DNA from: Thermoleophilia bacterium
GTDB lineage: Bacteria > Actinomycetota > Thermoleophilia > Miltoncostaeales > Miltoncostaeaceae
Length of the DNA: 59,755 nucleotides
Assembly (NCBI GenBank): GCA_028285405.1
Contig: JANQPH010000003.1
Coordinates: 1-59,755 of the forward strand
Direction: 5' to 3'
In this document: in pieces, positions 1-59,755 of the stretch
Numbering within the stretch: the stretch's first letter is position 1
How the letters are laid out: each line of letters begins with the position of its first letter
Program-made: the position numbers and the translations under genes
The notes under the pieces: generated by a model
Told to the model about the DNA's origin: nothing
What the model saw: only the letters and a program-made list of their open reading frames with translations
The model's database searches: none

Positions 1-1
1 C

Positions 2-1759
2 TCGAGCCTGAAGGCGGCGGCGAAGGCCCTCGCGTCGGGCGCCAGGGCGGCGGTGGTCGCCCGGCAGACCCAGACGAGCGCAGCCGAGGGCCTGACGCAC
101 GCGATCCGCGACTGCCGCCCCGAGAGCGCCGCCCACCTGCGCGAGGCGCTCGGTGCGGCCCAGCTGGTCGATCGGCTCGAGGACGCGCCGGCCGAGGCCG
201 AGCACGGCGTCTTCGTGACCAGAGACGGTGTCGTGTATCGGGCGCACGACCGCCTCGCAGTACGCGTCGACGGCGGCTGGGCCGCCGCCGCGCGCGCCGA
301 GCGTCTCGCCGGCCAGGCCGAGGCGGCCGAGGCCGAGGTGGCCCAGGCCGAGGATGCAGCGCTCCGGGCGGCCGACGCGCTCGAGGCGACATCGAGGCGC
401 CGGCGGGCCGCAGAGCGCTCAGCGGCGCGTGCCGCTGAGCGGCTCGCCGCGCTCAGGGCGAGCTCGCTGGCGCGAGCCGAGGAGACGCGAGGCCTCGAGG
501 AGCACGTCGCACGCCTCGAGCGGGAGCTCGAGACGATCGAGGCCGAGCGCGCGGCCGTGCGCGACGAGGTCGTCCGCGCGGCTGAGCGCGCTGGCGAGCA
601 GGGCACGGTCGCCGATTCCGCCAAGGAGCTCGCGGCCAGCAGCACGTCAGAAGCGAAGCGGGCCCTGGAGGCGCGCGACGAGGCGCGCCGATCCGAGTCC
701 GTCGCGAGAAAGGCGCTGGTCGACGCCGATGAGCGCGCAGCTCGGGCCGAGGCGGCGGCGCAGCTCCTGGGCGTTGCCGGCGACCTCGGGCCCGCTCGCG
801 CCGCGCCCGCCGCGCTGGCCGAGGTGGGGGACGCGCCCCGGGCGCGCCGGGATCGGTGCCGCCAGGAGGCCGGCGAGCTCGAGGCGGCAGCCGCTCGCGC
901 CGAGGATGGCGCGCAGGGTCGGGATCGAGCGCGCGAGGAGGCGGAGACCGCGCTCGCCGCCAGCAGGGAGGCCGAGGCGGTCGCGGCCGAGCGCGAGCGG
1001 GCGACCGGCGAGCGGATCGAGGGCATCGCTCGCCCGGCGGGTCCCGACACCGAGGCCGACCCCGAGCAGCTTGAGGCGCGGCTGGAGGAGCTCGAGCGCA
1101 GCCGAGCCCGCATCGGCGCGGTGAACGAGCTGGCGCACACCGAGCGCGAGGAGCTCGAGGCGCAGGCCGAGGAGCTCGGCGAGCAGATCGACGACCTCGA
1201 GCGCGCGTGCGAGGGCCTGCGGGAGCGGGTCGCCGGCCTCGAGGCCCGTGTGACCGAGGCGTTCGACACCACGTTCGGTCAGCTCCGAGAGAACTTCGGC
1301 GAGAGCGTGGGGCTGCTGTTTCCCGGAGGCTCCGGGCGTCTTCGGGAGATGACCGACTCGGACGGTGAGGAGGGGGTCGAGATCGAGGTCGTCCCCGCGG
1401 GCAAGCGTCCACGCCCACTCCGGCTGCTGTCCGGTGGGGAGCGGTCGCTGATCGCGCTGGCGTTCTGCCTGGCGCTCGCGCAGACGCGGCCCGCACCCGT
1501 GTACGTCCTCGACGAGGTCGACGCTGCACTCGACGATCCGAACCTGCGCCGCTTCATCACGCTGATCGATCGCCTCTCGCACCAGACCCAGTTCGTGCTC
1601 GTGACCCATCAGCAGCCCACGGTCGAGGCCGCTCACGCGGTCTATGGCGTGACCATGAGGGCGGGAGGGGTCTCGCAGATCCTCTCGCGTCGGCTTCCGG
1701 CGGCGACCGAGGGCCAATCGGCTCCGCGACTGCGTGCAGTCGCCGGCGGCCGAGCGTGA
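2..1759 (+). CDS. smc: Chromosome segregation ATPase SMC, C-terminal part (5' end outside window)
   Basis: The reading frame is open from base 2, so the gene starts before the window. SMC dimers with ScpA/ScpB organise the origin region and help segregate the chromosome. Seen here: the tail of the hinge (a VTRDGVVY-like stretch near 210-240), a very long Ala/Glu/Arg-rich coiled coil (about 270-1260) and the C-terminal ATPase lobe with the ABC signature LLSGGERSLIALAF near 1424 and Walker B VYVLDEVDAALDDPN near 1499. The N-terminal Walker A lobe is missing only because of the window edge. The stop overlaps the ftsY start by four bases, so the two are probably translated together. Confidence 0.95.
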   Translation, partial: SSLKAAAKALASGARAAVVARQTQTSAAEGLTHAIRDCRPESAAHLREALGAAQLVDRLEDAPAEAEHGVFVTRDGVVYRAHDRLAVRVDGGWAAAARAERLAGQAEAAEAEVAQAEDAALRAADALEATSRRRRAAERSAARAAERLAALRASSLARAEETRGLEEHVARLERELETIEAERAAVRDEVVRAAERAGEQGTVADSAKELAASSTSEAKRALEARDEARRSESVARKALVDADERAARAEAAAQLLGVAGDLGPARAAPAALAEVGDAPRARRDRCRQEAGELEAAAARAEDGAQGRDRAREEAETALAASREAEAVAAERERATGERIEGIARPAGPDTEADPEQLEARLEELERSRARIGAVNELAHTEREELEAQAEELGEQIDDLERACEGLRERVAGLEARVTEAFDTTFGQLRENFGESVGLLFPGGSGRLREMTDSDGEEGVEIEVVPAGKRPRPLRLLSGGERSLIALAFCLALAQTRPAPVYVLDEVDAALDDPNLRRFITLIDRLSHQTQFVLVTHQQPTVEAAHAVYGVTMRAGGVSQILSRRLPAATEGQSAPRLRAVAGGRA

Positions 1760-2790
1760 GCGACGAGGAGGTCGCGAGCTCCGCTTCGGAGGGTGAGGAC
1801 CTCGGGAGGTGGGCCGATCTGTTCGGTCTCGAGCGCCCGCCCGAGCCGGAGCAGGACGAGCCGAAGAAGCGCCGCGGATTCCTCTCGCGCATGCGCGAGA
1901 GCCTCGCCAAGCCGCGTCAGGGCCTCGCACCCCAGCTCGCCAGCATGTTCAGCGATCGGCCGGTCGGGCCCGATGACTGGGACGATCTCGAGGACGCGCT
2001 GATCGGTGCCGACTGTGGGCTCGAGACCACCGAGGAGATCGTCAACTACCTCCGCTCGGAGGCCGGGGCCGGGCGCATCGTGATGGGGCCGGATCTGGCG
2101 AAGGCGCTCTGGAAGACCGTCGGAGAGCGCATGTCGCCCGAGCCGCCGACGATCACGCTCGACGGAGCGCCGACCGTGATCATGGTCGCCGGGGTGAACG
2201 GCAGCGGCAAGACGACGACGATCGGGAAGATCGCGTACCGCCTGTCCCAGCTGGATCAGCGGGTCGTGATCGGAGCTGCCGACACGTTTCGCGCCGCGGC
2301 GATCGAGCAGCTCCAGACATGGGCCGAGCGCGGGGATGCGGAGCTCGTCCGCCAGGCCCCCGGGGCCGATCCGGGCGCGGTGGCGTTCGATGCGGTCGCC
2401 GCCGGGAAGGCGCGGGGAGCGGACGTCGTGCTCGTCGACACGGCCGGTCGCCTGCAGACCGAGCACAACCTGATGGACGAGCTGAAGAAGGTCGCCGGCG
2501 TGATGGGCAAGGTCGATCCGGCCGCGCCACACGAGACGCTGCTCGTCCTGGACGCCACGACCGGCCAGAACGGCATCAGCCAGGCGCGCCTGTTCGGGGA
2601 GGCCGTGCCCCTCAGCGGAGTCGTCCTCACGAAGCTCGACGGGGCCGCTCGGGGCGGGATCGCGCTGGCGATCCGCTCCCAGCTGGGCGTCCCGGTGGTC
2701 CTCGCGGGGACCGGTGAGCGGGTGGAGGACCTGCAGCCGTTCGACGCTCGGGCCTATGCGCAGGCGATCTTCTCGCCGGACGACCAGTGA
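1756..2790 (+). CDS. ftsY: Signal recognition particle receptor FtsY
   Basis: FtsY is the membrane-associated SRP receptor GTPase that docks Ffh-bound ribosomes to the translocon. The 344-residue protein has an acidic N-terminal A domain (about 1-45), an NG domain, the P-loop GVNGSGKTTT near residue 145, DTFRAAAIEQL, DTAGRLQTEH near 227 and TKLDGAARGG near 292, all typical of FtsY. The GTG start lies within the smc stop (GTGA overlap). The A domain is short and no transmembrane anchor is visible, as in many actinobacterial versions. It precedes ffh, its functional partner, by 89 bases. Confidence 0.96.
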   Translation: MSDEEVASSASEGEDLGRWADLFGLERPPEPEQDEPKKRRGFLSRMRESLAKPRQGLAPQLASMFSDRPVGPDDWDDLEDALIGADCGLETTEEIVNYLRSEAGAGRIVMGPDLAKALWKTVGERMSPEPPTITLDGAPTVIMVAGVNGSGKTTTIGKIAYRLSQLDQRVVIGAADTFRAAAIEQLQTWAERGDAELVRQAPGADPGAVAFDAVAAGKARGADVVLVDTAGRLQTEHNLMDELKKVAGVMGKVDPAAPHETLLVLDATTGQNGISQARLFGEAVPLSGVVLTKLDGAARGGIALAIRSQLGVPVVLAGTGERVEDLQPFDARAYAQAIFSPDDQ

Positions 2791-2879
2791 GTGCGCAGGT
2801 GCCCCAACGGGCTGCGCCATTCGTCCCGATCACCGGACCTCGCTAAGGTAAGCGGTCGCGCCGCGCCCGGCGCTCTCTC

Positions 2880-4229
2880 ATGTTCGACGCTCTCGGCGAC
2901 AGACTGCATGGTGTCTTCTCGGGCCTCTCCGGCCGCGGGAAGCTCTCGGCGGACGACATCGACCTCGCGATGCGCGAGATCCGGCGTGCCCTGCTCGAGG
3001 CCGACGTGTCGCTGCCCGTGGTCAAGCAGGTCACGAACGCGATCTCCGAGCGCGCCAAGGGCGCCGAGGTCCTGGGCTCGCTGAAGCCCGAGGAGCAGGT
3101 CGTCACCATCGTCAACGAGGAGCTCACCCGGCTGATGGGTGAGACCAACGTCGGGTTGGCGATGGCCTCGAAGCCTCCGACGATCATCCTCGCGGCTGGA
3201 CTCCAGGGGTCGGGGAAGACGACCTTCTGCGCGAAGCTCGCGCGCCACCTCCAGAAGCAGGGGCGCGCTCCGCTCATGGTCGCCTGCGACGTCCAGCGAC
3301 CCGCCGCGGCGGATCAGCTCGAGGTTCTCGGGCGTCAGATCGACGCTCCCGTGTACCGCGGAGACGGCAAGGACCCCGTCAAGATCGCCAGCCAGGGCGT
3401 CAAGGAGGCGGGCAAGGCCGGCAAGGACGTCGTGATCGTCGACACGGCGGGTCGCACGAGCGTCGACGAGGAGATGATGGCCCAGCTGGTCGACATCCGG
3501 GACGCCGTCGACCCGACCTCGGTCCTCCTCGTGCTGGACGCGATGACCGGGCAGACCGCGGTCGACGTGGCGAGCGCGTTCTCGGACGCCGTCGACTTCG
3601 ACGGCGTGGTGCTGACCAAGCTCGACGGCGATGCCCGTGGCGGCGCGGCGCTGTCGGTTCGGGCCGTGACCGGCGCTCCGATCATCTTCATCGGCACGGG
3701 GGAGAAGATCGATGCGCTCGAGGCCTTCCATCCCGACCGCATGGCCTCACGGATCCTCGGCCGCGGAGACCTGCAGAGCCTCATGGAGAAGGCGCAGGAG
3801 ACCGTCGAGATCGAGGACCCCAAGGACCTCCAGCGGCGCATCAAGGACGGGAACCTCACCCTGGAGGACTTCCTCGACCAGATGCGCCAGGTCAAGAAGA
3901 TGGGCCCGATCTCGCAGCTGCTGGGCATGGTGCCGGGCTTCAAGAGCGCGACCCGCGGCAAGGACATCCAGGTCGACGAGGACAAGCTCGGCCGGGTGGA
4001 GGCGATCATCCAGAGCATGACCCCCGAGGAGCGCCGCCGACCGGACATGATCAACGGCAGCCGGCGGCGCCGGATCGCAATGGGCAGCGGCACGTCGGTG
4101 CAAGAGGTCAACCAGCTGCTCAGCCAGTTCAAGCAGATGCGCAAGCTGATGAAGCAGATCGGCAAAGGCGCCATCCCCGCCGGGCTGGCAGAAGGCCTGG
4201 CCGGCGGCCAGCAGCTGACACACCCCTGA
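2880..4229 (+). CDS. ffh: Signal recognition particle protein Ffh (SRP54)
   Basis: Ffh binds signal sequences and 4.5S RNA and is the GTPase partner of FtsY. The 449-residue protein has an N helical bundle, the P-loop GLQGSGKTTFCAKLA near residue 106 (the usual Thr-Thr after GKTT is Phe-Cys here), DTAGR near 187, TKLDGDARGG near 247, and a Met-rich M domain from about 300 with the RNA-binding stretch RRRRIAMGSGTS. A possible -10 (TAAGGT, 2844-2849) lies about 30 bases before the ATG and no clear Shine-Dalgarno is seen. It leads the rpsP-khpA-rimM-trmD group. Confidence 0.96.
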   Translation: MFDALGDRLHGVFSGLSGRGKLSADDIDLAMREIRRALLEADVSLPVVKQVTNAISERAKGAEVLGSLKPEEQVVTIVNEELTRLMGETNVGLAMASKPPTIILAAGLQGSGKTTFCAKLARHLQKQGRAPLMVACDVQRPAAADQLEVLGRQIDAPVYRGDGKDPVKIASQGVKEAGKAGKDVVIVDTAGRTSVDEEMMAQLVDIRDAVDPTSVLLVLDAMTGQTAVDVASAFSDAVDFDGVVLTKLDGDARGGAALSVRAVTGAPIIFIGTGEKIDALEAFHPDRMASRILGRGDLQSLMEKAQETVEIEDPKDLQRRIKDGNLTLEDFLDQMRQVKKMGPISQLLGMVPGFKSATRGKDIQVDEDKLGRVEAIIQSMTPEERRRPDMINGSRRRRIAMGSGTSVQEVNQLLSQFKQMRKLMKQIGKGAIPAGLAEGLAGGQQLTHP

Positions 4230-4250
4230 CAAACGCGTCACAGGAGCAAC

Positions 4251-4493
4251 GTGGTCAAGATCAGACTCGCCCGCGTGGGCAGCAAGGGAAACCCCATCTT
4301 CCGGGTCGTCGTCGCCGACTCCCGGGCGCCCCGGGACGGGCGCAACATCGAGACGATCGGGCGCTACGACCCGCAGCCGAACCCGTCGTTCGTCGAGATC
4401 GACCTGGAGCGGGCCAACCACTGGGTCGGGGTGGGCGCACAGCCGACGCCGGCGGTGCGCAAGCTGATCAAGATCGCTGAGGCCTCGCAATAG
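4251..4493 (+). CDS. rpsP: 30S ribosomal protein S16
   Basis: This 80-residue protein opens [21 protein letters not shown] and contains the family features SRAPRDGR and [11 protein letters not shown], so it is ribosomal protein S16 of the small subunit. The GTG start follows an AGGAG Shine-Dalgarno (4242-4246) at close spacing. It sits 21 bases after ffh and is followed by the KH protein gene, the usual actinobacterial order, and is probably co-transcribed with both. Confidence 0.97.
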
Positions 4494-4522
4494 CCGAGTC
4501 CAGCGAAGACGCAATCGCGGGC

Positions 4523-4744
4523 ATGGTCGTCGAGCTCGCGAAGGGGCTCGTCGAGAAGCCCGACGAGGTGCGCGTCGAGGCCGAGGACGAGGGCGCCAAG
4601 ACCGTTCTGTGCCTCTACGTCGCCGAGGACGACCTCGGCCGGGTGATCGGGCGAAACGGGCGCGTCGCTCACGCCCTGCGCGCGCTGGTGCGCGCGGCCG
4701 CGGGGGAGCGGGGAGCACGCATGTCGCTGGAGATCGTCGACTGA
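4523..4744 (+). CDS. khpA: KH-domain RNA-binding protein (KhpA type)
   Basis: A 73-residue single KH domain. The RNA-binding GXXG loop is visible as GRNG within VIGRNGRVAHALRALV, preceded by the family pattern AKGLVEKPDEV. KhpA proteins bind RNA and in Gram-positive bacteria work with KhpB/Jag. The gene lies between rpsP and rimM, its standard location. The start is uncertain: the ATG at 4523 has no good ribosome-binding site, and the frame stays open upstream into the rpsP end with no other ATG, GTG or TTG, so coupling to rpsP termination is likely. Confidence 0.88.
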   Translation: MVVELAKGLVEKPDEVRVEAEDEGAKTVLCLYVAEDDLGRVIGRNGRVAHALRALVRAAAGERGARMSLEIVD

Positions 4745-4764
4745 CAGGGCCCACGGCTGACCTC

Positions 4765-5265
4765 GTGGTCGTCGGCCGGCTCGGCCGTCCACATGGTCTG
4801 CGAGGGCATCTGCGGGTCAGCACGGCGGGTCGGGCGCTGCGCACGCTGCCGCTGCCCATCTCGGTCGTGCTCCGCTCGGGCTCCGGAGCGCGCCGTGCCG
4901 AGGTCGTCGAGGTCGCCGTCGACGGCGAGCGGCTCGTGATCCTGACCTCGGAGGCGTCCGACCGGGAGGGGGCGGCCGCGTTGACCGGGCAGGAGCTCCT
5001 CCTCGCTCGCGCGGACCTTCCGTCGCTGGCCGACCCGGACGAGTTCTACGTCGTGGACCTGCTCGGCTTCGACGTCGAGAGCGGCGGGACGAGGGTGGGC
5101 CGCCTCGTGGACGTGCTCGACCGCCCCGCCAACGACGTGCTCGAGGTCGAGGCGGTCGACGGTCGCATCGCGCTGATCCCCTTCGTGGCAGAGGCGGTGA
5201 GAGAGGTCGCCCACGAGCGGCGGGCGATCGTGCTCGAGGACTGGGCCTTCCGGGAGGCCGAGTGA
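4765..5265 (+). CDS. rimM: Ribosome maturation factor RimM
   Basis: RimM binds S19 and helps mature the 30S head. The protein opens VVVGRLGRPHGLRGHLRV, the conserved N-terminal RimM barrel, and has the C-terminal PRC-like domain with DEFYVVDLLGFDV, PANDVLEVE and LIPFVAEAVREV. I chose GTG 4765, which places the conserved start directly at the N-terminus (166 residues). The frame is open further upstream inside khpA, and a CTG at 4741 overlapping the khpA stop cannot be excluded. The 3' end overlaps the trmD start by four bases. Confidence 0.92.
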   Translation: MVVGRLGRPHGLRGHLRVSTAGRALRTLPLPISVVLRSGSGARRAEVVEVAVDGERLVILTSEASDREGAAALTGQELLLARADLPSLADPDEFYVVDLLGFDVESGGTRVGRLVDVLDRPANDVLEVEAVDGRIALIPFVAEAVREVAHERRAIVLEDWAFREAE

Positions 5266-6062
5266 GAATCGACGTCTTCACGCTCTTCCCGGAGTGGTTC
5301 GACTGGATGGAGCGCTCCCGACCGCTTCGGAACGCCCACGCCGCGGGGAGCCTCGAGCTGTGCACGTTCGACTACCGCACGACGACGCCGCTGCGCGGGG
5401 GGCGCGTCGACGACACCCCGTACGGCGGCGGACCGGGGATGGTCATCAGGGTCGATGTCGTCGCGGCCGCGCTCGAGGGCGCCTACGGGGCGACGAGCCG
5501 GGCCCCGCGGGTCGTCGTCCTGAGCCCGCGGGGGCGGCCCTTCGACGACGCGATGGCGCGCGAGCTCGCCGGCGAGGACCAGCTCGCCATCCTGTGCGGC
5601 CGGTACGAGGGCTTCGACGAGCGCGTCCACGCCCACCTGGCCTCGGACACGGTCTCCATCGGCCCCTACGTCCTATCCGGTGGCGAGATCGCGGCGATGG
5701 CGATCGTCGACGCGCTCGGGCGGCGTCTTCCCGGCGCGCTCGGCAACGACGCCAGCCTGGAGCAGGAGTCGTTCTCGCCCGCGCTCGGCGGCGGCACCGA
5801 GCATCCCCACTACACGCGACCGCCGGAGTTCCGGGGGTGGGGTGTCCCCGAGGTCCTGCTCTCGGGTCATCACGGAGAGGTCGAGCGGTGGCGGCGGGAC
5901 CGGGTCGGCTCAGGTCCCGCGGTCGCGCTCCAGCCTGGCCGCGAGGAAGGCCAGGGCGACGGCGACCCCGATCGCGACCCCGATCGGGGGGCTCTTGGCG
6001 GCGATGCCGATCGCCGTGCCGATGCCCGCCCCGATCACGATCCCGAATCCGATGCTGGCTAG
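5262..6062 (+). CDS. trmD: tRNA (guanine37-N1)-methyltransferase TrmD
   Basis: TrmD methylates G37 of tRNAs with AdoMet to prevent frameshifting. It has MRIDVFTLFPEWF at the start, TPYGGGPGMV, GRYEGFDER near residue 113, the trefoil-knot SIGPYVLSGGE near 132-143 and GGGTEHPHYTRPPEF. The GTG start overlaps rimM. The family normally ends soon after VLLSGHHGEVERWRR, but this frame runs on for about 50 low-complexity residues (Gly/Asp/Arg) that are antisense to the small membrane protein gene at 5910-6074. The true end of the fold is therefore near 5895, and a lost stop or frameshift there is possible. Confidence 0.93.
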   Translation: MRIDVFTLFPEWFDWMERSRPLRNAHAAGSLELCTFDYRTTTPLRGGRVDDTPYGGGPGMVIRVDVVAAALEGAYGATSRAPRVVVLSPRGRPFDDAMARELAGEDQLAILCGRYEGFDERVHAHLASDTVSIGPYVLSGGEIAAMAIVDALGRRLPGALGNDASLEQESFSPALGGGTEHPHYTRPPEFRGWGVPEVLLSGHHGEVERWRRDRVGSGPAVALQPGREEGQGDGDPDRDPDRGALGGDADRRADARPDHDPESDAG

Positions 6063-6074
6063 GGCTCGGGGCAC
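5910..6074 (-). CDS. Small Gly/Ala/Ile-rich membrane protein (54 aa), convergent with trmD
   Basis: On the minus strand a GTG start at 6074 opens a 54-residue protein that begins [17 protein letters not shown] and ends RLERDRGT. It carries two hydrophobic segments with regular Gly spacing (about 7-24 and 30-46) joined by a KSPP turn, as in glycine-zipper hairpin membrane proteins. Coding reality is inferred from this membrane topology and from the repetitive, non-globular character of the three opposite-strand frames. It overlaps the 3' end of trmD antisense by 153 bases. Function unknown; no strong ribosome-binding site. Confidence 0.6.
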
Positions 6075-6233
6075 CGACCGAGCCTAGCGACCGGGTCCCG
6101 CTGCGCGTCTCGGAGCCGCTGCTCGAATCTGCCTGACAGTGCTACAGTCCCTCGCCGGTCCGACGCGCGTTCGGCACCGCAGGACGGACAGGACTGGTCG
6201 CCAGCACGGCGCGGACGGAGAGAGGACGATCAG

Positions 6234-6581
6234 GTGAGCAGCGTCATCGAGAGCCTCGAAGAGGAGCAGCTGCGCGCGGAGACGCCGCAGTTCGATCCCG
6301 GCGACAGCGTTCGGGTCCACTTCAAGGTCATCGAGGGCTCGCGCCAGCGGGTCCAGGTCTTCGAGGGCACGGTCCTGAAGCGTCAGGGCGCCGGGGTGCG
6401 GGAGACGTTCACGGTCCGAAAGCAGAGCTTCGGTGTCGGCGTGGAGCGGACGTTCCCGGTCCACAGCCCCAAGATCGAGAAGATCGAGCGCACGATGGAG
6501 GGCGACGTCAACCGGGCCAAGCTCTACTACCTGCGCGGCAAGCTCGGCAAGCAGGCCCGAGTCCGGGAGCGCCAGACCTAG
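6234..6581 (+). CDS. rplS: 50S ribosomal protein L19
   Basis: A 115-residue protein with the L19 pattern [49 protein letters not shown] and the basic end [15 protein letters not shown]19 sits at the 30S-50S interface. The GTG start follows a purine-rich GAGAGGAC stretch. A leader of roughly 90 bases follows a possible -10 (TACAGT near 6141-6146), so unlike many genes here it seems to have a 5' untranslated region. Confidence 0.96.
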
Positions 6582-6631
6582 ACCGCCGGGGCGGCGCCCA
6601 CGCCATCCGGCAGATCCGGCAAGCTGCGCGG

Positions 6632-7423
6632 GTGGGCGGATCGCGGAGCGGGCGGGGCACAGGTCGGCGCGGTGCGCGACGACCCGCGGTTCGGCTGTTC
6701 GCGTTCGACCGAGACCACGGCGTACGCAGGATCGCCGGCGTCGACGAGGCCGGGCGGGGATGTCTGGCCGGTCCGCTCGTCGTGGCGGCGGTCTGCATCG
6801 ATCTGGACGGCATCCGAGGTCGACCGCGCCGGCTGCTGTCCGAGCTCGACGACTCGAAGCGCCTCCTGCCCGAGCAGCGCGAGCGCCTCTTCGGGGCCGT
6901 GATGACCCATGCGGAGTGTGTGACGGTTCACGTGGCGTCGCCGCGCCGGATCGACGCCGACGGGCTGCACCGGACGAACCTGCGCCTGATGGCCGAGGCG
7001 CTGCGCGGGGTCGAGCACGTGGCGGAGCGATGTCTCGTCGACGGGTTCCACCTCGGCCCGGAGGCACCCGAGCACGCCCGGGTCGTCGGGGGCGACCGCC
7101 GGAGTGCGGCGATCGCCGCGGCATCCGTCGTCGCCAAGGTCACCCGTGATCGCCTGATGGCCGGGCCGGTGGCGGCGGCACATCCCGGGTTCGGCTTCGA
7201 CAAGCACGTCGGGTACGCCACGCCGGAGCATCATGCGGCGATCAGGCGCCTCGGCCCCTCGCCGATGCACCGCATGTCGTTCGACTCGCTCGCGTATCGG
7301 GATGCCGCCGACGTCAGCGCGGCCGACGCGGCGGGGGAGGTCGCTCCAGGGCCGGCGACTCCAGTCCGTGTCGAACGTGCAGCACCCGCGCAGGTCGCAT
7401 CCGGCGCGGCACCACCAGGATGA
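6632..7423 (+). CDS. rnhB: Ribonuclease HII
   Basis: RNase HII removes ribonucleotides from RNA-DNA hybrids. Seen: GVDEAGRGCLAGPLV (the Asp-Glu catalytic pair near residues 37-38), DSKRLLP, LVDGF (third Asp), SVVAKVTRDRLM (fourth Asp) and FDKHVGYATPEH near the end of the catalytic fold. The chosen GTG at 6632 leaves a 20-residue basic lead before the domain; a later start is possible. The last 40 or so residues, after SPMHRMSF, are Ala/Pro-rich, lie outside the usual fold and overlap yraN on the other strand by 110 bases. Confidence 0.92.
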   Translation: MGGSRSGRGTGRRGARRPAVRLFAFDRDHGVRRIAGVDEAGRGCLAGPLVVAAVCIDLDGIRGRPRRLLSELDDSKRLLPEQRERLFGAVMTHAECVTVHVASPRRIDADGLHRTNLRLMAEALRGVEHVAERCLVDGFHLGPEAPEHARVVGGDRRSAAIAAASVVAKVTRDRLMAGPVAAAHPGFGFDKHVGYATPEHHAAIRRLGPSPMHRMSFDSLAYRDAADVSAADAAGEVAPGPATPVRVERAAPAQVASGAAPPG

Positions 7424-7718
7424 GATCCAGCCGCACCTGGAGCGGCGCCAGCTCCGGGTGCAGCTCGCAGTAGGCCTCGGCCGCCCGGCGAATCCGCTCG
7501 ATCTGCCGCGGCCCGACGGGTCCGATCGGCCCGAGCCGGGTGCGCGTCTTGACCTCGCAGATGGCGAGGACGCCCCCGCGGCTGGCGACCAGGTCGATCT
7601 CGGCTCCGAAGGAGCGCTCGCGGCGTGCGAGCACCCACCATCCGTGGAGGCGCAGGCGCCGAGCGGCGACCCGCTCGCCCCAGGCACCGGTACGCATCTG
7701 CGCCGTCGCCATCGCCAT
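7314..7718 (-). CDS. yraN: YraN-family (UPF0102) putative endonuclease
   Basis: 134 residues with the restriction-endonuclease-like core of the UPF0102 family: GAWGERVAARRLRLHGWWVLARR, then the metal-binding GAEIDLVASRGGVLAICEVKTR (Asp and ExK). Family members are predicted nucleases often next to rnhB and comM/dprA, as here. The ATG at 7718 is preceded by a TTGGAG ribosome-binding site. The 3' part is antisense to the rnhB tail (7314-7423), a convergent overlap that is unusually long. Confidence 0.88.
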   Translation of the reverse strand: MAMATAQMRTGAWGERVAARRLRLHGWWVLARRERSFGAEIDLVASRGGVLAICEVKTRTRLGPIGPVGPRQIERIRRAAEAYCELHPELAPLQVRLDLILVVPRRMRPARVLHVRHGLESPALERPPPPRRPR

Positions 7719-7784
7719 GCTCCAACGCTCGCGGGCGAATCCAGGTGGAAGCGGCGCCGATGTGACGGATCGCCCTCGGCCGTG

Positions 7785-8843
7785 TCACGTCTCGAGCGCG
7801 AACCCCCGGGCGTGGGAGAGCACGAGCGGGCTGGCGGGCAGGCTCGGTGGCAGCTCGGGCTGGTTGTAGCCGCGCGGCGCCACGTCGTTGGGGCCGTCGG
7901 GATGGAACAGCGACGCAAGCAGCTTGATCTGATCGCGACCCGGGCCGAGCTCGGTCTGCCCGCCGCCGTACATGGGCAGACCCCGCCGCGTCGCGACCTC
8001 GTAGATCTCGAACAGCCCCCGCAGCGATCCGATCCGTGAGGGCTTCACGTTGATCGCACGGGGCGCGTGCCCCTGCGCCCAGATGTCGGCCGCGGAGGAG
8101 ATCGGCGCGTCCCAGCTGATCCGCTCCCGCGCACTGCCGAGCGCGCGGGAGGTCTCCTCGGTGAGGTGTGGATCCTCGAGCAGCGCGTGCGGGAACGCGG
8201 CGGCGACGCGTGCGTACAGCCCCGGATCGGCATCGAGCTCGACGATCGTGCCCGCGTAGAAGCCCTTCAGGTCGATGACCTCCACGCCGCCGATCCCGGC
8301 GATGCGCGCCACGAGTTCCTCGTCCCATTCCGGGGTGGGGTCCAGCTTGAAGCCGATGCCGGGCGCGCGCTCGCGGATCTCGAGGAGCCGCTCCACGCTC
8401 GACGGTGGCTCGAGGCGCGTCGAGGCGATGAAGCGAAGCGGTCTCGGCACGAGCCCCAGGACATCCGCCAGGCGGGTGCCGCGCTGGCGGAGCGCGAGGT
8501 CGAGCGCTGCGCTCTCGCAGGCCCACCGACGAAACGCGCGCGAGCCCTCGGTGACCGGGGGATCGGCGCCGAACAGATCGTCCGAGACGGCGCGGCTGAG
8601 CTCGTCGAGCGTCCAGCGCCCCCTGAGGTCCACGGGCAGGCCGTCGCGTGCGATCGGGTCGTGGTCCTCGGCGTCGTAGGTGACGTCCTCGCCTCGGCCG
8701 ACGTGCCCGAGGCCGTGCAGCTCGACCACGGTCGAGACCCGTGTGAAGCCAATCGACAAGGGGAGCTCGAGCCGCTCGAGCCGGACGTCCTCGACCTCGA
8801 GGGCGAGACCGGCGAGGTGGGTGTCGTAGAGGTTGGTCGTCAT
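7785..8843 (-). CDS. Enolase-superfamily enzyme (mandelate racemase / muconate lactonizing type), substrate unknown
   Basis: 352 residues with an N-terminal capping domain (about 1-125) and a barrel carrying the expected order of acidic ligands: Asp in VIDLKGF, Glu in LLEDPHL, Asp in ISWDAPI, followed by Lys in INVKPSRIGSL. The second-strand motif reads FKLDP, a KxD instead of the more common KxK. The C-terminal region MYGGGQTELGPGRDQ is typical of the fold. No reaction can be assigned: it could be an o-succinylbenzoate synthase relative, dipeptide epimerase or sugar-acid dehydratase. The ATG at 8843 is divergent from comM. An alternative GTG lies 21 bases upstream. Confidence 0.8.
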   Translation of the reverse strand: MTTNLYDTHLAGLALEVEDVRLERLELPLSIGFTRVSTVVELHGLGHVGRGEDVTYDAEDHDPIARDGLPVDLRGRWTLDELSRAVSDDLFGADPPVTEGSRAFRRWACESAALDLALRQRGTRLADVLGLVPRPLRFIASTRLEPPSSVERLLEIRERAPGIGFKLDPTPEWDEELVARIAGIGGVEVIDLKGFYAGTIVELDADPGLYARVAAAFPHALLEDPHLTEETSRALGSARERISWDAPISSAADIWAQGHAPRAINVKPSRIGSLRGLFEIYEVATRRGLPMYGGGQTELGPGRDQIKLLASLFHPDGPNDVAPRGYNQPELPPSLPASPLVLSHARGFALET

Positions 8844-8931
8844 CGTCGGGTCGGGCTCATCCACTCTCGGTGTCTCGGCGGCACTGAATCGGCACACCCG
8901 TACGGTCAGTCGCCGACAGCTTCGCATCACG

Positions 8932-10473
8932 ATGCCCGTGGTGGTCGCGCATCTCTGGAGCCCCGCAATCGTCGGATTCGAGACCGCGACGGTGGACGTC
9001 GAGGTGGACCTGCGGCCGGGCCTGCCCTCGTTCGCCATCGTGGGGCTGCCCGACGCCGCGGTGCAGGAGGCGCGCGAGCGGGTCCGCTCGGGTCTCGCCA
9101 ACCAGGCGTACGCCGTCCCGGCGCGGCGCGTCGTCGCCAACCTCGCGCCCGCTCACCTGCGCAAGGCCGGCCCGCAGTACGACCTGCCGATCGCGCTGGC
9201 GATCCTGGCGGCGAGTGGCCAGGTCCCGCCGCAGGCGCTCGCAGGGGTCGGCGCGGTCGGAGAGCTCGGCCTCGACGGGAGCCTGCGACGGGTCGACGGG
9301 GCCCTTGCGATGGGGGAGCACGCGATTCGCGAGCGGTGGCGGCTGATCCTCGTCCCGGAGCAGAACGCGCCGGAGGCGCGCCTGGTCGGTGGCGAGCGCG
9401 TGCTCGGCGTCAGGAGCCTCCGGCACGCCGTCGATCTCCTCGAGGGTCGGGAGACCGCCGGCGGCGAGGCGGTGGACGTCGCGGCCCTGCTGGCCGAACG
9501 CGACGTCTCGGGCGTTCCGGATCTGCGAGACGTGCGAGGTCAGGCGGCGGCGCGGCGCGCGCTCGAGGTCTCGGCCGCGGGCCGCCATTCGTTGCTCATG
9601 ACGGGCCCGCCCGGCGCCGGGAAGACGATGCTGGCGCGTCGGCTGCCCGGTCTCCTTCCGCCGATGGGGCCCGAGGAGGCCATCGAGGTCACCCGCGTCC
9701 ACTCGATCGCCGGCCTGCTCGAGCCGGGGCAAGCCGTCGTGGCGACGCGACCCTTCCGAGCGCCCCACCACACGATCTCGACCGCCGGGTTGGTCGGCGG
9801 CGGTCGCAGCCCGACGCCCGGCGAGGTGTCGCTGGCACACCGCGGCGTGCTGTTCCTGGACGAGGTCTGCGCCTTCGCGCCGAGCGCGCTCGACGGCCTG
9901 CGCCAACCGCTCGAGGAGGGGCGGGTGCGCGTCGTTCGGGCCATGGCGGCAGCGACCTTTCCCGCCGACATGCTCCTCGTCTGCGCCGGCAACCCGTGCC
10001 CCTGCGGAAACGCCGACGATCCGGCCGGCTCCTGCACCTGCCCGCCGGGGCGGCCCGAGGCGTATCGAGGGCGTCTGTCAGGGCCGGTCTCGGACCGCAT
10101 CGACCTGCATGTGCGTGTCCCTCGGCTGACGACGGACGAGGTCGTCGGCGACGGCGAGTGCGAGCCGTCGCAGGTCGTCCGCGAGCGGGTCGGCGCGGCG
10201 GTGGAGTTCAGGCGAGGACGCGGCCAGCCGATGCCGAACGGCCAGCTGAGCGGCCGGGACGCGCGACATGCCGCGCGGCCCGAGCCGGAGGCCGAGCGAC
10301 TGCTCGCCACGGCGATCGATCGCCTCGGCCTGTCGGCGAGGGCGTTCGACCGGGTCGTTCGCGTGGCGCGGACGCTTGCCGACCTGGACCGCGCCGAGCG
10401 TGTCGGCGCCCGGCATGCCGCCGAGGCGCTGGCGTACCGCGAGCGGGAGGGCTCGTCCGCCCATGCCGCGTGA
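8932..10473 (+). CDS. comM: YifB/ComM family Mg-chelatase-like AAA+ ATPase
   Basis: ComM-type helicases assist branch migration during integration of transforming DNA. The 513-residue protein opens with the YifB N-domain (VEVDLRPGLPSFAIVGLPDAAVQEARERV), then Walker A GPPGAGKTM near residue 224, GVLFLDEVCAF as Walker B, PFRAPHHTISTAGLVGGG and a zinc-binding CPCGN...C.C segment, ending in a C-terminal lid. I placed the start at ATG 8932; the frame is open another 99 bases upstream. It overlaps dprA by four bases, so the pair is coupled. Confidence 0.93.
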   Translation: MPVVVAHLWSPAIVGFETATVDVEVDLRPGLPSFAIVGLPDAAVQEARERVRSGLANQAYAVPARRVVANLAPAHLRKAGPQYDLPIALAILAASGQVPPQALAGVGAVGELGLDGSLRRVDGALAMGEHAIRERWRLILVPEQNAPEARLVGGERVLGVRSLRHAVDLLEGRETAGGEAVDVAALLAERDVSGVPDLRDVRGQAAARRALEVSAAGRHSLLMTGPPGAGKTMLARRLPGLLPPMGPEEAIEVTRVHSIAGLLEPGQAVVATRPFRAPHHTISTAGLVGGGRSPTPGEVSLAHRGVLFLDEVCAFAPSALDGLRQPLEEGRVRVVRAMAAATFPADMLLVCAGNPCPCGNADDPAGSCTCPPGRPEAYRGRLSGPVSDRIDLHVRVPRLTTDEVVGDGECEPSQVVRERVGAAVEFRRGRGQPMPNGQLSGRDARHAARPEPEAERLLATAIDRLGLSARAFDRVVRVARTLADLDRAERVGARHAAEALAYREREGSSAHAA

Positions 10474-11390
10474 GCGGCGCTGCGCCTCCCGCCGCGGCCG
10501 CGAGTGATCGCTATCTGCGGCTCGCCGATCAGGCGGTCCCCGCCCGGCTCACGCACCTGCCGGATCCGCCTCCGGGGTTGTTCGTCCGCTCGGCCGACCT
10601 CGACGGGGTTCTCGCGGCGATCCGTCAGGCGCCGGTCGTCGCCGTGGTCGGGACTCGCCGCGCGACCCGCGCCGGACTCGACTTCACGCGCCGGCTGTCG
10701 TCGGAGCTCGCGGCGCGGGGGGCCGTCGTGGTGAGCGGGCTCGCGCTCGGGGTGGATGCCGCCGCGCACGCGGGGGCGCTCGAGGGAGGGGGGAGGACGG
10801 TCGCCGTTCTCGCCTCCGGGGTCGATCGTCCCAGCCCGGTCAGGAACGCTGGGCTGGCGGCCGGGATCCTCGAGCGCGGCGGAGGTCTCGTCTCCGAGTA
10901 CCCAGCGGGTACCGAGGCCGCTCGGTGGCGATTCCCCGCGCGAAACCGGATCATCGCCGCGCTCGCTCACGCGGTCGTGGTCGTGGAGGCCCCGGAGCGC
11001 AGCGGATCGCTGATCACCACGGACATCGCGCTCGACATGGGCCGGGCCGTGATGGCCGTGCCGGGCCCACCGTGGGGTCGGACCAGCCGTGGCTGCAACG
11101 CGCTGATCCGCGCCGGTGCGGCCGTCTGCGAGGGCGCGGAGGACGTCGCCGACGAGCTTCCGGGACTCGACTGGGCGCAGGCGCCGGGCTCCGGCGGTTC
11201 CGCGCATCGACCCGTGGAGGGAACCGCAGGTCGTGTCCTCGCCGCGCTGGCCGTCGAGCCGCTGACGGCAGACGAGCTGGCCGAGTCCACGCGCACGGGT
11301 ACCGCCGACGTCTTGTCCGCGCTCGCGCAGCTCGAGGTCGAGGGTCAGGTCACCGAGGCAGCGGGAGGTCGCTACCGCGCCACAGCGTGA
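10470..11390 (+). CDS. dprA: DNA-processing protein DprA (Smf)
   Basis: DprA loads RecA on incoming single-stranded DNA during transformation. The Rossmann fold is clear: VVAVVGTRRATRAG, VVSGLALGVDAAAHAGAL, ASGVDRPSP, FPARNRIIAAL, EAPERSGSLITTD and VPGPPWGRTSRG. A C-terminal winged-helix-like segment (about 255-306, LTADELAESTRTGTADVLSAL) follows, as in full-length DprA. The GTG start overlaps the comM stop (GTGA). The same frame is open far upstream, but those residues are antisense or out-of-frame noise over the enolase and comM genes. Confidence 0.93.
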   Translation: MSGAAPPAAAASDRYLRLADQAVPARLTHLPDPPPGLFVRSADLDGVLAAIRQAPVVAVVGTRRATRAGLDFTRRLSSELAARGAVVVSGLALGVDAAAHAGALEGGGRTVAVLASGVDRPSPVRNAGLAAGILERGGGLVSEYPAGTEAARWRFPARNRIIAALAHAVVVVEAPERSGSLITTDIALDMGRAVMAVPGPPWGRTSRGCNALIRAGAAVCEGAEDVADELPGLDWAQAPGSGGSAHRPVEGTAGRVLAALAVEPLTADELAESTRTGTADVLSALAQLEVEGQVTEAAGGRYRATA

Positions 11391-11436
11391 GCGTTCGGCG
11401 CCTCCGGTCGCGAGGAAGCCCAGGACCCCGGCTGGA

Positions 11437-13575
11437 TCAGGCGGTCTGCGCGCTCCGTGGTCGGCCGCTTTGGGGCTCCACCCCGTAGCGGGCCAGGATC
11501 GCGGTGGCCTGGTCGGCGATGGTGCGACGAAGGGCCACGGGCTCGAACAGGACTGCCTCGCCCTGGTGCTTGATCAGCTCCTTCACGAGCCACGCCTCGC
11601 TCGCGTAGGGGATCTCGACCAGGACCGAGCCATCGGAGTAGTGCTCGGCGACCCGATGCTCCTCGATCATCCAGCGGGCCAGCGCCGAGCTGCACCACAC
11701 CGACGCGGTCTGGGCCACCGGTGGCCCGTCGGGACGCCGGTCGCCCCACGGCAGGTAGGGCGCGCTCTCGGCGATGTCCGGACGACGAGCGAAGTGCTCC
11801 TCGGTCAGCGTCGCCGAGCGAACGCGATCGAGCCGGAAGGTCCTGCGCTCCTGCGCGCGGCGGCAGTACGCCACGATGTACCAGGCATCCCGTGCGTTCA
11901 CGAGCAGGTGCGGCTCGATCGCGCGAGACGTGATCGAGCCCCGCGCCTCGGTCCAGTACTCGATCTCGAGCACCCGATCCTCCTGGATCGCCCGATTGAC
12001 CGCCTCCGCGACGGAGTCGTTGGCGACCAGCACTCGGTTGAGCTCGACGGTCGGTCGTGTCTCGCCGACGGCTGCCGCGACCTTCTCCCGCGCCGATCGC
12101 AGCGCGTCGCCGGCGTCGCTCGGAAGCCGGTCGGCGATGAACTCGAGCGCCCAGAGCAGCGCCTTGGCCTCGAGCGGGCTGAGCCGCGCCGCACGGGCGA
12201 AGCCGTCGCCGTACGCGTCTCGCTGCACCACGACGGTGGCGTCGTCGATCTGCGCGAACAGGGCGTAGCAACCGCCGCCGAAGTTGATGAGGTTCAGCAG
12301 GTTCAGGTCGTCCTCGAGCGTCCGCTTGCTGATGTTGAGCTCGGAGCGCAGCTCGGCGACGGGGACGTGCGCCTCGGTGGACTCGCCGCAGGCGGCGAGC
12401 AGGCGCGTCATCAGCGCGAGCAGGCGCGTGAACCGGTCGGCCGGAACGACCTTCTCCGGGTCCGGGATCGCCGAGGCGGAGCGCTCGGCGCGATGCGCTG
12501 GCGCTTCCTCCGCGGTCTCGGGTCTCGTCGGGGCGGGCTGGGGGGCGACGCCGCCGGCGTCGGCCTCGTGCCGAGTGCGCACCAGGTCGAGAGCCTCGAT
12601 CACGGCGTCCCGGACGTCCTGCGGCTCGGTGACCTCCGCCGCGGCTCCCAGGCCGAGCAGCCATGTCGCCAGGTGCGAGACGCTCGAGTAGTCGGTGCGG
12701 AAGATGGCCGCACCGTCCGAGGACGTCTCGATCGTGCCGTAGGCCCCGAACATCTGCTCCACCCACCAGGCGATCGCCGCGTCGGCCTCGATCGTCGCTT
12801 GGCCGGTGGGCTCGTCGAGCTGCCATGGGGCCCGGTCCCGGTAGCGCGAGAGGTCGAGCTCGGGCGGTGGGGGGAAGTCGTGCTCGGCCCTGGTCTTGAA
12901 CACCACGCGCCCTCGGATCCGCGAGAGCCGGAAGAGCCGCGTGTCCTCGCGTTCGTGCGCATGGCCGACGAGGTACCAGCTGCCACCCGAGTAGAGCAGG
13001 CTGTAGGGGTCGACCTCGCGCTCGGCGACCTCGTCGCGGCCGATCGAGTAGTACGTGAAGCGAATCGTCTTGCGGCGGCTGATGGCCGACTCGATCTTCG
13101 TGAGGTGGGTCGCGACCTCGGGTGAGTAGTCCCCGCCGAGCAGGTTGACCGCCACGGTTCTCGCCGCGTCCCCGTCCAGCGGGCTCGGGCGCCCGAGCGC
13201 GAGGTGCTGAAGCGCGAGGCGGAGCGGCTCGGCGTAGGCGAACTGGCCCTCGAGGAGGTAGAGGCACGTCTGGAGCGCCGACAGCTCCGCCTCGTCGAAG
13301 TCCAGCGGCGGCAGGTAGAAGTTCTCGGCGGGGAGGGCGTACAGGTCGCCCTGGAACGGGTCGTCGCTGGGCCGCTCGACCGCGAGCGAGATCCCCTTTG
13401 ACTCGATCTCGGACCGGTCGGCATAGAAGCGGCGCAGGAAGGCCTGCTCGCTCATCCCGCCGTAGCCCTCGACCGCCTCGTGAATCTCGTCAGCGGTGAC
13501 CGGGCGCTGCTGCGCCATGAGGAACGCAATCAGCGAGAGCTGGCGGATGAGCTTGTCGTCGTCCCTCATCGCCAT
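11437..13575 (-). CDS. pafBC: Fused PafB-PafC WYL-domain transcriptional regulator
   Basis: 712 residues made of two tandem winged-helix plus WYL units. The first half carries SWYLVGHAHEREDTRLFRLSRI (WYL 1), then an Ala/Pro-rich linker near 345-385, a second HTH (ELRSELNISKRTLEDDLNLL) and a second WYL with AWYIVAYCRRAQERRTFRLDRV. PafB and PafC are separate genes in mycobacteria and activate the DNA-damage response; natural fusions are known in some actinobacteria. Here it stands away from proteasome genes. A possible -10 (TATCAT, complement of 13615-13620) and a GGCAGGGAG ribosome-binding site precede the ATG at 13575. Confidence 0.88.
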   Translation of the reverse strand: MAMRDDDKLIRQLSLIAFLMAQQRPVTADEIHEAVEGYGGMSEQAFLRRFYADRSEIESKGISLAVERPSDDPFQGDLYALPAENFYLPPLDFDEAELSALQTCLYLLEGQFAYAEPLRLALQHLALGRPSPLDGDAARTVAVNLLGGDYSPEVATHLTKIESAISRRKTIRFTYYSIGRDEVAEREVDPYSLLYSGGSWYLVGHAHEREDTRLFRLSRIRGRVVFKTRAEHDFPPPPELDLSRYRDRAPWQLDEPTGQATIEADAAIAWWVEQMFGAYGTIETSSDGAAIFRTDYSSVSHLATWLLGLGAAAEVTEPQDVRDAVIEALDLVRTRHEADAGGVAPQPAPTRPETAEEAPAHRAERSASAIPDPEKVVPADRFTRLLALMTRLLAACGESTEAHVPVAELRSELNISKRTLEDDLNLLNLINFGGGCYALFAQIDDATVVVQRDAYGDGFARAARLSPLEAKALLWALEFIADRLPSDAGDALRSAREKVAAAVGETRPTVELNRVLVANDSVAEAVNRAIQEDRVLEIEYWTEARGSITSRAIEPHLLVNARDAWYIVAYCRRAQERRTFRLDRVRSATLTEEHFARRPDIAESAPYLPWGDRRPDGPPVAQTASVWCSSALARWMIEEHRVAEHYSDGSVLVEIPYASEAWLVKELIKHQGEAVLFEPVALRRTIADQATAILARYGVEPQSGRPRSAQTA

Positions 13576-13663
13576 CGAGGGCTCCCTGCCGAGAACGCCG
13601 TCACCGCCCGCTCGATGATAGTCGAGGCGGGCCCTCCGTGAGCGTCCGAAACGGCCGTGGCGC

Positions 13664-14683
13664 TCATCCGCGACCCGCTCGGGCCAGGTTGGCGACGTGG
13701 GCCGATTGCGCGGCCCGGGCGGCGAGCAGCACGTCGGGCGGAACGAGGATCGCCGCGGCGACGGCGGCGAACCACAGCGGAGGCCACAGCAGCCCCGCGG
13801 CCGCGAGGCCGCCGCCCATGGTCGCGAGGATCACCCCGAGCTCGACCTTGGTCACCTGGCCCGGATCGTCCGGATTGAGGCGCCATTGGAGGACGAGGCC
13901 GAGGCCGATCCCGATCGCGAGTGCCGCGAGCGCCGGCTCGACGACGACGGCGCCGACGATCGCCAGCACGAGCGCGAGGGCACCGATGCCGAGCGCGTAG
14001 TCGGTGGCCCGCCGCCCCAGGATGGCCGGCGTGGTCCGCTTGGGCGGGGTGGCGCGCAGATCCGGCTCGCGGTCGAGCAGGTGGTGGAGCGCGAGCATCG
14101 AGAGGCAGGCCAGCGCGTACGCGGCGGCGACGATCGAGGCGCCGACGGTCACGGCGCCGGTCTGGAGCGCATAGGCGCCGGCGACACAGCCCCAGATGCA
14201 GACGAACGCCACCCCCTCGCCGGCGACCGGTCGGTACGCGGCGCGAAGCGGTGGCAGCGTGTACACGACCGCGCCCACGAGGCCCACGATCCCGAAGGGC
14301 AGAAGGATCGCACCGAATCGGGCAACCGCGAGCAGGCCGACCACGGTGGCGGCGACGGCCCCGCCGGCCGCGAGCCAGACCAGTCCGCGCCGCCCGAGCA
14401 GGCCGGCGGCGACGACCTTGCTGCCGCCGCTGATCGTGCGTGGCGACGGGTCCCGGTCTGTGCCCGAGTCCCAGTCGACGACCTCGTTGACGCCGTGCGC
14501 GACCAGGCCCTGCAGGAGCGCGCCGACGGCGACTGCCGCGAGGTAGCCGACGACGCTGATGCTGGCGCCGCTTGCGGCGGCGAGGCCCGTACCGAGCGTG
14601 ATCGCGGTGAACGACCACATCAACACGGGCACGATCCGCAGCTCGAGGTAGACCCCGAGAAGGGCGCGGCGCAGGCCCGACAC
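13664..14683 (-). CDS. UbiA-family prenyltransferase (MenA/MqnP-like)
   Basis: 339 residues and about eight to nine transmembrane helices. The first Asp-rich, Mg-binding motif is NEVVDWDSGTD (N66, D70, D76) and the second is DREPD after LALHHLL. UbiA enzymes transfer a polyprenyl chain onto an aromatic ring, here plausibly in menaquinone synthesis because mqnE lies about 5 kb away; this link is inference and heme or other quinone roles remain possible. The GTG start at 14683 lies six bases after a TACACT -10, so the mRNA is probably leaderless. Confidence 0.82.
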   Translation of the reverse strand: MSGLRRALLGVYLELRIVPVLMWSFTAITLGTGLAAASGASISVVGYLAAVAVGALLQGLVAHGVNEVVDWDSGTDRDPSPRTISGGSKVVAAGLLGRRGLVWLAAGGAVAATVVGLLAVARFGAILLPFGIVGLVGAVVYTLPPLRAAYRPVAGEGVAFVCIWGCVAGAYALQTGAVTVGASIVAAAYALACLSMLALHHLLDREPDLRATPPKRTTPAILGRRATDYALGIGALALVLAIVGAVVVEPALAALAIGIGLGLVLQWRLNPDDPGQVTKVELGVILATMGGGLAAAGLLWPPLWFAAVAAAILVPPDVLLAARAAQSAHVANLARAGRG

Positions 14684-14689
14684 ACCCGC

Positions 14690-14695
14690 AGTGTA
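14690..14695 (-). promoter_or_regulatory. -10 TACACT, leaderless UbiA gene
   Basis: The hexamer lies six bases before GTG 14683; the predicted transcript starts at or next to the start codon. Confidence 0.55.
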
Positions 14696-14720
14696 GGCCC
14701 TCGCCAGCGCCGGTTGCCGC

Positions 14721-14726
14721 TAATCT
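14721..14726 (+). promoter_or_regulatory. -10 TAATCT, leaderless 100-aa gene
   Basis: Seven bases before ATG 14734, no Shine-Dalgarno in between. Confidence 0.55.
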
Positions 14727-14733
14727 GCACGAG

Positions 14734-15036
14734 ATGCCGGTCTTCGAGCGTGTCTACGACATCCCTGACGAGGACGAGCTCGCGCAGCTCGTCGGCGCCG
14801 CGGCTCCGCACTTCGCGCTGCAGATCCTGGGCCGCATCAGCAGCTACTCGAGCGCGCTTCCCCCGGACCACCCGCGCCAGGCCGAGCTGCGGGCCCACAT
14901 GGACCACCTGCGCGCGCTCGGGGAGGGTGGCGAGACGGGCGGGCTCGAGCGCACCGACCTTCCCGGACGGGGGTCGGTCTCGAACCTCGGAGCGCCGGGA
15001 CACCCCGGCGACCAGCCCCTGCCGCCGAAGAACTAG
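14734..15036 (+). CDS. Hypothetical protein (100 aa)
   Basis: I do not recognise this protein. It is acidic at the start (MPVFERVYDIPDEDELAQLVG), predicted helical to about residue 65 and Gly/Pro-rich and probably disordered after that. Support for coding comes from a TAATCT -10 seven bases before the ATG, the same leaderless arrangement as its recognisable neighbours. It diverges from the UbiA gene across a 50-base gap, and its TAG stop shares the palindrome CTAG with the convergent Nudix gene. Confidence 0.6.
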   Translation: MPVFERVYDIPDEDELAQLVGAAAPHFALQILGRISSYSSALPPDHPRQAELRAHMDHLRALGEGGETGGLERTDLPGRGSVSNLGAPGHPGDQPLPPKN

Positions 15037-15626
15037 CCTCCCGCCGCGGTGCGCGCGGCGTGCACCTCGGCGATGAAGGCGGTCAGGATGCGGGCTGTCG
15101 CGCCCCAGATGTCCTCGCCGAATAGCGGGTAGCGCAGGGTCGCGATCGTCGGCCGCTCGGGCAGTCGCGCGTCCGCCGCGACGAGCTCGTCGAGGGGCGC
15201 CTCGATGATCCGGGCGACCTCCGAGACCTCCGCCCTGGTGACCGGCGCCTCGCCGAGCACGCCGACGAACGGCGTGATCACGAAGCTGGTGGCCATCGTC
15301 TCGACGTCGTCGAGGCGCCCGACCGGCTCGACGCGGTTCCGCGGCACGCCGACCTCCTCCTCGGTCTCGCGCAGCGCTGTCTCCCAGAGGCTCGCGTCCT
15401 GCGGCTCGATGCGGCCACCGGGCAGGGCGATCTGCCCGCTGTGGAGCGGCAGGTCGTCCGAGCGCTTCGTGAGGAGGGTGTGCACCCGGTCGCCGCGATC
15501 GAAGAGCAGGAGCAGCACCGCCGCGCGGCGCCCCCCCTCGATCGATCGCGGGGGGCGGTCGGCGAGCGATGCCGTCAGCTGCGCGGCCAGCGCGAGCGCG
15601 GGCGGCAGGGGGCCGGCGGGCGCCAT
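15033..15626 (-). CDS. Nudix hydrolase, CoA-pyrophosphatase (NudL) type
   Basis: 197 residues with the combined UPF0035/Nudix signature LLTKRSDDLPLHSGQIALPG followed by GRIEPQDASLWETALRETEEEVG. This pairing of a LLTKRS...H.GQ motif with the Nudix box marks CoA diphosphatases, which split CoA to phosphopantetheine and 3',5'-ADP; the substrate here is inferred from family. The ATG at 15626 is six bases after a TACACT -10 and has no ribosome-binding site, so it is probably leaderless. Confidence 0.85.
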   Translation of the reverse strand: MAPAGPLPPALALAAQLTASLADRPPRSIEGGRRAAVLLLLFDRGDRVHTLLTKRSDDLPLHSGQIALPGGRIEPQDASLWETALRETEEEVGVPRNRVEPVGRLDDVETMATSFVITPFVGVLGEAPVTRAEVSEVARIIEAPLDELVAADARLPERPTIATLRYPLFGEDIWGATARILTAFIAEVHAARTAAGG

Positions 15627-15632
15627 CGGGCG

Positions 15633-15638
15633 AGTGTA
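15633..15638 (-). promoter_or_regulatory. -10 TACACT, leaderless Nudix gene
   Basis: Six bases before ATG 15626. Confidence 0.55.
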
Positions 15639-15672
15639 CGCCCGCCGTGCAGCCCGAGATCGACCGGTCGAC

Positions 15673-15678
15673 TACCGT
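15673..15678 (+). promoter_or_regulatory. -10 TACCGT, 229-aa gene
   Basis: Eight bases before ATG 15687. Confidence 0.4.
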
Positions 15679-15686
15679 GCTGGTCG

Positions 15687-16376
15687 ATGACGGGCCAGAC
15701 CGAAGACCACGAGGACCTCGAGCGGCTGCTCGCCGATCTCGAGCGGGCAGCCGGTGCGGCCTCCCGGGTGGCCGGGGTGGCCCCCCTGGGCGTGCGTGCG
15801 GTCGAGGACCGGCCCGGTCAGCGCGCCTTCCTGTGCGCATTCGAGGGCCCGCGGTTTCTCTGCCTCTCCGGCGAACTGGCCCCCGAGACCGACCACGACG
15901 CCGCTGTCGAGGTGGCCTCGGCGGCGCTGCTCGCCGAGCACACCGACGGAGTTCTCGACCAGGAGGCGCTGCAGGGCCTCGTCGAGGCCGCGAGCCGCGC
16001 GGTCGTCGCGGTGCAGGACGAGGACGTCGCCGACACCATCGGCGAGGTCGCGAACGCCGCGCTCGGCCTGGTCGACTGGGCCGGCGACCCCATGCGGGCC
16101 CTCGCGTCCGTGCCCGCGCTCGATCAGGGGGTCGCCCGCCACGACGCGGTCAGGGTCGCCTGGGCCCGGTTCGTGAAGGTCAGCGAGCCGCTCGCGAACG
16201 ACCAGACGGCGCTGAGCGACGCCGCGCTGGACGCGCTGCGAGGCCTCGAGGAGTCCGCCGGGCGCGCGGGAGTGGCGACGTCGCTCACCGAGACGATGGC
16301 CGACGCGCTTCCCGTGTGTCGTGCCGGCGCGCGCGAGATGCTCGACTCGCACATCACGCCGCTGCGCGGCCGATGA
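15687..16376 (+). CDS. Hypothetical protein (229 aa)
   Basis: No family recognised. The protein is Ala/Val/Glu-rich, soluble and largely helical, with alternating short strands early (APLGVRAVEDRPGQRAFLCAFEGPRFLCLSGEL) and long helices later. There are no transmembrane segments or catalytic motifs that I can name. The ATG at 15687 follows TACCGT by eight bases. The stop overlaps the next start (ATGA), so it is coupled to the 105-residue protein downstream. Confidence 0.65.
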   Translation: MTGQTEDHEDLERLLADLERAAGAASRVAGVAPLGVRAVEDRPGQRAFLCAFEGPRFLCLSGELAPETDHDAAVEVASAALLAEHTDGVLDQEALQGLVEAASRAVVAVQDEDVADTIGEVANAALGLVDWAGDPMRALASVPALDQGVARHDAVRVAWARFVKVSEPLANDQTALSDAALDALRGLEESAGRAGVATSLTETMADALPVCRAGAREMLDSHITPLRGR

Positions 16377-16690
16377 GCGGGCACGATCGGACCACGCCGG
16401 AGCTGTACGGCACCGAGGTCTCCTTTCGACTCCCTCCGGACTCGGCCGACGACGCCCGCGCGATCGCCGCCGAGCTCGGTCGTGCCGCGGCCGGCTGTGA
16501 GCGGCATGTGCTGTTCCTTGCCGACGCCGCTGGCGAGTACGGGTGTCTGGCCGAATGGCGGCGGGACGAGGACGCCGCCGGCTATGCCGAACGCCCCGAG
16601 ACGCTCGCGGCGCTGGCTCGGCTCGAGGCCATGACGGGCACGCCGCCCCGCGTGCGGCTTTACAGAATGGAGGACGGCCGGGTCCGATGA
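16373..16690 (+). CDS. Small protein, possibly a dimeric alpha-beta barrel (ABM-like)
   Basis: 105 residues. The layout, a strand SFRLPP, a helix DARAIAAELGRAAA, then CERHVLFLADAAGEYGCLAEWRRDEDA and a helix ending VRLYRME, resembles antibiotic-biosynthesis-monooxygenase-like ferredoxin folds. That is a fold guess only; no catalytic residues can be named. The start overlaps the stop of the 229-residue gene (ATGA), indicating translational coupling. Confidence 0.6.
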   Translation: MSGHDRTTPELYGTEVSFRLPPDSADDARAIAAELGRAAAGCERHVLFLADAAGEYGCLAEWRRDEDAAGYAERPETLAALARLEAMTGTPPRVRLYRMEDGRVR

Positions 16691-16702
16691 CCGGCCGCGG
16701 CC

Positions 16703-16708
16703 TATGAT
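16703..16708 (+). promoter_or_regulatory. -10 TATGAT, dehydrogenase gene
   Basis: Seven bases before ATG 16716; it contains the earlier ATG and so decides the start. Confidence 0.55.
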
Positions 16709-16715
16709 CGCTGCC

Positions 16716-17816
16716 ATGGCGCCGAGAACGCTCGTGGTGATGGAGGGGGACCAGACCGGCCAGGAGCTCGGTGAGGAGGCGCTTCGCGTCATCGACCCGT
16801 CGGTGACCGGGCTCCCGCTCGAGCTCGAGCGCTACGACCTGAGCCTCGAGAACCGCCGTGCCACGGAGAACCGCGTGGTGCACGACGCCGCTGCGGCCAT
16901 GCGCCGACACGGCATCGGGCTCAAGTCGGCCACGGTGACACCCGACGAGGCCGGGGACGTGGGCAGCCCGAACGCGATCCTGCGCGAGGCGATCGATGGG
17001 CGCGTGATCATTCGCACCGGCCGTCGCCTTCCCGGCGTACGGCCCGTCGGCGGCATCCACGCGCCGATCTCGGTGGTGCGAATGGCGGTCGACGATGCCT
17101 ACGGCGCCAAGGAGCACCGGGAAGGGGAGGGCGACACCGAGACGGCGTGGCGCCTCGAGCACATCAGCCGCCGCACCGCCCGCAAGGTGGCCCAGGTCGC
17201 GTTCGAGCAGGCGCGCAAGATGGGCGCCACGGTCATGGGCGGGCCGAAGTGGACCGTGTCGCCGATCTACGAGGGCATGTTCAAGGAAGAGCTCGATGCC
17301 TGCGCTGAGCAGAACCCGGACGTGCGGTATCGACCGCTCCTCATCGACGCGCTGCTGGCGGCGCTGATCGACCACACGGGCGACGCGCTCGTGGTGCCCA
17401 CGCTCAACCGCGACGGAGACCTCGTCTCGGACATGGTCCTCCAGCTGTTCGGCTCGATCGCCGGGTCCGAGTCCCTCCTGCTGTCGTTCCGCGACGACCT
17501 GCGACCGGCGGTCGCGATGGCCGAGGCACCGCACGGCACCGCGCCGACGCTCGAGGGCAAGAACGTCGCCAACCCGCTCGCGATGATCCTCGCGGCCGCC
17601 TCGGTGCTCCCGTACATCGAGGACGCACACGCCCAGCGCGTGTCGCGCGCGATCTACGAGGCTGCGCTCGAGGCCGTCGCCGAGGACGTGCGGACCGCGG
17701 ACCTCGGTGGCCAGCACGGAACCGACGAGTTCACCGGCGAGGTCATCAAGCGCGTACGCGCGAAGCTCGACGTGTGGGAGTCGCTGGGCTCGAGCGGCGT
17801 TGGAGTCGCCCGCTGA
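16716..17816 (+). CDS. Isocitrate/isopropylmalate dehydrogenase family protein
   Basis: 366 residues of the beta-decarboxylating dehydrogenase fold. Seen: MEGDQTGQELGEEAL (cofactor-side Gly loop, normally GDGIGPE), the substrate-Arg region RRLPGVRPVGGIHAP, DGDLVSDMVLQLFGSIAGS with the metal-binding aspartates, and EAPHGTAPTLEGKNVANPLAMILAA, the adenine-binding loop. Isocitrate, isopropylmalate, homoisocitrate and tartrate are all possible substrates. I chose ATG 16716 because a TATGAT -10 lies at 16703-16708, seven bases before it; the ATG inside that hexamer would not be transcribed. Confidence 0.82.
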   Translation: MAPRTLVVMEGDQTGQELGEEALRVIDPSVTGLPLELERYDLSLENRRATENRVVHDAAAAMRRHGIGLKSATVTPDEAGDVGSPNAILREAIDGRVIIRTGRRLPGVRPVGGIHAPISVVRMAVDDAYGAKEHREGEGDTETAWRLEHISRRTARKVAQVAFEQARKMGATVMGGPKWTVSPIYEGMFKEELDACAEQNPDVRYRPLLIDALLAALIDHTGDALVVPTLNRDGDLVSDMVLQLFGSIAGSESLLLSFRDDLRPAVAMAEAPHGTAPTLEGKNVANPLAMILAAASVLPYIEDAHAQRVSRAIYEAALEAVAEDVRTADLGGQHGTDEFTGEVIKRVRAKLDVWESLGSSGVGVAR

Positions 17817-17822
17817 GCGACG

Positions 17823-17933
17823 CTACAGCTGATCGCCCCGCTGCCTGCGGCGGTTGCCCCGCCAGATCAGGACGCCGATCAGCACGACCAGGACGACGAC
17901 GACCGTGAGCGGCAGGATGTCGACCGGGCTCAC
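17823..17933 (-). CDS. Small single-pass membrane protein (36 aa)
   Basis: A GTG start at 17933 overlapping the stop of the MarR-like gene (GTGA) opens a 36-residue protein: MSPVDILPL, one hydrophobic helix rich in Val/Leu/Ile (about 8-24), then the basic tail RGNRRRQRGDQL. The positive-inside tail and the tight overlap argue that it is real. Function unknown. It is the last gene of the leftward 18706-17823 group. Confidence 0.6.
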   Translation of the reverse strand: MSPVDILPLTVVVVLVVLIGVLIWRGNRRRQRGDQL

Positions 17934-18367
17934 TCGTCGGCTCCGTCCGGACCCTCGGCGAGGAACTGGATCAGGTCCTCGACCGTGAACCTCCCCGACT
18001 GCATCGCCGCGACCAGTCCGTACACCGTCGCGGTGTGGGGCCGCTCCAGCACGTAGGCCCGCATCGCCTCGTTGGCGGTGTGCTCGATCGTCTCGGCCCG
18101 GGTCTCGCCCTTGCGGCTGGCGATGAGGCCGTTGGGCCTGGTCTCGGCGAGCCCAGCGCTCACCAGGCGCCCCGCGGCGTCGGCCACCTCGTCGGGCTGA
18201 GCCGACATGCGCTCGGCGAGCGCGGTGATCTCGTGCGGACCCTCGGACGCGGTCAGCTCACGCAGGACCAGGTAAGTGGCCGCGCTGAGCCCCGCCTCCG
18301 AGACGGTCGCGTCCAGCACGCCGGCGAGCTCCGCCAGGAGCTCGAGGTCGGCTTCGTCTCGATACAT
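17930..18367 (-). CDS. MarR-like winged-helix protein
   Basis: 145 residues. The centre reads LSAATYLVLRELTASEGPHEITALAERMSAQPDEVADAAGRLVSAGLAE, a winged-helix DNA-binding layout with flanking dimerisation helices as in MarR regulators. The wing is short (RPNGLIASRKG). Ligand and targets are unknown. It lies 12 bases after the 108-residue gene and overlaps the small membrane protein gene at its end, so the three form an operon. Confidence 0.65.
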   Translation of the reverse strand: MYRDEADLELLAELAGVLDATVSEAGLSAATYLVLRELTASEGPHEITALAERMSAQPDEVADAAGRLVSAGLAETRPNGLIASRKGETRAETIEHTANEAMRAYVLERPHTATVYGLVAAMQSGRFTVEDLIQFLAEGPDGADE

Positions 18368-18379
18368 CCCGGCCTGCGG

Positions 18380-18706
18380 CTACGGCCCGTAGCGATGAGC
18401 CGGCGCGGGCATGGCGCCGGTTCGCGCGTCCCCCGTGAACACGTGCCCGGTGATGCCCAATCCGTCGAGGATGCGCAGGCCCGATCGCAGGACCCCCGGA
18501 GTGCTGCCCCGGCCCCACGAGTTGGCGACCGTGATCTCGAAGTCGACCCGCCCGGGTCCCTTCACCGGTCGCGCGTTGGCTCGTCCGAGCGCGACGCGGG
18601 CCTCCGCGAGGCGGGCGGCGTCGTCGAGCGTGACGAAGGTCTCGAAGAAGGACCAGTCCTCCGGCAGCTCGGCCAGGAGCGCGTCGAAGTCCTCGGCGAG
18701 ACCCAT
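18380..18706 (-). CDS. Hypothetical protein (108 aa)
   Basis: Not recognised. An N-terminal helical segment (GLAEDFDALLAELPEDWSFFETFVTLDD) is followed by a stretch RVDFEITVANSWGRGSTPGVLRSGLRILDGLGITG and a charged tail. The ATG at 18706 is seven bases downstream of TAGCCT (complement of 18714-18719), so this is a probable leaderless start and first gene of a three-gene operon with a MarR-like regulator. Confidence 0.6.
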   Translation of the reverse strand: MGLAEDFDALLAELPEDWSFFETFVTLDDAARLAEARVALGRANARPVKGPGRVDFEITVANSWGRGSTPGVLRSGLRILDGLGITGHVFTGDARTGAMPAPAHRYGP

Positions 18707-18713
18707 CGGCGTC

Positions 18714-18719
18714 AGGCTA
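18714..18719 (-). promoter_or_regulatory. -10 TAGCCT, 108-aa gene operon
   Basis: Seven bases before ATG 18706. Confidence 0.5.
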
Positions 18720-18746
18720 GCGAGAGTCCGGCCGGCCGGCCCGCGC

Positions 18747-19316
18747 TCAACGAGGGCCGGCGACGCCGGCCAGCGCCTCGGCGACGGCCGCCGCTGCCCG
18801 ATCGAACGACTCGTCGTCGAGAACGGGTTCGCGCGCCCCGACGGGGTCCGTGTCGAGGTCGATCCAGCTGACGCACCCGCCGTGCTCGGCCTGCACCCGC
18901 ACCTCGAGCGGCTGCTCGAGCTCGTGGATGCGCAGGACGACCCCCCAGAGCGGCTGCGTGCGCCGCCAGCGCAGGCGCTCGCTGGCGTAGTCGTCGCTCA
19001 GCACGTGCAGGCCGGACAGCGCGGCAATGGCCGCGGGATCCTCGATCGCGTGTGCCTCGGCGACCTCGGCCCAGGCTCGGATCCGCACCGCATCCGGCTC
19101 CTCGTTGGCTCCGAGCAGATGTCCGTACCGCTCGCGGGCGTCCGGCGTGATCAGCTCCGGCCGCTGGTGGAGGTAGCTCGGATAGAGCAGGAAGCGCTCG
19201 TGGGGGATCTCGAAGCGCTTCTCGCCGATGCCGCCCTTGCGCAGCACGATCACCTGCTCTCCGGCAAGGAGCGCCTCGATCGGGACCGCCCATTCCTTCA
19301 GCGCGGGAACCGCCAT
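18747..19316 (-). CDS. DUF1802 family protein
   Basis: 189 residues matching the DUF1802 pattern: ALKEWAVPIEALLAGEQVIVLRKGGI then FEIPHERFLLYPSYLHQRPELI. Members are conserved in cyanobacteria and other bacteria without known function. The ATG at 19316 is six bases after TACGCT (complement of 19323-19328), a probable leaderless start. It is divergent from mqnE across about 85 bases. Confidence 0.75.
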   Translation of the reverse strand: MAVPALKEWAVPIEALLAGEQVIVLRKGGIGEKRFEIPHERFLLYPSYLHQRPELITPDARERYGHLLGANEEPDAVRIRAWAEVAEAHAIEDPAAIAALSGLHVLSDDYASERLRWRRTQPLWGVVLRIHELEQPLEVRVQAEHGGCVSWIDLDTDPVGAREPVLDDESFDRAAAAVAEALAGVAGPR

Positions 19317-19322
19317 GTCACC

Positions 19323-19328
19323 AGCGTA
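19323..19328 (-). promoter_or_regulatory. -10 TACGCT, DUF1802 gene
   Basis: Six bases before ATG 19316. Confidence 0.5.
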
Positions 19329-19387
19329 GCTCGCGCTCGACGCGGCAAGGGGGCCGTTCGGCACCCGAGTGCGCCTGCCGGCGCTGA

Positions 19388-19393
19388 TAATCT
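19388..19393 (+). promoter_or_regulatory. -10 TAATCT, mqnE
   Basis: Seven bases before ATG 19401. Confidence 0.55.
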
Positions 19394-19400
19394 CGGGCAG

Positions 19401-20486
19401 ATGATCGATGCAGCCCTTGATCGCGCCGCCGCCGGCGGGCGGATCACACCAGAGGAAGCGCTCGCGATCTACGAGCGCGCGTCGCTCGAGGATCTGAGCG
19501 CCGCCGCGGACGCCGTGGCGACGCGCCGGACCGGCGACCTGATCACGTACAACGTCAACGCGCACCTGAACCCGACCAACATCTGCGTGGTCGGCTGCGG
19601 CTTCTGCGCCTTCGCCGTGTGGACCGAGAAGGACGAGCGCGCATACGCGTATTCGGTCGATCAGCTGGTCGAGCGGGCGATCGAGCTCGCGGACCTCGGC
19701 ATCACGGAGCTCCACATCGTCGGGGGCATGACCAAGGAGTACGGCCTCGAGTACTACGAGGATCTCTTCACCGAGCTGAAGGCGGCGCTCCCGCACGTGT
19801 CGCTCACGGCGCTGACGGCGGTGGAGGTCGACTTCGTCGCCAAGATGGCGAAGGTCAGCCATCGCGAGGCACTGGATCGCCTCCGCGCGGCCGGGCACGA
19901 CACGATGCCCGGGGGCGGGGCGGAGGTCTTCAGCCCGCGCGTCCGCAAGATCATCGCCGATCGCAAGGTCCCGGCCGAGACGTGGCTCGAGGTCCACCGC
20001 CACGCGCATGCCAGCGGGCTGCGGACGAACGCCACGCTGCTCTTCGGGCACTTCGAGACGCCGGAGGAGCAGATCGACCACATGCGCCAGCTGCGCGAGC
20101 TCCAGGACGAGACCGGGGGCTTCCAGGCGTTCATCCCCTTGCCCTTCCTGCCCGGCAACACCGACTTCAGCTATCTCCCGGGCCCCTCTCGCGAGGAGAA
20201 GCTGCGCACGATCGGCGTCGCACGGCTCTTCCTCGACTCCTTCGATCACATCAAGGGGCACTGGGTGATGCTCGGGGAGGACGTCACCTCCGAGGCGCTT
20301 CGGTTCGGGCTCGACGACCTGTCGGGGACGCTCACCGAGGAGCGGATCGCCCATGCGACGACCGTCCAGACGCCGCTGGGCCTCTCTCAGGCACGGATGC
20401 GCGATCTGATCACCGCCGGCGGCAAGACCCCTGCCGAGCGGAACACGCTCTACAAGCCGGTCCAGCGGGACCCGGTCGCGGCCTGA
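19401..20486 (+). CDS. mqnE: Aminofutalosine synthase MqnE (radical SAM)
   Basis: MqnE joins the enolpyruvyl chorismate derivative to SAM-derived adenosine in the futalosine route to menaquinone. The 361-residue protein has the [4Fe-4S] motif C62-x3-C66-x2-C69 (NPTNICVVGCGFCAF), GGMTKEYGLEYYEDLF, GGGAEVFSPRVRK, TNATLLFGHFE and the C-terminal HIKGHWVMLGEDVTSEALRFGLDDLSGT. I favour MqnE over the paralogue MqnC from the NPTN and DDLSGT regions, with some doubt. The ATG is seven bases after TAATCT (19388-19393), hence probably leaderless. Confidence 0.87.
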   Translation: MIDAALDRAAAGGRITPEEALAIYERASLEDLSAAADAVATRRTGDLITYNVNAHLNPTNICVVGCGFCAFAVWTEKDERAYAYSVDQLVERAIELADLGITELHIVGGMTKEYGLEYYEDLFTELKAALPHVSLTALTAVEVDFVAKMAKVSHREALDRLRAAGHDTMPGGGAEVFSPRVRKIIADRKVPAETWLEVHRHAHASGLRTNATLLFGHFETPEEQIDHMRQLRELQDETGGFQAFIPLPFLPGNTDFSYLPGPSREEKLRTIGVARLFLDSFDHIKGHWVMLGEDVTSEALRFGLDDLSGTLTEERIAHATTVQTPLGLSQARMRDLITAGGKTPAERNTLYKPVQRDPVAA

Positions 20487-20498
20487 GCCGCGCCCGCG

Positions 20499-20888
20499 GT
20501 GGCGGAGCGGCGCTACCGCCTGAGTGAGGCTCGGGCGCTCGTCCCGGAGGTCGCCGGGGTCCTCGAGGAGCTTCGCGGCGCGCGCGAGGTGCTCGTCGAC
20601 GAGGAGCTGGCCAAGCGGCTCGCCTCACACGCCGCCGGCAACGGGGGCGGGAAGGAGAGCACGCGCATGGCCGAGGCCGCGCTCGCCTTCAGCCGAGGTC
20701 TCGGGCGCCTGAACGAGCTCGGCGTCGTCCTCCGGGATCTGGACGCCGGCATTCTGGACTTCCCCGGGACGCGCGGTGGGGAAGAGGTCTGCCTGTGCTG
20801 GCGCGACGGCGAGGAGTCGATCGACTTCTGGCACGAGCCCGACGCGGGTTTCGCGGGCCGCCAGCCGGTCGACGACGAGGTCGAGTAG
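20499..20888 (+). CDS. DUF2203 family protein
   Basis: 129 residues with the hallmark C-terminal pattern ILDFPGTRGGEEVCLCWRDGEESIDFWH, GFAGRQPVD and an N-terminal RLSEARALVPEV. DUF2203 proteins are small and helical at the start with an unknown role. The GTG start is 12 bases after the mqnE stop, so co-transcription with mqnE is likely. Confidence 0.78.
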   Translation: MAERRYRLSEARALVPEVAGVLEELRGAREVLVDEELAKRLASHAAGNGGGKESTRMAEAALAFSRGLGRLNELGVVLRDLDAGILDFPGTRGGEEVCLCWRDGEESIDFWHEPDAGFAGRQPVDDEVE

Positions 20889-20894
20889 CGGCCG

Positions 20895-21731
20895 CTACAG
20901 CGGTCGCCGGCGCAGGCCCAGGCCGGCGAGCAGGACCAGCAGGACGCACCACGCCAGGGTCCAGATGAGCGTCCCGAGGCCGCTCGCGGGAACCGTGATC
21001 ACGTTCTGGTTGATGTCGATCACGGGGGCGGCTGGACCGGCGACGTCGCGCGCCTGCAGGTCCGCGATCATCGGCGACGTGACGGTCCGAGGGAAGATCC
21101 AGTAGAGGATCCGACCGAGGCCGCCGGCCGTCCCGAGCGCCTCGTCGTTGGCGGCTGCGTTCAGGTTCACGGCCGCCTGAGCGAGCACGTAGACGATCAC
21201 GCCGAATATCGCCGCGGCGTAGGGGCCGACCGATGTCGCGGCCGCCCCGGCCGCGAGCAGCGCGATCGACAGCGAGACGAACATCGCGCCGACATGGACG
21301 GCGAGTGGTCCGTCGAGGCCCTCGCCGATCGCGAGGCTGCCGACCTCGAGCGCGACCAGCCAGACCCCGAGGGTGATCGCCAGCGCGATCACGCGGCTTA
21401 CGAGCAGCCCGTACGCGACATGCGCGCGCGAGGGTCCCGCCGATGCCAGGAGCGCCAGCCGGCCGCCTCCGACGGCCCGGTAGAACGCGCTGGCGCCGAG
21501 TCCGAGCGCGATGACGAGCCCGCCGAGCAGGATCAGGCTGGCGGCGTCGGCCCGATAGTCGTCCTGCGTCGTGCTCGAGCCCGCCGCGGCCACGGCGATG
21601 CCGACGACCGCGAGGACGCCGAGCCCCACCCCGATCGGCCACCACAGGCGCCTGGCGATGGCTCGAAGGTCGGTCTCGGCCAGGCTCGCGACGACGCCCA
21701 CCTGCTGAACCGCCGGTGCGCTCGCGCTCAC
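20895..21731 (-). CDS. ABC-2-like membrane permease subunit
   Basis: 278 residues with about six transmembrane helices and a soluble loop between the last two (SPMIADLQARDVAGPAAPVIDINQNV). The pattern suits a permease of an ABC-2 type exporter. Its start overlaps the stop of the ATP-binding gene by four bases, so the two are surely a unit. Substrate unknown. Confidence 0.7.
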   Translation of the reverse strand: MSASAPAVQQVGVVASLAETDLRAIARRLWWPIGVGLGVLAVVGIAVAAAGSSTTQDDYRADAASLILLGGLVIALGLGASAFYRAVGGGRLALLASAGPSRAHVAYGLLVSRVIALAITLGVWLVALEVGSLAIGEGLDGPLAVHVGAMFVSLSIALLAAGAAATSVGPYAAAIFGVIVYVLAQAAVNLNAAANDEALGTAGGLGRILYWIFPRTVTSPMIADLQARDVAGPAAPVIDINQNVITVPASGLGTLIWTLAWCVLLVLLAGLGLRRRPL

Positions 21732-22360
21732 CCGGGCGCTCCCTCGAGGAGCTCGAGCACGGGCCCGACGAAGGGAGGAAAGTCACCGGGGTCGTCGGTG
21801 GCGACAAGAACGGCCCCGCCGGCCGCGCGGGTCGCCTCGATGGCGTCGATGGTCTCGGTCAGCTCCCAGGGGCCGTCGAGCACCAGCACCGTGGGGCTGG
21901 CCGTGATGGCGCAGGCCAGGCTCGTCCGCCGCACCTCCTCGATGTCGAGCGTGGCGACGATTCGACGCCACGCCTCCCGAGCCAGGCCTGCGCGGGCGAG
22001 CCCGTCCTCGGCCGACTTGGCCGGCGCGCCCCGGGCGCGCGCGAGAAAGCGCGTGAGCTCGAGCGGGGTGTTGCGCCTGCCGAATGCCTCGCCCTGAGGT
22101 CCGTAGCCGATCCGCCGCAGTGCGGCCGGGTCCCCGGGCGGACGGCTGAGGACCGAGATCTCGCCCGTGGCGGGGACGAGCCCGAGGAGCGCCCGGAGGA
22201 CCGTGGTCTTGCCGGAGCCCTCGCCTCCGGTGAGGACCAGCCCGTCACCGGCGCCGAGCTCGAGGTCGACCCCGGACACCGCGTCCTCCTGGCCACCCTC
22301 GAACTGGACCGCGAGCCCGCGTGCGGCGACGAGCGCCGCCTCGGTCTGGGGCTCGTTCAC
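21728..22360 (-). CDS. ABC transporter ATP-binding protein, degenerate
   Basis: 210 residues with a good Walker A (GGEGSGKTT) but weak later motifs. The Walker B segment reads TVLVLDGPWE, the LSGGQ signature is replaced by EEVRRTSLA, and no switch histidine follows (VLVATDD). Either it is a diverged ATPase that works with the permease downstream or it binds but poorly hydrolyses ATP. It overlaps phosphomannomutase upstream and the permease downstream by four bases each. Confidence 0.75.
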   Translation of the reverse strand: MNEPQTEAALVAARGLAVQFEGGQEDAVSGVDLELGAGDGLVLTGGEGSGKTTVLRALLGLVPATGEISVLSRPPGDPAALRRIGYGPQGEAFGRRNTPLELTRFLARARGAPAKSAEDGLARAGLAREAWRRIVATLDIEEVRRTSLACAITASPTVLVLDGPWELTETIDAIEATRAAGGAVLVATDDPGDFPPFVGPVLELLEGAPG

Positions 22361-23706
22361 CCGCCTCGGATGATCTCGAGCACCTCGTCCCGGCGGCGGA
22401 CCATGTCGTCCTCGGAGACCACTGACTCCAGGTTAAGGCGCAGGAGCGGCTCGGTGTTGGACGGGCGAACGTTGAAGTGCCAATCGTCATAGGCCACCGA
22501 CAGGCCGTCGAGCTCGTACTGGCGACCGTCCGCGTAACGCTCGCGGAGCGTCTGGATCGTCGCGTCGGTGTCCGCGACCTCGGAGTTGATCTCTCCGGAG
22601 ATGTGGAACCGCTCCCGGTACTCGTCGATCATCTCGCCGAGTGGGCGGCCCCGGTTCGCCAGCAGCTCCATCACCAGGAGCGCGGGGATCAGCCCGCTGT
22701 CGGCGAACGTGAAGTCCCGGAAGTAGTAGTGGCCGCTGACCTCGCCGGCAAAGAGCGCGTCGACCTCGCGCATCCGGGTCTTGATGAACGCATGCCCGAC
22801 CCGGTTCTCGTACGCCGTGCCACCGGCGGCGGCGATGGTCTGCGGCACGGCCCACGATGCCCGCAGGTCGTAGACGACCGGCGCGGCGCCCTCACGTCGC
22901 AGCAGGTGATCGGCCAGCAGCGCCGTCAGGAAGTCTCCGGGGACGAACTCGCCGGACGCATCGATGAAGAAGCAGCGGTCGGCGTCGCCGTCGAACGCGA
23001 GGCCCAGATCGGCCCCGTGCTCCTTGACCTTCGACTGGATGAACTGCCGGTTCTGCTCCTCGAGCGGATTCGGCGCGTGGTTGGGGAACGTCCCGTCGAT
23101 CTCGAGGTAGTACGGGATCGCCTCGATGTCGAGCTGCTCGAGGACCGGCGGCAGGTACAGCCCGGCCATTCCGTTCGAGGCGTCGACGACGACCTTGAGC
23201 CCCGAGATCGCGGCCGGGTCGACGAACGACATGCACTTGGCGGTGAAGCGCTCGAGGAGGCCCGTGTCGGAGTGGGCGGCTCCTCGGTCGTCCGGAGGGG
23301 CCGCCTCGGCGAGGGCGATGCGACCGACCTCGGCGATCCCGGTGTCGCCCGACAGTGGGACGGCGCCGGCGCGAACCAGCTTGGCGCCGGTGTAGCCCGG
23401 TGGGTTGTGGCTCGCGGTGACCGCGGCACCCGCGTCGAAACCCCCGTCGGCGACCGCGAAGTAGAGCATCTCGGTCGCGACCAGCCCGAGCCCGGTCACC
23501 TCGGCGCCAGCGGCCGCGGCCCCGGCGATGAATGCGTCGCACATGCTGGGCGCCATCGTCCTGGCGTCGTGGCCGACCGCCACCCTCCGGGCGCCGGTGA
23601 CCTCGATGAACGCGGCACCGACACGTCGCGCTCCGTCCTCGTCGATCTGGTCGGGATACGTGCCGCGGACGTCGTACGCCTTGAACACGGACGGGTCGAG
23701 GGTCAT
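22357..23706 (-). CDS. Phosphomannomutase/phosphoglucomutase
   Basis: 449 residues of the alpha-D-phosphohexomutase family, which moves phosphate between C6 and C1 of glucose or mannose. Seen: FKAYDVRGTYPD, the phosphoserine loop TASHNP (S99), metal loop DGDADR, sugar-specific loop GEVSGHYYF and phosphate loop RPSNTEPLLRL. The GEVSG loop fits the dual PMM/PGM group; sugar preference is not proven. It overlaps the HIT gene upstream and the ABC ATPase downstream by four bases each. Confidence 0.92.
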   Translation of the reverse strand: MTLDPSVFKAYDVRGTYPDQIDEDGARRVGAAFIEVTGARRVAVGHDARTMAPSMCDAFIAGAAAAGAEVTGLGLVATEMLYFAVADGGFDAGAAVTASHNPPGYTGAKLVRAGAVPLSGDTGIAEVGRIALAEAAPPDDRGAAHSDTGLLERFTAKCMSFVDPAAISGLKVVVDASNGMAGLYLPPVLEQLDIEAIPYYLEIDGTFPNHAPNPLEEQNRQFIQSKVKEHGADLGLAFDGDADRCFFIDASGEFVPGDFLTALLADHLLRREGAAPVVYDLRASWAVPQTIAAAGGTAYENRVGHAFIKTRMREVDALFAGEVSGHYYFRDFTFADSGLIPALLVMELLANRGRPLGEMIDEYRERFHISGEINSEVADTDATIQTLRERYADGRQYELDGLSVAYDDWHFNVRPSNTEPLLRLNLESVVSEDDMVRRRDEVLEIIRGG

Positions 23707-24188
23707 GTGGCGAATCCTTTCGCGAGCTGCGCGTAGGCCTCGTCGAGGCCGAGCGGAATCACGCGGGTGTCTGCGAGGGCGGTCAGGAAGTTGGTGTCGG
23801 CGGTCCAGCGCGGCACGAGGTGCATGTGGAGGTGGTCGGCGATGCCCGCGCCGCCCGCGCGGCCGATGTTGACGCCGAGGTTGAAGCCATGCGGGCGCAG
23901 CGCGTCGGAGAGTACCCGCTCCGTTCGCTGTGCCAGACGGATCATCTCGGTCGCGAGCGCATCGTCCAGGCTGGCCAGGTCCTGGACGTGGTCGAACGGG
24001 ACGACCATCACATGACCGGGGTTGTACGGGTACAGGTTCATCACGACGTACGCGGCCTCCCCGCGGTGCAGGATGTACGCGGCCGCGTCGTCCCCCCGGG
24101 CGGGAAGGTCGCAGAACACGCACTCGGCACGCTCCTGGCGAGCGTCCTCGTCACCCACGTACTCGCTTCGCCAGGGGGCCCAGATGAT
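23703..24188 (-). CDS. HIT-family hydrolase, start codon unresolved
   Basis: HIT proteins hydrolyse nucleotide phosphoanhydrides such as diadenosine polyphosphates. The histidine triad HLHMHLVPRW, zinc-type CVFC and PYNPGHVMVVPFDHV are clear. The family N-terminus WAPWRSEYV is encoded at about 24157-24183, upstream of the first ordinary start (GTG 24158). In-frame options are ATC at 24188 or 24185, or CTG at 24224, which overlaps the stop of a seven-codon leaderless reading frame and has GAGGG upstream. I used 24188, and it is tentative. Overlaps phosphohexomutase by four bases. Confidence 0.85.
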   Translation of the reverse strand: MIWAPWRSEYVGDEDARQERAECVFCDLPARGDDAAAYILHRGEAAYVVMNLYPYNPGHVMVVPFDHVQDLASLDDALATEMIRLAQRTERVLSDALRPHGFNLGVNIGRAGGAGIADHLHMHLVPRWTADTNFLTALADTRVIPLGLDEAYAQLAKGFAT

Positions 24189-24220
24189 CTCCGGCCCGTC
24201 CCGGCGGCGCTCCTGGGCGC

Positions 24221-24244
24221 TCAGCGCGGACCCTCGGCGAGCAT
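24221..24244 (-). CDS. Possible seven-codon leaderless upstream ORF before the HIT gene
   Basis: ATG at 24244 starts a seven-residue frame, MLAEGPR, ending in TGA at 24221-24223. The ATG lies exactly six bases after TAGCGT (complement of 24251-24256), the local leaderless spacing. Its stop overlaps a CTG in the HIT frame (CTGA). It could be a leader peptide coupling translation into the HIT gene, or the remnant of the HIT start after a frameshift. Confidence 0.3.
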   Translation of the reverse strand: MLAEGPR

Positions 24245-24250
24245 GCGGCG

Positions 24251-24256
24251 ACGCTA
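24251..24256 (-). promoter_or_regulatory. -10 TAGCGT formed partly by the response-regulator stop codon
   Basis: TAG of this hexamer is the stop of the upstream response regulator; an ATG (24244) follows after six bases. Confidence 0.35.
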
Positions 24257-24934
24257 CTCGATCAGGTTGTTGCGGTACGCAAAGCGGGTCGCCTCGGTGC
24301 GGTTCGCGACGCCGAGCTTGCGGTAGATGTTCGAGAGGTGGAACTTGACCGTCTGCTCGGTCACGTAGAGCTTGCCGGCGATGTCCATGTTCGACAGTCC
24401 CTCTGCGACGAGCCGCAGGATCGTGAGCTCACGCTCCGTCAGGCCGGTGTCGGCGATCACGCTCTCCTCGGCGCTCGCCCGCTCGGTGCCCGGATCGGAC
24501 CGGCCCCGCGGGTGGTAGACGTTTCCTGCGACCACCTGCCGCACGGTCGACGGCAGATCGCGCGGGTCGATCGACTTGACCACGTAGCCGTCCGCGCCCA
24601 GGCTGAGCGCCTCGTCGATGTGCTCCGAGTCCTCGAAAGCGGAGAGCACGATGACCTTGACGTCCGGGTGCTCGCGCCGGATGGCCGTCAGCGTGCTGAG
24701 ACCGTCGCCGTCGGGCATGCGCAGGTCGATGATGGCGACGTCCGGGCTGACCTTCGGGATCAGCTCGAGCATCTCGCTGCCGCTCGTCGCCTCACCGACG
24801 ACGCTGATGTCGTCAGCGTTCTCGAGTGCTCGGCGGACGCTCTCGAGCATGAGCCGATGGTCGTCCGCGATCGCGACGCGGAGGGTCGATGCCCGCGCCG
24901 CTCGAGCTGTCGGCGTCAACTTCTCGCGCGACAC
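24254..24934 (-). CDS. NarL/FixJ-family response regulator
   Basis: 226 residues: a receiver domain with D24/D25, phospho-acceptor D70 in IIDLRMPDG, VIVLSAF and K in YVVKSID, then a LuxR-type HTH (about 163-226) with LTERELTILRLVAEGLSNMDIAGKLYVTEQTVKFHLSNIYRKLG. GTG start with GGGGGAGACGAGGT upstream. It follows a receiver-only protein on the same strand and is near a divergent NarX-type histidine kinase, the likely partner. Targets are unknown. Confidence 0.92.
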   Translation of the reverse strand: MSREKLTPTARAARASTLRVAIADDHRLMLESVRRALENADDISVVGEATSGSEMLELIPKVSPDVAIIDLRMPDGDGLSTLTAIRREHPDVKVIVLSAFEDSEHIDEALSLGADGYVVKSIDPRDLPSTVRQVVAGNVYHPRGRSDPGTERASAEESVIADTGLTERELTILRLVAEGLSNMDIAGKLYVTEQTVKFHLSNIYRKLGVANRTEATRFAYRNNLIE

Positions 24935-25017
24935 CTCGTCTCCCCCGTGATCGTCCTGGATCCTCCGCGCACCCTATCGCGAGACGGGCGCCGGTTGGGG
25001 AAGCGGGGGAGTCCCGG

Positions 25018-25392
25018 CTAGACCGGCGCCTCTTGGCGCTTCACGGCGGCGAGGATCTCGCTCGCCGGCATCCCCTTGTCGAGGTACTCGGCAGCGCCGT
25101 TTCGCAGCGCGAGCGCAACTTCTCGATCTGCCCGCCGCATGCTCAGCATGACCACCGACGTCTCGGGGTGCTGCTCGGTGATCACGCCGGTGGCCGACAG
25201 TCCGTCCAATCCGGGCATGGAGACATCCATCAGCACGACATCCGGCTCGTAGGCGTCCGTCAGGGCCAGCGCCTCGTCGCCGTCGGCGGCCTCGGCGACG
25301 ACCTCGATCGCGGGATCGCGCTCGAGCAGGCGTCGCAGGACGGACCGAAACTCGCAGTTGTCGTCGGCGAGCATGACGCGAATTGTCGAGAT
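25018..25392 (-). CDS. Stand-alone response regulator receiver protein, probable ATC start
   Basis: A single receiver domain without an output domain: RVMLADDNCEFRSVLRRLL, phospho-acceptor Asp in VVLMDVSMPG, VVMLSM and Lys in YLDKGM. The first ordinary start (ATG 25374) lies inside the first beta-strand, after IRV. Codons upstream read S-T-I-R-V back to ATC at 25390-25392, nine bases after GAGGGGG (complement of 25402-25408), so ATC is the best start. A frameshift from GTG 25402 or ATG 25399 is the alternative. May act as a phosphate sink or by protein contact. Confidence 0.8.
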   Translation of the reverse strand: MSTIRVMLADDNCEFRSVLRRLLERDPAIEVVAEAADGDEALALTDAYEPDVVLMDVSMPGLDGLSATGVITEQHPETSVVMLSMRRADREVALALRNGAAEYLDKGMPASEILAAVKRQEAPV

Positions 25393-25605
25393 TGCCCATC
25401 ACCCCCTCGGGATCGGCATCGACCGCAAGACACTGCCGCCGACCGAAAGAGAGTAGTTCGTCGGCTCGGACACGCCCCTAGACGTGCGGGTGGTTCCGGA
25501 GCAGACGGTCGAGGGGTCGATGCGGTCGCCAACCCCCCTTGTTGGCTTTGTGATGGCTTTCTCAAGAGTTTTATGGAGAATCGGATCTGTGGTTGAGGGC
25601 GGCGC

Positions 25606-25611
25606 TAGCAT
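25606..25611 (+). promoter_or_regulatory. -10 TAGCAT, kinase-trpFBA operon
   Basis: Six bases before GTG 25618. The 215-base gap upstream (25403-25617) is less GC-rich than its surroundings and holds no gene that I can see. Confidence 0.55.
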
Positions 25612-25617
25612 CGCGCT

Positions 25618-26745
25618 GTGGAGCAGCCCGACTTGGACCCCGACGCGATCCGCGCCGCGCTGGCCTGTGACCGGGAAGGCGGGGGAGTGGATGCCGCGCT
25701 CGGTCGCGTGCTCGACCGTGCGCTCGCTGCCGTCGGCGCCGACTCCGGCGGGATCGACGGCATCGGCCTCGACGGCGGCTTGGTCGCGGTCGTCCGACGC
25801 GGGTCCGCGTCCGACGAGCCGCCGACGGGCGCCGCGGACGCGCTCACGCATGAGCAGAACGGGAGGCTCGAGGCCGATGCCGGCGGCCCCGTCGTCGTGC
25901 CCGCGATCTGGGACGGGCGCTCGCGCGGCGTCGTGTGGGCCACGAGCGCCGGGGCGCTTGCCGATGTCGACGTTCCGCTGGTGCATGCGCTCGCGACCCG
26001 GGCCGGCGCGCTGCTGGAGCATCGGCGGGTTCTCGCGCAGCTCGAGCAGGCCGTCGTGAGCGGCGTAGCCGCCGAGGAGCGCATGCTCGGCCGGATCGGA
26101 CTCGACATCCACGACGGGCCGACCCAGCAGATGTCGGTCGCACTGCTCGAGGTCCAGCTCCTGCAGGCCGAGATCGATGACGCGCGCGCGGCGGGGACCC
26201 CGCTTCCCGACGCCCTCGGCCCGAGCCTGGAGCGGATCTACGAGACGCTCGGAGGGGCATTGCACGAGCTGCGCGAGCTGATCGGGACGCTGCGCCCGGT
26301 GCAGTTCCAGGCGCGCTCGCTCGAGGACGTCGTCCGCGAGGCCGTCGCCGGGTTCGAGGCGAGGACGGGCGTGGACGTGTCGGTCGAGACGATCGGAGAC
26401 ACCACGGCGGAGGGCATCACGCTCACCCAGCGGATCACGTTCTTTCGGATCCTGCAGGAGGCCCTCGCCAACGCGCACCGGCACGGGCGGGCACAGCGTG
26501 CGTCGGTTCGCTTGGTCGCGGGCGAGGGCGAGACCATGCTCGAGGTCGCCGATGACGGCCGCGGATTCGATCCGGCGGCCATCGAGGGCGGGCCGGAGGG
26601 CCTTCCGGTCCAGATCGGGCTCTCCGGAATGCGAGACCGGGCGCAGCTGGTGGGCGGCACCTGGTCCATCGACAGCACCCCGGGCGTCGGGACGACGGTC
26701 AAGGTCAACATCCCCCGCTGGCACGCGGTCGGCCCGAGTTCGTGA
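25618..26745 (+). CDS. Cytoplasmic NarX-type histidine kinase
   Basis: 375 residues, no transmembrane segment or signal peptide. A GAF-like sensor occupies about 1-140, then a HisKA_3 dimerisation domain with phospho-acceptor H165 in GLDIHDGPTQQMSVAL, and a HATPase domain with EALANAHRHG (N box), VADDGRGFD and GLSGMRDRAQLVGG. The signal must be internal. GTG at 25618 is six bases after TAGCAT (25606-25611), so leaderless. The stop overlaps the trpF start (GTGA), making it the first gene of the trp operon. Likely partners are the two divergent response regulators. Confidence 0.9.
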   Translation: MEQPDLDPDAIRAALACDREGGGVDAALGRVLDRALAAVGADSGGIDGIGLDGGLVAVVRRGSASDEPPTGAADALTHEQNGRLEADAGGPVVVPAIWDGRSRGVVWATSAGALADVDVPLVHALATRAGALLEHRRVLAQLEQAVVSGVAAEERMLGRIGLDIHDGPTQQMSVALLEVQLLQAEIDDARAAGTPLPDALGPSLERIYETLGGALHELRELIGTLRPVQFQARSLEDVVREAVAGFEARTGVDVSVETIGDTTAEGITLTQRITFFRILQEALANAHRHGRAQRASVRLVAGEGETMLEVADDGRGFDPAAIEGGPEGLPVQIGLSGMRDRAQLVGGTWSIDSTPGVGTTVKVNIPRWHAVGPSS

Positions 26746-27371
26746 CCCGCACGATGCGGGTGAAGATCTGCGGGCTCACCCGGCCCGCCGACGCCGCTGC
26801 CGCGGTCGAGGCCGGGGCCTGGGCGGTCGGGGTGATCCTGTCGGACGTCGGCCCGCGCCGTCTCGATCTCGCCCGGGCCGCGGAGGTGCTCGCCGTCGTC
26901 CCCGACTCGGTCGAGCGCGTCGGGGTGTTCGTGTCGCCGACCGCCGATGAGCTGGCGAGGGCGGTCGATGCGCTTGCGCTGACGCGGATCCAGGTCCACG
27001 GCACGCTCGATCCGGCCGCTCGAGCCGCGGTGCGGCTCCCGCTGATCAGGGCCAGGCCGTTCTCGTCGGCGCAGGAGCTGTCTCGCCTGGAGCCGGCGGC
27101 CGGCGAGCTGACGCTGCTCGACTCCGCAGGTCCCGACGGCCGCGGGGGGACGGGAACACGACTCGACTGGCAGACTCTCGGCCGGCGCCGGCCGTCGTGG
27201 CCGTATGTCCTCGCCGGGGGTCTCGATCCCGACAACGTGTCGAGGGCGGTCGAGCTGACGTCCCCCTATGCGGTCGACGTCTCGAGTGGTGTCGAGGCCG
27301 AGCCGGGGCGCAAGGACCACGCCAAGGTGGCGAGCTTCGTCGCCAACGCCCAGCCGGGAGCGCGGGAGTGA
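26742..27371 (+). CDS. trpF: Phosphoribosylanthranilate isomerase
   Basis: TrpF isomerises phosphoribosylanthranilate in tryptophan synthesis. The 209-residue barrel shows [30 protein letters not shown] with [20 protein letters not shown] and [20 protein letters not shown]. It is coupled to the upstream histidine kinase (GTGA) and downstream trpB (GTGA). No trpC or trpD occurs in this window. Confidence 0.94.
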
Positions 27372-28558
27372 GCGAGACGAGAGTGCGGTTCGGCCCGTTC
27401 GGCGGGCGCTACGTCCCCGAGACGGTCATCGGCGCGCTCGACGAGCTGGCCGAGGCCTTCGAGCGGTACCGGGAGGACCCGGCGTTCCTCGCCGAGCTGG
27501 AGGGCCTGCTCGCGCGGTTCGCCGGACGGCCCACCCCGCTGTATCGCGCCCGGCGGCTGGAGGAGGCGTGGGGCGTCGGCCCGATCCACCTGAAGCGGGA
27601 GGATCTCTGCCACACCGGCGCCCACAAGATCAACAACGCACTCGGCCAGGTCTTGCTCGCCCAGCGGATGGGCAAGCAGCGCATCATCGCCGAGACCGGG
27701 GCGGGTCAGCACGGCGTCGCAACCGCCACCGCCGCAGCGCTGATGGGGTTCGGGTGCACCGTCTACATGGGCCGCCTGGACATGGAGCGGCAGCGGCTGA
27801 ACGTCATCCGGATGCGGATGCTGGGGGCCGAGGTCGCGCCGGTGACGAGCGGCGCGGGCACGCTCAAGGACGCGACCAGCGAGGCGATCCGGGACTGGGT
27901 GACCAACGTGCGCACGACCCACTACGTGATCGGGTCGGCGGTCGGCCCCGCGCCGTATCCGGATCTGGTCGCCGACCTCCAGTCGGTGATCGGGCGCGAG
28001 GCGCGGGAGCAGTTCCAGGCCGACGAGGCCGGCGGGCTGCCGGCGACCGTCGTCGCGTGCGTCGGCGGCGGGTCGAACGCCATCGGCATCTTCCGCGCGT
28101 TCCTCGCCGACGACGTCCGCCTGGTCGGGGTCGAGGCGGCCGGCGAGGGGCTGGAGAGCGGGCGCCATGGCGCACCGCTCGCCCAAGGGGCGCCCGGGGT
28201 GCTGCACGGATCGCTGTCGTATCTGATGCAGGATCGGGACGGCCAGGTGGCCGAGCCGCACTCGATCTCCGCGGGCCTCGACTATCCGGGCGTCGGTCCC
28301 GAGCACAGCCACCTGAAGGAGTCGGGACGGGTGGAGTACGCGAGCGCGACCGACGCGGAGGCGCTTCAGGCGTTCCTGGACTGCTCCCGGGCCGAGGGGA
28401 TCATCCCGGCGCTCGAGAGCGCTCACGCGCTCGCATGGGTGCGCGATGCCGCCGCGGCGGCAGGTGCCGGGACGGGGCCCCTGCTCGTCTGCCTGTCCGG
28501 GCGCGGGGACAAGGACGTCGAGCAGGCCGGCGCGGCACTCGGGATCGACGATGGCTGA
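27368..28558 (+). CDS. trpB: Tryptophan synthase beta chain
   Basis: TrpB condenses indole with serine using PLP. The 396-residue protein has [32 protein letters not shown] with the Schiff-base lysine at residue 87, [24 protein letters not shown], and the phosphate loop [12 protein letters not shown]. This is the standard TrpB1 form that partners TrpA. It overlaps trpF by four bases and trpA by eight. Confidence 0.97.
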
Positions 28559-29372
28559 GGGGGCGCAGCGGCTCGAGGCGGCGTTTGCGGCCGCCCGCGG
28601 CGCGGCGTTCATCCCCTACGTGATGGGGGGGTATCCGGACGCGGCGGCGAGCGCCGAGCGCGCGATCCAGGTCGCGGCCTTCGCGGACGTGGTCGAGCTC
28701 GGCGTGCCGTTCTCCGATCCGCTGGCGGATGGCCCGACGATCCAGGCCGCCGGGCAGGCGGCGCTCGATGCGGGCACCACGCCCGAGACCGTGATCGAGA
28801 TCGCCGCGGAGGTCGCCCGCGTCGGCCCGCCGGTCGTGCTGATGACCTACGTCAACATCGTGCTCGCGGCCGGTCCGCGGGCGTTCTGCGAGCGCGCCGC
28901 CAGGGCGGGCGTCTCGGGGCTGATCATCCCGGACCTGCCCATCGACGAGGGCGACGAGATCCGCATGCAGGCGACACGATCGGGCCTGGCGATCGTGCCG
29001 CTCGCGGCCCCGACGACGACCGATGCGCGGCTCGCCCAGATCGGGCGCGCGGGCGCCGGCTTCCTCTATTGCGTCTCCGTGACCGGCGTCACCGGCGGCA
29101 GCGTCGAGGTGGGGGAGGAGCTGCGGGGGTTCCTCGAGCGGGCGCGTCGCCACGTGTCGTTGCCGCTCGCGGTCGGGTTCGGCGTTCGCACGCCCGCCGA
29201 CGCCGCCGACATCGCCGCGGTCGCCGACGGCGTGGTCATCGCGAGCCAGCTCATCCGGCTCGCAGACGACGCGGGCGATCCGACGGCGGCGCGCACGGCC
29301 GTCGACGAGTACTGCGCGGCCGTGGTCGAGCGCATCAGGGCGACCGCCGGGGCCGCCACCCCCGGGAGCTAG
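28551..29372 (+). CDS. trpA: Tryptophan synthase alpha chain
   Basis: TrpA cleaves indole-glycerol phosphate. The 273-residue barrel has catalytic E49 ([11 protein letters not shown]) and D60 (ADGPTIQ), [23 protein letters not shown] and [13 protein letters not shown] 28551 overlaps trpB by eight bases. It ends the kinase-trpFBA operon; its TAG shares the palindrome CTAG (29369-29372) with the convergent stop of the UPF0173 gene. Confidence 0.97.
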
Positions 29373-30133
29373 CCGAACCTCGTTCCGGGCTCGAGGTCGG
29401 GGACCTCCACGCCGCTCGGCGCCAGCTCACGCAGCTGCGCCGGTGTTCCGTGCAGGACCGGGAACGACCCCCAGTGGCCACCGAGGACGAGTGGGGGCGA
29501 GTCGAGCAGCTCGATCGCGTGTGCCGCCCGCCGGGGCCCCATCGTGAAGTGATCGCCGATCGAGAGCACCGCGACGTCGATGGGGTCGAGCTCGGCGATC
29601 AGGGCCATGTCCCCGAAGACGTCGGTGTCCCCCGAGTGGTAGACGGTGAGATCGCCCGGCAGGCGTACGATGTATCCGGCCCCGTCGCCACCGTAGGACA
29701 TGGTCGCCTCGGGCGCACCGATGCCGCTCGAGTGCACCGCCTGCACCATCGTGACCTCGGCTCCCGGTACCGCGACGGTGCCGCCCTTTCCGATCTGGAT
29801 CACGTTGGAGGGGTCGGGCGCCTCGCCGGCGATCTCCTTGGCGAGGGCCGCGCCGGCGCCCGAGAGCTGCTCGATGACGTGCGCGCCGAGATCCCAGCTG
29901 GCGACGATCGTGGCGTTCGGGCTGCGCACCGCGGCGCCCACGAGGTCGGCGACGTGGTCGATGTGCCCGTGCGTGACGAGGATCGTGTCGAGCTCGCCGA
30001 TCTGCTTGTGCTCGTCGGGGCAGACCGGGCTGTTCTCGAGGAAGGGATCGACCAGGATCCGCTCACCCGACGCCGTCTCCCACAGCCATGTGCCGTGCCC
30101 GAGCCAGGTGACGGCATTTCCCTTCAGGTCCAT
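29369..30133 (-). CDS. UPF0173 metallo-beta-lactamase-fold hydrolase
   Basis: 254 residues with ITWLGHGTWLWE-like start, the metal motif THGHIDHVADL, QAVHSSG, YHSGDTDVFGDM and GGHWGSFPVL. The UPF0173 family are metal-dependent hydrolases of the metallo-beta-lactamase fold with unassigned substrate. The ATG at 30133 has a strong GAGGAGGG ribosome-binding site, so this one is leadered; a TACGAT -10 lies some 55 bases upstream. Confidence 0.88.
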   Translation of the reverse strand: MDLKGNAVTWLGHGTWLWETASGERILVDPFLENSPVCPDEHKQIGELDTILVTHGHIDHVADLVGAAVRSPNATIVASWDLGAHVIEQLSGAGAALAKEIAGEAPDPSNVIQIGKGGTVAVPGAEVTMVQAVHSSGIGAPEATMSYGGDGAGYIVRLPGDLTVYHSGDTDVFGDMALIAELDPIDVAVLSIGDHFTMGPRRAAHAIELLDSPPLVLGGHWGSFPVLHGTPAQLRELAPSGVEVPDLEPGTRFG

Positions 30134-30213
30134 CGTGGCCCTCCTCAGACGCCCGCTCGCTCTGGGGCTGGGTGATCCGTGCGGGCGATCGTACCCGTCG
30201 CGCCGCGGCTGCC

Positions 30214-31215
30214 TCAGGCCGCGGCGACTCCCTGGAGCCTCCGCCCGCGTCCCGCGACCGCCAGCGTCACGATCCGTCCGTCGACGTAGCGCAGCAGCCG
30301 CATCTCGCCGTCCGGGTCCTCGATCAGGACGGTGCAGGACTCCCGCCAGTCCCCGGTGTTGTAGTAGACCGGGCCCTCGCCGGCGTCCGGCGGAGTGATC
30401 GCAGGAATGTGAACATGGCCGCAGACCACCCCGTCGTAGCCCCGCGCGGCGGCCTCTCGCTGGAGGGTGCGCTCGAAGTTGGTGAGCGCGGTGGCGACCT
30501 TCTTGCTGCCCATCTTCACGGCGTGCGCGAGCGACGTCGGGCGCAGGCCGAGCATCCGCCGCGCCCGCTTGTATGCCAGGTCCAGCTCCACCAGCGTCTC
30601 GTAGGCGGTGGAGCCGATCATCGCGGCGACGCGGCTGTGGCGGATGGCGAGGTCGTACTCGTCGCCGTGCAGGATCCAGAGCCGGTCGCCGGCCCGGGTG
30701 GTGTGGTCGGTGCTCCGCACGATCTCGAGCCCGGCGAACGTCGAGCCGACGTGATCGCGCATCAGGTCGTCGTGGTTGCCGGGGATGTAGACCACCCGCG
30801 TGTCGGAGTCGGCGAAGCCCAGGATCCGCTGCACCACGCGGTTTGCGGCCCGCGGCCAGTGGACCTTCTGCCGCATCCGCCACAGGTCGATCATGTCGCC
30901 GACCATGAAGATGGTCTCCGGCTGCGCGTGCGAGAGCACCTCGTCGAGCTCTCCGGCCTTGGCGGCACGCGCGCCGAGGTGGAGGTCCGAGATGAAGACG
31001 GTGCGCGCCGCCTCGAGGCGCTCGAGCCCGTCGTCCTCGACGCCGGGGAGGGCGACGCCCGCCCCTCGCCGCCGCGTCCGAGCGCGAACCGGCTCGAGCC
31101 GGCGCCCGCCCGCCCCACGGGTCGCACGCGCCCACTGCTTCACCGCACCAGATCCGCCCAGTTGCCTCTGCATCGCTCGCCCCCGTCTCCCGGTTCGCCC
31201 AGCCGTCGTCGTCAC
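30214..31215 (-). CDS. Calcineurin-like metallophosphoesterase (LpxH-like fold)
   Basis: 333 residues. After a basic 70-residue N-terminal stretch the metal-binding motifs come in order: VFISDLHLGA, VGDMIDLW, IPGNHDDLM, LHGDEYD, CGHVHIP and NTGDW. This set is closest to UDP-diacylglucosamine pyrophosphatase-like enzymes, but lipid A is not expected in this organism, so the substrate is open. The GTG at 31215 has GGAG seven bases upstream. ATG 31173 is an alternative start. A dyad TGTCA-N6-TGACA lies 52 bases upstream. Confidence 0.85.
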   Translation of the reverse strand: MTTTAGRTGRRGRAMQRQLGGSGAVKQWARATRGAGGRRLEPVRARTRRRGAGVALPGVEDDGLERLEAARTVFISDLHLGARAAKAGELDEVLSHAQPETIFMVGDMIDLWRMRQKVHWPRAANRVVQRILGFADSDTRVVYIPGNHDDLMRDHVGSTFAGLEIVRSTDHTTRAGDRLWILHGDEYDLAIRHSRVAAMIGSTAYETLVELDLAYKRARRMLGLRPTSLAHAVKMGSKKVATALTNFERTLQREAAARGYDGVVCGHVHIPAITPPDAGEGPVYYNTGDWRESCTVLIEDPDGEMRLLRYVDGRIVTLAVAGRGRRLQGVAAA

Positions 31216-31267
31216 GCCAAGTCTCCGGGGTCCACCCGCTGTTTCCTGGGCGAATCGCGGCCTCCGT

Positions 31268-31283
31268 TGTCACGGCTCTGACA
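31268..31283. promoter_or_regulatory. Dyad TGTCA-N6-TGACA upstream of the metallophosphoesterase
   Basis: A perfect five-base dyad with a six-base spacer, 52 bases before GTG 31215. The spacing of the half-sites fits a dimeric regulator; chance occurrence is possible. Confidence 0.35.
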
Positions 31284-31330
31284 CGCGGGAGGGGCCTCTC
31301 GATGCCGTTTCCGTGCATGTCGTCCGAACA

Positions 31331-31375
31331 GCCGAGCAAACTCGGCGCCGGGCGTGCCGCCGCGAGTCGCGGCGG
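31331..31375. terminator. Two adjacent hairpins between mscS and the metallophosphoesterase gene
   Basis: GCCGAG-CAAA-CTCGGC (31331-31346) and CCGCCGCG-AGT-CGCGGCGG (31357-31375), both perfect. They lie just after the mscS stop in its direction of transcription. No T tract follows, as is common for terminators in high-GC actinobacteria. Confidence 0.5.
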
Positions 31376-31385
31376 GTTCTGGGCG

Positions 31386-32225
31386 CTAGGTCGCGCCGCC
31401 GGCGCCGACGGCCTCGCCCTGCCTCACGATCAGCTCGCGGTGGGGGAAGGGGATCGAGATGCCCTCGGCGTCGAGCGCCCCCTTGAGGCGGCGGCGGAAC
31501 TCACGGCCCGCCGCCCACTGGCGCCCGGGCGTGCACGGCAGGTAGAGGCGCACGGTCACGGCCGACTCGGCGTAGTCCTCGACCCCGAGCACCTCGACCG
31601 GTCCGCTGATGTCGGCGGACCAGCCGGGCTCGTGTCGCATTTGCTCCCCGGTCTTGCGCACGACGTCGATGGCGCGCTGCGGGTCGATGTCGTACGGGAT
31701 CGGGAGGTCGAGGAGGTAGCGCGAGAAGTCACGGGTCATGTTGGTCGAGACCCGGACGTCCCCGTTGGGCACGACGTACCGCGACGCGTCAAGCCCACGA
31801 AGGATCGTCGTTCGGATCCCGATGGACTCCACGGTGCCCGAGACCCCGCCCACCTCGACGTAGTCGCCGACGTCGTATTGGCGCTCCGCGAGCACGAAGA
31901 AGCCGCCGATCAGGTCCTTCACGAACGTCTGCGCGCCGAGCCCGATCACGATGCCCCCGATGCCGGCGGCGGCGAGCAGCGGCCCGATCTGCACCCCCAG
32001 CTCGGCCAGCACCGTCAGGATCGCGACGACCCAGATCGAGATGATCGTGACGACTCGCAGGAGCCCGGAGATCGTCTTGGCGCGCTTCTGGGTGGGCTCG
32101 GTCGGAGACTCGCCGACCATGTAGCGCTCCATCCGGCCGAAGCCCCGGCTGACGAAGTAGCTCGCGATCAGTGCGGCGACGATCGCGACAGCGACGACGA
32201 TGAGATTCTCCGACCACTCCGGCAC
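31386..32225 (-). CDS. mscS: MscS-family mechanosensitive channel
   Basis: 279 residues: three transmembrane helices (about 5-25, 55-77 and 83-105), the third being the pore helix GPLLAAAGIGGIVIGLGAQTFVKDLIGGFF, then the beta-domain VGDYVEVGGVSGTVESIGIRTTILRGLD and a C-terminal alpha/beta domain. It opens under membrane tension to release solutes on hypoosmotic shock. GTG start with GAGGGAGG some distance upstream. It diverges from the nitronate monooxygenase gene. Confidence 0.93.
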   Translation of the reverse strand: MPEWSENLIVVAVAIVAALIASYFVSRGFGRMERYMVGESPTEPTQKRAKTISGLLRVVTIISIWVVAILTVLAELGVQIGPLLAAAGIGGIVIGLGAQTFVKDLIGGFFVLAERQYDVGDYVEVGGVSGTVESIGIRTTILRGLDASRYVVPNGDVRVSTNMTRDFSRYLLDLPIPYDIDPQRAIDVVRKTGEQMRHEPGWSADISGPVEVLGVEDYAESAVTVRLYLPCTPGRQWAAGREFRRRLKGALDAEGISIPFPHRELIVRQGEAVGAGGAT

Positions 32226-32283
32226 GTCGCTGACTTCGCCGTCGCTCGGGTCTGGACCTCCCTCGCGCGGCCGGGCGAGCCGG

Positions 32284-32289
32284 TAGCGT
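32284..32289 (+). promoter_or_regulatory. -10 TAGCGT, nitronate monooxygenase gene
   Basis: Six bases before GTG 32296. Confidence 0.5.
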
Positions 32290-32295
32290 CACCGC

Positions 32296-33375
32296 GTGGA
32301 GGAGGGCGATCCCGACGTGGCCGTGGCGCTCGGACCGTCCGTTCGCATCTCGCGTCCGGTGGTCGCCGCCCCGATGGCGGGCGTCACGACACCCGAGCTG
32401 GCCGCGGCGGTGACCAATGCCGGGGGTCTCGGCGTGCTCGCGTTCGCGACCCTCGCCGTCGACGCCATGGTCGGCGAGATGGAGTGTGCCAGGGCGCTCA
32501 CGGACGGCCCTGTCGGCGTCAACCTCTTCGCCAGCCCGGCACCCGAGCGCAACGAGGCGGGTGAGCATGCCGCGAGCGCTGCGATTGCGCCGCTCTACGA
32601 GGAGCTCGACGTCCCGGGTCCGCCACCGGTCGAGCGGCCCGGCCCGGGCTTCGACGACGAGCGGCTCGCGCTCCTGCTCGACCTGCGGCCCGAGGTCGCG
32701 AGCTTCCACTTCGGGTTGCCGCCCGCGGGCGACGTCGAGCGACTGCGGGCACGGGGGGTCACCGTGGCCACGACGGCCACCACGGTCGCCGAGGCGGTGG
32801 CGGCCGCGAGCGCCGGAGCGGACGTGATCATCGCCCAGGGCGGCGAGGCCGGTGGCCACCGCGGGACCCTCGATCCGCGGACGGAGCCGATCGGGACGCT
32901 GGCGCTGGTGCCGCAGGTCGTCGACGCCGTCGATGTCCCGGTGGTCGCCGCCGGCGGCATCGCCGACGGCCGCGGTGTCGCCGCGGCGCTCGCGCTCGGT
33001 GCGGTCGCCGCCCAGGTCGGGACCGCGTTCATCGCCTGTCCGGAGTCCTCGGTCGACGACGAGTACCGGCGGGCGGTGCGCTCGACGGCGGGGGAGGACA
33101 CGGTCGTGACGCGGGCCTTCAGCGGTCGGCCGGCACGCGGCCGGCGCAACCGCCTGATCGATGTCGTCGACGCGGCCGGCGTGGTCGCGCCGTTTCCCAC
33201 CCAGCGACAGCTGAGCGGTCCCCTGTCGGGGGGAGGCGCCGAATATCGAGCCCTGTGGATGGGTCAGGCGGCGCCTCTGGCCCGTGCCGAGCCGGCGGCC
33301 CAGGTCGTCGAGCGGCTCGCGAACGAGGCTCGGTCGGTTGCCCTCGGGCTGTCGGGCCGGTGGGACGGGTCCTGA
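32296..33375 (+). CDS. Nitronate monooxygenase family flavoprotein
   Basis: 359 residues of the NMO/2-nitropropane dioxygenase barrel: PVVAAPMAGVTTPELAAAVTNAGGLG, ASFHFGLP, IIAQGGEAGGHRG with the active-site His, VVAAGGIADGRGVAAALALGA and AQVGTAF for FMN phosphate binding. It probably oxidises propionate 3-nitronate, but enoyl-reductase relatives (FabK) share the fold. GTG 32296 is six bases after TAGCGT (32284-32289). It ends directly against the convergent hydrolase stop. Confidence 0.87.
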   Translation: MEEGDPDVAVALGPSVRISRPVVAAPMAGVTTPELAAAVTNAGGLGVLAFATLAVDAMVGEMECARALTDGPVGVNLFASPAPERNEAGEHAASAAIAPLYEELDVPGPPPVERPGPGFDDERLALLLDLRPEVASFHFGLPPAGDVERLRARGVTVATTATTVAEAVAAASAGADVIIAQGGEAGGHRGTLDPRTEPIGTLALVPQVVDAVDVPVVAAGGIADGRGVAAALALGAVAAQVGTAFIACPESSVDDEYRRAVRSTAGEDTVVTRAFSGRPARGRRNRLIDVVDAAGVVAPFPTQRQLSGPLSGGGAEYRALWMGQAAPLARAEPAAQVVERLANEARSVALGLSGRWDGS

Positions 33376-34662
33376 TCAGCCCGCGGCGGCCCTTGCCGGC
33401 GCCGCCACGTGCTCCCGGATGAAGGCGCGCGTCACCGAGTCGTAGCGGTCCGGGTCGACGTTCCAGCTCATGAGATGGCTGGCCTCGGGATTGGTGATCC
33501 GCTCGAACTGCACCAAGTTCGGGTCGGCGTTGTCGACGAAGCCCTCGATGGTCTCGATGGGGACGATGTCGTCCTCCTCGGCGGCCCAGATCAGCATCGG
33601 GACCTCCAGATCGCCGGCGATCTCGTTGTAGTCGGTGTCGCTCCACGAGATGTCGAAGCGCTGCGACGCGATGGTCATCGCGCTCCAGGTCAGCCCCGGA
33701 CCGACGTTGACCACGCCCGGGATGAGCGGGGTGTCGGCCGCCCCGTGCCGGATGATGCCGCCGATGTCGGTCGCCGGTGAGTCCAGGATGAGGGCGTCGA
33801 CCTTGTCGGCGTGCTCCGAGTTCTTCATGAAGCCGAGCACGATGCTGCCGCCCATGCTCGTCCCGACGAGGACGAAGCGCTCGGCGCCGCGATCGAGCGC
33901 GAGCTCGACGGCGGCGTTCAGATCCTCCCACTCGGTCTGCCCGTAGCGAGCGATGTCGCCCGACACGTGCGGTGCGTCCTCGTCGTTGCGGTAGCGGATG
34001 TTGAGGCCGGTGAGGCCCTCCGCTCGCAGCGACGTCTCGATCCGCATCGGCTCGACCTGGTTCGACCCCTTGCCGTGCACGTACACGGCCCAGACCTCGT
34101 CGTTCTCGCCGGGGATGAGCCACGACGGGAACTCGCCGAGCGAGTCCTCGTAAGCCACGGTCCGGAAGTCCTGATCGAGCGCGAGCGTCGGGTTCGGCCA
34201 GTAAGCGCGCACGTTCAGTCGGACCCGATCGCCCGGCGCGAGCTCGCCCACGACCGGGGGGATGTACCGGCGCGTCGCCGTCGTCTCGGTTCGCTCGATC
34301 GCCGGGCCGACCACGCCCGACACGTGCGCCGTGCCGACGCCGACCCAGAGGTCGCGCTCCCACTGCTCGCCCGCGTACTGGTCGTCGCCGAGGTCGCCCA
34401 CCACCTCGAGGCTGATCGTGTCGTCGGTGACGCCCGTGACCTTGATCGGATAGTCGAGCTTGCCCTGCGTCACGACGAGGGCGTCCTTCTCGATGATCCC
34501 CGAGAAGAACCAGCCGCCACCCCCGTAGAAGAGCGCCGCCAGGAGGACGACGATGCCGGCGATCGACCCGATCCGTCGCCAGCGGTGCCGCCAGACGTGG
34601 CGCCTGATGAAGCCGCCCTCGGCCGCCTCGGCGTCCGGTCCGTCTGCGCGCTCTTCGCTCAT
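33376..34662 (-). CDS. Membrane-anchored alpha/beta hydrolase
   Basis: 428 residues. A cytoplasmic head (1-32), one transmembrane helix (about 33-54, IGSIAGIVVLLAALFYGGGGW) and a large outside domain: an N-terminal strand-rich part and an alpha/beta hydrolase core with nucleophile GTSMGG near residue 270, Asp in AAEEDDIVP and His in SHLMSW. The complete triad argues for an active esterase or peptidase facing the cell surface. Substrate unknown. The stop directly abuts the nitronate monooxygenase stop. Confidence 0.82.
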   Translation of the reverse strand: MSEERADGPDAEAAEGGFIRRHVWRHRWRRIGSIAGIVVLLAALFYGGGGWFFSGIIEKDALVVTQGKLDYPIKVTGVTDDTISLEVVGDLGDDQYAGEQWERDLWVGVGTAHVSGVVGPAIERTETTATRRYIPPVVGELAPGDRVRLNVRAYWPNPTLALDQDFRTVAYEDSLGEFPSWLIPGENDEVWAVYVHGKGSNQVEPMRIETSLRAEGLTGLNIRYRNDEDAPHVSGDIARYGQTEWEDLNAAVELALDRGAERFVLVGTSMGGSIVLGFMKNSEHADKVDALILDSPATDIGGIIRHGAADTPLIPGVVNVGPGLTWSAMTIASQRFDISWSDTDYNEIAGDLEVPMLIWAAEEDDIVPIETIEGFVDNADPNLVQFERITNPEASHLMSWNVDPDRYDSVTRAFIREHVAAPARAAAG

Positions 34663-34770
34663 TCGCCGGAGTATCGACGTGGGCGGGGACGGATCGAAGG
34701 GGCTGCGGTCACCTCGCCCCGGTCGTCCGGATCAGACCGTCTCGGCGATCGGCTCGCCCGGGCGCCGGCC

Positions 34771-35343
34771 CTACTGCCCCTCGTCGAAGATCAGCCACGG
34801 GCCACCGTCAGCTCTGTCACGCACGAGCCCGTAGCCCCACGTCTCGGTCCCGTCCGCGAACTTGGCCCCTTCACGGGTGCCGTCGCTGGCGAACGCGCCG
34901 CGACACGAGCAGCGCCGGAACTCCACTCTCACGTACGCGGCCTGAGCTTGGGCGAGTCCGGCGGGCACGGCGACCGTCTTCGGGTTGTCGACGACCGCCG
35001 GCCGCACGAGCACATCCGAGATCGATCTCGTGTTCCGCATCCAGTCCTCGAAGCTCGTGAACTCGGGGCGCGTCTGACGACGTGCGCCCTTGTGGTCGTT
35101 CGCGCCGACGGCTTGGAGGAACGTGCGGACGACCTCCTCGGGTGACGCCTCGGGGGTCGGGGCCTTGGCCGAGGTCGCCGGTTTCTTGTCGGCGCAGCTG
35201 GTGCCGAACCAGACCACGCCGAACGCGACGCCGACGACGACGAGGCTTGTGCCGACCAACGCGAGGACTCGGAGCAGGGGGGTGGGCAACAGGTCCTTCC
35301 TACCCGAACCGGGATCTTGGGTCGAACCGCGAGCCTTCTGCAC
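34771..35343 (-). CDS. Hypothetical membrane-anchored protein (190 aa)
   Basis: Not recognised by name. One hydrophobic N-terminal segment (about 24-48, LRVLALVGTSLVVVGVAFGVVWF) is followed by Cys-Ala-Asp-Lys, which could be a lipoprotein cysteine although the box is poor, then a Pro/Ala/Ser-rich spacer and a small alpha/beta domain resembling NTF2-like DUFs (SPEEVVRTFLQAVGANDHKGARR, WGYGLVRDRADGGPWLI). It lies downstream of tRNA-Asn behind a terminator hairpin. Confidence 0.65.
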   Translation of the reverse strand: MQKARGSTQDPGSGRKDLLPTPLLRVLALVGTSLVVVGVAFGVVWFGTSCADKKPATSAKAPTPEASPEEVVRTFLQAVGANDHKGARRQTRPEFTSFEDWMRNTRSISDVLVRPAVVDNPKTVAVPAGLAQAQAAYVRVEFRRCSCRGAFASDGTREGAKFADGTETWGYGLVRDRADGGPWLIFDEGQ

Positions 35344-35367
35344 CTGCTCGAGCTCGAGACGAGAAAA

Positions 35368-35383
35368 CCCCGCCTGAGCGGGG
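35368..35383 (-). terminator. Rho-independent terminator after tRNA-Asn
   Basis: Perfect six-base stem CCCCGC/GCGGGG with loop CTGA; read on the minus strand it is followed by TTTTC, giving an intrinsic terminator 13 bases after the tRNA. The plus-strand side also has CTTT, so it may work both ways. Confidence 0.8.
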
Positions 35384-35395
35384 CTTTCGTCGGGA

Positions 35396-35467
35396 CTCCG
35401 CCGGCTGGACTCGAACCAGCAACCCTCCGGTTAACAGCCGGATGCTCTACCATTGAGCTACGGCGGA
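35396..35467 (-). tRNA. tRNA-Asn (GTT)
   Basis: A 72-nt cloverleaf on the minus strand: acceptor TCCGCCG pairing with CGGCGGA, D arm GCTC/GAGC, anticodon arm TCCGG-CTGTTAA-CCGGA with anticodon GTT, T arm GCTGG-TTCGAGT-CCAGC and discriminator G. CCA is not encoded (GTCC follows). Its 5' ten bases overlap the end of the upstream methyltransferase gene, and a terminator hairpin follows 13 bases after the 3' end. Confidence 0.97.
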
Positions 35468-36222
35468 TCGGCTTCGCCAACGATACCTGACGCTCCTCCC
35501 GGAGCCCCGCCCGGCCCGGTCGACGATGGCGTCAGCGTATGGACATGGATCTCGGGACCCGACTCGTCGACGGGCCCGTCGAGGTGCACGCTGGTGCGCT
35601 CGTGGACCCAGCCGGCACCGACGAGGGGATCGATCAACGCCGACGCGTGCGGGCGGCGGGGGTCGGTGACGATCACCTCGCTCGCGGGCGTCACGAGGCG
35701 GGGGAGCAGTCGGGCCAGCGCGTCGCCGTTGCGCTGCTCGTAGAGCAGGTCCGCACCGATCACCAGATCGAAGGGGGCGAGCTCCAGCACGGCCGGTGAG
35801 GGATCGAGCCAGTCGAGGTGTGCAACCGAAAGATCCGCGCAGAGCGTGAATCGAGCGTTTCCTCTCGCGGCGACCAGCGCCTCGGCGTACCAGTCGGTCG
35901 CCAGGACCGAGGCGCCGCGGGCGGTGGCCACGATCGACGGGAGGCCGACGCCGCATCCGAGCTCGATCACGCGCATGTTGCCGAGATCCCGCTTGGCGAG
36001 CAGTTCCGCGAGCACACGTCCGCTCGGCCACAGCTCGGCCCAGTAGGGCAGGCGCTCGTTGTCGGCGTACTCCGTCTCGTCGATCAGCTCCTCGGCCGAG
36101 CGCGGCACGGCGACGGTGAGGTCGAGGTCGGGGAGACGCACGGGGGTGAGCCTCAGATCCGTGACGAGCTTGGGGATCGGAGTGCCCGACGATCGATCGG
36201 CGTTGTTCAGTGGGGTGGTCAT
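35458..36222 (-). CDS. Class I SAM-dependent methyltransferase (METTL21/Nnt1-like)
   Basis: 254 residues. RLPYWAELWPSGRVLAELL precedes the SAM motif VIELGCGVGLPSIVATARGA, then ATDWYAEAL and FDLVIGADLLYE, as in protein-lysine or nicotinamide-type methyltransferases of the Methyltransf_16 group. Substrate unknown. The ATG at 36222 is chosen. The stop codon TAG (35458-35460) lies within the tRNA-Asn gene, so the last ten bases are shared with the tRNA. Divergent from an XRE regulator. Confidence 0.83.
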   Translation of the reverse strand: MTTPLNNADRSSGTPIPKLVTDLRLTPVRLPDLDLTVAVPRSAEELIDETEYADNERLPYWAELWPSGRVLAELLAKRDLGNMRVIELGCGVGLPSIVATARGASVLATDWYAEALVAARGNARFTLCADLSVAHLDWLDPSPAVLELAPFDLVIGADLLYEQRNGDALARLLPRLVTPASEVIVTDPRRPHASALIDPLVGAGWVHERTSVHLDGPVDESGPEIHVHTLTPSSTGPGGAPGGASGIVGEADPP

Positions 36223-36240
36223 GGCTGTCGGCTCGGAGGG

Positions 36241-36269
36241 TTTCACTCGTGAAGTGGCTGACGTAGTCT
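36241..36269 (+). promoter_or_regulatory. XRE-gene promoter with overlapping dyad
   Basis: TTTCAC (36241-36246), 17 bases, TAGTCT (36264-36269). The perfect dyad TTCAC-TC-GTGAA (36242-36253) covers the -35, fitting autorepression. Confidence 0.5.
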
Positions 36270-36280
36270 GGTCGTCCCCG

Positions 36281-36709
36281 ATGGCGACCGAGCCCGCTCC
36301 CGCCCAAAGCGCTCCGGAGGTCAGCGACGAACCCCTCCCCGAGGCGCTCTCCGTGCTCCTCGAGCGCAGGCGCATGACGCTGTCCTCGCTGGGCAGCGTG
36401 CTCAGGGCCGAGGGAATCGCGATCAGCCGCACCCGCCTGCACCAGCTCGCGACGGGCCGGGGACCGGCGGCGACCGCGGTCCAGATGGAGCGCCTCGCCA
36501 CGGTGCTGGGGGTGAGCCCGGGCTACTTCGCCGAGTATCGGCTGTCGCGGGTGCGCGATCTGCTCGACCCGTCGGTCGTGGGCTTCGACCGGGCGATGGC
36601 GAACTTCGAGCGGCTCCGCGGGCGCCGGCAGCCGCCGGCCGATCAGCGGGCCGAGCGCGAGCGGCTCGCCGGGCAGGGGAAGTCGGCGCGCTCTGAGGAA
36701 ACCGGCTGA
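36281..36709 (+). CDS. XRE-type helix-turn-helix regulator
   Basis: 142 residues. The HTH region reads ALSVLLERRRMTLSSLGSVLRAEGIAISRTRLHQLATGRG, then MERLATVLGVSPGYFAEYRL, the ending typical of XRE proteins in actinobacteria. The C-terminal tail is basic and low in complexity. Its promoter (TTTCAC-N17-TAGTCT) is overlapped by the perfect dyad TTCAC-TC-GTGAA, consistent with self-regulation and control of the divergent methyltransferase. Confidence 0.8.
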   Translation: MATEPAPAQSAPEVSDEPLPEALSVLLERRRMTLSSLGSVLRAEGIAISRTRLHQLATGRGPAATAVQMERLATVLGVSPGYFAEYRLSRVRDLLDPSVVGFDRAMANFERLRGRRQPPADQRAERERLAGQGKSARSEETG

Positions 36710-36740
36710 GGTCGCTCGACGGCGGTGCCGAGCGCGGCCG

Positions 36741-38702
36741 CTAGAGGGGCTGCGGCGGTCCGATCAACGGGGTCTTGACCGGTTTGGCCAGCCCGACGAA
36801 GTGGATCAGCCCGTTGCCGCCGACGAAGTTGAAGATCGGCGTGCCCACGCTCCAGTTGTTGGCGAGCCACACCCCGCCGGCGCTGTCGACCTGGACGGCC
36901 GTCGTGTGCTGGAAGCCGCGGTTCGTGTAGCCCCGCGGCGGCGAGATCGCCTCGCCGGTCGTCGTTCCCGGCGGGCAGTTGCGCGGGAGACGGCCGCACA
37001 CGTGCGTCAGAGTCCTGCCGCGGAAGCCGGACACCCACAGGTTGTCGTTCCCGTCGACGGCGAGGCCCCACGGCCCCCGGAGGCTCCGGCCGACGCTCTG
37101 GAGGCGCGAGACGTTTCCGTCGGGATCGATCCGCGTGAGGCTGTTGCTGAGGAAGTTCGAGATCCACTTGTTGCCGCCGCGGTCCACGGCGATCGCCATC
37201 GGCGAGGCGAGCCCACCGCCGGTGAACTCGGTCGTCGAGTAGTCGTTGCGGCCGTTGCGCACGATCTTGGTGACGCTGTACGGGCCGCCGCCGATCGCGC
37301 CGTTGGTGACCCAGGCTGCGCCATCCGCGTCGATCGCCACGTCGAACGACCGCCGCAGCCCCCCACCCGAGACGCGCTCGGCGCGGTTCGGATTCCCGTT
37401 CGGGTACACGGTCAGGTGGTTCACGTCGGTCCCCTGGTTCGGGATCCAGACGTTTCGCCGCTGGTCCACCATGAGCCCCTGCGGCTGGCTGATGCCGCCC
37501 TGCCTGTAACCCGTGCGCGGTGAGATCGGCCGACCGTTCGGGGCGATCAGCGAGATGCTGTTGCCGGCCCAGTTGGCGATCCAGCCTCGGTCGCGCTGGT
37601 CGATTGCCATTCCGAACCCGGCTCCGTCGACGCCACCACCCCGGCGAGGGCTCCCGAGGATGGGCTGCCCGGTCGGGCTGAGGATCGTGTACTGCGGCGC
37701 CGGCTCTGTGCCCACCCCGGCGAAGTTGTTGTTGGACCAGACGCGACCGCGGGAGTCGAACGCCATCCGACCGGGCCCGTTCAGCCCGCTCGAGACGTAG
37801 ACGAGCGCGACCACGTATGCGCGGGGAGCCTTGCCGAGCGACGGTGAGTAGAGCTTGCGCTGGAGGCGAAACAGGCGCTTCGTGTTGTGCGACGGGCGCG
37901 ACACGACGTTGAGCGCGGCCTCCAGCGTGTTGGTCGGACGCTGCTGGCCCCGGGCGTTCGCCGCGCTGAAGAGGCGAGCGCAGCTCGCCGCCGTGCCGCG
38001 CGTGCACGAGCTGATGATGTTGGCCAGCGTGTTGAAGAGGGGATAGCTCTCGGTCGCGTTGCCGTTCGGCGAGTTCGCGATCGCGAAGCTCGGCTTGCCG
38101 GTCCTGGTCTCGGCCAGGTTCTGGACGGTGTCGGCGGCGATCCCGAGGCCGGGCTGGCGACCGCTCACCCGGGAGCGCTGCATGAACTGCTGCATGGCGA
38201 CGACCGTGCCGATCGTCGTCAGCTCGCTCACGTTGACCTGCGCGGTGTTGCGGACCGGCCGCGTCAGCGCGCTCGCCAGGACCACGCGGTCGTTTCGGAA
38301 GTACTCGGGTGTCTGGCCCTTCTCGTTCAGCGTCACGAAGGGGATGCCGTCGGACGGGATGCTCGCCGGCCCGTCCGTCCCCTGGGGCACGTCGACCGGG
38401 ATCGGTCGACCACCGCGCGCGACCACGTAGAGCACCGGATTGCCGCCGGGCTTCCTGTACGTGATCGAGTAGTCGCCCTCCCAGTCGGTGATGGCCGAGC
38501 CGAGCAGGCGGGCTCGGTTGCGCTCGGCCACGTAGAGGTCGACACGAGCGCCGTCCCGGACGGTGGTGAAGTCGGCGGGTCCGACGCTGGGGCCCGACCC
38601 GACGGTTCCGCTGACCGTCGCCCCCAGGGAGCTCGCCGCGGCGGGGCCGAGGGCGAGCGCGGCCGCGATGCCGAGGATCGGTGCGAGCGTGCGTCGCCTC
38701 AT
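36741..38702 (-). CDS. Secreted NHL/SMP-30-like beta-propeller protein
   Basis: 653 residues. A signal peptide (RRRTLAPILGIAAALALGPAAASS) and a unique region to about residue 300 precede several propeller blades with repeats such as GMAIDQRDRGWIANWAGNSI, GLMVDQRRNVWIPN, DVAIDADGAAWVTN, AIAVDRGGNKWISNF and GLAVDGNDNLWVSGF. Such proteins bind ligands or act as lactonase-like enzymes outside the cell; no catalytic set is evident. ATG 38702 is eight bases after TAGGGT (complement of 38711-38716). Confidence 0.82.
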   Translation of the reverse strand: MRRRTLAPILGIAAALALGPAAASSLGATVSGTVGSGPSVGPADFTTVRDGARVDLYVAERNRARLLGSAITDWEGDYSITYRKPGGNPVLYVVARGGRPIPVDVPQGTDGPASIPSDGIPFVTLNEKGQTPEYFRNDRVVLASALTRPVRNTAQVNVSELTTIGTVVAMQQFMQRSRVSGRQPGLGIAADTVQNLAETRTGKPSFAIANSPNGNATESYPLFNTLANIISSCTRGTAASCARLFSAANARGQQRPTNTLEAALNVVSRPSHNTKRLFRLQRKLYSPSLGKAPRAYVVALVYVSSGLNGPGRMAFDSRGRVWSNNNFAGVGTEPAPQYTILSPTGQPILGSPRRGGGVDGAGFGMAIDQRDRGWIANWAGNSISLIAPNGRPISPRTGYRQGGISQPQGLMVDQRRNVWIPNQGTDVNHLTVYPNGNPNRAERVSGGGLRRSFDVAIDADGAAWVTNGAIGGGPYSVTKIVRNGRNDYSTTEFTGGGLASPMAIAVDRGGNKWISNFLSNSLTRIDPDGNVSRLQSVGRSLRGPWGLAVDGNDNLWVSGFRGRTLTHVCGRLPRNCPPGTTTGEAISPPRGYTNRGFQHTTAVQVDSAGGVWLANNWSVGTPIFNFVGGNGLIHFVGLAKPVKTPLIGPPQPL

Positions 38703-38710
38703 GGACGGCG

Positions 38711-38716
38711 ACCCTA
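38711..38716 (-). promoter_or_regulatory. -10 TAGGGT, beta-propeller gene
   Basis: Eight bases before ATG 38702. Confidence 0.5.
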
Positions 38717-38766
38717 TTGCCTCACGGGGCGCGACGGCAAGCCGTGACGACCCGGGAGGCCCCCGC

Positions 38767-40566
38767 TCATCCCTCCGGGACCGACGCCAGCTCGACGAAC
38801 CGCTCCATCTCCGCGAAACCGGGATCCCAGGCGGAGGGGGAGCTGATGTCGAGCCCGAGCGGCAGGAGCAGGTCAGCCGGGGCCGCCGAGCCCCCGGCGC
38901 CGAGGAAGTCCAGGTACGCCGTCACGAAGTCCTCACCGCGCGTGCGGTAGTTGGCGTAGAGGGCCAGCGTCGCGAGGTGCGCGAACACGTAGGCGTACGT
39001 GTAGAAGCGCACCGAGATGAAGTGGGGGATGTAGGCCCAGCCGAGCCGGTACCCCTCGGGGAGGGCGATCGAGTCGCCGTAGTAGCGCTCGTTCTCTCGA
39101 ACCCAGATCTCGGACAGCCGGTCGGCCGTGAGCGTCTGGCCGTCGGCGCGCGCGGCGTAGGCGGCCTGCTCGTACCGGGTCAGGACGGTCTGGCGGAAGA
39201 CCGTGGCGAACGATCCCTCGACCCGTTCTGCCAGCAGCGAGCGCCGTGTCTCGGGGTCCTCCTCGTGCTGCATCAGGAAGTCGAACGCCAGCAGCTCGGC
39301 GAAGGTCGACGGCACCTCTGCCAGCGCGATCCCGGTGTGCGCCGAGAGCGGGGTCTGGCGCTCGGCCGACAGCTCGAAGTGCATGCCGTGGCCCAGCTCG
39401 TGCGCCATGGTCATGACGTCGTCCATCCGGTCCGTGAAGTTCAGGAGGACGAACGGGCGGACGTTCTGGGCGATCGGCGCGCAGAACGCGCCGCCGCGCT
39501 TGCCGGCGCGCGGCTCGGCGTCGATCCGCTGCTCGCGGACGAAGTCGTCGGCGACCCGCGCGATGCGACCCGAAAAGTGGCCGAACGACGTCTCGACGAT
39601 CCCGAACGCCTCGCGGTAGTCCACCGAGCGCGCCTCGGCGATCGGCGCGTACTGGTCCCAAAGCGCCAGCTGCGCCAGGCCGAGCTCGCCGGCCTTGTGC
39701 CGGAACCAGCGCTGTCCCAGGGGATAGTGGGCCTCGACGGCGGCGAGCATCCCGTCGACCGAGGGGCCGTCGAGCTCGTTGCGCAGGTGCGTGGGCTCCA
39801 TCGGCCCGTCGTAGCCACGCACGCGGTCCATGGCCAGCCGATCCGCGACGAGGGTGTCGTAGACGTGCGCGAGCGTGTCGGCGTGCGGCTCCAGTCCGCC
39901 GAACAGCGCCTCGAGGGCGCCGCGGCGAACCTCGCGATCCGGGTCCCGCACGTGGGCGAGGAGTCGGTCGATCGTGTGCGGCTCGACGCCGTCGCCGGCG
40001 TCGAAGTCCACCTCGAGCGTGCTCGTGATCCGGCCGAAGAGCGTCTGCCAGGCGCTCACCGCCGCCGTCTGGCGCTCGGCGAGCATCTTCTCCTCGGGCT
40101 CCGAGAGCGTGTAGGGCGCAAAGCGCCGACTCGAGACGAGGTGGTGGCGGTCCGCGGCGACCTCGGGGGCGTCGGCGAGCCGACCGGCGACGTCGTCCGG
40201 GAGGGCGATCCACTCCAGCTCGAAGAAGCGGAGCGTGTTGGCGGCCTCGACCATCGCCCGGTCGAACCGGGCCGACAGGTCGAGGTTCTCCTGGTCTGTG
40301 GCATCGGTCGCCTCGCGCAGGTGCGCGTAGCTACCGAGCCGGCCCAGGTCGTTCTCGAGCTCGGCCAGCTGCGCCAGGGCCTCCGCCAGCTCGGCGGGGG
40401 AGATGCTCGCGAGCTTCCCGCGCCAGCGCGACTCGAACGCCCGTGCGGCCTCGAGCGCGCGGTCCACCTGCCAGCCCGCCTCGGCGGCATCCGGCGCCAG
40501 CGGTGAGAGGTCCCAGCGAACGCCTTCGGCGTTGGGCTTCGCATCGGGCAGCTCGACGGCGCTCAC
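38767..40566 (-). CDS. pepF: M3-family oligoendopeptidase F-like metallopeptidase
   Basis: 599 residues, the usual length. The zinc site HELGHGMHFE lies near residue 389, followed by LAEVPSTFAELLAFDFL (Glu ligand) and the C-terminal Tyr-rich YTYAYVFAHLATLALYANYR. Such enzymes cut short peptides in the cytosol; no signal peptide is seen. GTG at 40566 is seven bases after TAGCGT (complement of 40574-40579), so leaderless. Confidence 0.92.
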   Translation of the reverse strand: MSAVELPDAKPNAEGVRWDLSPLAPDAAEAGWQVDRALEAARAFESRWRGKLASISPAELAEALAQLAELENDLGRLGSYAHLREATDATDQENLDLSARFDRAMVEAANTLRFFELEWIALPDDVAGRLADAPEVAADRHHLVSSRRFAPYTLSEPEEKMLAERQTAAVSAWQTLFGRITSTLEVDFDAGDGVEPHTIDRLLAHVRDPDREVRRGALEALFGGLEPHADTLAHVYDTLVADRLAMDRVRGYDGPMEPTHLRNELDGPSVDGMLAAVEAHYPLGQRWFRHKAGELGLAQLALWDQYAPIAEARSVDYREAFGIVETSFGHFSGRIARVADDFVREQRIDAEPRAGKRGGAFCAPIAQNVRPFVLLNFTDRMDDVMTMAHELGHGMHFELSAERQTPLSAHTGIALAEVPSTFAELLAFDFLMQHEEDPETRRSLLAERVEGSFATVFRQTVLTRYEQAAYAARADGQTLTADRLSEIWVRENERYYGDSIALPEGYRLGWAYIPHFISVRFYTYAYVFAHLATLALYANYRTRGEDFVTAYLDFLGAGGSAAPADLLLPLGLDISSPSAWDPGFAEMERFVELASVPEG

Positions 40567-40573
40567 GCCACGG

Positions 40574-40579
40574 ACGCTA
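40574..40579 (-). promoter_or_regulatory. -10 TAGCGT, M3 peptidase gene
   Basis: Seven bases before GTG 40566. Confidence 0.5.
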
Positions 40580-40617
40580 GCGGACTTCGTGGCGAGCGAG
40601 CCGCTGATCGCACCGGA

Positions 40618-41445
40618 TCAGCCGGCGGCCGCGAGCAGCCGTTCGGCGCTTCCGGGCGGAAGCGGCGGCTGGCCGGTGTCGCCGAGCGCGACCTCACCGT
40701 CCGGGCGGTGGAAGTCCGACCCGCCCGTCGCGACGAGGCCGGTGCGCGAGCACATCCGCGCGAGCATGCTCCGCCGGCTCGCCGGGTGGTCCGGCCGATG
40801 CACCTCGAGACCGAGCAGCCCGGCCTCGACCAGCTCGGCCACGGTCGCCTCGAGTGCGCGGTCCGAGAGCTCGAGCGTGTGGGGGTGCGCGAGCACCGGG
40901 ACCCCGCCGGCGTCGCGAACGAAGCTCGTCGCGGCGGGGAGCGTCACGCCGTCGTGGGGGACGAAGCCGGGGCCGTCCGGGCCGATCCAGCGGGCGAAGG
41001 CGTCGGCTCGGTCGCGGGCGTGCCCCGCGGCGATCAGCGCATCGGCGATGTGCGGGCGCCCGATCGGTCCGGCGGCTCGTCTCGCGACGTCGTCGAAGTC
41101 GACCGGCGCGCCGGCGCTCGCGAGTCGCTCGACGATCCGCTTCGCCCGGCCGGTTCGGGCCAGAGCCATGGACTCGAGGCGCTCGGCGAGCGCGGGTGGG
41201 GGGACGCCCGGAAAGTACGCGAGCAGGTGCCCGGAGCCACGCTCGACCTTGCAGCTCAGCTCGATGCCGCTGACGAGCCGGATGCCCTGCCGGCGAGCCT
41301 CGGTGCGGGCCTCCTCGAGACCCTGGACCGTGTCGTGGTCCGTCAGCGCGAGGGTCGCAACCCCGGCCGACGCGGCCCGTGCCACGACCTCTCGCGGCGC
41401 GAGGCTGCCGTCAGAGGCCGTGCTGTGGCAGTGGAGATCCTCGAT
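40618..41445 (-). CDS. PHP-domain phosphoesterase, probable ATC start
   Basis: PHP proteins of this type hydrolyse 5'-nucleoside monophosphate ends or short oligonucleotides (RNase AM/YciV-like). Metal motifs in order: DLHCHSTASDGS, LALTDHDTVQGL, GIELSC, RPHIADALI, LAHPHTLE, GLEVHRPDH and GGSDFHRP. The essential DLHCH sits upstream of the first GTG (41385). Between it and an in-frame TGA there is no ATG, GTG or TTG; an ATC at 41443-41445, four bases after the cysC stop, would give MEDLHCH. Last gene of the cysH-cysC operon. Confidence 0.85.
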   Translation of the reverse strand: MEDLHCHSTASDGSLAPREVVARAASAGVATLALTDHDTVQGLEEARTEARRQGIRLVSGIELSCKVERGSGHLLAYFPGVPPPALAERLESMALARTGRAKRIVERLASAGAPVDFDDVARRAAGPIGRPHIADALIAAGHARDRADAFARWIGPDGPGFVPHDGVTLPAATSFVRDAGGVPVLAHPHTLELSDRALEATVAELVEAGLLGLEVHRPDHPASRRSMLARMCSRTGLVATGGSDFHRPDGEVALGDTGQPPLPPGSAERLLAAAG

Positions 41446-41449
41446 CGGG

Positions 41450-42007
41450 CTAGGCGGCGACCTTGGGCCCGATCAGGCCCTTCTCCTCGAGCGCGGCGAC
41501 GAGCGCCGCGGCGCTCTCCTCGGGGCTCGAGCCCTCGGTCCGCAGGTGCACGTCGGCCTCGGGCGGGGCCTCGTACGGGTCGCTGACCCCCGTGAACTCC
41601 TTGATCTCGCCGGAGAACGCCTTCGCGTAGAGGCCCTTGACGTCCCGGCGGGCGCACTCCTCGACGGACGTGTCCACGAAGACCTCGATGAACGGACCGA
41701 ACTCCTCGACCATGCCCCGCGCCGTGTTCCGGGTCGCCGCGTACGGCGAGATCGCCGACACGAGCGTCCAGGCGCCGGCCCGGGTGAAGCGGCTCGCGAC
41801 CCAGCCGATCCGCTCGATGTTGGTGTCGCGGTCCTCCTTGGAGAACCCGAGGCCCTTCGAGAGGTGCGTACGGACGACGTCGCCGTCCAGGTACTCGACG
41901 AGACCGCCGCGAGCCTCGAGCTCGGGCCCGACGATCTCGGCGATCGTCGTCTTGCCGGCCCCGCTCAGGCCGGTGAACCACACGGTGAAGCCGCGGCGCT
42001 CGCTCAC
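41450..42007 (-). CDS. cysC: Adenylylsulfate (APS) kinase
   Basis: CysC phosphorylates APS to PAPS. The 185-residue protein has P-loop GLSGAGKTT (13-21), YLDGDVVRTHLSKGLGFSKEDRDTNIERIGWVA, SAISPYAATR, EVFVDTSVEECARRDVKGLY and GVSDPYEAP. A good AGGAGGT ribosome-binding site precedes the GTG. It lies 42 bases after cysH and four bases before the PHP coding start. Confidence 0.95.
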   Translation of the reverse strand: MSERRGFTVWFTGLSGAGKTTIAEIVGPELEARGGLVEYLDGDVVRTHLSKGLGFSKEDRDTNIERIGWVASRFTRAGAWTLVSAISPYAATRNTARGMVEEFGPFIEVFVDTSVEECARRDVKGLYAKAFSGEIKEFTGVSDPYEAPPEADVHLRTEGSSPEESAAALVAALEEKGLIGPKVAA

Positions 42008-42049
42008 GCGGAAGACCTCCTGGACGTGTTCATGGGGCGCCGTCCGGCG

Positions 42050-42778
42050 TCAGCCGGACGAAGCCGTGGGCTGTTGGCTCGGGGCGTGAAGACCGCACTC
42101 GGTCTTCTCGAGCCCTGACCAGCGCCCCGCCCGCGAGTCCTCGCCGGGACGTACCCGACGCGTGCACGGCATGCACCCGATCGACGGGTAGCCCTGGTCG
42201 TGCAGGGGATTGTATGGGACGTCGTGGGCGAACAGATACGCCAGGACGTCCTCGTCGGTCCAGTTGACCAGCGGCTGGACCTTCACCACGCCACGGGCCT
42301 CGTCGAACTCGAGCTTGCGAGCGTTCGCCCTCGTCGCCGTCTGCGAGCGGCGGATCCCCGTGACCCACGCGTCCATGCCGTCGATCGCCCTGAGCAGCGG
42401 CTCGACCTTGCGCAGGTAGCAGCAGCGGTTCGGATCGCGGCTCCAGAGCTCCGGCCCCTCGTCCTCGGCCTGCTCCTGGACCGTGCGAAGCGGCGTGATG
42501 CTCTCGAGCTCCAGGCTGTACTTCTCGATCAGCCGGTCGCGGGTCTCGTAGGTCTCGGGAAACAGCAGCTCCGTGTCGAGCTCGACGATGCGAAGGTCGA
42601 GCTGGAGCCGGGAGACCATGTCGATGATCACCGAGGACTGGTGCTGCCACGAGCACGTCAGCACAATGCGCTCGGAGAATCGCTCGGCAGCCCACTCGAG
42701 GAGCTCCTCGGCGGGGCGGCCCTCGTAGTCGGTCGCGAGCTCGTCGATCTCGTCGGCGGCGAGCGGAGCGGTAGTCAT
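42050..42778 (-). CDS. cysH: Assimilatory adenylylsulfate (APS) reductase, CysH family
   Basis: 242 residues. CSWQHQSSVIIDM is the nucleotide-binding part, VTGIRRSQTATRA binds the sulfate side, and the paired CC near residue 119 (RCCYLRK) plus CMPC near 202-205 bind the [4Fe-4S] cluster that marks the APS-using branch. The catalytic Cys is in TECGLH. It reduces APS to sulfite with thioredoxin. ATG 42778 is seven bases after TAGAGT (complement of 42786-42791), so leaderless. Confidence 0.94.
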   Translation of the reverse strand: MTTAPLAADEIDELATDYEGRPAEELLEWAAERFSERIVLTCSWQHQSSVIIDMVSRLQLDLRIVELDTELLFPETYETRDRLIEKYSLELESITPLRTVQEQAEDEGPELWSRDPNRCCYLRKVEPLLRAIDGMDAWVTGIRRSQTATRANARKLEFDEARGVVKVQPLVNWTDEDVLAYLFAHDVPYNPLHDQGYPSIGCMPCTRRVRPGEDSRAGRWSGLEKTECGLHAPSQQPTASSG

Positions 42779-42785
42779 CGAGTTC

Positions 42786-42791
42786 ACTCTA
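42786..42791 (-). promoter_or_regulatory. -10 TAGAGT, cysH operon
   Basis: Seven bases before ATG 42778; the divergent SUI1 gene has TATAAG (42799-42804) six bases before its ATG. Confidence 0.5.
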
Positions 42792-42810
42792 TCAGAGGTA
42801 TAAGTCAGTA

Positions 42811-43164
42811 ATGCCAACTGGTAATTCCGAGAATAGCCGACTGGTCTATTCGAGCGAAGGCGGAGCGGTCGAGCCGCGACGTCGGCAGAAGGCGCCCGCA
42901 CGGTCGCGCTCGGAGCGTCCCCGTCCCCCGGGCGACGGCGTGGTCCGGGTCTCCCGTGAGAAGGCCGGGCGCAAGGGCAAGACGGTCACGGTCGTCACGG
43001 GCCTGCCCGCATCCCAGCTTCGACCCGTGGCGAAGGAGCTGAAGCGCGCGTGCGGGGTCGGCGGGTCGGTGAAGGAGGGGGCGATCGAGCTCCAGGGCGA
43101 CCAGCGGGACGCCGTGATCGAGCTCCTCGGCGAGCGTTACGAGGTGGTGCGGGCCGGGGGCTGA
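42811..43164 (+). CDS. SUI1/YciH-family translation initiation factor
   Basis: 117 residues with the bacterial SUI1 layout: SRLVYSSEGG, then GKTVTVVTGLPASQLRPVAKELKRACGVGGSVKEGAIELQGDQRDAVIELL. eIF1-like proteins check start-codon choice in eukaryotes; in bacteria the role is poorly known, which is of interest next to the leaderless and ATC starts here. ATG 42811 is six bases after TATAAG. It diverges from cysH and converges with ppx, overlapping its end by 28 bases. Confidence 0.87.
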   Translation: MPTGNSENSRLVYSSEGGAVEPRRRQKAPARSRSERPRPPGDGVVRVSREKAGRKGKTVTVVTGLPASQLRPVAKELKRACGVGGSVKEGAIELQGDQRDAVIELLGERYEVVRAGG

Positions 43165-44732
43165 CCGGGGGTGTCGGTGGCGCCTGGGCCCTCGGTGCCG
43201 ACCAGGTTGAACGTCGGTCCGAACGCCCGCTGCAGGGCGAACGTCTCGGCTCGTGCGGCGCTCACGACGACGTTCGGGTGGGCCGCGCACTCCAGCGTGA
43301 GCTCCACGTCGGCACCCACCGAGCGGGCGCGCAGTCCGCGGACCGCGCCGTCGCGTGCCTGCTCGAGGGCTTCGGCCAGCCGCAGACAGGCGCCGAGGCG
43401 GAGCAGCCGCTCGCCGTCCGACTCCCGAAGGAGGCCCGCCAGGCCCGAGGTGCTCGGCAGTCGCTTGCGGTGACCGCGCACGAGGCTCGCCACGAGGGCG
43501 AGCTCGCGATGGTCGTGGCCGGGCAGACCGGCGTTCAGCACCAGGTAGAACGAGTGCTTGTGGTGGTCGTTGTAGTCCACGAGCACGCCGACGTCGTGGA
43601 GCAGGGAGGCCGCCCAGAGGAGCTCCCGCTCCCAGGGGTCGTCGGACTGGAGGCCGATCCGAACGAGCTCGTCGTAGGTCTGCTCGGCCAGGCGGGCGAC
43701 GTTCTCGGCATGCGGACGGTTGTATCCGTACGCGGCCGCCAGGTTGCGGACGCCGTCTCGGCGGACGTCCGCGACGAGCGGGGGATCCGCCGGGGCGAGC
43801 AGGTGCTCGTAGAAGATCCCGTCCCGCAGCCCCTGGTCGCAGACCTCGATCCTGCCGGCGCCCATCGCGCGCATCGCCTCGCGGACCACCGCGGCTCCGG
43901 CCAGCATGATGTCCGCCCGATCCTCGCGCAGCCCCGGGATGCGTCGCCGCTCGCTGCTGGATGCGCGCCGCATGATCCGGATGAGCTCGTCCAGGGCCTC
44001 GATCGTGAGCTGGTAGCCGTGGATCTCCCCGAGCGGATAGCGGGTGAGCTTCTGGTCCATCTTGGCCAGCGTTCGGATCGCGCCCCCGACGCCGATCAGG
44101 CGGTCTTGGGCGGCCGCCATCCAGGGCGCCTCCGGGAGCGCCTCGCGGACGTGGGCCTTCAGCGAGCGAAGGGCCGCCCGCGGTGTGGGCGCCTCGGACA
44201 GGAATGCCTCGGTCATCCGAACGGCGCCCAGCGGGCGCGACACGAACTCGCCCATCTGCCGGCGTCGCGTCTCGGTGACCTGCATGCTGCCGCCGCCGAT
44301 GTCAAGCACGACACCGTCGGTGAGGGTCGTCGAGTTGACCGCCCCGAGCAGTCCGTAGCGGGCCTCCTCGGCGACGTCGAGCACGCGCGGGCGCAGGCCG
44401 GCCACCTCGAGGGCATCCAGCACCTCGCCCTGATTGGCCGCGTCGCGAATCGCGCTGGTCGCGACGCAGTCGACGGCGTCGACCTCCTTGTTCATGCAGA
44501 TCGCCGCGAAGAGCTCCGCGGCGTCGGTGGCGCGGCCGAGGGCCTCCTGGGTGATGCGGCCATCGACCATCCCGGCCGAGATGCGGGTCGGCATCCGCAC
44601 CTCGTCGACGAGGCGGTGGGCCCCGCCGGGGGCGAAGCGGAAGACGACGAGCCGGAAGGTGTTCGAGCCGCAGTCGACGACCGCGAGCTGGCGGGGTGGC
44701 GTGCGCTCGAGTGACTCCAGGATGCGTGTCAT
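43137..44732 (-). CDS. ppx: Ppx/GppA phosphatase with C-terminal HD domain
   Basis: 531 residues. The ASKHA core shows AVVDCGSNTFRLVVF, ATSAIRDAANQ, EEARYGLLGAVNS and VVLDIGGGSMQV; the HD domain shows LLHDVGVLVDYNDHHKHSFYLVLN and GHDHRELALVASLVRGHRK. This is the long form with polyphosphatase or pppGpp phosphatase activity. The ATG at 44732 follows a GAGGAGACACAG ribosome-binding site. It diverges from a (p)ppGpp-hydrolase-like gene. Confidence 0.92.
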   Translation of the reverse strand: MTRILESLERTPPRQLAVVDCGSNTFRLVVFRFAPGGAHRLVDEVRMPTRISAGMVDGRITQEALGRATDAAELFAAICMNKEVDAVDCVATSAIRDAANQGEVLDALEVAGLRPRVLDVAEEARYGLLGAVNSTTLTDGVVLDIGGGSMQVTETRRRQMGEFVSRPLGAVRMTEAFLSEAPTPRAALRSLKAHVREALPEAPWMAAAQDRLIGVGGAIRTLAKMDQKLTRYPLGEIHGYQLTIEALDELIRIMRRASSSERRRIPGLREDRADIMLAGAAVVREAMRAMGAGRIEVCDQGLRDGIFYEHLLAPADPPLVADVRRDGVRNLAAAYGYNRPHAENVARLAEQTYDELVRIGLQSDDPWERELLWAASLLHDVGVLVDYNDHHKHSFYLVLNAGLPGHDHRELALVASLVRGHRKRLPSTSGLAGLLRESDGERLLRLGACLRLAEALEQARDGAVRGLRARSVGADVELTLECAAHPNVVVSAARAETFALQRAFGPTFNLVGTEGPGATDTPGQPPARTTS

Positions 44733-44779
44733 CTGTGTCTCCTCGCACTGCGGGCTCGAACGGTGTCGGCACATCGAGC

Positions 44780-44785
44780 TACCCT
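44780..44785 (+). promoter_or_regulatory. -10 TACCCT, HD hydrolase gene
   Basis: Six bases before GTG 44792. Confidence 0.5.
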
Positions 44786-44791
44786 GAGTGT

Positions 44792-45538
44792 GTGCTGCCA
44801 CGTACCCAGCTGCATCCTCCGAGCGTCTCGCAGGTCGAGGAAGGCGGGGCGTGGGACGGATGCGGGCCGTGGCCTGGCGACTTCGACCAGCCCGCGACCG
44901 TCGAGCGGGCATGGATCGACCTCGTCGCCGACCGGCCCCCCGGCGAGCGCAACGCCCTTCGGCGCGCGCTGGCGTTCGCGCGGGCCCGTCACGCCGACCA
45001 GACCAGGCGCGGCAGCGACGCGCCCTACTGGGTCCACCTGGTCCGCGTCGCGCTCGCTCTGGTGAGATGGAACGAGACCAACTCCGAGCTGCTCCAGGCG
45101 GCGCTGCTGCACGATGTCGTCGAGGACACCCCGACCACGCTGGCCGAGGTCGAGGCCGGCTTCGGGCCGGGTGTCGCGAGCCTCGTCGAGTGGCTCACGT
45201 GGCCCAGCCGTCCGGGCGAGTCCGAGCGGGCGTATTACGCCAGGTTCCACGCCGATGCTCCGCGTGAGGCGCGCGTGCTGAAGATCGGGGATCGGGCCGA
45301 CAATCTGCGCAGCCAGCAGGCCCTGCTGATGCGATCGGGGCCGGGGGTCGCGCCGTGGGCCGAGGGGTACCTCAGCCGCACGCGGTGGCAGGTCTGGCCG
45401 ATCGCCAAGGACGGACCGTCGGCCGCGCGGGCGGAGCTCTTCATCGCGATGGCCGACCTCGCGGCGGCCATCGACGACATCGTTCAGCACGGGAATGCGG
45501 AGGCCGGCGCGCCTGACCGCACGACCGCGCCGGGCTGA
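44792..45538 (+). CDS. RelA/SpoT-type HD hydrolase (small alarmone hydrolase-like)
   Basis: 248 residues. HADQTRRGSDAPYWVHLVRVALAL, LLQAALLHDVVEDTPTTLAEV and VLKIGDRADNLRSQQ give the metal-binding H...HD...D pattern of the SpoT hydrolase domain; no synthetase domain follows. It may hydrolyse (p)ppGpp or a related nucleotide. GTG 44792 is six bases after TACCCT (44780-44785), so leaderless. Its divergent neighbour Ppx/GppA acts on related substrates. Confidence 0.83.
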   Translation: MLPRTQLHPPSVSQVEEGGAWDGCGPWPGDFDQPATVERAWIDLVADRPPGERNALRRALAFARARHADQTRRGSDAPYWVHLVRVALALVRWNETNSELLQAALLHDVVEDTPTTLAEVEAGFGPGVASLVEWLTWPSRPGESERAYYARFHADAPREARVLKIGDRADNLRSQQALLMRSGPGVAPWAEGYLSRTRWQVWPIAKDGPSAARAELFIAMADLAAAIDDIVQHGNAEAGAPDRTTAPG

Positions 45539-45561
45539 CCGAGGACCGCGCGAGGCGGCGC

Positions 45562-46008
45562 TCAGGACTCCGCGGCCGCTGGCGGGCGCACCAGCAGCAC
45601 CGGACACGGGGCGTGGTGGGCGAGATAGCCCGAGAAGCTCCCCAACAGGGCGCGCTCGAGCTCGCCACTGTGGCTGGCGGTGACGAGCAGGTCGACGCCG
45701 CTGTCATCGGCCCAGCTGCTCACCGTGTGCGCCGGCTGCCCCTCGAGGAGGACCGGTGACGCGTTCGGGATCCCGCTGGACTCGGACTCGAGCCAGGCCT
45801 TGGCGGCCGCGCGCTCCGGCTCGGGGTCGTGTGGCGCGGCACCGCCCAGTCCGACGGCCAGCGACAGCGCGAACGACGGCGGCGCGAGCGCATGGACCAC
45901 GCTCACGCGATCGGCGAACGACGCGAGGCGGGCGCCCTCGCGGAGCGCGGCCTGAGATGCGTCGGAGCCGTCCATGCAGACGGCGATGTGGGCGAATCGA
46001 TCGGTCAC
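45562..46008 (-). CDS. Universal stress protein (UspA family)
   Basis: 148 residues: FAHIAVCMDGSDASQAALREGARLA at the start, VSVVHALAPP, and VDLLVTASHSGELERALLGSFSGYLAHHAPCPVLLVRPP at the end, the usual Usp fold. The nucleotide loop is a variant of G-2x-G-9x-G. GTG 46008 is seven bases after TAGAGT (complement of 46016-46021), a hexamer whose first three bases are the stop codon of rnd. Confidence 0.88.
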   Translation of the reverse strand: MTDRFAHIAVCMDGSDASQAALREGARLASFADRVSVVHALAPPSFALSLAVGLGGAAPHDPEPERAAAKAWLESESSGIPNASPVLLEGQPAHTVSSWADDSGVDLLVTASHSGELERALLGSFSGYLAHHAPCPVLLVRPPAAAES

Positions 46009-46015
46009 GGCCGCC

Positions 46016-46021
46016 ACTCTA
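46016..46021 (-). promoter_or_regulatory. -10 TAGAGT, uspA, formed partly by the rnd stop codon
   Basis: TAG at 46019-46021 (minus strand) is both the rnd stop and the first half of the hexamer; GTG 46008 follows after seven bases. Confidence 0.5.
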
Positions 46022-47245
46022 GTCGCCCCGCTCCCCGGAGCTCGCGTCGTCGTGGTCGTCCGGCTCCTGTGGCGAGGAGGGAATCTCTCGGACGAACGGC
46101 GCTCGGTCGCTCGCGACGAGCGCGACCTCACCGAGGGCGAGCGCCTCGACCGCGTCTCCTGCCAGCTCGTGCCGCCATCCACGTGCGAGCGGGGAGCGCG
46201 ATTCCGATTCCGCAAGTACCGCGGCCAGGTGGGCGGCGATCTCGTCCCGGGTGGCGATCAGCGTCGGCGCGAGTCCCGCCTTGCTGGCGCGCGCGCTGAC
46301 GAGGGCGGCCGCGAGCGGCGTCAACGCGTCGACCCGGGCCGCGACGCGGCTCGGCGGTCCGGGGGGCAGCGCCAGCGGCTCGTCCGTGCGGCTGGCCGCG
46401 ATCGCCTCGAGCATCGCGTCGAGGTGCTCCTCCTTCATGCGCTCGGGCAGGCCGCGCTCTCGAGCCAGCGCCGACCGGGTGGTCGGCGCGCGGCGGGCGA
46501 TCTCGATCATCGTGCGATCGGGCACGATCCAGCCTGTCGGTCGATCGAGGTCCCGCGCGTGCCGCTCGCGCCAGGCGGCGAGCCGGGCCAGGACCGCACG
46601 CTCCTCAGGCGACAGCCGGCCCTGGCCCTTGATCCGCCTCCAGGCCAGGCCGGGATCCGGCACGAGCCGAGCGTCAGGGCCGTACCTACGCTCGTGCTCC
46701 TCCGCGACCCAGGCGGCTCGCCCGAGCGAGGCCGCCCGCGCGGCGAGCTCGTCGGCGAGCTGGAGCAGGTGGGCCACGTCGGCCGCCGCGTAGCTCAGCT
46801 GCTCCGGGCGCAGGGGTCGCTTCGTCCAGTCGGTGTACCGCTCGCCTTTGTCGAGGCGCACCGAGAGCACCCGCTCCAGCAGCGTGGCGAGGCCCTGGCC
46901 CGCGCCGAGCCCGACGAAGCCCGCCGTCAGCTGGACATCGGTCAGCGCGGTGGGTCGGGTGTCGAGCGCGAGCCCGAGCAGCGTGAGATCGGCCGAAGGG
47001 GCGTGCATGACGACATCGACGTCCGGATCCGCCACCAGCTCGCCGATCGGTGCCAGCGGCGCGCCCGCGAGCGGGTCGATCAGATAGACGGCATCCGGGG
47101 TCGCCATCTGCGCGAGGCACGCGAGCGGCGCGTAGGTGCGCTCCCACATGAACTCGAGGTCGATCGCGACCCGGCCGGCGGCTCGAGCGGCGGCCTCCGC
47201 CTCGCGCGCGCCGGCATCGTCGCTGATGAGCTCACCGGCGGCCAA
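46019..47245 (-). CDS. rnd: Ribonuclease D-like 3'-5' exonuclease with HRDC domain
   Basis: 408 residues. DEDD-type exonuclease residues are AIDLEFMWERTY (Asp, Glu), VVMHAPSADLTLL (Asp) and SYAAADVAHLL (Tyr, Asp). An HRDC domain (LARLAAWRERHARDLDRPTGWIVPDRTMIEIAR) follows and a poorly conserved C-terminus ends in an acidic tail. RNase D trims tRNA 3' ends. The start is TTG at 47245, seven bases after TAGGCT (complement of 47253-47258). Confidence 0.9.
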   Translation of the reverse strand: MAAGELISDDAGAREAEAAARAAGRVAIDLEFMWERTYAPLACLAQMATPDAVYLIDPLAGAPLAPIGELVADPDVDVVMHAPSADLTLLGLALDTRPTALTDVQLTAGFVGLGAGQGLATLLERVLSVRLDKGERYTDWTKRPLRPEQLSYAAADVAHLLQLADELAARAASLGRAAWVAEEHERRYGPDARLVPDPGLAWRRIKGQGRLSPEERAVLARLAAWRERHARDLDRPTGWIVPDRTMIEIARRAPTTRSALARERGLPERMKEEHLDAMLEAIAASRTDEPLALPPGPPSRVAARVDALTPLAAALVSARASKAGLAPTLIATRDEIAAHLAAVLAESESRSPLARGWRHELAGDAVEALALGEVALVASDRAPFVREIPSSPQEPDDHDDASSGERGD

Positions 47246-47251
47246 CGCGTC

Positions 47252-47258
47252 TAGCCTA
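47252..47258. promoter_or_regulatory. Overlapping divergent -10 boxes of rnd and the ABC-F gene
   Basis: TAGCCTA reads as TAGCCT for the ABC-F gene (GTG eight bases on) and TAGGCT for rnd (TTG seven bases on). Confidence 0.5.
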
Positions 47259-47265
47259 CTGGCTC

Positions 47266-49149
47266 GTGCATGTCACCCGGCTCAGCAAGCGCTACGGCGA
47301 CCGCCTGATCCTCGACGAGGTCTCCTTCCGGGTGGCGCCGGGCGATCGCCTCGCGGTGGTGGGCCGAAACGGCGAGGGCAAGACGACCCTCCTGCGCGCG
47401 CTGGCGGGCGAGATCGGCACCGACGCCGGCTCGGTCGTGCTGGGCAAGGGTGAGCGCATGGCGATTCACGAGCAGCGACCGGCGCGCACGGGCGCAGAGA
47501 CGGTTCGCGAGCACGTGCTCGCGGGCGCCCCGCACGCGCTCGAGGCCGAGGAGCGCCTCGCCTCGCTGCAGGCGCGAATGGCCGACGGGGACGCAGGCCA
47601 GGACGTCCTGAGCGCCTACGAGCTCGCGATGGCGGACCTGGAGCGCGCCGGGGGCTGGGACTGGCGCGTCAGCGCCGAGCGCACGATGCGGGGGCTCGGC
47701 GTCGCCGACTCGGCCTGGGATCAGCCGCTCGACACGCTGTCGGGTGGAGAGCTGACGCGCGTCAGCCTGGCCCGTGCGCTCGCCAGCCACCCGGATGTGC
47801 TGCTGCTCGACGAGCCGACCAACCATCTCGACATCGAGAGCACGGAGTGGCTGGAGTCGGCCCTCTCCAGCATGGCGACGGCGATCGTGGTCGTCTCGCA
47901 CGATCGCTGGTTCCTCGAGTCGGTCGCGACCCAGGTGCTCGAGCTGCGCAACGGGCGCGCGCGTCACTGGCCGATGCGGTACTCGCGCTTTCGCACCGAG
48001 CGGGCCCTCGCCGCCGAGCGCGAGGCGGGGGCCACCGCCAGGCAGGCCGCCGAGATCGCTCGCCTGGAGCGCTTCGTGGAGCGCTGGCGCTCTGGAACCA
48101 AGGCGCGCCAGGCCCAGTCCCGGGCCAAGCGCCTCGACCGAATGGCGCCGGCCGGAGCGCCCTCGCGCGAGCGGGCCCTCGCGTTCGGCTTCCCGCGCGC
48201 GCCCCGCGCACCACGAATCGTGATCTCCGCCGAGGAGATCGAGCTGTCCGTCGAAGGGCGCACGCTGCTCTCGGGTGACGTCGTGATCGAGCGCGGCGAG
48301 CGCGTTGCGCTCGTCGGACCGAACGGTGCGGGCAAGACCACGCTGCTCGAGACGCTGCTCGGGATTCGCACGCCGGCCCGAGGCCGGGTCAGGATCGGCC
48401 ACGGCGTCGAGCGCGCCTACTTCTCCCAGCACGCGGACGAGGTCGACGAGCGCCGCTCGGTCGTCGAGGAGATGCTCACGCGCTCGAGCCTCACCAAGAC
48501 CGAGGCCCGAACGCTCCTGGGTGGCTTTCTGTTCTCGGGGGCGGCGGCCGAGGCGCCGATCGAGCGGCTCTCGGGCGGGGAGCGACGCCGGCTGTCGCTC
48601 GCCTGCCTGGTCGCCGGTGGGGGAAACCTCCTGGCGCTCGACGAGCCGACCAACCACTTCGACGCCGAGAGCCGCGAGGCCTTGGAGGAGGCGATCAGCG
48701 CATACGACGGCACGGTCCTGCTGATCTCCCACGACCGGGCGCTGATCGACGCGGTGACGACGCGGACGATCGCGATCGAGGATGGGCGGCTGGTGTCGCG
48801 GCCGGGCGGCTACGCGGAGCTGGTGCGTGCGCGGCGCGAGGCCGAGCGGGCGGCGGCCGAGACCCCACCCGCCGCGCCCGCTCGGGCGGCATCGGCCGAG
48901 GGGAGACGGCCGAAGCGACGTGCGGGCGCGTCGAGCTCGCGCGCGAAGCGAGAGGCCAAGCGGCTGGAGGAGCGGATCGCGACCCTCGAGTCCGAGCGCG
49001 CGACCCTGGAGGAGGAGCTCGCGCAACCCGAGGTCGCCGGCGACCCGGAGCGGGTCGCGGCCCACGGCGCGCGCCACCGCGACGTCGAGCAGGAGCTCGC
49101 GTGGCTCATGCTCGAGTGGGAGAAGACCGCGGAGGCGGCCGGCGGATGA
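47266..49149 (+). CDS. ABC-F family ATPase (ribosome-associated)
   Basis: 627 residues with two ATPase domains and no membrane part: Walker A GRNGEGKTT and GPNGAGKTT, signatures LSGGELTRV and LSGGERRRL, Walker B LLLDEPTNHLD and LALDEPTNHFD. The arm between them (about 225-310) is Arg/Ala-rich and helical; a C-terminal coiled coil starts near 565. ABC-F proteins act on the ribosome E site in translation or antibiotic protection; which applies here is not known. GTG 47266 is eight bases after TAGCCT, shared with divergent rnd. Confidence 0.92.
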   Translation: MHVTRLSKRYGDRLILDEVSFRVAPGDRLAVVGRNGEGKTTLLRALAGEIGTDAGSVVLGKGERMAIHEQRPARTGAETVREHVLAGAPHALEAEERLASLQARMADGDAGQDVLSAYELAMADLERAGGWDWRVSAERTMRGLGVADSAWDQPLDTLSGGELTRVSLARALASHPDVLLLDEPTNHLDIESTEWLESALSSMATAIVVVSHDRWFLESVATQVLELRNGRARHWPMRYSRFRTERALAAEREAGATARQAAEIARLERFVERWRSGTKARQAQSRAKRLDRMAPAGAPSRERALAFGFPRAPRAPRIVISAEEIELSVEGRTLLSGDVVIERGERVALVGPNGAGKTTLLETLLGIRTPARGRVRIGHGVERAYFSQHADEVDERRSVVEEMLTRSSLTKTEARTLLGGFLFSGAAAEAPIERLSGGERRRLSLACLVAGGGNLLALDEPTNHFDAESREALEEAISAYDGTVLLISHDRALIDAVTTRTIAIEDGRLVSRPGGYAELVRARREAERAAAETPPAAPARAASAEGRRPKRRAGASSSRAKREAKRLEERIATLESERATLEEELAQPEVAGDPERVAAHGARHRDVEQELAWLMLEWEKTAEAAGG

Positions 49150-50090
49150 GTCGGCTGCCACGTCCGCTGAAGCCGCAGCTGGCGCGGGCTCGCGCGCAGC
49201 TGCCGCACGGGGACGGGCTCGTCTACGAGCGCAAGATGGACGGCTTTCGCGCGATCTGCTTCGTGAGCGGCGAGGACGTCGAGATCCAGTCCCGCGGCGG
49301 CAAGCCGCTGCGCCGCTACTTCCCCGAGGTGTCGCTCCCCGAGGGCGACTACGTGGTGGATGGCGAGCTCCTCATCCGCGGGCCCGACGGGCGGGACGAC
49401 TTCGGACTCCTCGGCAACCGCATTCACCCCGCCGAGTCCCGCATCACCTTGCTCTCACGCGAGACACCCGCTCGCTTCGTCGCGTTCGACCTGCTGGCCG
49501 AGGGGGGAGAGGCGCTGTTCGACCTGCCGTTCGCCGAGCGGCGAGCAGCGCTCGAGCACTACGCGGCGCGCGGCGTCGAGCTGTCGGAGCTGACCGACGA
49601 CCCCGCGGCCGCCGAGCGCTGGCTGACCGAAGCGGAGGGCGTGATCGCGAAGGAGGCCGATGCGCCCTATCGGCCCGGCGAGCGCGCGGGCATGTTCAAG
49701 ATCAAGCGCAGGCGCAGCATGGACTGCGTCGTGATGGGCTATCGGCCGGGCAAGGCCGAGGGGACGATCGGCTCGCTCATCCTCGGCGTCTACGACGGCG
49801 GTCGGCTCCGCCCGGTCGGGCACGCGTCCGGGTTCTCGGCGGCCGAGAAGCGACGCCTTGCGACCGAGCTCGCCGCGCTCGAGACCGGTGAGCGCGGGTC
49901 CGGCGATGCCAGCCGTTGGAGCGGCGGGCGCGAGCTGGAGTGGGTCGAGCTGCGACCCGAGCTCGTCGTCGAGGTGAGCTACGACCACGCGAGCAACGGG
50001 CGGATCCGTCACGGCGCGAAGGTCGTTCGGTTCCGGGACGATCGCGACCCGGCCAGCTGCGGCGTCGATCAGCTCGACATGGGGAGCTGA
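49146..50090 (+). CDS. ATP-dependent DNA ligase (LigC/LigD ligase-domain type)
   Basis: 314 residues with adenylation motif YERKMDGFRAI (K30), RGGKPLRRYFPEV, VVDGELLI, FDLLA, EGVIAKEADAPYRPGERAGMFKIKRRR and a C-terminal OB fold (GTIGSLILGVYDGGRLRPVGHASG ... RHGAKVVRFRDD). Such ligases seal breaks in NHEJ or base repair. ATG 49146 overlaps the ABC-F stop. The end overlaps the TetR gene by 22 bases. A LigD-type polymerase is 1.8 kb away; no Ku gene is visible. Confidence 0.92.
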   Translation: MSRLPRPLKPQLARARAQLPHGDGLVYERKMDGFRAICFVSGEDVEIQSRGGKPLRRYFPEVSLPEGDYVVDGELLIRGPDGRDDFGLLGNRIHPAESRITLLSRETPARFVAFDLLAEGGEALFDLPFAERRAALEHYAARGVELSELTDDPAAAERWLTEAEGVIAKEADAPYRPGERAGMFKIKRRRSMDCVVMGYRPGKAEGTIGSLILGVYDGGRLRPVGHASGFSAAEKRRLATELAALETGERGSGDASRWSGGRELEWVELRPELVVEVSYDHASNGRIRHGAKVVRFRDDRDPASCGVDQLDMGS

Positions 50091-50671
50091 GCGAAGGACG
50101 GGTCCCCGAGCTCGCTCGCGGCGACCCGGGCGATCCAGCGGTTCGCCCACTCCTTGCCGCCGGGGAGGTCTCCGAGCGTGATGTGGACGGCGATCCCGTC
50201 CACGGCGGTGAGGAGCCGAAGGGCGGACTCGTCGGGGTCGTCGCACTGCCACTGGCCGGCCTCGACGCCGTCGGCGATGATCGCCGCCAGCTCGCGACGC
50301 CACCGCTCGTTGTATTGCTCGGCCGTCCGGTGGAGCGCCGGGCGGTGGAGGGCCTCGCCAAAGGCGTCGATCCAGATTCGCCAGTCGGGATCGTCGGTCA
50401 GGTCGAACTCGAGCGCGAACCGCAGCCGCTCGCGCGGGGGCTCATCCCGGCGGGCGGCCTGGTCGGCGAGCTCGCGCTCGGCCAGGACCGAGAACGCCTC
50501 AGCGAGCGCCTCGTCGAGGCTCGGAAAGTAGCGATGCAGCAGCCCCAAGCTGACGCCGGCCTCGTCCGCGATGTCCGACACGCGGGTGCGCGCGAAGCCT
50601 CGCCGCGACACGACGCGCAAGATCGCCTCCAGCAGCGCCGCGCGGCGATCCTCGGGAGCGAGACGGCCCAT
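50069..50671 (-). CDS. TetR-family regulator
   Basis: 200 residues. The N-terminal HTH reads LLEAILRVVSRRGFARTRVSDIADEAGVSLGLLHRYFPSLDEAL, then a helical ligand domain. ATG 50671 is six bases after TATCCT (complement of 50678-50683), favouring it over an in-frame ATG at 50710. It is divergent from an MFS transporter with the palindrome TGAACGTTCA between them, so it is probably a local repressor of that exporter. Confidence 0.88.
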   Translation of the reverse strand: MGRLAPEDRRAALLEAILRVVSRRGFARTRVSDIADEAGVSLGLLHRYFPSLDEALAEAFSVLAERELADQAARRDEPPRERLRFALEFDLTDDPDWRIWIDAFGEALHRPALHRTAEQYNERWRRELAAIIADGVEAGQWQCDDPDESALRLLTAVDGIAVHITLGDLPGGKEWANRWIARVAASELGDPSFAQLPMSS

Positions 50672-50677
50672 GTCTCG

Positions 50678-50683
50678 AGGATA
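50678..50683 (-). promoter_or_regulatory. -10 TATCCT, tetR
   Basis: Six bases before ATG 50671. Confidence 0.5.
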
Positions 50684-50695
50684 GCGCTTGCTAAG

Positions 50696-50705
50696 TGAAC
50701 GTTCA
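50696..50705. promoter_or_regulatory. Putative TetR operator TGAACGTTCA
   Basis: A perfect 10-bp palindrome located between the divergent TetR and MFS -10 boxes and inside the MFS promoter spacer (TTGCTA 50688-50693, 17 bases, TACAGT 50711-50716). Binding here would block the exporter promoter and probably also the tetR promoter. Confidence 0.5.
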
Positions 50706-50725
50706 TTCATTACAGTGCCGCGACC

Positions 50726-51934
50726 ATGACCATGTGGACCCAGAAGCCGTGGCGGGTGCCCGCCCGATCGGAGTTCCTGATCGGCGCGTCGTTCGTCGCG
50801 CGGCTGGCGGATCTCACCGTCGCGCTGCCGGTGATCCTGCTCGTGGCGGGCCGGACCGGCTCCTACGCGTGGGCCGGTGTCGCGACCGGGGCGCTCGCCG
50901 TCGGCGCGGCGATTGCGACGCCGGTGCTGGGCCGGCTGGCGGACAGGAAGGGGCATCGTCGGGTGCTGGCGGTGGCCGCGCTCGTGAGCGCCATGTTCCT
51001 CGCGACGCTCGCGCTGGCGCCGGCCGGGCTCGGGCCAGCGGTGCTGGTGGTCCTCGCGGCCGGCGCCGGGCTCGCCTCGCCGCCGCTCGAGGCGAGCGTC
51101 CGATCGCTGATCGCCACACGTGAGCCCGCGCACCGACGCCAGCGGCTGCTCCAGATCGACGCGACCAGCGAGGATCTGATCTTCATCGCGGTGCCCCCTG
51201 TTCTCGTCGGCATCGCGGCGATCTTCTCGCCGACGGCGAGCGTTCTGTTCTGCTCGGTCGCCCTCGCGGTCGGGACGATGCTCATGCTCGCCTCTCCCGC
51301 CAGCGCCGGTCGGGGAACCATCGAGCGCGGCGGCGGATCGCCGCTGCGCGAGCCGGCGGTGGTGCTGCTGGCGACCTTCGGTCTTCTGGTCGGGGTGTTC
51401 TTCGGCGCGACGGAGCTCGCGCTGGTCGCCCGGGCGGGCGAGCTCGGCAGCGCCGCGCTGGCGGCCCTGCTGATCTCTGCCTGGGCAGGGGGGAGCTTCG
51501 TCGGCGGAGTGATCGCCGTCGTCCGGCCGTGGCGCCGCCCGCCGCGGCAGCGACTCCTGATCCTGGCGTCGCTGATGGCGCTGCTCGCGCTGCCGCTGGC
51601 GCCGGCGTCGGTTGCCGTGGCGCCGCTTGCGATCGCGCTGGCGCTCCAGGGCCTCACGGTTGCTCCGACGATCGCCTCGGGCGCCGAGCTGATGGCCGAC
51701 GTGGCGCCGGAGCGGTCCCGGACCGAGGCCTTCGCCTGGTCGACCTCGGCGATGACGCTCGGTGTGGCCGGTGGCCACGTCGGCGCGGGGATCGTCGTCG
51801 ACACGCTCGGCGCCCCGTCAGCGATCCTCGCCGGCGCGCTGTGCCTGTCGCTGGGCGCGATGGCCGCCGCGGTGGCGGTGCGAGCGGCCGGGCGGGCGAG
51901 ACCGGTCAGCGAGCCGCGGACCGCAGCGGCCTAG
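50726..51934 (+). CDS. MFS transporter
   Basis: 402 residues with about twelve hydrophobic helices and the MFS loop LGRLADRKGHRRVLAV after helix two. It has an EF-hand-free, small-molecule exporter layout; substrate unknown. The promoter is TTGCTA-N17-TACAGT, with the ATG nine bases after the -10. The TetR gene is divergent, and the stop shares CTAG (51931-51934) with the convergent LigD-type polymerase gene. Confidence 0.87.
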   Translation: MTMWTQKPWRVPARSEFLIGASFVARLADLTVALPVILLVAGRTGSYAWAGVATGALAVGAAIATPVLGRLADRKGHRRVLAVAALVSAMFLATLALAPAGLGPAVLVVLAAGAGLASPPLEASVRSLIATREPAHRRQRLLQIDATSEDLIFIAVPPVLVGIAAIFSPTASVLFCSVALAVGTMLMLASPASAGRGTIERGGGSPLREPAVVLLATFGLLVGVFFGATELALVARAGELGSAALAALLISAWAGGSFVGGVIAVVRPWRRPPRQRLLILASLMALLALPLAPASVAVAPLAIALALQGLTVAPTIASGAELMADVAPERSRTEAFAWSTSAMTLGVAGGHVGAGIVVDTLGAPSAILAGALCLSLGAMAAAVAVRAAGRARPVSEPRTAAA

Positions 51935-52935
51935 TCCCGGTCGCGCTTGGCCCGGCTGGGCTGGACGCGACGAGGCTCCTTCTCCTGCTTTCGAAAGTGG
52001 GGCGGCCACGGGGCGTCGCCGAGCCCCTCGGCCTCGTCGCGGTCGGCGAGCGCGAGCAGGCTGTCCAGCGAGCCCGTGGTCCCGTCGATCTCGGCCGAAG
52101 GGTCGCCGACGGTCCGGACCCGCTCCGGGACGGTGTCGAGGCGCAGGTCGTCGGGCTCCACGTCGGGCACCTCGGACCACGTCAGCGGGCACGACACCCG
52201 GGCGTTGGGGACCGGTCGCACCGAATAGGCGGACGCCACGGTGCGGTCCCGGGCGTTCTGGTTGTAGTCGACGAACACGCCGTGCCGCTCCTCCTTCCAC
52301 CACTTGCTGGTGGCCAGATCGGGCACGCGCCGCTCGACCTCGCGGGCCAGCGCCAGCGCGGCACGGCGCACGTCCTGGAAGCCCCAGCGCGGCTCGATCC
52401 GCGCCAGGACGTGAATCCCGCGGGAGCCCGAGGTCTTCGGGAAGCCGGTGAGCCCGTTGCCGGTGAGGACGTCACCGACCGTGAGCGCCACCTTCCGGAC
52501 CCAGTCCCACGGGACGTCCGGCTGCGGGTCGAGATCGACGCGGAGCTCGTCCGGTCGGTCGAGGTCCGCCCGGCGGACCGGCCACGGGTTGAAGTCGATC
52601 ACGCCGAGGTTGACGGCCCAGATCAGGTGGGCCGCATCGACGACGACCAGCTCGGTCGCCGAGCGCCCGCTCGGGAAGTGAACGGTCGCCGTCTGGAGCC
52701 AATCCGGGGCGCCTTTCGGAACCCGCTTCTGGAAGAAGGGCTCGCCGGCGATGCCGTCCACGAACCGCTTCAGCGTGGTCGGGCGCTCGTCGAGATGCAG
52801 AACCGCTTGGTCGGCGATCGCGAGGTAGTACTCGCAGAGGTCGCGCTTGGTGATGCCCGCGTCGGGGAAGAAGACCTTGTCGGGGTTCGACAGGCGCACC
52901 TCGCGCCCGCCCGCGTCGACCATCTCGTACGCCAT
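51931..52935 (-). CDS. LigD-type polymerase/primase domain protein (NHEJ)
   Basis: 334 residues of the archaeo-eukaryotic primase fold: VRLSNPDKVFFPDAGITKRDL, catalytic LRVDLDPQPD (D134, D136), KTSGSRGIHVLARI and VFVDYNQNARDRTVASAYSVR. It fills and processes ends in non-homologous end joining. It is a stand-alone polymerase, with the ligase encoded separately at 49146. ATG 52935 has a GAAGAGG ribosome-binding site, and upstream lies the 179-bp repeat array, where its promoter must be. Confidence 0.9.
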   Translation of the reverse strand: MAYEMVDAGGREVRLSNPDKVFFPDAGITKRDLCEYYLAIADQAVLHLDERPTTLKRFVDGIAGEPFFQKRVPKGAPDWLQTATVHFPSGRSATELVVVDAAHLIWAVNLGVIDFNPWPVRRADLDRPDELRVDLDPQPDVPWDWVRKVALTVGDVLTGNGLTGFPKTSGSRGIHVLARIEPRWGFQDVRRAALALAREVERRVPDLATSKWWKEERHGVFVDYNQNARDRTVASAYSVRPVPNARVSCPLTWSEVPDVEPDDLRLDTVPERVRTVGDPSAEIDGTTGSLDSLLALADRDEAEGLGDAPWPPHFRKQEKEPRRVQPSRAKRDRD

Positions 52936-53204
52936 CGCCTCTTCAGGCCTCGCGGTCCGTTGGGTGTGCAGCCCCAGCTTCGGCCGGCTACCGGCACACT
53001 CCTGCGACGCCACTCGTCGGCATCGACCGTCCTTGCCGAAGATACTGCCGCCCGTCCAGGCGGCAACCCGTCTTCTTGCCCCAGCTTCGGCCGGTCACCC
53101 TGTGAGGCGAACCCGAGAACGAGCGATGCCTCGCATCGGTCGGTCGCAGGTGTTCGGCGAGAGGACGCAGCGGGGTCTGGATGACCCCGACCGTCCGGTT
53201 GGGC

Positions 53205-53383
53205 CAACCAGCCCCGGAAGAACTGAGGCGACGACCAGAGGTCGTCGGCGGCACAGGGCCGGGGCTCTGTGCCCTCCTTGCGCCAACTTCGGCCGGTCAC
53301 TTCACCCTGAGGGCACGCCCGAGGGGGAATCACCAGACGGACAGACTGCCCCAAGGGCGAAGCGCTGCGCCCTGCGCGTCGGG
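53205..53383. repeat. 179-bp repeat unit 1
   Basis: Begins CAACCAGCCCC and ends GCGCGTCGGG. Hairpin at 53229-53247 (CGACGACC-AGA-GGTCGTCG); paired arms GTGCCCTC at 53269-53276 and GAGGGCAC at 53309-53316. Confidence 0.9.
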
Positions 53384-53562
53384 CAACCAGCCCCGAAGAC
53401 ACTCAGGCGACGACCAGAGGTCGTCGACGCCAATGGGCCGAGGCTCTGTGCCCTCCTTGCGCCAACTTCGGCCGGTCACTTCACCCTGAGGGCACGCCCG
53501 AGGGGGAATCACCAAACGGACAGATTGCCCTCAGGGCGAAGCGCTGCGGCCTGCGCGTCGGG
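53384..53562. repeat. 179-bp repeat unit 2
   Basis: Differs from unit 1 mainly in the 20 or so bases after the hairpin and at scattered positions. The hairpin (53408-53426) and both long arms are unchanged. Confidence 0.9.
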
Positions 53563-53636
53563 CAACCAGCCCCGAAGACACTGAGGCGACGACCAGAGGT
53601 CGTAGCTCCAACAGCCGGGGCTCTGTGCCCTCCTTG
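53563..53636. repeat. Partial repeat unit 3, abutting the gltB stop
   Basis: The first 74 bases of the unit, ending CTCCTTG directly before the gltB stop codon. The hairpin (53587-53604) has lost one end pair (GGTCGTA). Read with gltB it lies 33 bases after the stop and could end the gltB transcript. Confidence 0.85.
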
Positions 53637-56600
53637 CTATTCGGTCGAGATGCTCGGGTCTGCCTGCTGGGTGACCGGGTTGATCGCGATGAAGTGCGCG
53701 GTCGGATCCTCGATCAGCTCGGTGACCTCGGTCGCCGCGTTGTCCTGACCGGACTCGCGCAGGGCGACCTGGTAGGCGGACAGCAGCTCGCGCACGTTGG
53801 CGATGTCCGGATCGTCGAGCTCGTCGAGGCTGATCTTGGCCGCCTTCGACAGGCGCCGGCGGACCGCTCGCTCGTCGAGCCCCATCGCCTCGTTCTGGCG
53901 AACGTAGACCACGCCGCCCGTCATGCCCGAGCAGAGCCACGGGCCGGGATCGCCGAGCACGACCGCGCGTCCGCCGGTCATGTACTCGAACGCGAAGCCC
54001 TTGCAGTTGGAACGCGCCCCGAGGGTCCCGAGCTTGTCGTCGATGGGCTCGTCGGGCGTTCCGCCGATCACCATGTCGGCGCCCGACAGGCGGATGCCGG
54101 CTCGCGCGTCCGCGTCGCCCTGGATCAGGAACAGCCCGCGCTGGGCGCCGTAGGCGAAGCTCTTGCCCACGTGGCCGCCGACCCATTCGCCCGCCGCGTT
54201 CCGCGCCTTCAGGACCTGGATGTCGCCACCCAGGGCGCACTTGCCGACCCCGTCCTGCGCGCCGCCGACGACCTTGATCCGCACCCCGTCGACCGTGAAC
54301 GCCGCCAGGCCGGAGCCCGCCGCGGCACCCTTGGTGAAGGCGAGGTCGACCATCGTCGAGCCGTCACCTGGGGCGAGCGGATCGTCCTGGGGAAGGCGCG
54401 GGTCGCCGTTGCCGGATCCGTTCCCGCCACCGACCGCGCGACCGAGGGCGCCCTCCCAGCCACCGTTCAGGCCGGTGCGGGCGCGAGCGATGAGCCCCGC
54501 GAGGTCCGTGCCGAGGTTGCGGTCCTTGGCGGAGGTCGCCTCCTCCTCGACGATCACCGATCCGCCGGCCGCCAGCTGCTCGGCCGCGTGCTCGCGGCTC
54601 CGCTCCGGCGGGGGCGGGTTGAACTCGCGGAAGTACCGCGGGCCGTCGGGCGGCGCGGTGATGAGCTGGGTGCGCGTCGGGGTGAGCAGGCCGGACAGGT
54701 CGAGCGAGTCGTGATGCGAGACCTGGACGAGCCGGTCGGCCTGGCCGACGAGGGCCTGGGAGTCGGTGTACCCCATCTCACCGACGAGCTGGCGAAGCGC
54801 CGCGCCCATCTCGGTGAAGTACCGCTGGAGCGCCTCGACCGCCGGGTCGAAGACGCGGGGGACGAACCGCTTGAGCCCCTTCTCGTCGGCCTCCTCCTGC
54901 GAGTCGATCTGGGTGGCGATCCCGACGTGGCAGGTGTCGAGCTGGCACCCGCGGCAGATGGTGCAGCCGATCGCGACCATCGACGCCGTGCCGAAGCCGA
55001 GCCGGTTGGCGCCGAGGCACATGAGCCGCACCGCGTCCTGGGCGCTGCGCAGCCCGCCGTCGGCCCAGATCTCGATCCGGTCGCGGATGCCGGCCTCGGT
55101 CAGCGCGTGGTGCGCGAGGACCGTGCCGATCTCGCAGGGCAGGCCGGTCCGGCGCAGCGCGTGCTGGCGGGCGGCGCCGGTGCCGCCGTCGAAGCCCGAC
55201 AGCGTCAGGACGTCGGCCCCGGTCTTGGCGATCCCGATCGCGATGGTGCCGATGCCCGGCACGACGGGCACCTTCACGATGACCTTGGCGTCGGGGTTCG
55301 CCGTCTTCAGCTCGTCGACGAGCTGCGCGAGGTCCTCGATCGAGTACAGGTCGTGGTTGTTCGACGGGCTGATGAGGTCGCTCCCGACCTGCGCGTTTCG
55401 GGCCCGGGCGATCGCGGCGGTGACCTTCGAGCCAGGCAGGTGCCCACCCTCGCCCGGCTTGGCGCCCTGGCCGATCTTGATCTCGACCCATTCCGACGAG
55501 TTGAGCAGGAGCGTCGAGACGCCGAAGCGGCCGCTCGCGATCTGCTGGCCGCGGTGCTTGGGGTACTTGCCGTACATGTCGGGGGGCTCGCCGCCCTCGC
55601 CGTTCATGCAGAGCATGTCGGCGCGGTACGCCGCCTCGGCGTACGAGCGGAACGCGACCTCGCCCTGGCTCCCGAAGCTCATCGAGCTGATCACGAACGG
55701 CAGCGACTGCTCGCCGACGGCCGAGCTCACCTGCTCGGGGTCGATCCGATCCTCCGGCGGCGCGAGCTGCGGCGCCGTCGCGTGCCGGATGGCCACCGGC
55801 TGCTGCTGCTCGAGCTTCTCGATCGTCTCGGCGAACTCCTCGTACCCGCGCTCGGCGCTCGCGACCCGTGAGAGCGCCTTCCACACCTTCGGATACATCC
55901 GCGGGAGCTTCACCTTCGACGGGCTCTCCTCGCCGGCGCGGATCTGGCGCCCCTGCTCGGCGAGGACGTCGATCTGGTCGAAGCCGAGGCCGCGCCCATT
56001 GCTCGCGACGAAGCCGGGGATCCCCAGGATGTCGAGGATCTCGGGCGCGACGCCGATGGCCGACACCAGGCGGCTGTAGCCGCGCAGCTCGTGGATCCCG
56101 AGGGTGGAGATGACCTTCTCCATGCCCTTCTGGAGCCCGTCGAGCAGGTTCGACACCGGATCCGCGGGGTCGGGGGCCTCGAGCGTGGCCTGCTCGATCA
56201 TCGCGTACGGCGCGAGCGCCTGCGCCCCGAATCCGAAGGCGACCATCACGTCGTGGACGTTCCGGATGCCGCCGGCCTGCAGGACGAGGCTGGCCCGCCG
56301 TCGCAGCGAGGACCCGTCCTCGCCGTAGACCTCGCGAAGGGCCTTGTCGACAGCCGCCACCGCAAGGTGCGGGTCGAGCACGCGCTCTTCCGGTCCCGCG
56401 CTCTGATCCTCCAGCACGAGGAGCTCGGCGCCCTCGCGGACGGCGTCGACCGCCGCCTCCGACAGTCGTGCGACGTGGCTCCGCGCCGACTGCTCGCGGT
56501 GGTACGCGAGCGGCAGCCGGCGGGCCTTCTCGCCCCATGCGGTGAGCACGTCCTCCATGCAGGCGACGCCCTGCCAGGCGGCGACGCGCCGCATGTCCGG

Positions 56601-58310
56601 GAGCGAGAGCCGTGCGCCCGGGCGGCCACCGCCGATGATGATCGGCATGCGCAGCTCGCACCGGATCGGCGGCTCGGCCTCGACACCGGCGATCGGGGGC
56701 CGCGCGCCGAGGACGACACGCGTCGAGAAGTGCTCGACCTCGCGCTCACGGTCGATCGCGGGGTTGGTGACGACCGCGACCGTCTCCTGCAGGTAGTCGC
56801 TGATCGGCACCGGCACGGGGGAGAGGGGCCCGAGCGGACCGTCCCAGCCGAGCGAGCCGATCGGCTCGGCGCCGCGGTCGGCGTGGAACTCGACCTGCTG
56901 CTTGTCGAGCTCGATCCACCCGGACGCGGCCAGGAGCGTGTCGAGCGGCAGCGCGGGCTCGCCTTCGTCGTCGAAGTGCTCGTCGGGCTCGAAGGCCGCA
57001 GGGTCGAGGCCACCGGCCAGACGCGCGCGCGTCTCGGAGCGGGGCAGGGCGCCGCGCTGCTTGGCCCGACGGTGGACCTCCCACTGCAGGTCCGAGTAGC
57101 CGAGCACGGTCGGCTCGCCGTCGTCGCCGGTCACGATCCCGATCTTCTCGCCGGGGCTGAGCGGCTTGGGGTCGCTGAGGACGTCGCCGACCGGGACGAT
57201 GCCGGGCTCCGAGGAGACCACGTACATCGACTCCGTCTCGATCCACCAGAGTGGACGCAGGCCCATGGCGTCGACCGAGAAGACCATCTCGTCGCCGGCG
57301 CGGGCTGCGATCCCGGCGGGGCCCTGCGCGTATGGGCCGAGCGCCTCGCGGTAGTGCACGTACAGGTCCTGGAGGTCGGCCGGGAGCCGGTGGACCTCGC
57401 CGAGGATCGGCGGGAACGCGAACTCGGTCGCCTCGAGGAGCGAGAGCCCCTTCTCGTTGATGAGGCCCTCGAGCAGCCGGTTGAGGTCCTGCGAGTCGGA
57501 TCCGCCGTCGGTGACCGGGAGTCCGAGCTGCTCGGACTGCTCGCGCAGCTGGGCGATCGTGTTGATCTCGCCGTTGTGTCCGAGGATCGCGAACGGCTGG
57601 ACGCGGCTGAACGTGGGGTACGTGTTCGTCGAGTAGCGGTTGTGGGCGATGATCCGGCTCGCGCCGAACCGCTCGTCGGCGAGCTCGGGGAAGAACCCCG
57701 GGATCACCTCGGGCTGGCCCTGGACCTTGTAGACGGCGTCGTTGGCGCCGAACGAGGCCACGTGGCAGTCGAGCTCGCGTTCGACCTCGATGGTGGCGCG
57801 ATAGCACTCGCGGGCCGCGTCGGCGCCGCCGGCCGCGGCGAGCGCGGCGATCTGCCAGAACACGATCGGCTGCTCGGCCGCGCGGGGGCCGAGGACGCTC
57901 CGATCGACCTCGCCCTCGCCCCGCCAGAGCACCCGGAACCCGTGGCCCTCGAGCATCCGGTCGAGGCGCGGCACCTGGACTTCGGCCGCCTCGACGGTGT
58001 CGAAGAAGATGTGTGCGACGACGAACCGCGGGTCGTCGGCCGTCGCGGCGTCGAGCCCGCTCTCGGCGAGGCGCTCCCGCCACAGCCACCTGGGCAGATC
58101 GACCTGCAGGCCGCTGCCGTCACCCTCGCCATCCACGCTGCCCGAGCGGTGCACCATCAGCTGCAGCGCCTCGAGCGCATGCCGCACGATCTCGCGGCTC
58201 GGCTTGCCGTCCCGAGTCGCGAAGCCCGCGAGCGCGCAGGCGTCGTGCTCCTTGAGTTCCGGCAGCCCCCTCGGGGGCTGGGTGGCGAAGGGGGCGGGGG
58301 TGTTCTGCAT
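53637..58310 (-). CDS. gltB: Glutamate synthase large subunit (GltB)
   Basis: GltB makes two glutamates from glutamine and 2-oxoglutarate. The 1557-residue protein has a type-2 amidotransferase domain (mature N-terminus probably C25 in HDACALAGF; the family usually has CGVGF), a central domain, an FMN barrel (about 810-1170), the 3Fe-4S cysteines GCTICRGCQLDTCHVG near 1118 and a C-terminal GXGXG helix-domain. HNRYSTNTYPTF and GHNGEIN are intact. AGGAAGG precedes the ATG. gltD is not in the window. It ends directly at the repeat array. Confidence 0.95.
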   Translation of the reverse strand: MQNTPAPFATQPPRGLPELKEHDACALAGFATRDGKPSREIVRHALEALQLMVHRSGSVDGEGDGSGLQVDLPRWLWRERLAESGLDAATADDPRFVVAHIFFDTVEAAEVQVPRLDRMLEGHGFRVLWRGEGEVDRSVLGPRAAEQPIVFWQIAALAAAGGADAARECYRATIEVERELDCHVASFGANDAVYKVQGQPEVIPGFFPELADERFGASRIIAHNRYSTNTYPTFSRVQPFAILGHNGEINTIAQLREQSEQLGLPVTDGGSDSQDLNRLLEGLINEKGLSLLEATEFAFPPILGEVHRLPADLQDLYVHYREALGPYAQGPAGIAARAGDEMVFSVDAMGLRPLWWIETESMYVVSSEPGIVPVGDVLSDPKPLSPGEKIGIVTGDDGEPTVLGYSDLQWEVHRRAKQRGALPRSETRARLAGGLDPAAFEPDEHFDDEGEPALPLDTLLAASGWIELDKQQVEFHADRGAEPIGSLGWDGPLGPLSPVPVPISDYLQETVAVVTNPAIDREREVEHFSTRVVLGARPPIAGVEAEPPIRCELRMPIIIGGGRPGARLSLPDMRRVAAWQGVACMEDVLTAWGEKARRLPLAYHREQSARSHVARLSEAAVDAVREGAELLVLEDQSAGPEERVLDPHLAVAAVDKALREVYGEDGSSLRRRASLVLQAGGIRNVHDVMVAFGFGAQALAPYAMIEQATLEAPDPADPVSNLLDGLQKGMEKVISTLGIHELRGYSRLVSAIGVAPEILDILGIPGFVASNGRGLGFDQIDVLAEQGRQIRAGEESPSKVKLPRMYPKVWKALSRVASAERGYEEFAETIEKLEQQQPVAIRHATAPQLAPPEDRIDPEQVSSAVGEQSLPFVISSMSFGSQGEVAFRSYAEAAYRADMLCMNGEGGEPPDMYGKYPKHRGQQIASGRFGVSTLLLNSSEWVEIKIGQGAKPGEGGHLPGSKVTAAIARARNAQVGSDLISPSNNHDLYSIEDLAQLVDELKTANPDAKVIVKVPVVPGIGTIAIGIAKTGADVLTLSGFDGGTGAARQHALRRTGLPCEIGTVLAHHALTEAGIRDRIEIWADGGLRSAQDAVRLMCLGANRLGFGTASMVAIGCTICRGCQLDTCHVGIATQIDSQEEADEKGLKRFVPRVFDPAVEALQRYFTEMGAALRQLVGEMGYTDSQALVGQADRLVQVSHHDSLDLSGLLTPTRTQLITAPPDGPRYFREFNPPPPERSREHAAEQLAAGGSVIVEEEATSAKDRNLGTDLAGLIARARTGLNGGWEGALGRAVGGGNGSGNGDPRLPQDDPLAPGDGSTMVDLAFTKGAAAGSGLAAFTVDGVRIKVVGGAQDGVGKCALGGDIQVLKARNAAGEWVGGHVGKSFAYGAQRGLFLIQGDADARAGIRLSGADMVIGGTPDEPIDDKLGTLGARSNCKGFAFEYMTGGRAVVLGDPGPWLCSGMTGGVVYVRQNEAMGLDERAVRRRLSKAAKISLDELDDPDIANVRELLSAYQVALRESGQDNAATEVTELIEDPTAHFIAINPVTQQADPSISTE

Positions 58311-58527
58311 GTACGGTCGCCTTCCTCGTCGTGCAGGGGCCGGTCGATCTACCTATCGAGGGGCAGGCGGGTGAACAGCCCCCGCGGCCCATGACGGGAT
58401 ATTCAAGCCGCGCCGCGCGCGGAGGTCAATGCGGTACCGCGGCTCGGCGCGGGCCCCGCGGGCTGCTCGGCCGCGCACCCGACGTCACCATCGTCGACCG
58501 AGGCCCGGCCGGACGCGACGCTCGCGC

Positions 58528-58533
58528 TACGAT
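58528..58533 (+). promoter_or_regulatory. -10 TACGAT, rhomboid gene
   Basis: Seven bases before GTG 58541. Confidence 0.5.
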
Positions 58534-58540
58534 CGTCGGC

Positions 58541-59353
58541 GTGGGGCGGACGGGTGAGACGGTGACGCGTGCCCGCGATCGGGTGCGCGGGGATCGCGTG
58601 CGCGCGCTCGATCCCGACGACGGTCGTCGCGGCTGGAGCCGGCTGACGCGTCGGCGCGGTGCCGGTCGGCGGGTGCGCAGCCCGAGCGGGTCCAACATGG
58701 GCACCCTGGCCCTGATCGCGATCAACGTGGTCGTCTTCCTGCTGGAGCTGACGCAGGGGGTCGGTATCTCGGGCACCAGCGGCTCGTCGCTGATCGCCGA
58801 GGGTGGTCTCTTCGGGCCCGCGGTCGCCGATGGCGAGTGGTGGCGCCTCATCACGTCGTCGTTCCTCCACGCGGGCCTGATCCATCTGGCGTTCAACATG
58901 TACGTGCTCTGGATCCTGGGCGGACAGCTCCTCGAGCCGCGCATCGGGACGGACCGATTCCTCGCGATCTACTTCATCGCCGTGCTGTGGGGGGCGGCCG
59001 GGGCGCTGCTGCTCTCGCCGAACGCGGTCACCGTCGGGGCGTCTGGTGGTGTCTTCGGCCTCTTCGGCGCGATCCTGGTCCTGCAGCGACAGCAGGGTCA
59101 GTCGGTCTCCGAGATCGTGCAGGGGCCGATCGGGATCTTCCTGCTCCTGAACCTGGCGATCACGTTCATCGTTCCCGGCATCTCGATCGGCGGGCACTTG
59201 GGCGGGCTGATCGGTGGTGCGGTAGCAGCGTGGGTGCTCGGCGGGTTCGGCCGCGGGAGCCTGGCCTACGGACCGCTCAACGCGGCAGGCGCACTCGGCA
59301 TGGCGGCGCTGACCGCGGCGGCGATCGGCGTGTCGCTGTTCGCGGTCGGCTAG
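58541..59353 (+). CDS. Rhomboid-family intramembrane serine protease
   Basis: 270 residues. A basic cytoplasmic head (1-52) precedes six or seven transmembrane helices. The catalytic dyad is S168 (GASGGVFGLFG) and H219 (GGHLGGLIGG), with the conserved HAGLIHLAFNMYVLW (H110, H115, N119). It cuts substrates within the membrane; targets are unknown. GTG 58541 is seven bases after TACGAT (58528-58533), so leaderless. Divergent from gltB. Confidence 0.92.
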   Translation: MGRTGETVTRARDRVRGDRVRALDPDDGRRGWSRLTRRRGAGRRVRSPSGSNMGTLALIAINVVVFLLELTQGVGISGTSGSSLIAEGGLFGPAVADGEWWRLITSSFLHAGLIHLAFNMYVLWILGGQLLEPRIGTDRFLAIYFIAVLWGAAGALLLSPNAVTVGASGGVFGLFGAILVLQRQQGQSVSEIVQGPIGIFLLLNLAITFIVPGISIGGHLGGLIGGAVAAWVLGGFGRGSLAYGPLNAAGALGMAALTAAAIGVSLFAVG

Positions 59354-59392
59354 CGGCGCGAGCCGAGCCGCGCAGTCCCAAGCGGTCCGCGC

Positions 59393-59755
59393 TCAGTCGA
59401 GCTCGCCGACCCGCTCGATGAGCCCCGCGACGAGGCCGATCGCCGCGTCGACGTCGTCCGGGTGGCAGGCCTCGATGCTCGAGTGGCCGTACCGAGCGGG
59501 GATCGAGACGCACCCGGCGATCGCGCCGGTTCCGCTCCGCTGGAGCTCGCCGGTGTCGGTCCCGCCCCGCTGCGCGACGTAGAGCTGGTGGGGGATCTCG
59601 CGATCCTCCGCGATCGACACGAGCAGGTCGACGAGCCGGCGGTCCGCGGTCGCGCTCGCGTCCATCACGCGGATCGCCGCGCCCCCTCCGACCTTGGCGC
59701 CGCGCGCGTCGCGACGGCCCGCATCGAGCCCGATGTGGCCGTCGCCATCGACACG
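59393..59755 (-). CDS. M42-family aminopeptidase, C-terminal part (start outside window)
   Basis: About 120 residues are in the window. KVGGGAAIRVMDAS, IPHQLYVAQRGGTDTGELQRSGTG and SIPARYGHSSIEACHPDDV match the end of M42/M20-type co-catalytic zinc aminopeptidases; the RYGHS His is a metal ligand. The preceding part runs off the window edge. Confidence 0.85.
   Translation of the reverse strand, partial: RVDGDGHIGLDAGRRDARGAKVGGGAAIRVMDASATADRRLVDLLVSIAEDREIPHQLYVAQRGGTDTGELQRSGTGAIAGCVSIPARYGHSSIEACHPDDVDAAIGLVAGLIERVGELD

What the first reader, a model, noticed from the sequence alone, without database searches (positions are those of the whole stretch)
52974..53636. Tandem 179-bp structured repeats between gltB and the LigD-type polymerase gene
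Two complete units (53205-53383, 53384-53562) and a third cut exactly at the gltB stop share a strict 179-base period and several inverted repeats. The period is not divisible by three, so this is not a repeat protein. Candidates are a tandem small-RNA gene, a multi-hairpin terminator or protein-binding array, or a miniature mobile element that duplicated in place. I know of no named family with this build.
Basis: seen in the sequence. Interest (0 to 1): 0.68.

Follow-up and report, generated by a model that had tools for sequence, protein, structure and literature searches.

The report
Stop-codon-anchored mosaic palindromic repeat family
The tandem repeat after gltB is one array of a lineage-specific family of structured, non-coding DNA repeats, with at least 59 arrays scattered through this bacterium's genome and mostly starting right at the ends of genes, where they probably act as hairpin tails on transcripts, much as the REP/BIME repeats of E. 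coli do.

Summary
The 179-bp tandem repeat is real (TRF 53205-53637, 2.4 copies, 91% matches) but not a local curiosity. It is one array of a dispersed family of four palindromic modules (a1, a2, b, c): at least 59 arrays and 156 module copies in this 2.4-Mb Thermoleophilia draft genome. The period is a1+a2; read with gltB the array is a1-a2-a1-a2-a1-b-tail-c. Stems show compensatory changes (13 of 46 pairs; 97.5% of cells pair), and three modules fold better on the strand of the adjoining gene. Arrays start at gene 3' ends: 28 of 38 lie within 4 bp of one (8.5 expected), after native stop codons and tRNA ends; only 4 of 42 lie between divergent genes. The gltB stop is ancestral; several relatives carry unrelated hairpins there. 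No copy was found in 60 relatives, and a 23-base core is absent from about 85,000 other genomes. No Y1, IS110, DDE_Tnp_1 or rve transposase, reverse transcriptase or integron integrase was detected. Best reading: an orphan BIME-like mosaic repeat family, spread as non-autonomous DNA, serving as transcript 3'-end hairpins. Repeat family: shown. Function: inferred. It fails the REP/RAYT membership test, so: new variant of a known kind.

The parts
53563..53636 (-). module a1, copy 1; starts at the base after the gltB stop codon
   Evidence: profile match a1[1-76]; gltB stop 53637-53639
53464..53560 (-). module a2, copy 1 (long hairpin with near-invariant head CCGACGCGCAGG and tail TGACCGGCCGAAG)
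   Evidence: profile match a2[1-97]
53384..53459 (-). module a1, copy 2
53285..53381 (-). module a2, copy 2
53205..53280 (-). module a1, copy 3; followed by b instead of a2; its closest copy is the a1 before b at contig C1 (95%)
53102..53200 (-). module b (palindromic, about 100 bp, inverted ends GTGAGCC[CG]AACC in intact copies)
   Evidence: profile match b[1-99], E 1e-29; copies aligned
53081..53099 (-). tail GGTGACCGGCCGAAGCTGG, the same tail that ends a2 and c
   Evidence: read from sequence
52978..53062 (-). diverged, partial module c next to the LigD-type polymerase gene
   Evidence: profile match c[58-142], E 9e-6
53637..58310 (-). gltB (glutamate synthase large subunit), whose native TAG stop the array abuts
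51931..53013 (-). LigD-type polymerase gene downstream of the array, same strand; the ORF's first start is at 53013, the true start is probably nearer 52935

Best explanation
The feature is one array of a genome-wide family of interspersed mosaic palindromic repeats, restricted as far as can be seen to this lineage. Four modules (a1 about 76 bp, a2 97, b 100, c 144) combine in varying order, tandem number and nesting: b lies inside a2 or between a1 and a2, and a1-a2 lies inside the apical loop of b. They spread as non-autonomous DNA, often as ready-made composites, and were kept mostly where they begin right after the end of a protein or tRNA gene, rarely between divergent promoters. There they would be transcribed as the 3' tail of the gene and fold into a strong series of hairpins. 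The most likely role is transcript 3'-end formation and protection: hairpins that pause or terminate RNA polymerase or halt 3' exonucleases, as described for REP/BIME in E. coli. Shown: family, modularity, nesting, gene-end anchoring, conserved pairing, absence from sampled relatives. Inferred: spread by transposition-like copying, and the termination or stability role.
For: About 45 dispersed places match the unit in the own genome; the inventory over fetched stretches gives 59 arrays with a1 50, a2 43, b 48, c 15 copies, 14.1 kb; a covariance model gives 46 hits. Junctions show nesting and interchange of modules between the same head and tail. Pairing: 97.5% of cells paired, 13 pairs changed on both sides against 6.4 in shuffles, covariation 0.209 against 0.119 shuffled and at most 0.047 when slid. 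Strand: a2 folds better in the gene-sense strand in 35/35 copies, c in 11/11, b in the opposite strand in 30/31; the a1 5' edge, c 5' edge and b 3' edge are the ones that face gene 3' ends, so for these modules the better-folding strand continues the adjacent transcript. Position: 28 of 38 arrays within 4 bp of a gene 3' end against 8.5 expected, maximum 19 in 200,000 simulations; 18 convergent, 20 codirectional, 4 divergent. Four arrays abut tRNA 3' ends by 2-4 bp. gltB in most aligned relatives ends at the same ...STE-TAG, so the stop is native and the array follows it; several relatives have a strong unrelated hairpin there. Upstream genes are housekeeping (GroEL, NusG, phosphoglycerate mutase, PntB, SbcC).
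Against: No transcript data. No U-tract follows the hairpins on the gltB strand, so it is not a textbook intrinsic terminator. Only a small share of genes carry an array. a1 alone shows no strand preference in folding energy (17/39). Anchoring at stop codons could come from insertion specificity rather than function. Gene ends were called with a home-made codon model, and the inventory covers about 237 kb of stretches fetched because they hold hits. No transposase able to move the repeats was found.
Confidence: 0.6

Rival explanations
1. Purely selfish miniature mobile elements (MITE-like) with an insertion preference for hairpins or sequences at gene ends and no benefit to the host; position reflects targeting plus loss of copies that break promoters or genes.
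For: Dispersed, lineage-restricted, nested in each other, composites shared between loci. b has inverted ends GTGAGCC[CG]AACC. In some loci the gene reads 34-36 bp into a1 and uses a stop inside it; for SbcC the family profile ends at residue 498 of 511 and a1 encodes about the last 12 residues, as if the element landed on the stop codon. Several relatives carry hairpins at the gltB stop that could have been targets.
Against: No target-site duplication or terminal inverted repeat seen for the a1-a2 unit; no Y1, IS110, DDE_Tnp_1 or rve transposase and no reverse transcriptase detected in a 97.6% complete genome. Compensatory changes and transcript-strand folding polarity suggest selection on the RNA, though hairpin-recognising transposition could also keep stems.
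Confidence: 0.25
2. Recombination sites of an integron-like or site-specific system (attC-like folded sites just after stop codons).
For: Imperfect palindromes of 75-145 bp directly after stop codons in fixed orientation resemble attC in position; two adjacent XerC/XerD-type recombinase genes on contig C44 end directly in such an element.
Against: Arrays are scattered singly behind housekeeping genes and tRNAs, not in cassette arrays. The integron integrase model gives only Xer-level matches, none over its cut-off, as in all 14 control genomes. No GTTRRRY core was recognised at consistent module ends (read by eye).
Confidence: 0.04
3. A tandem small-RNA gene specific to the gltB locus.
For: Strong, conserved structure.
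Against: The same modules sit behind dozens of unrelated genes; no promoter-like site; no Rfam match.
Confidence: 0.04
4. Assembly artefact: repeat collapsed or expanded in a draft assembly.
For: Many contigs end inside modules, as repeats that defeat short-read assembly do.
Against: Artefacts do not create 59 arrays of different order with compensatory stem changes; the tandem copies in the window differ by 5-18% per module. The exact number of units in one array could still be wrong.
Confidence: 0.02

Closest known systems
REP / BIME (bacterial interspersed mosaic elements) of E. coli and other proteobacteria
   Same: High-copy extragenic palindromes combined into mosaics, complementary changes that keep the palindromes, location at 3' ends of transcription units; many REPs lie 1-20 nt from the stop codon (PMC12306157; PMC2817692).
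   Different: Modules are 75-145 bp, not 20-40 bp; mostly direct tandem order rather than alternating orientation; nested insertion in hairpin loops; no RAYT or any Y1 transposase in the genome; no GT(A/G)G head seen; tighter spacing to the stop (mostly 0-3 bp).
BOX elements of Streptococcus pneumoniae and other stem-loop repeat families (RUP, NEMIS, Rickettsia palindromic elements)
   Same: Modular or palindromic intergenic repeats of about 50-150 bp, tens to hundreds of copies (families listed in PMC2267715); BOX is built of three modules with a variable number of the middle one (from memory).
   Different: Unrelated sequence and lineage; here modules nest in each other and arrays are anchored at gene ends.
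Uptake-sequence pairs proposed as terminators (Haemophilus, Neisseria)
   Same: A repeated sequence that forms hairpins and is proposed to serve as terminator (discussed in PMC2267715).
   Different: Those are pairs of short uptake signals of about 10 bp (from memory); here large multi-stem modules without a U-tract.
MITEs
   Same: Short, non-coding, non-autonomous, high-copy, nested.
   Different: No terminal inverted repeat or target duplication for a1-a2, no parent transposase found.

Membership tests
REP/BIME with RAYT | Extragenic, high-copy (>100), imperfect palindromes | tested here: met
   156 module copies, nearly all between genes; conserved pairing
REP/BIME with RAYT | Composite arrays of several units | tested here: met
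   Arrays of up to 7 modules
REP/BIME with RAYT | Alternating orientation of regularly spaced REPs | tested here: not met
   a1-a2 repeats are direct; only b and c are sometimes inverted
REP/BIME with RAYT | Short palindrome (20-40 bp) with GT(A/G)G head | tested here: not met
   Modules of 76-144 bp; no such head in the aligned copies
REP/BIME with RAYT | A RAYT (Y1 transposase, PF01797) in the genome | tested here: not met
   No match at E<=10 in the genome while 10 of 14 controls ring
MITE | Terminal inverted repeats | tested here: inconclusive
   b has inverted ends GTGAGCC[CG]AACC; a1-a2 has none
MITE | Target-site duplication | tested here: inconclusive
   None clear at b-in-a2 or a1a2-in-b junctions; no close relative with an empty site
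MITE | Related autonomous transposon | tested here: not met
   No match to PF01797, PF02371, PF01609 or PF00665; other families not searched
Intrinsic terminator | G+C-rich hairpin followed by a U-tract on the gene strand | tested here: not met
   No minus-strand site in 52900-53700
Integron attC | IntI integrase and cassette array | tested here: not met
   No match above the TIGR02249 cut-off; arrays dispersed
Named RNA family (Rfam 15) | Covariance-model match at gathering score | tested here: not met
   None at the locus; only a tRNA elsewhere in the window
3'-end or stability function | Effect on termination or RNA half-life | not testable with these tools
   Needs RNA-seq or a reporter assay

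The most novel reading that the evidence does not exclude
A mobile 3'-end system: structured elements delivered specifically to stop codons and tRNA 3' ends by a mechanism independent of the known hairpin transposases, so that a genome swaps its gene-end hairpins for copies of one mosaic family.
Probability: 0.12. Interest if true: 0.75.

Novelty: new variant of a known kind. Interest (0 to 1): 0.5.

Why it matters
How palindromic repeats spread without a recognisable transposase, and whether they take over as gene-end hairpins, are open questions usually studied in E. coli and Pseudomonas. Here is an independent case in Thermoleophilia, where the literature search found no description of such repeats, with four interchangeable modules, nested insertions and a sharp position signal at native stop codons and tRNA ends. 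If the role is confirmed, it shows mobile DNA recruited repeatedly as transcript 3' ends. It also explains many of the breaks in this genome's assembly.

Tried and rejected
Rfam, permissive and at gathering scores: no family at the locus. Unit in relatives by blastn: only 33-35-bp matches at E 3e-4 to 1e-3 in three genomes, judged chance; the covariance model finds none in 60 relatives. A 23-base core pattern in 84,980 genomes and in IMG/VR: no match (the own genome may be left out there). The motif GGCAAGGAGTCG outside this genome: at most 3 per genome against 9 here, similar to the reversed-pattern control. Transposases, reverse transcriptase and integron integrase: none. Stand-alone folding of one unit gave only modest z-scores (-1.6 and -1.5), so the case for structure rests on covariation, not on energy. 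Considered and dropped: repeat protein (period not a multiple of three, no coding call there by the codon model), CRISPR-like array (no spacers), small-RNA gene, attC sites. Duplication in place was rejected as the main origin of the window array.

Full report
OBSERVATION. The tandem repeat is present as described: TRF reports 53205-53637, period 179, 2.4 copies, 91% matches, the top score in the window, and the ungapped copies are 89% identical. Read in the direction of gltB (minus strand) the array starts with a complete unit at the base after the gltB stop codon, so the incomplete copy is at the far end, where a lone a1 is followed by a different module.

A GENOME-WIDE FAMILY. Searching the own genome (G000, 2.41 Mb, 57 contigs, 97.6% complete) with 53191-53636 gave 70 matching pieces at about 45 places. 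The pieces do not share one set of ends; they resolve into modules: a1 (about 76 bp), a2 (97), b (100) and c (144). The 179-bp period is a1+a2. A second search with b and c and iterated profiles over 237 kb of fetched sequence gave 59 arrays with a1 50, a2 43, b 48 and c 15 copies, 14.1 kb in all. Many contigs end inside modules, so this is a minimum. The window array is a1-a2-a1-a2-a1-b-tail-c.

MOSAIC AND NESTING. a2 and c are alternative cores between a constant head (CCGACGCGCAGGCCGCAG) and tail (TGACCGGCCGAAG). b lies between a1 and the head (contigs C1, C11), inside a2 just before the tail (C11, C33, C36, C41), or between a1 and the tail (the window). Conversely, a1-a2 sits inside the apical loop of b at seven loci (C14, C24 twice, C30, C41, C50, C56). 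The window a1 next to b is 95% identical to the a1 next to b on C1 but only 82-85% to its neighbours in the array. Composites are therefore shared between loci, and the array is not a simple local duplication.

STRUCTURE. On 26 complete a1-a2 units RNAalifold gives two closed domains. Of all cells 97.5% form standard pairs; 13 of 46 pairs have changes on both sides (6.4 in shuffles, 0 of 500 as high); the covariation score is 0.209 against 0.119 shuffled and at most 0.047 when the partner is slid. Examples: column pair 21-73 is C-G in 16, U-A in 6 and A-U in 4 copies; 44-51 is C-G in 18 and G-C in 8. Single-unit folding energies are only mildly unusual. Folding is polar: a2 is more stable in the given strand in 35 of 35 copies, c in 11 of 11, b in the opposite strand in 30 of 31, a1 undecided.

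POSITION. Genes were called with a codon model trained on the window, tRNAs with ARAGORN. The a1 5' edge faces a gene 3' end in 19 of 24 cases, 12 of them between -2 and +3 bp; the b 3' edge does so in 17 of 28, 13 of them between -9 and +4 bp. By contrast the a2 3' edge lies mostly 34-171 bp from the next gene. Of 38 arrays with at least one adjoining gene 3' end, 28 lie within 4 bp of it against 8.5 expected from uniform placement; the maximum in 200,000 simulations was 19. Gene pairs around arrays: 18 convergent, 20 codirectional, 4 divergent, while gaps over 20 bp in the window are 5 convergent, 18 codirectional, 12 divergent. Four arrays follow tRNA genes (Thr, Glu, two Leu) by 2-4 bp. 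The strand on which a2, b and c fold best is the strand of the adjoining gene.

NATIVE STOP. The gltB protein of most same-family relatives that could be aligned ends at the same ...STE with a TAG stop (TGA in two), so the array begins exactly after an ancestral stop. In about half of the relatives a strong hairpin of unrelated sequence lies in the first 50 nt after that stop (z from -1.8 to -6.1). GroEL, NusG and phosphoglycerate mutase also end at their family-profile ends just before an array, and SbcC carries about 12 extra residues read from a1.

DISTRIBUTION AND MOVER. The organism belongs to Thermoleophilia, near Solirubrobacterales, by its LigD-polymerase relatives. No convincing copy was found in 60 relatives by blastn or covariance model, and a 23-base core is absent from 84,980 genomes and from IMG/VR. 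No congeneric genome is held. Searches for Y1 transposase, IS110 transposase, DDE_Tnp_1, rve and reverse transcriptase found nothing; the integron integrase model gave only Xer-level matches.

MECHANISM. Shown: a dispersed, mosaic, structurally conserved repeat family anchored at gene 3' ends on the transcript strand. Inferred: (1) copies spread as non-autonomous DNA, perhaps by a machinery now lost or not recognised; (2) copies persist where they serve, or at least are tolerated, as 3'-end hairpins. For E. coli, REPs near stop codons, translational effects within 15 nt of the stop, attenuation by BIMEs and Rho-dependent termination are described (PMC12306157; PMC2817692). The lack of a U-tract means that termination would need Rho or pausing; 3' protection is an equally good reading.

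COMPARISON AND VERDICT. It works like REP/BIME, but the membership test fails on the short palindrome with GT(A/G)G head, on alternating orientation and on RAYT. It is a new variant of a known kind. Interest 0.5: the position signal and the orphan status are unusual, the concept is not.

CAVEATS. Gene calls are home-made; the number of arrays depends on a 250-bp joining rule; the stretches examined were fetched because they hold hits; no transcript data exist here.

Noticed in passing
L218:54-1984 (contig C44): Two adjacent XerC/XerD-type tyrosine recombinase genes; the second reads straight into an element variant (GGCAAGGAGTCGCTGA) that supplies its stop codon, followed by module b at the contig end.
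   Followed up: partly
window 53285-53381 and 53464-53560 and all a2 copies (alignment A1, columns 85-98): The head CCGACGCGCAGG.CGCAG is almost invariant although much of it lies outside the long stem, which hints at a protein- or RNA-binding site.
   Followed up: no
window 53626-53636 (minus strand) and other a1 starts: a1 begins with AAGGAGG, a perfect Shine-Dalgarno-like sequence directly after the stop codon, with no start codon at usable distance.
   Followed up: no
contigs C10, C11, C14, C16, C22, C23, C24, C29, C30, C39, C41, C44, C53, C56: Many contig ends fall inside or next to modules, so the repeats are a main cause of breaks in this draft assembly and copy number is underestimated.
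   Followed up: partly
whole genome G000: None of four common transposase families and no reverse transcriptase was detected, unusual for a genome carrying a proliferated repeat.
   Followed up: partly
L193, L198-L202 (relatives), after the gltB stop: Unrelated strong hairpins lie directly after the gltB stop in several relatives, so a stop-adjacent hairpin looks like a recurring feature of this bacterial family.
   Followed up: partly
L024, L025, L028, L045:8463: Genes (FolE2/MptA-like, SbcC, an unidentified one, PBP4-like) read 34-36 bp into a1 and use a stop inside it, so the element has extended proteins by about 11-12 residues.
   Followed up: partly
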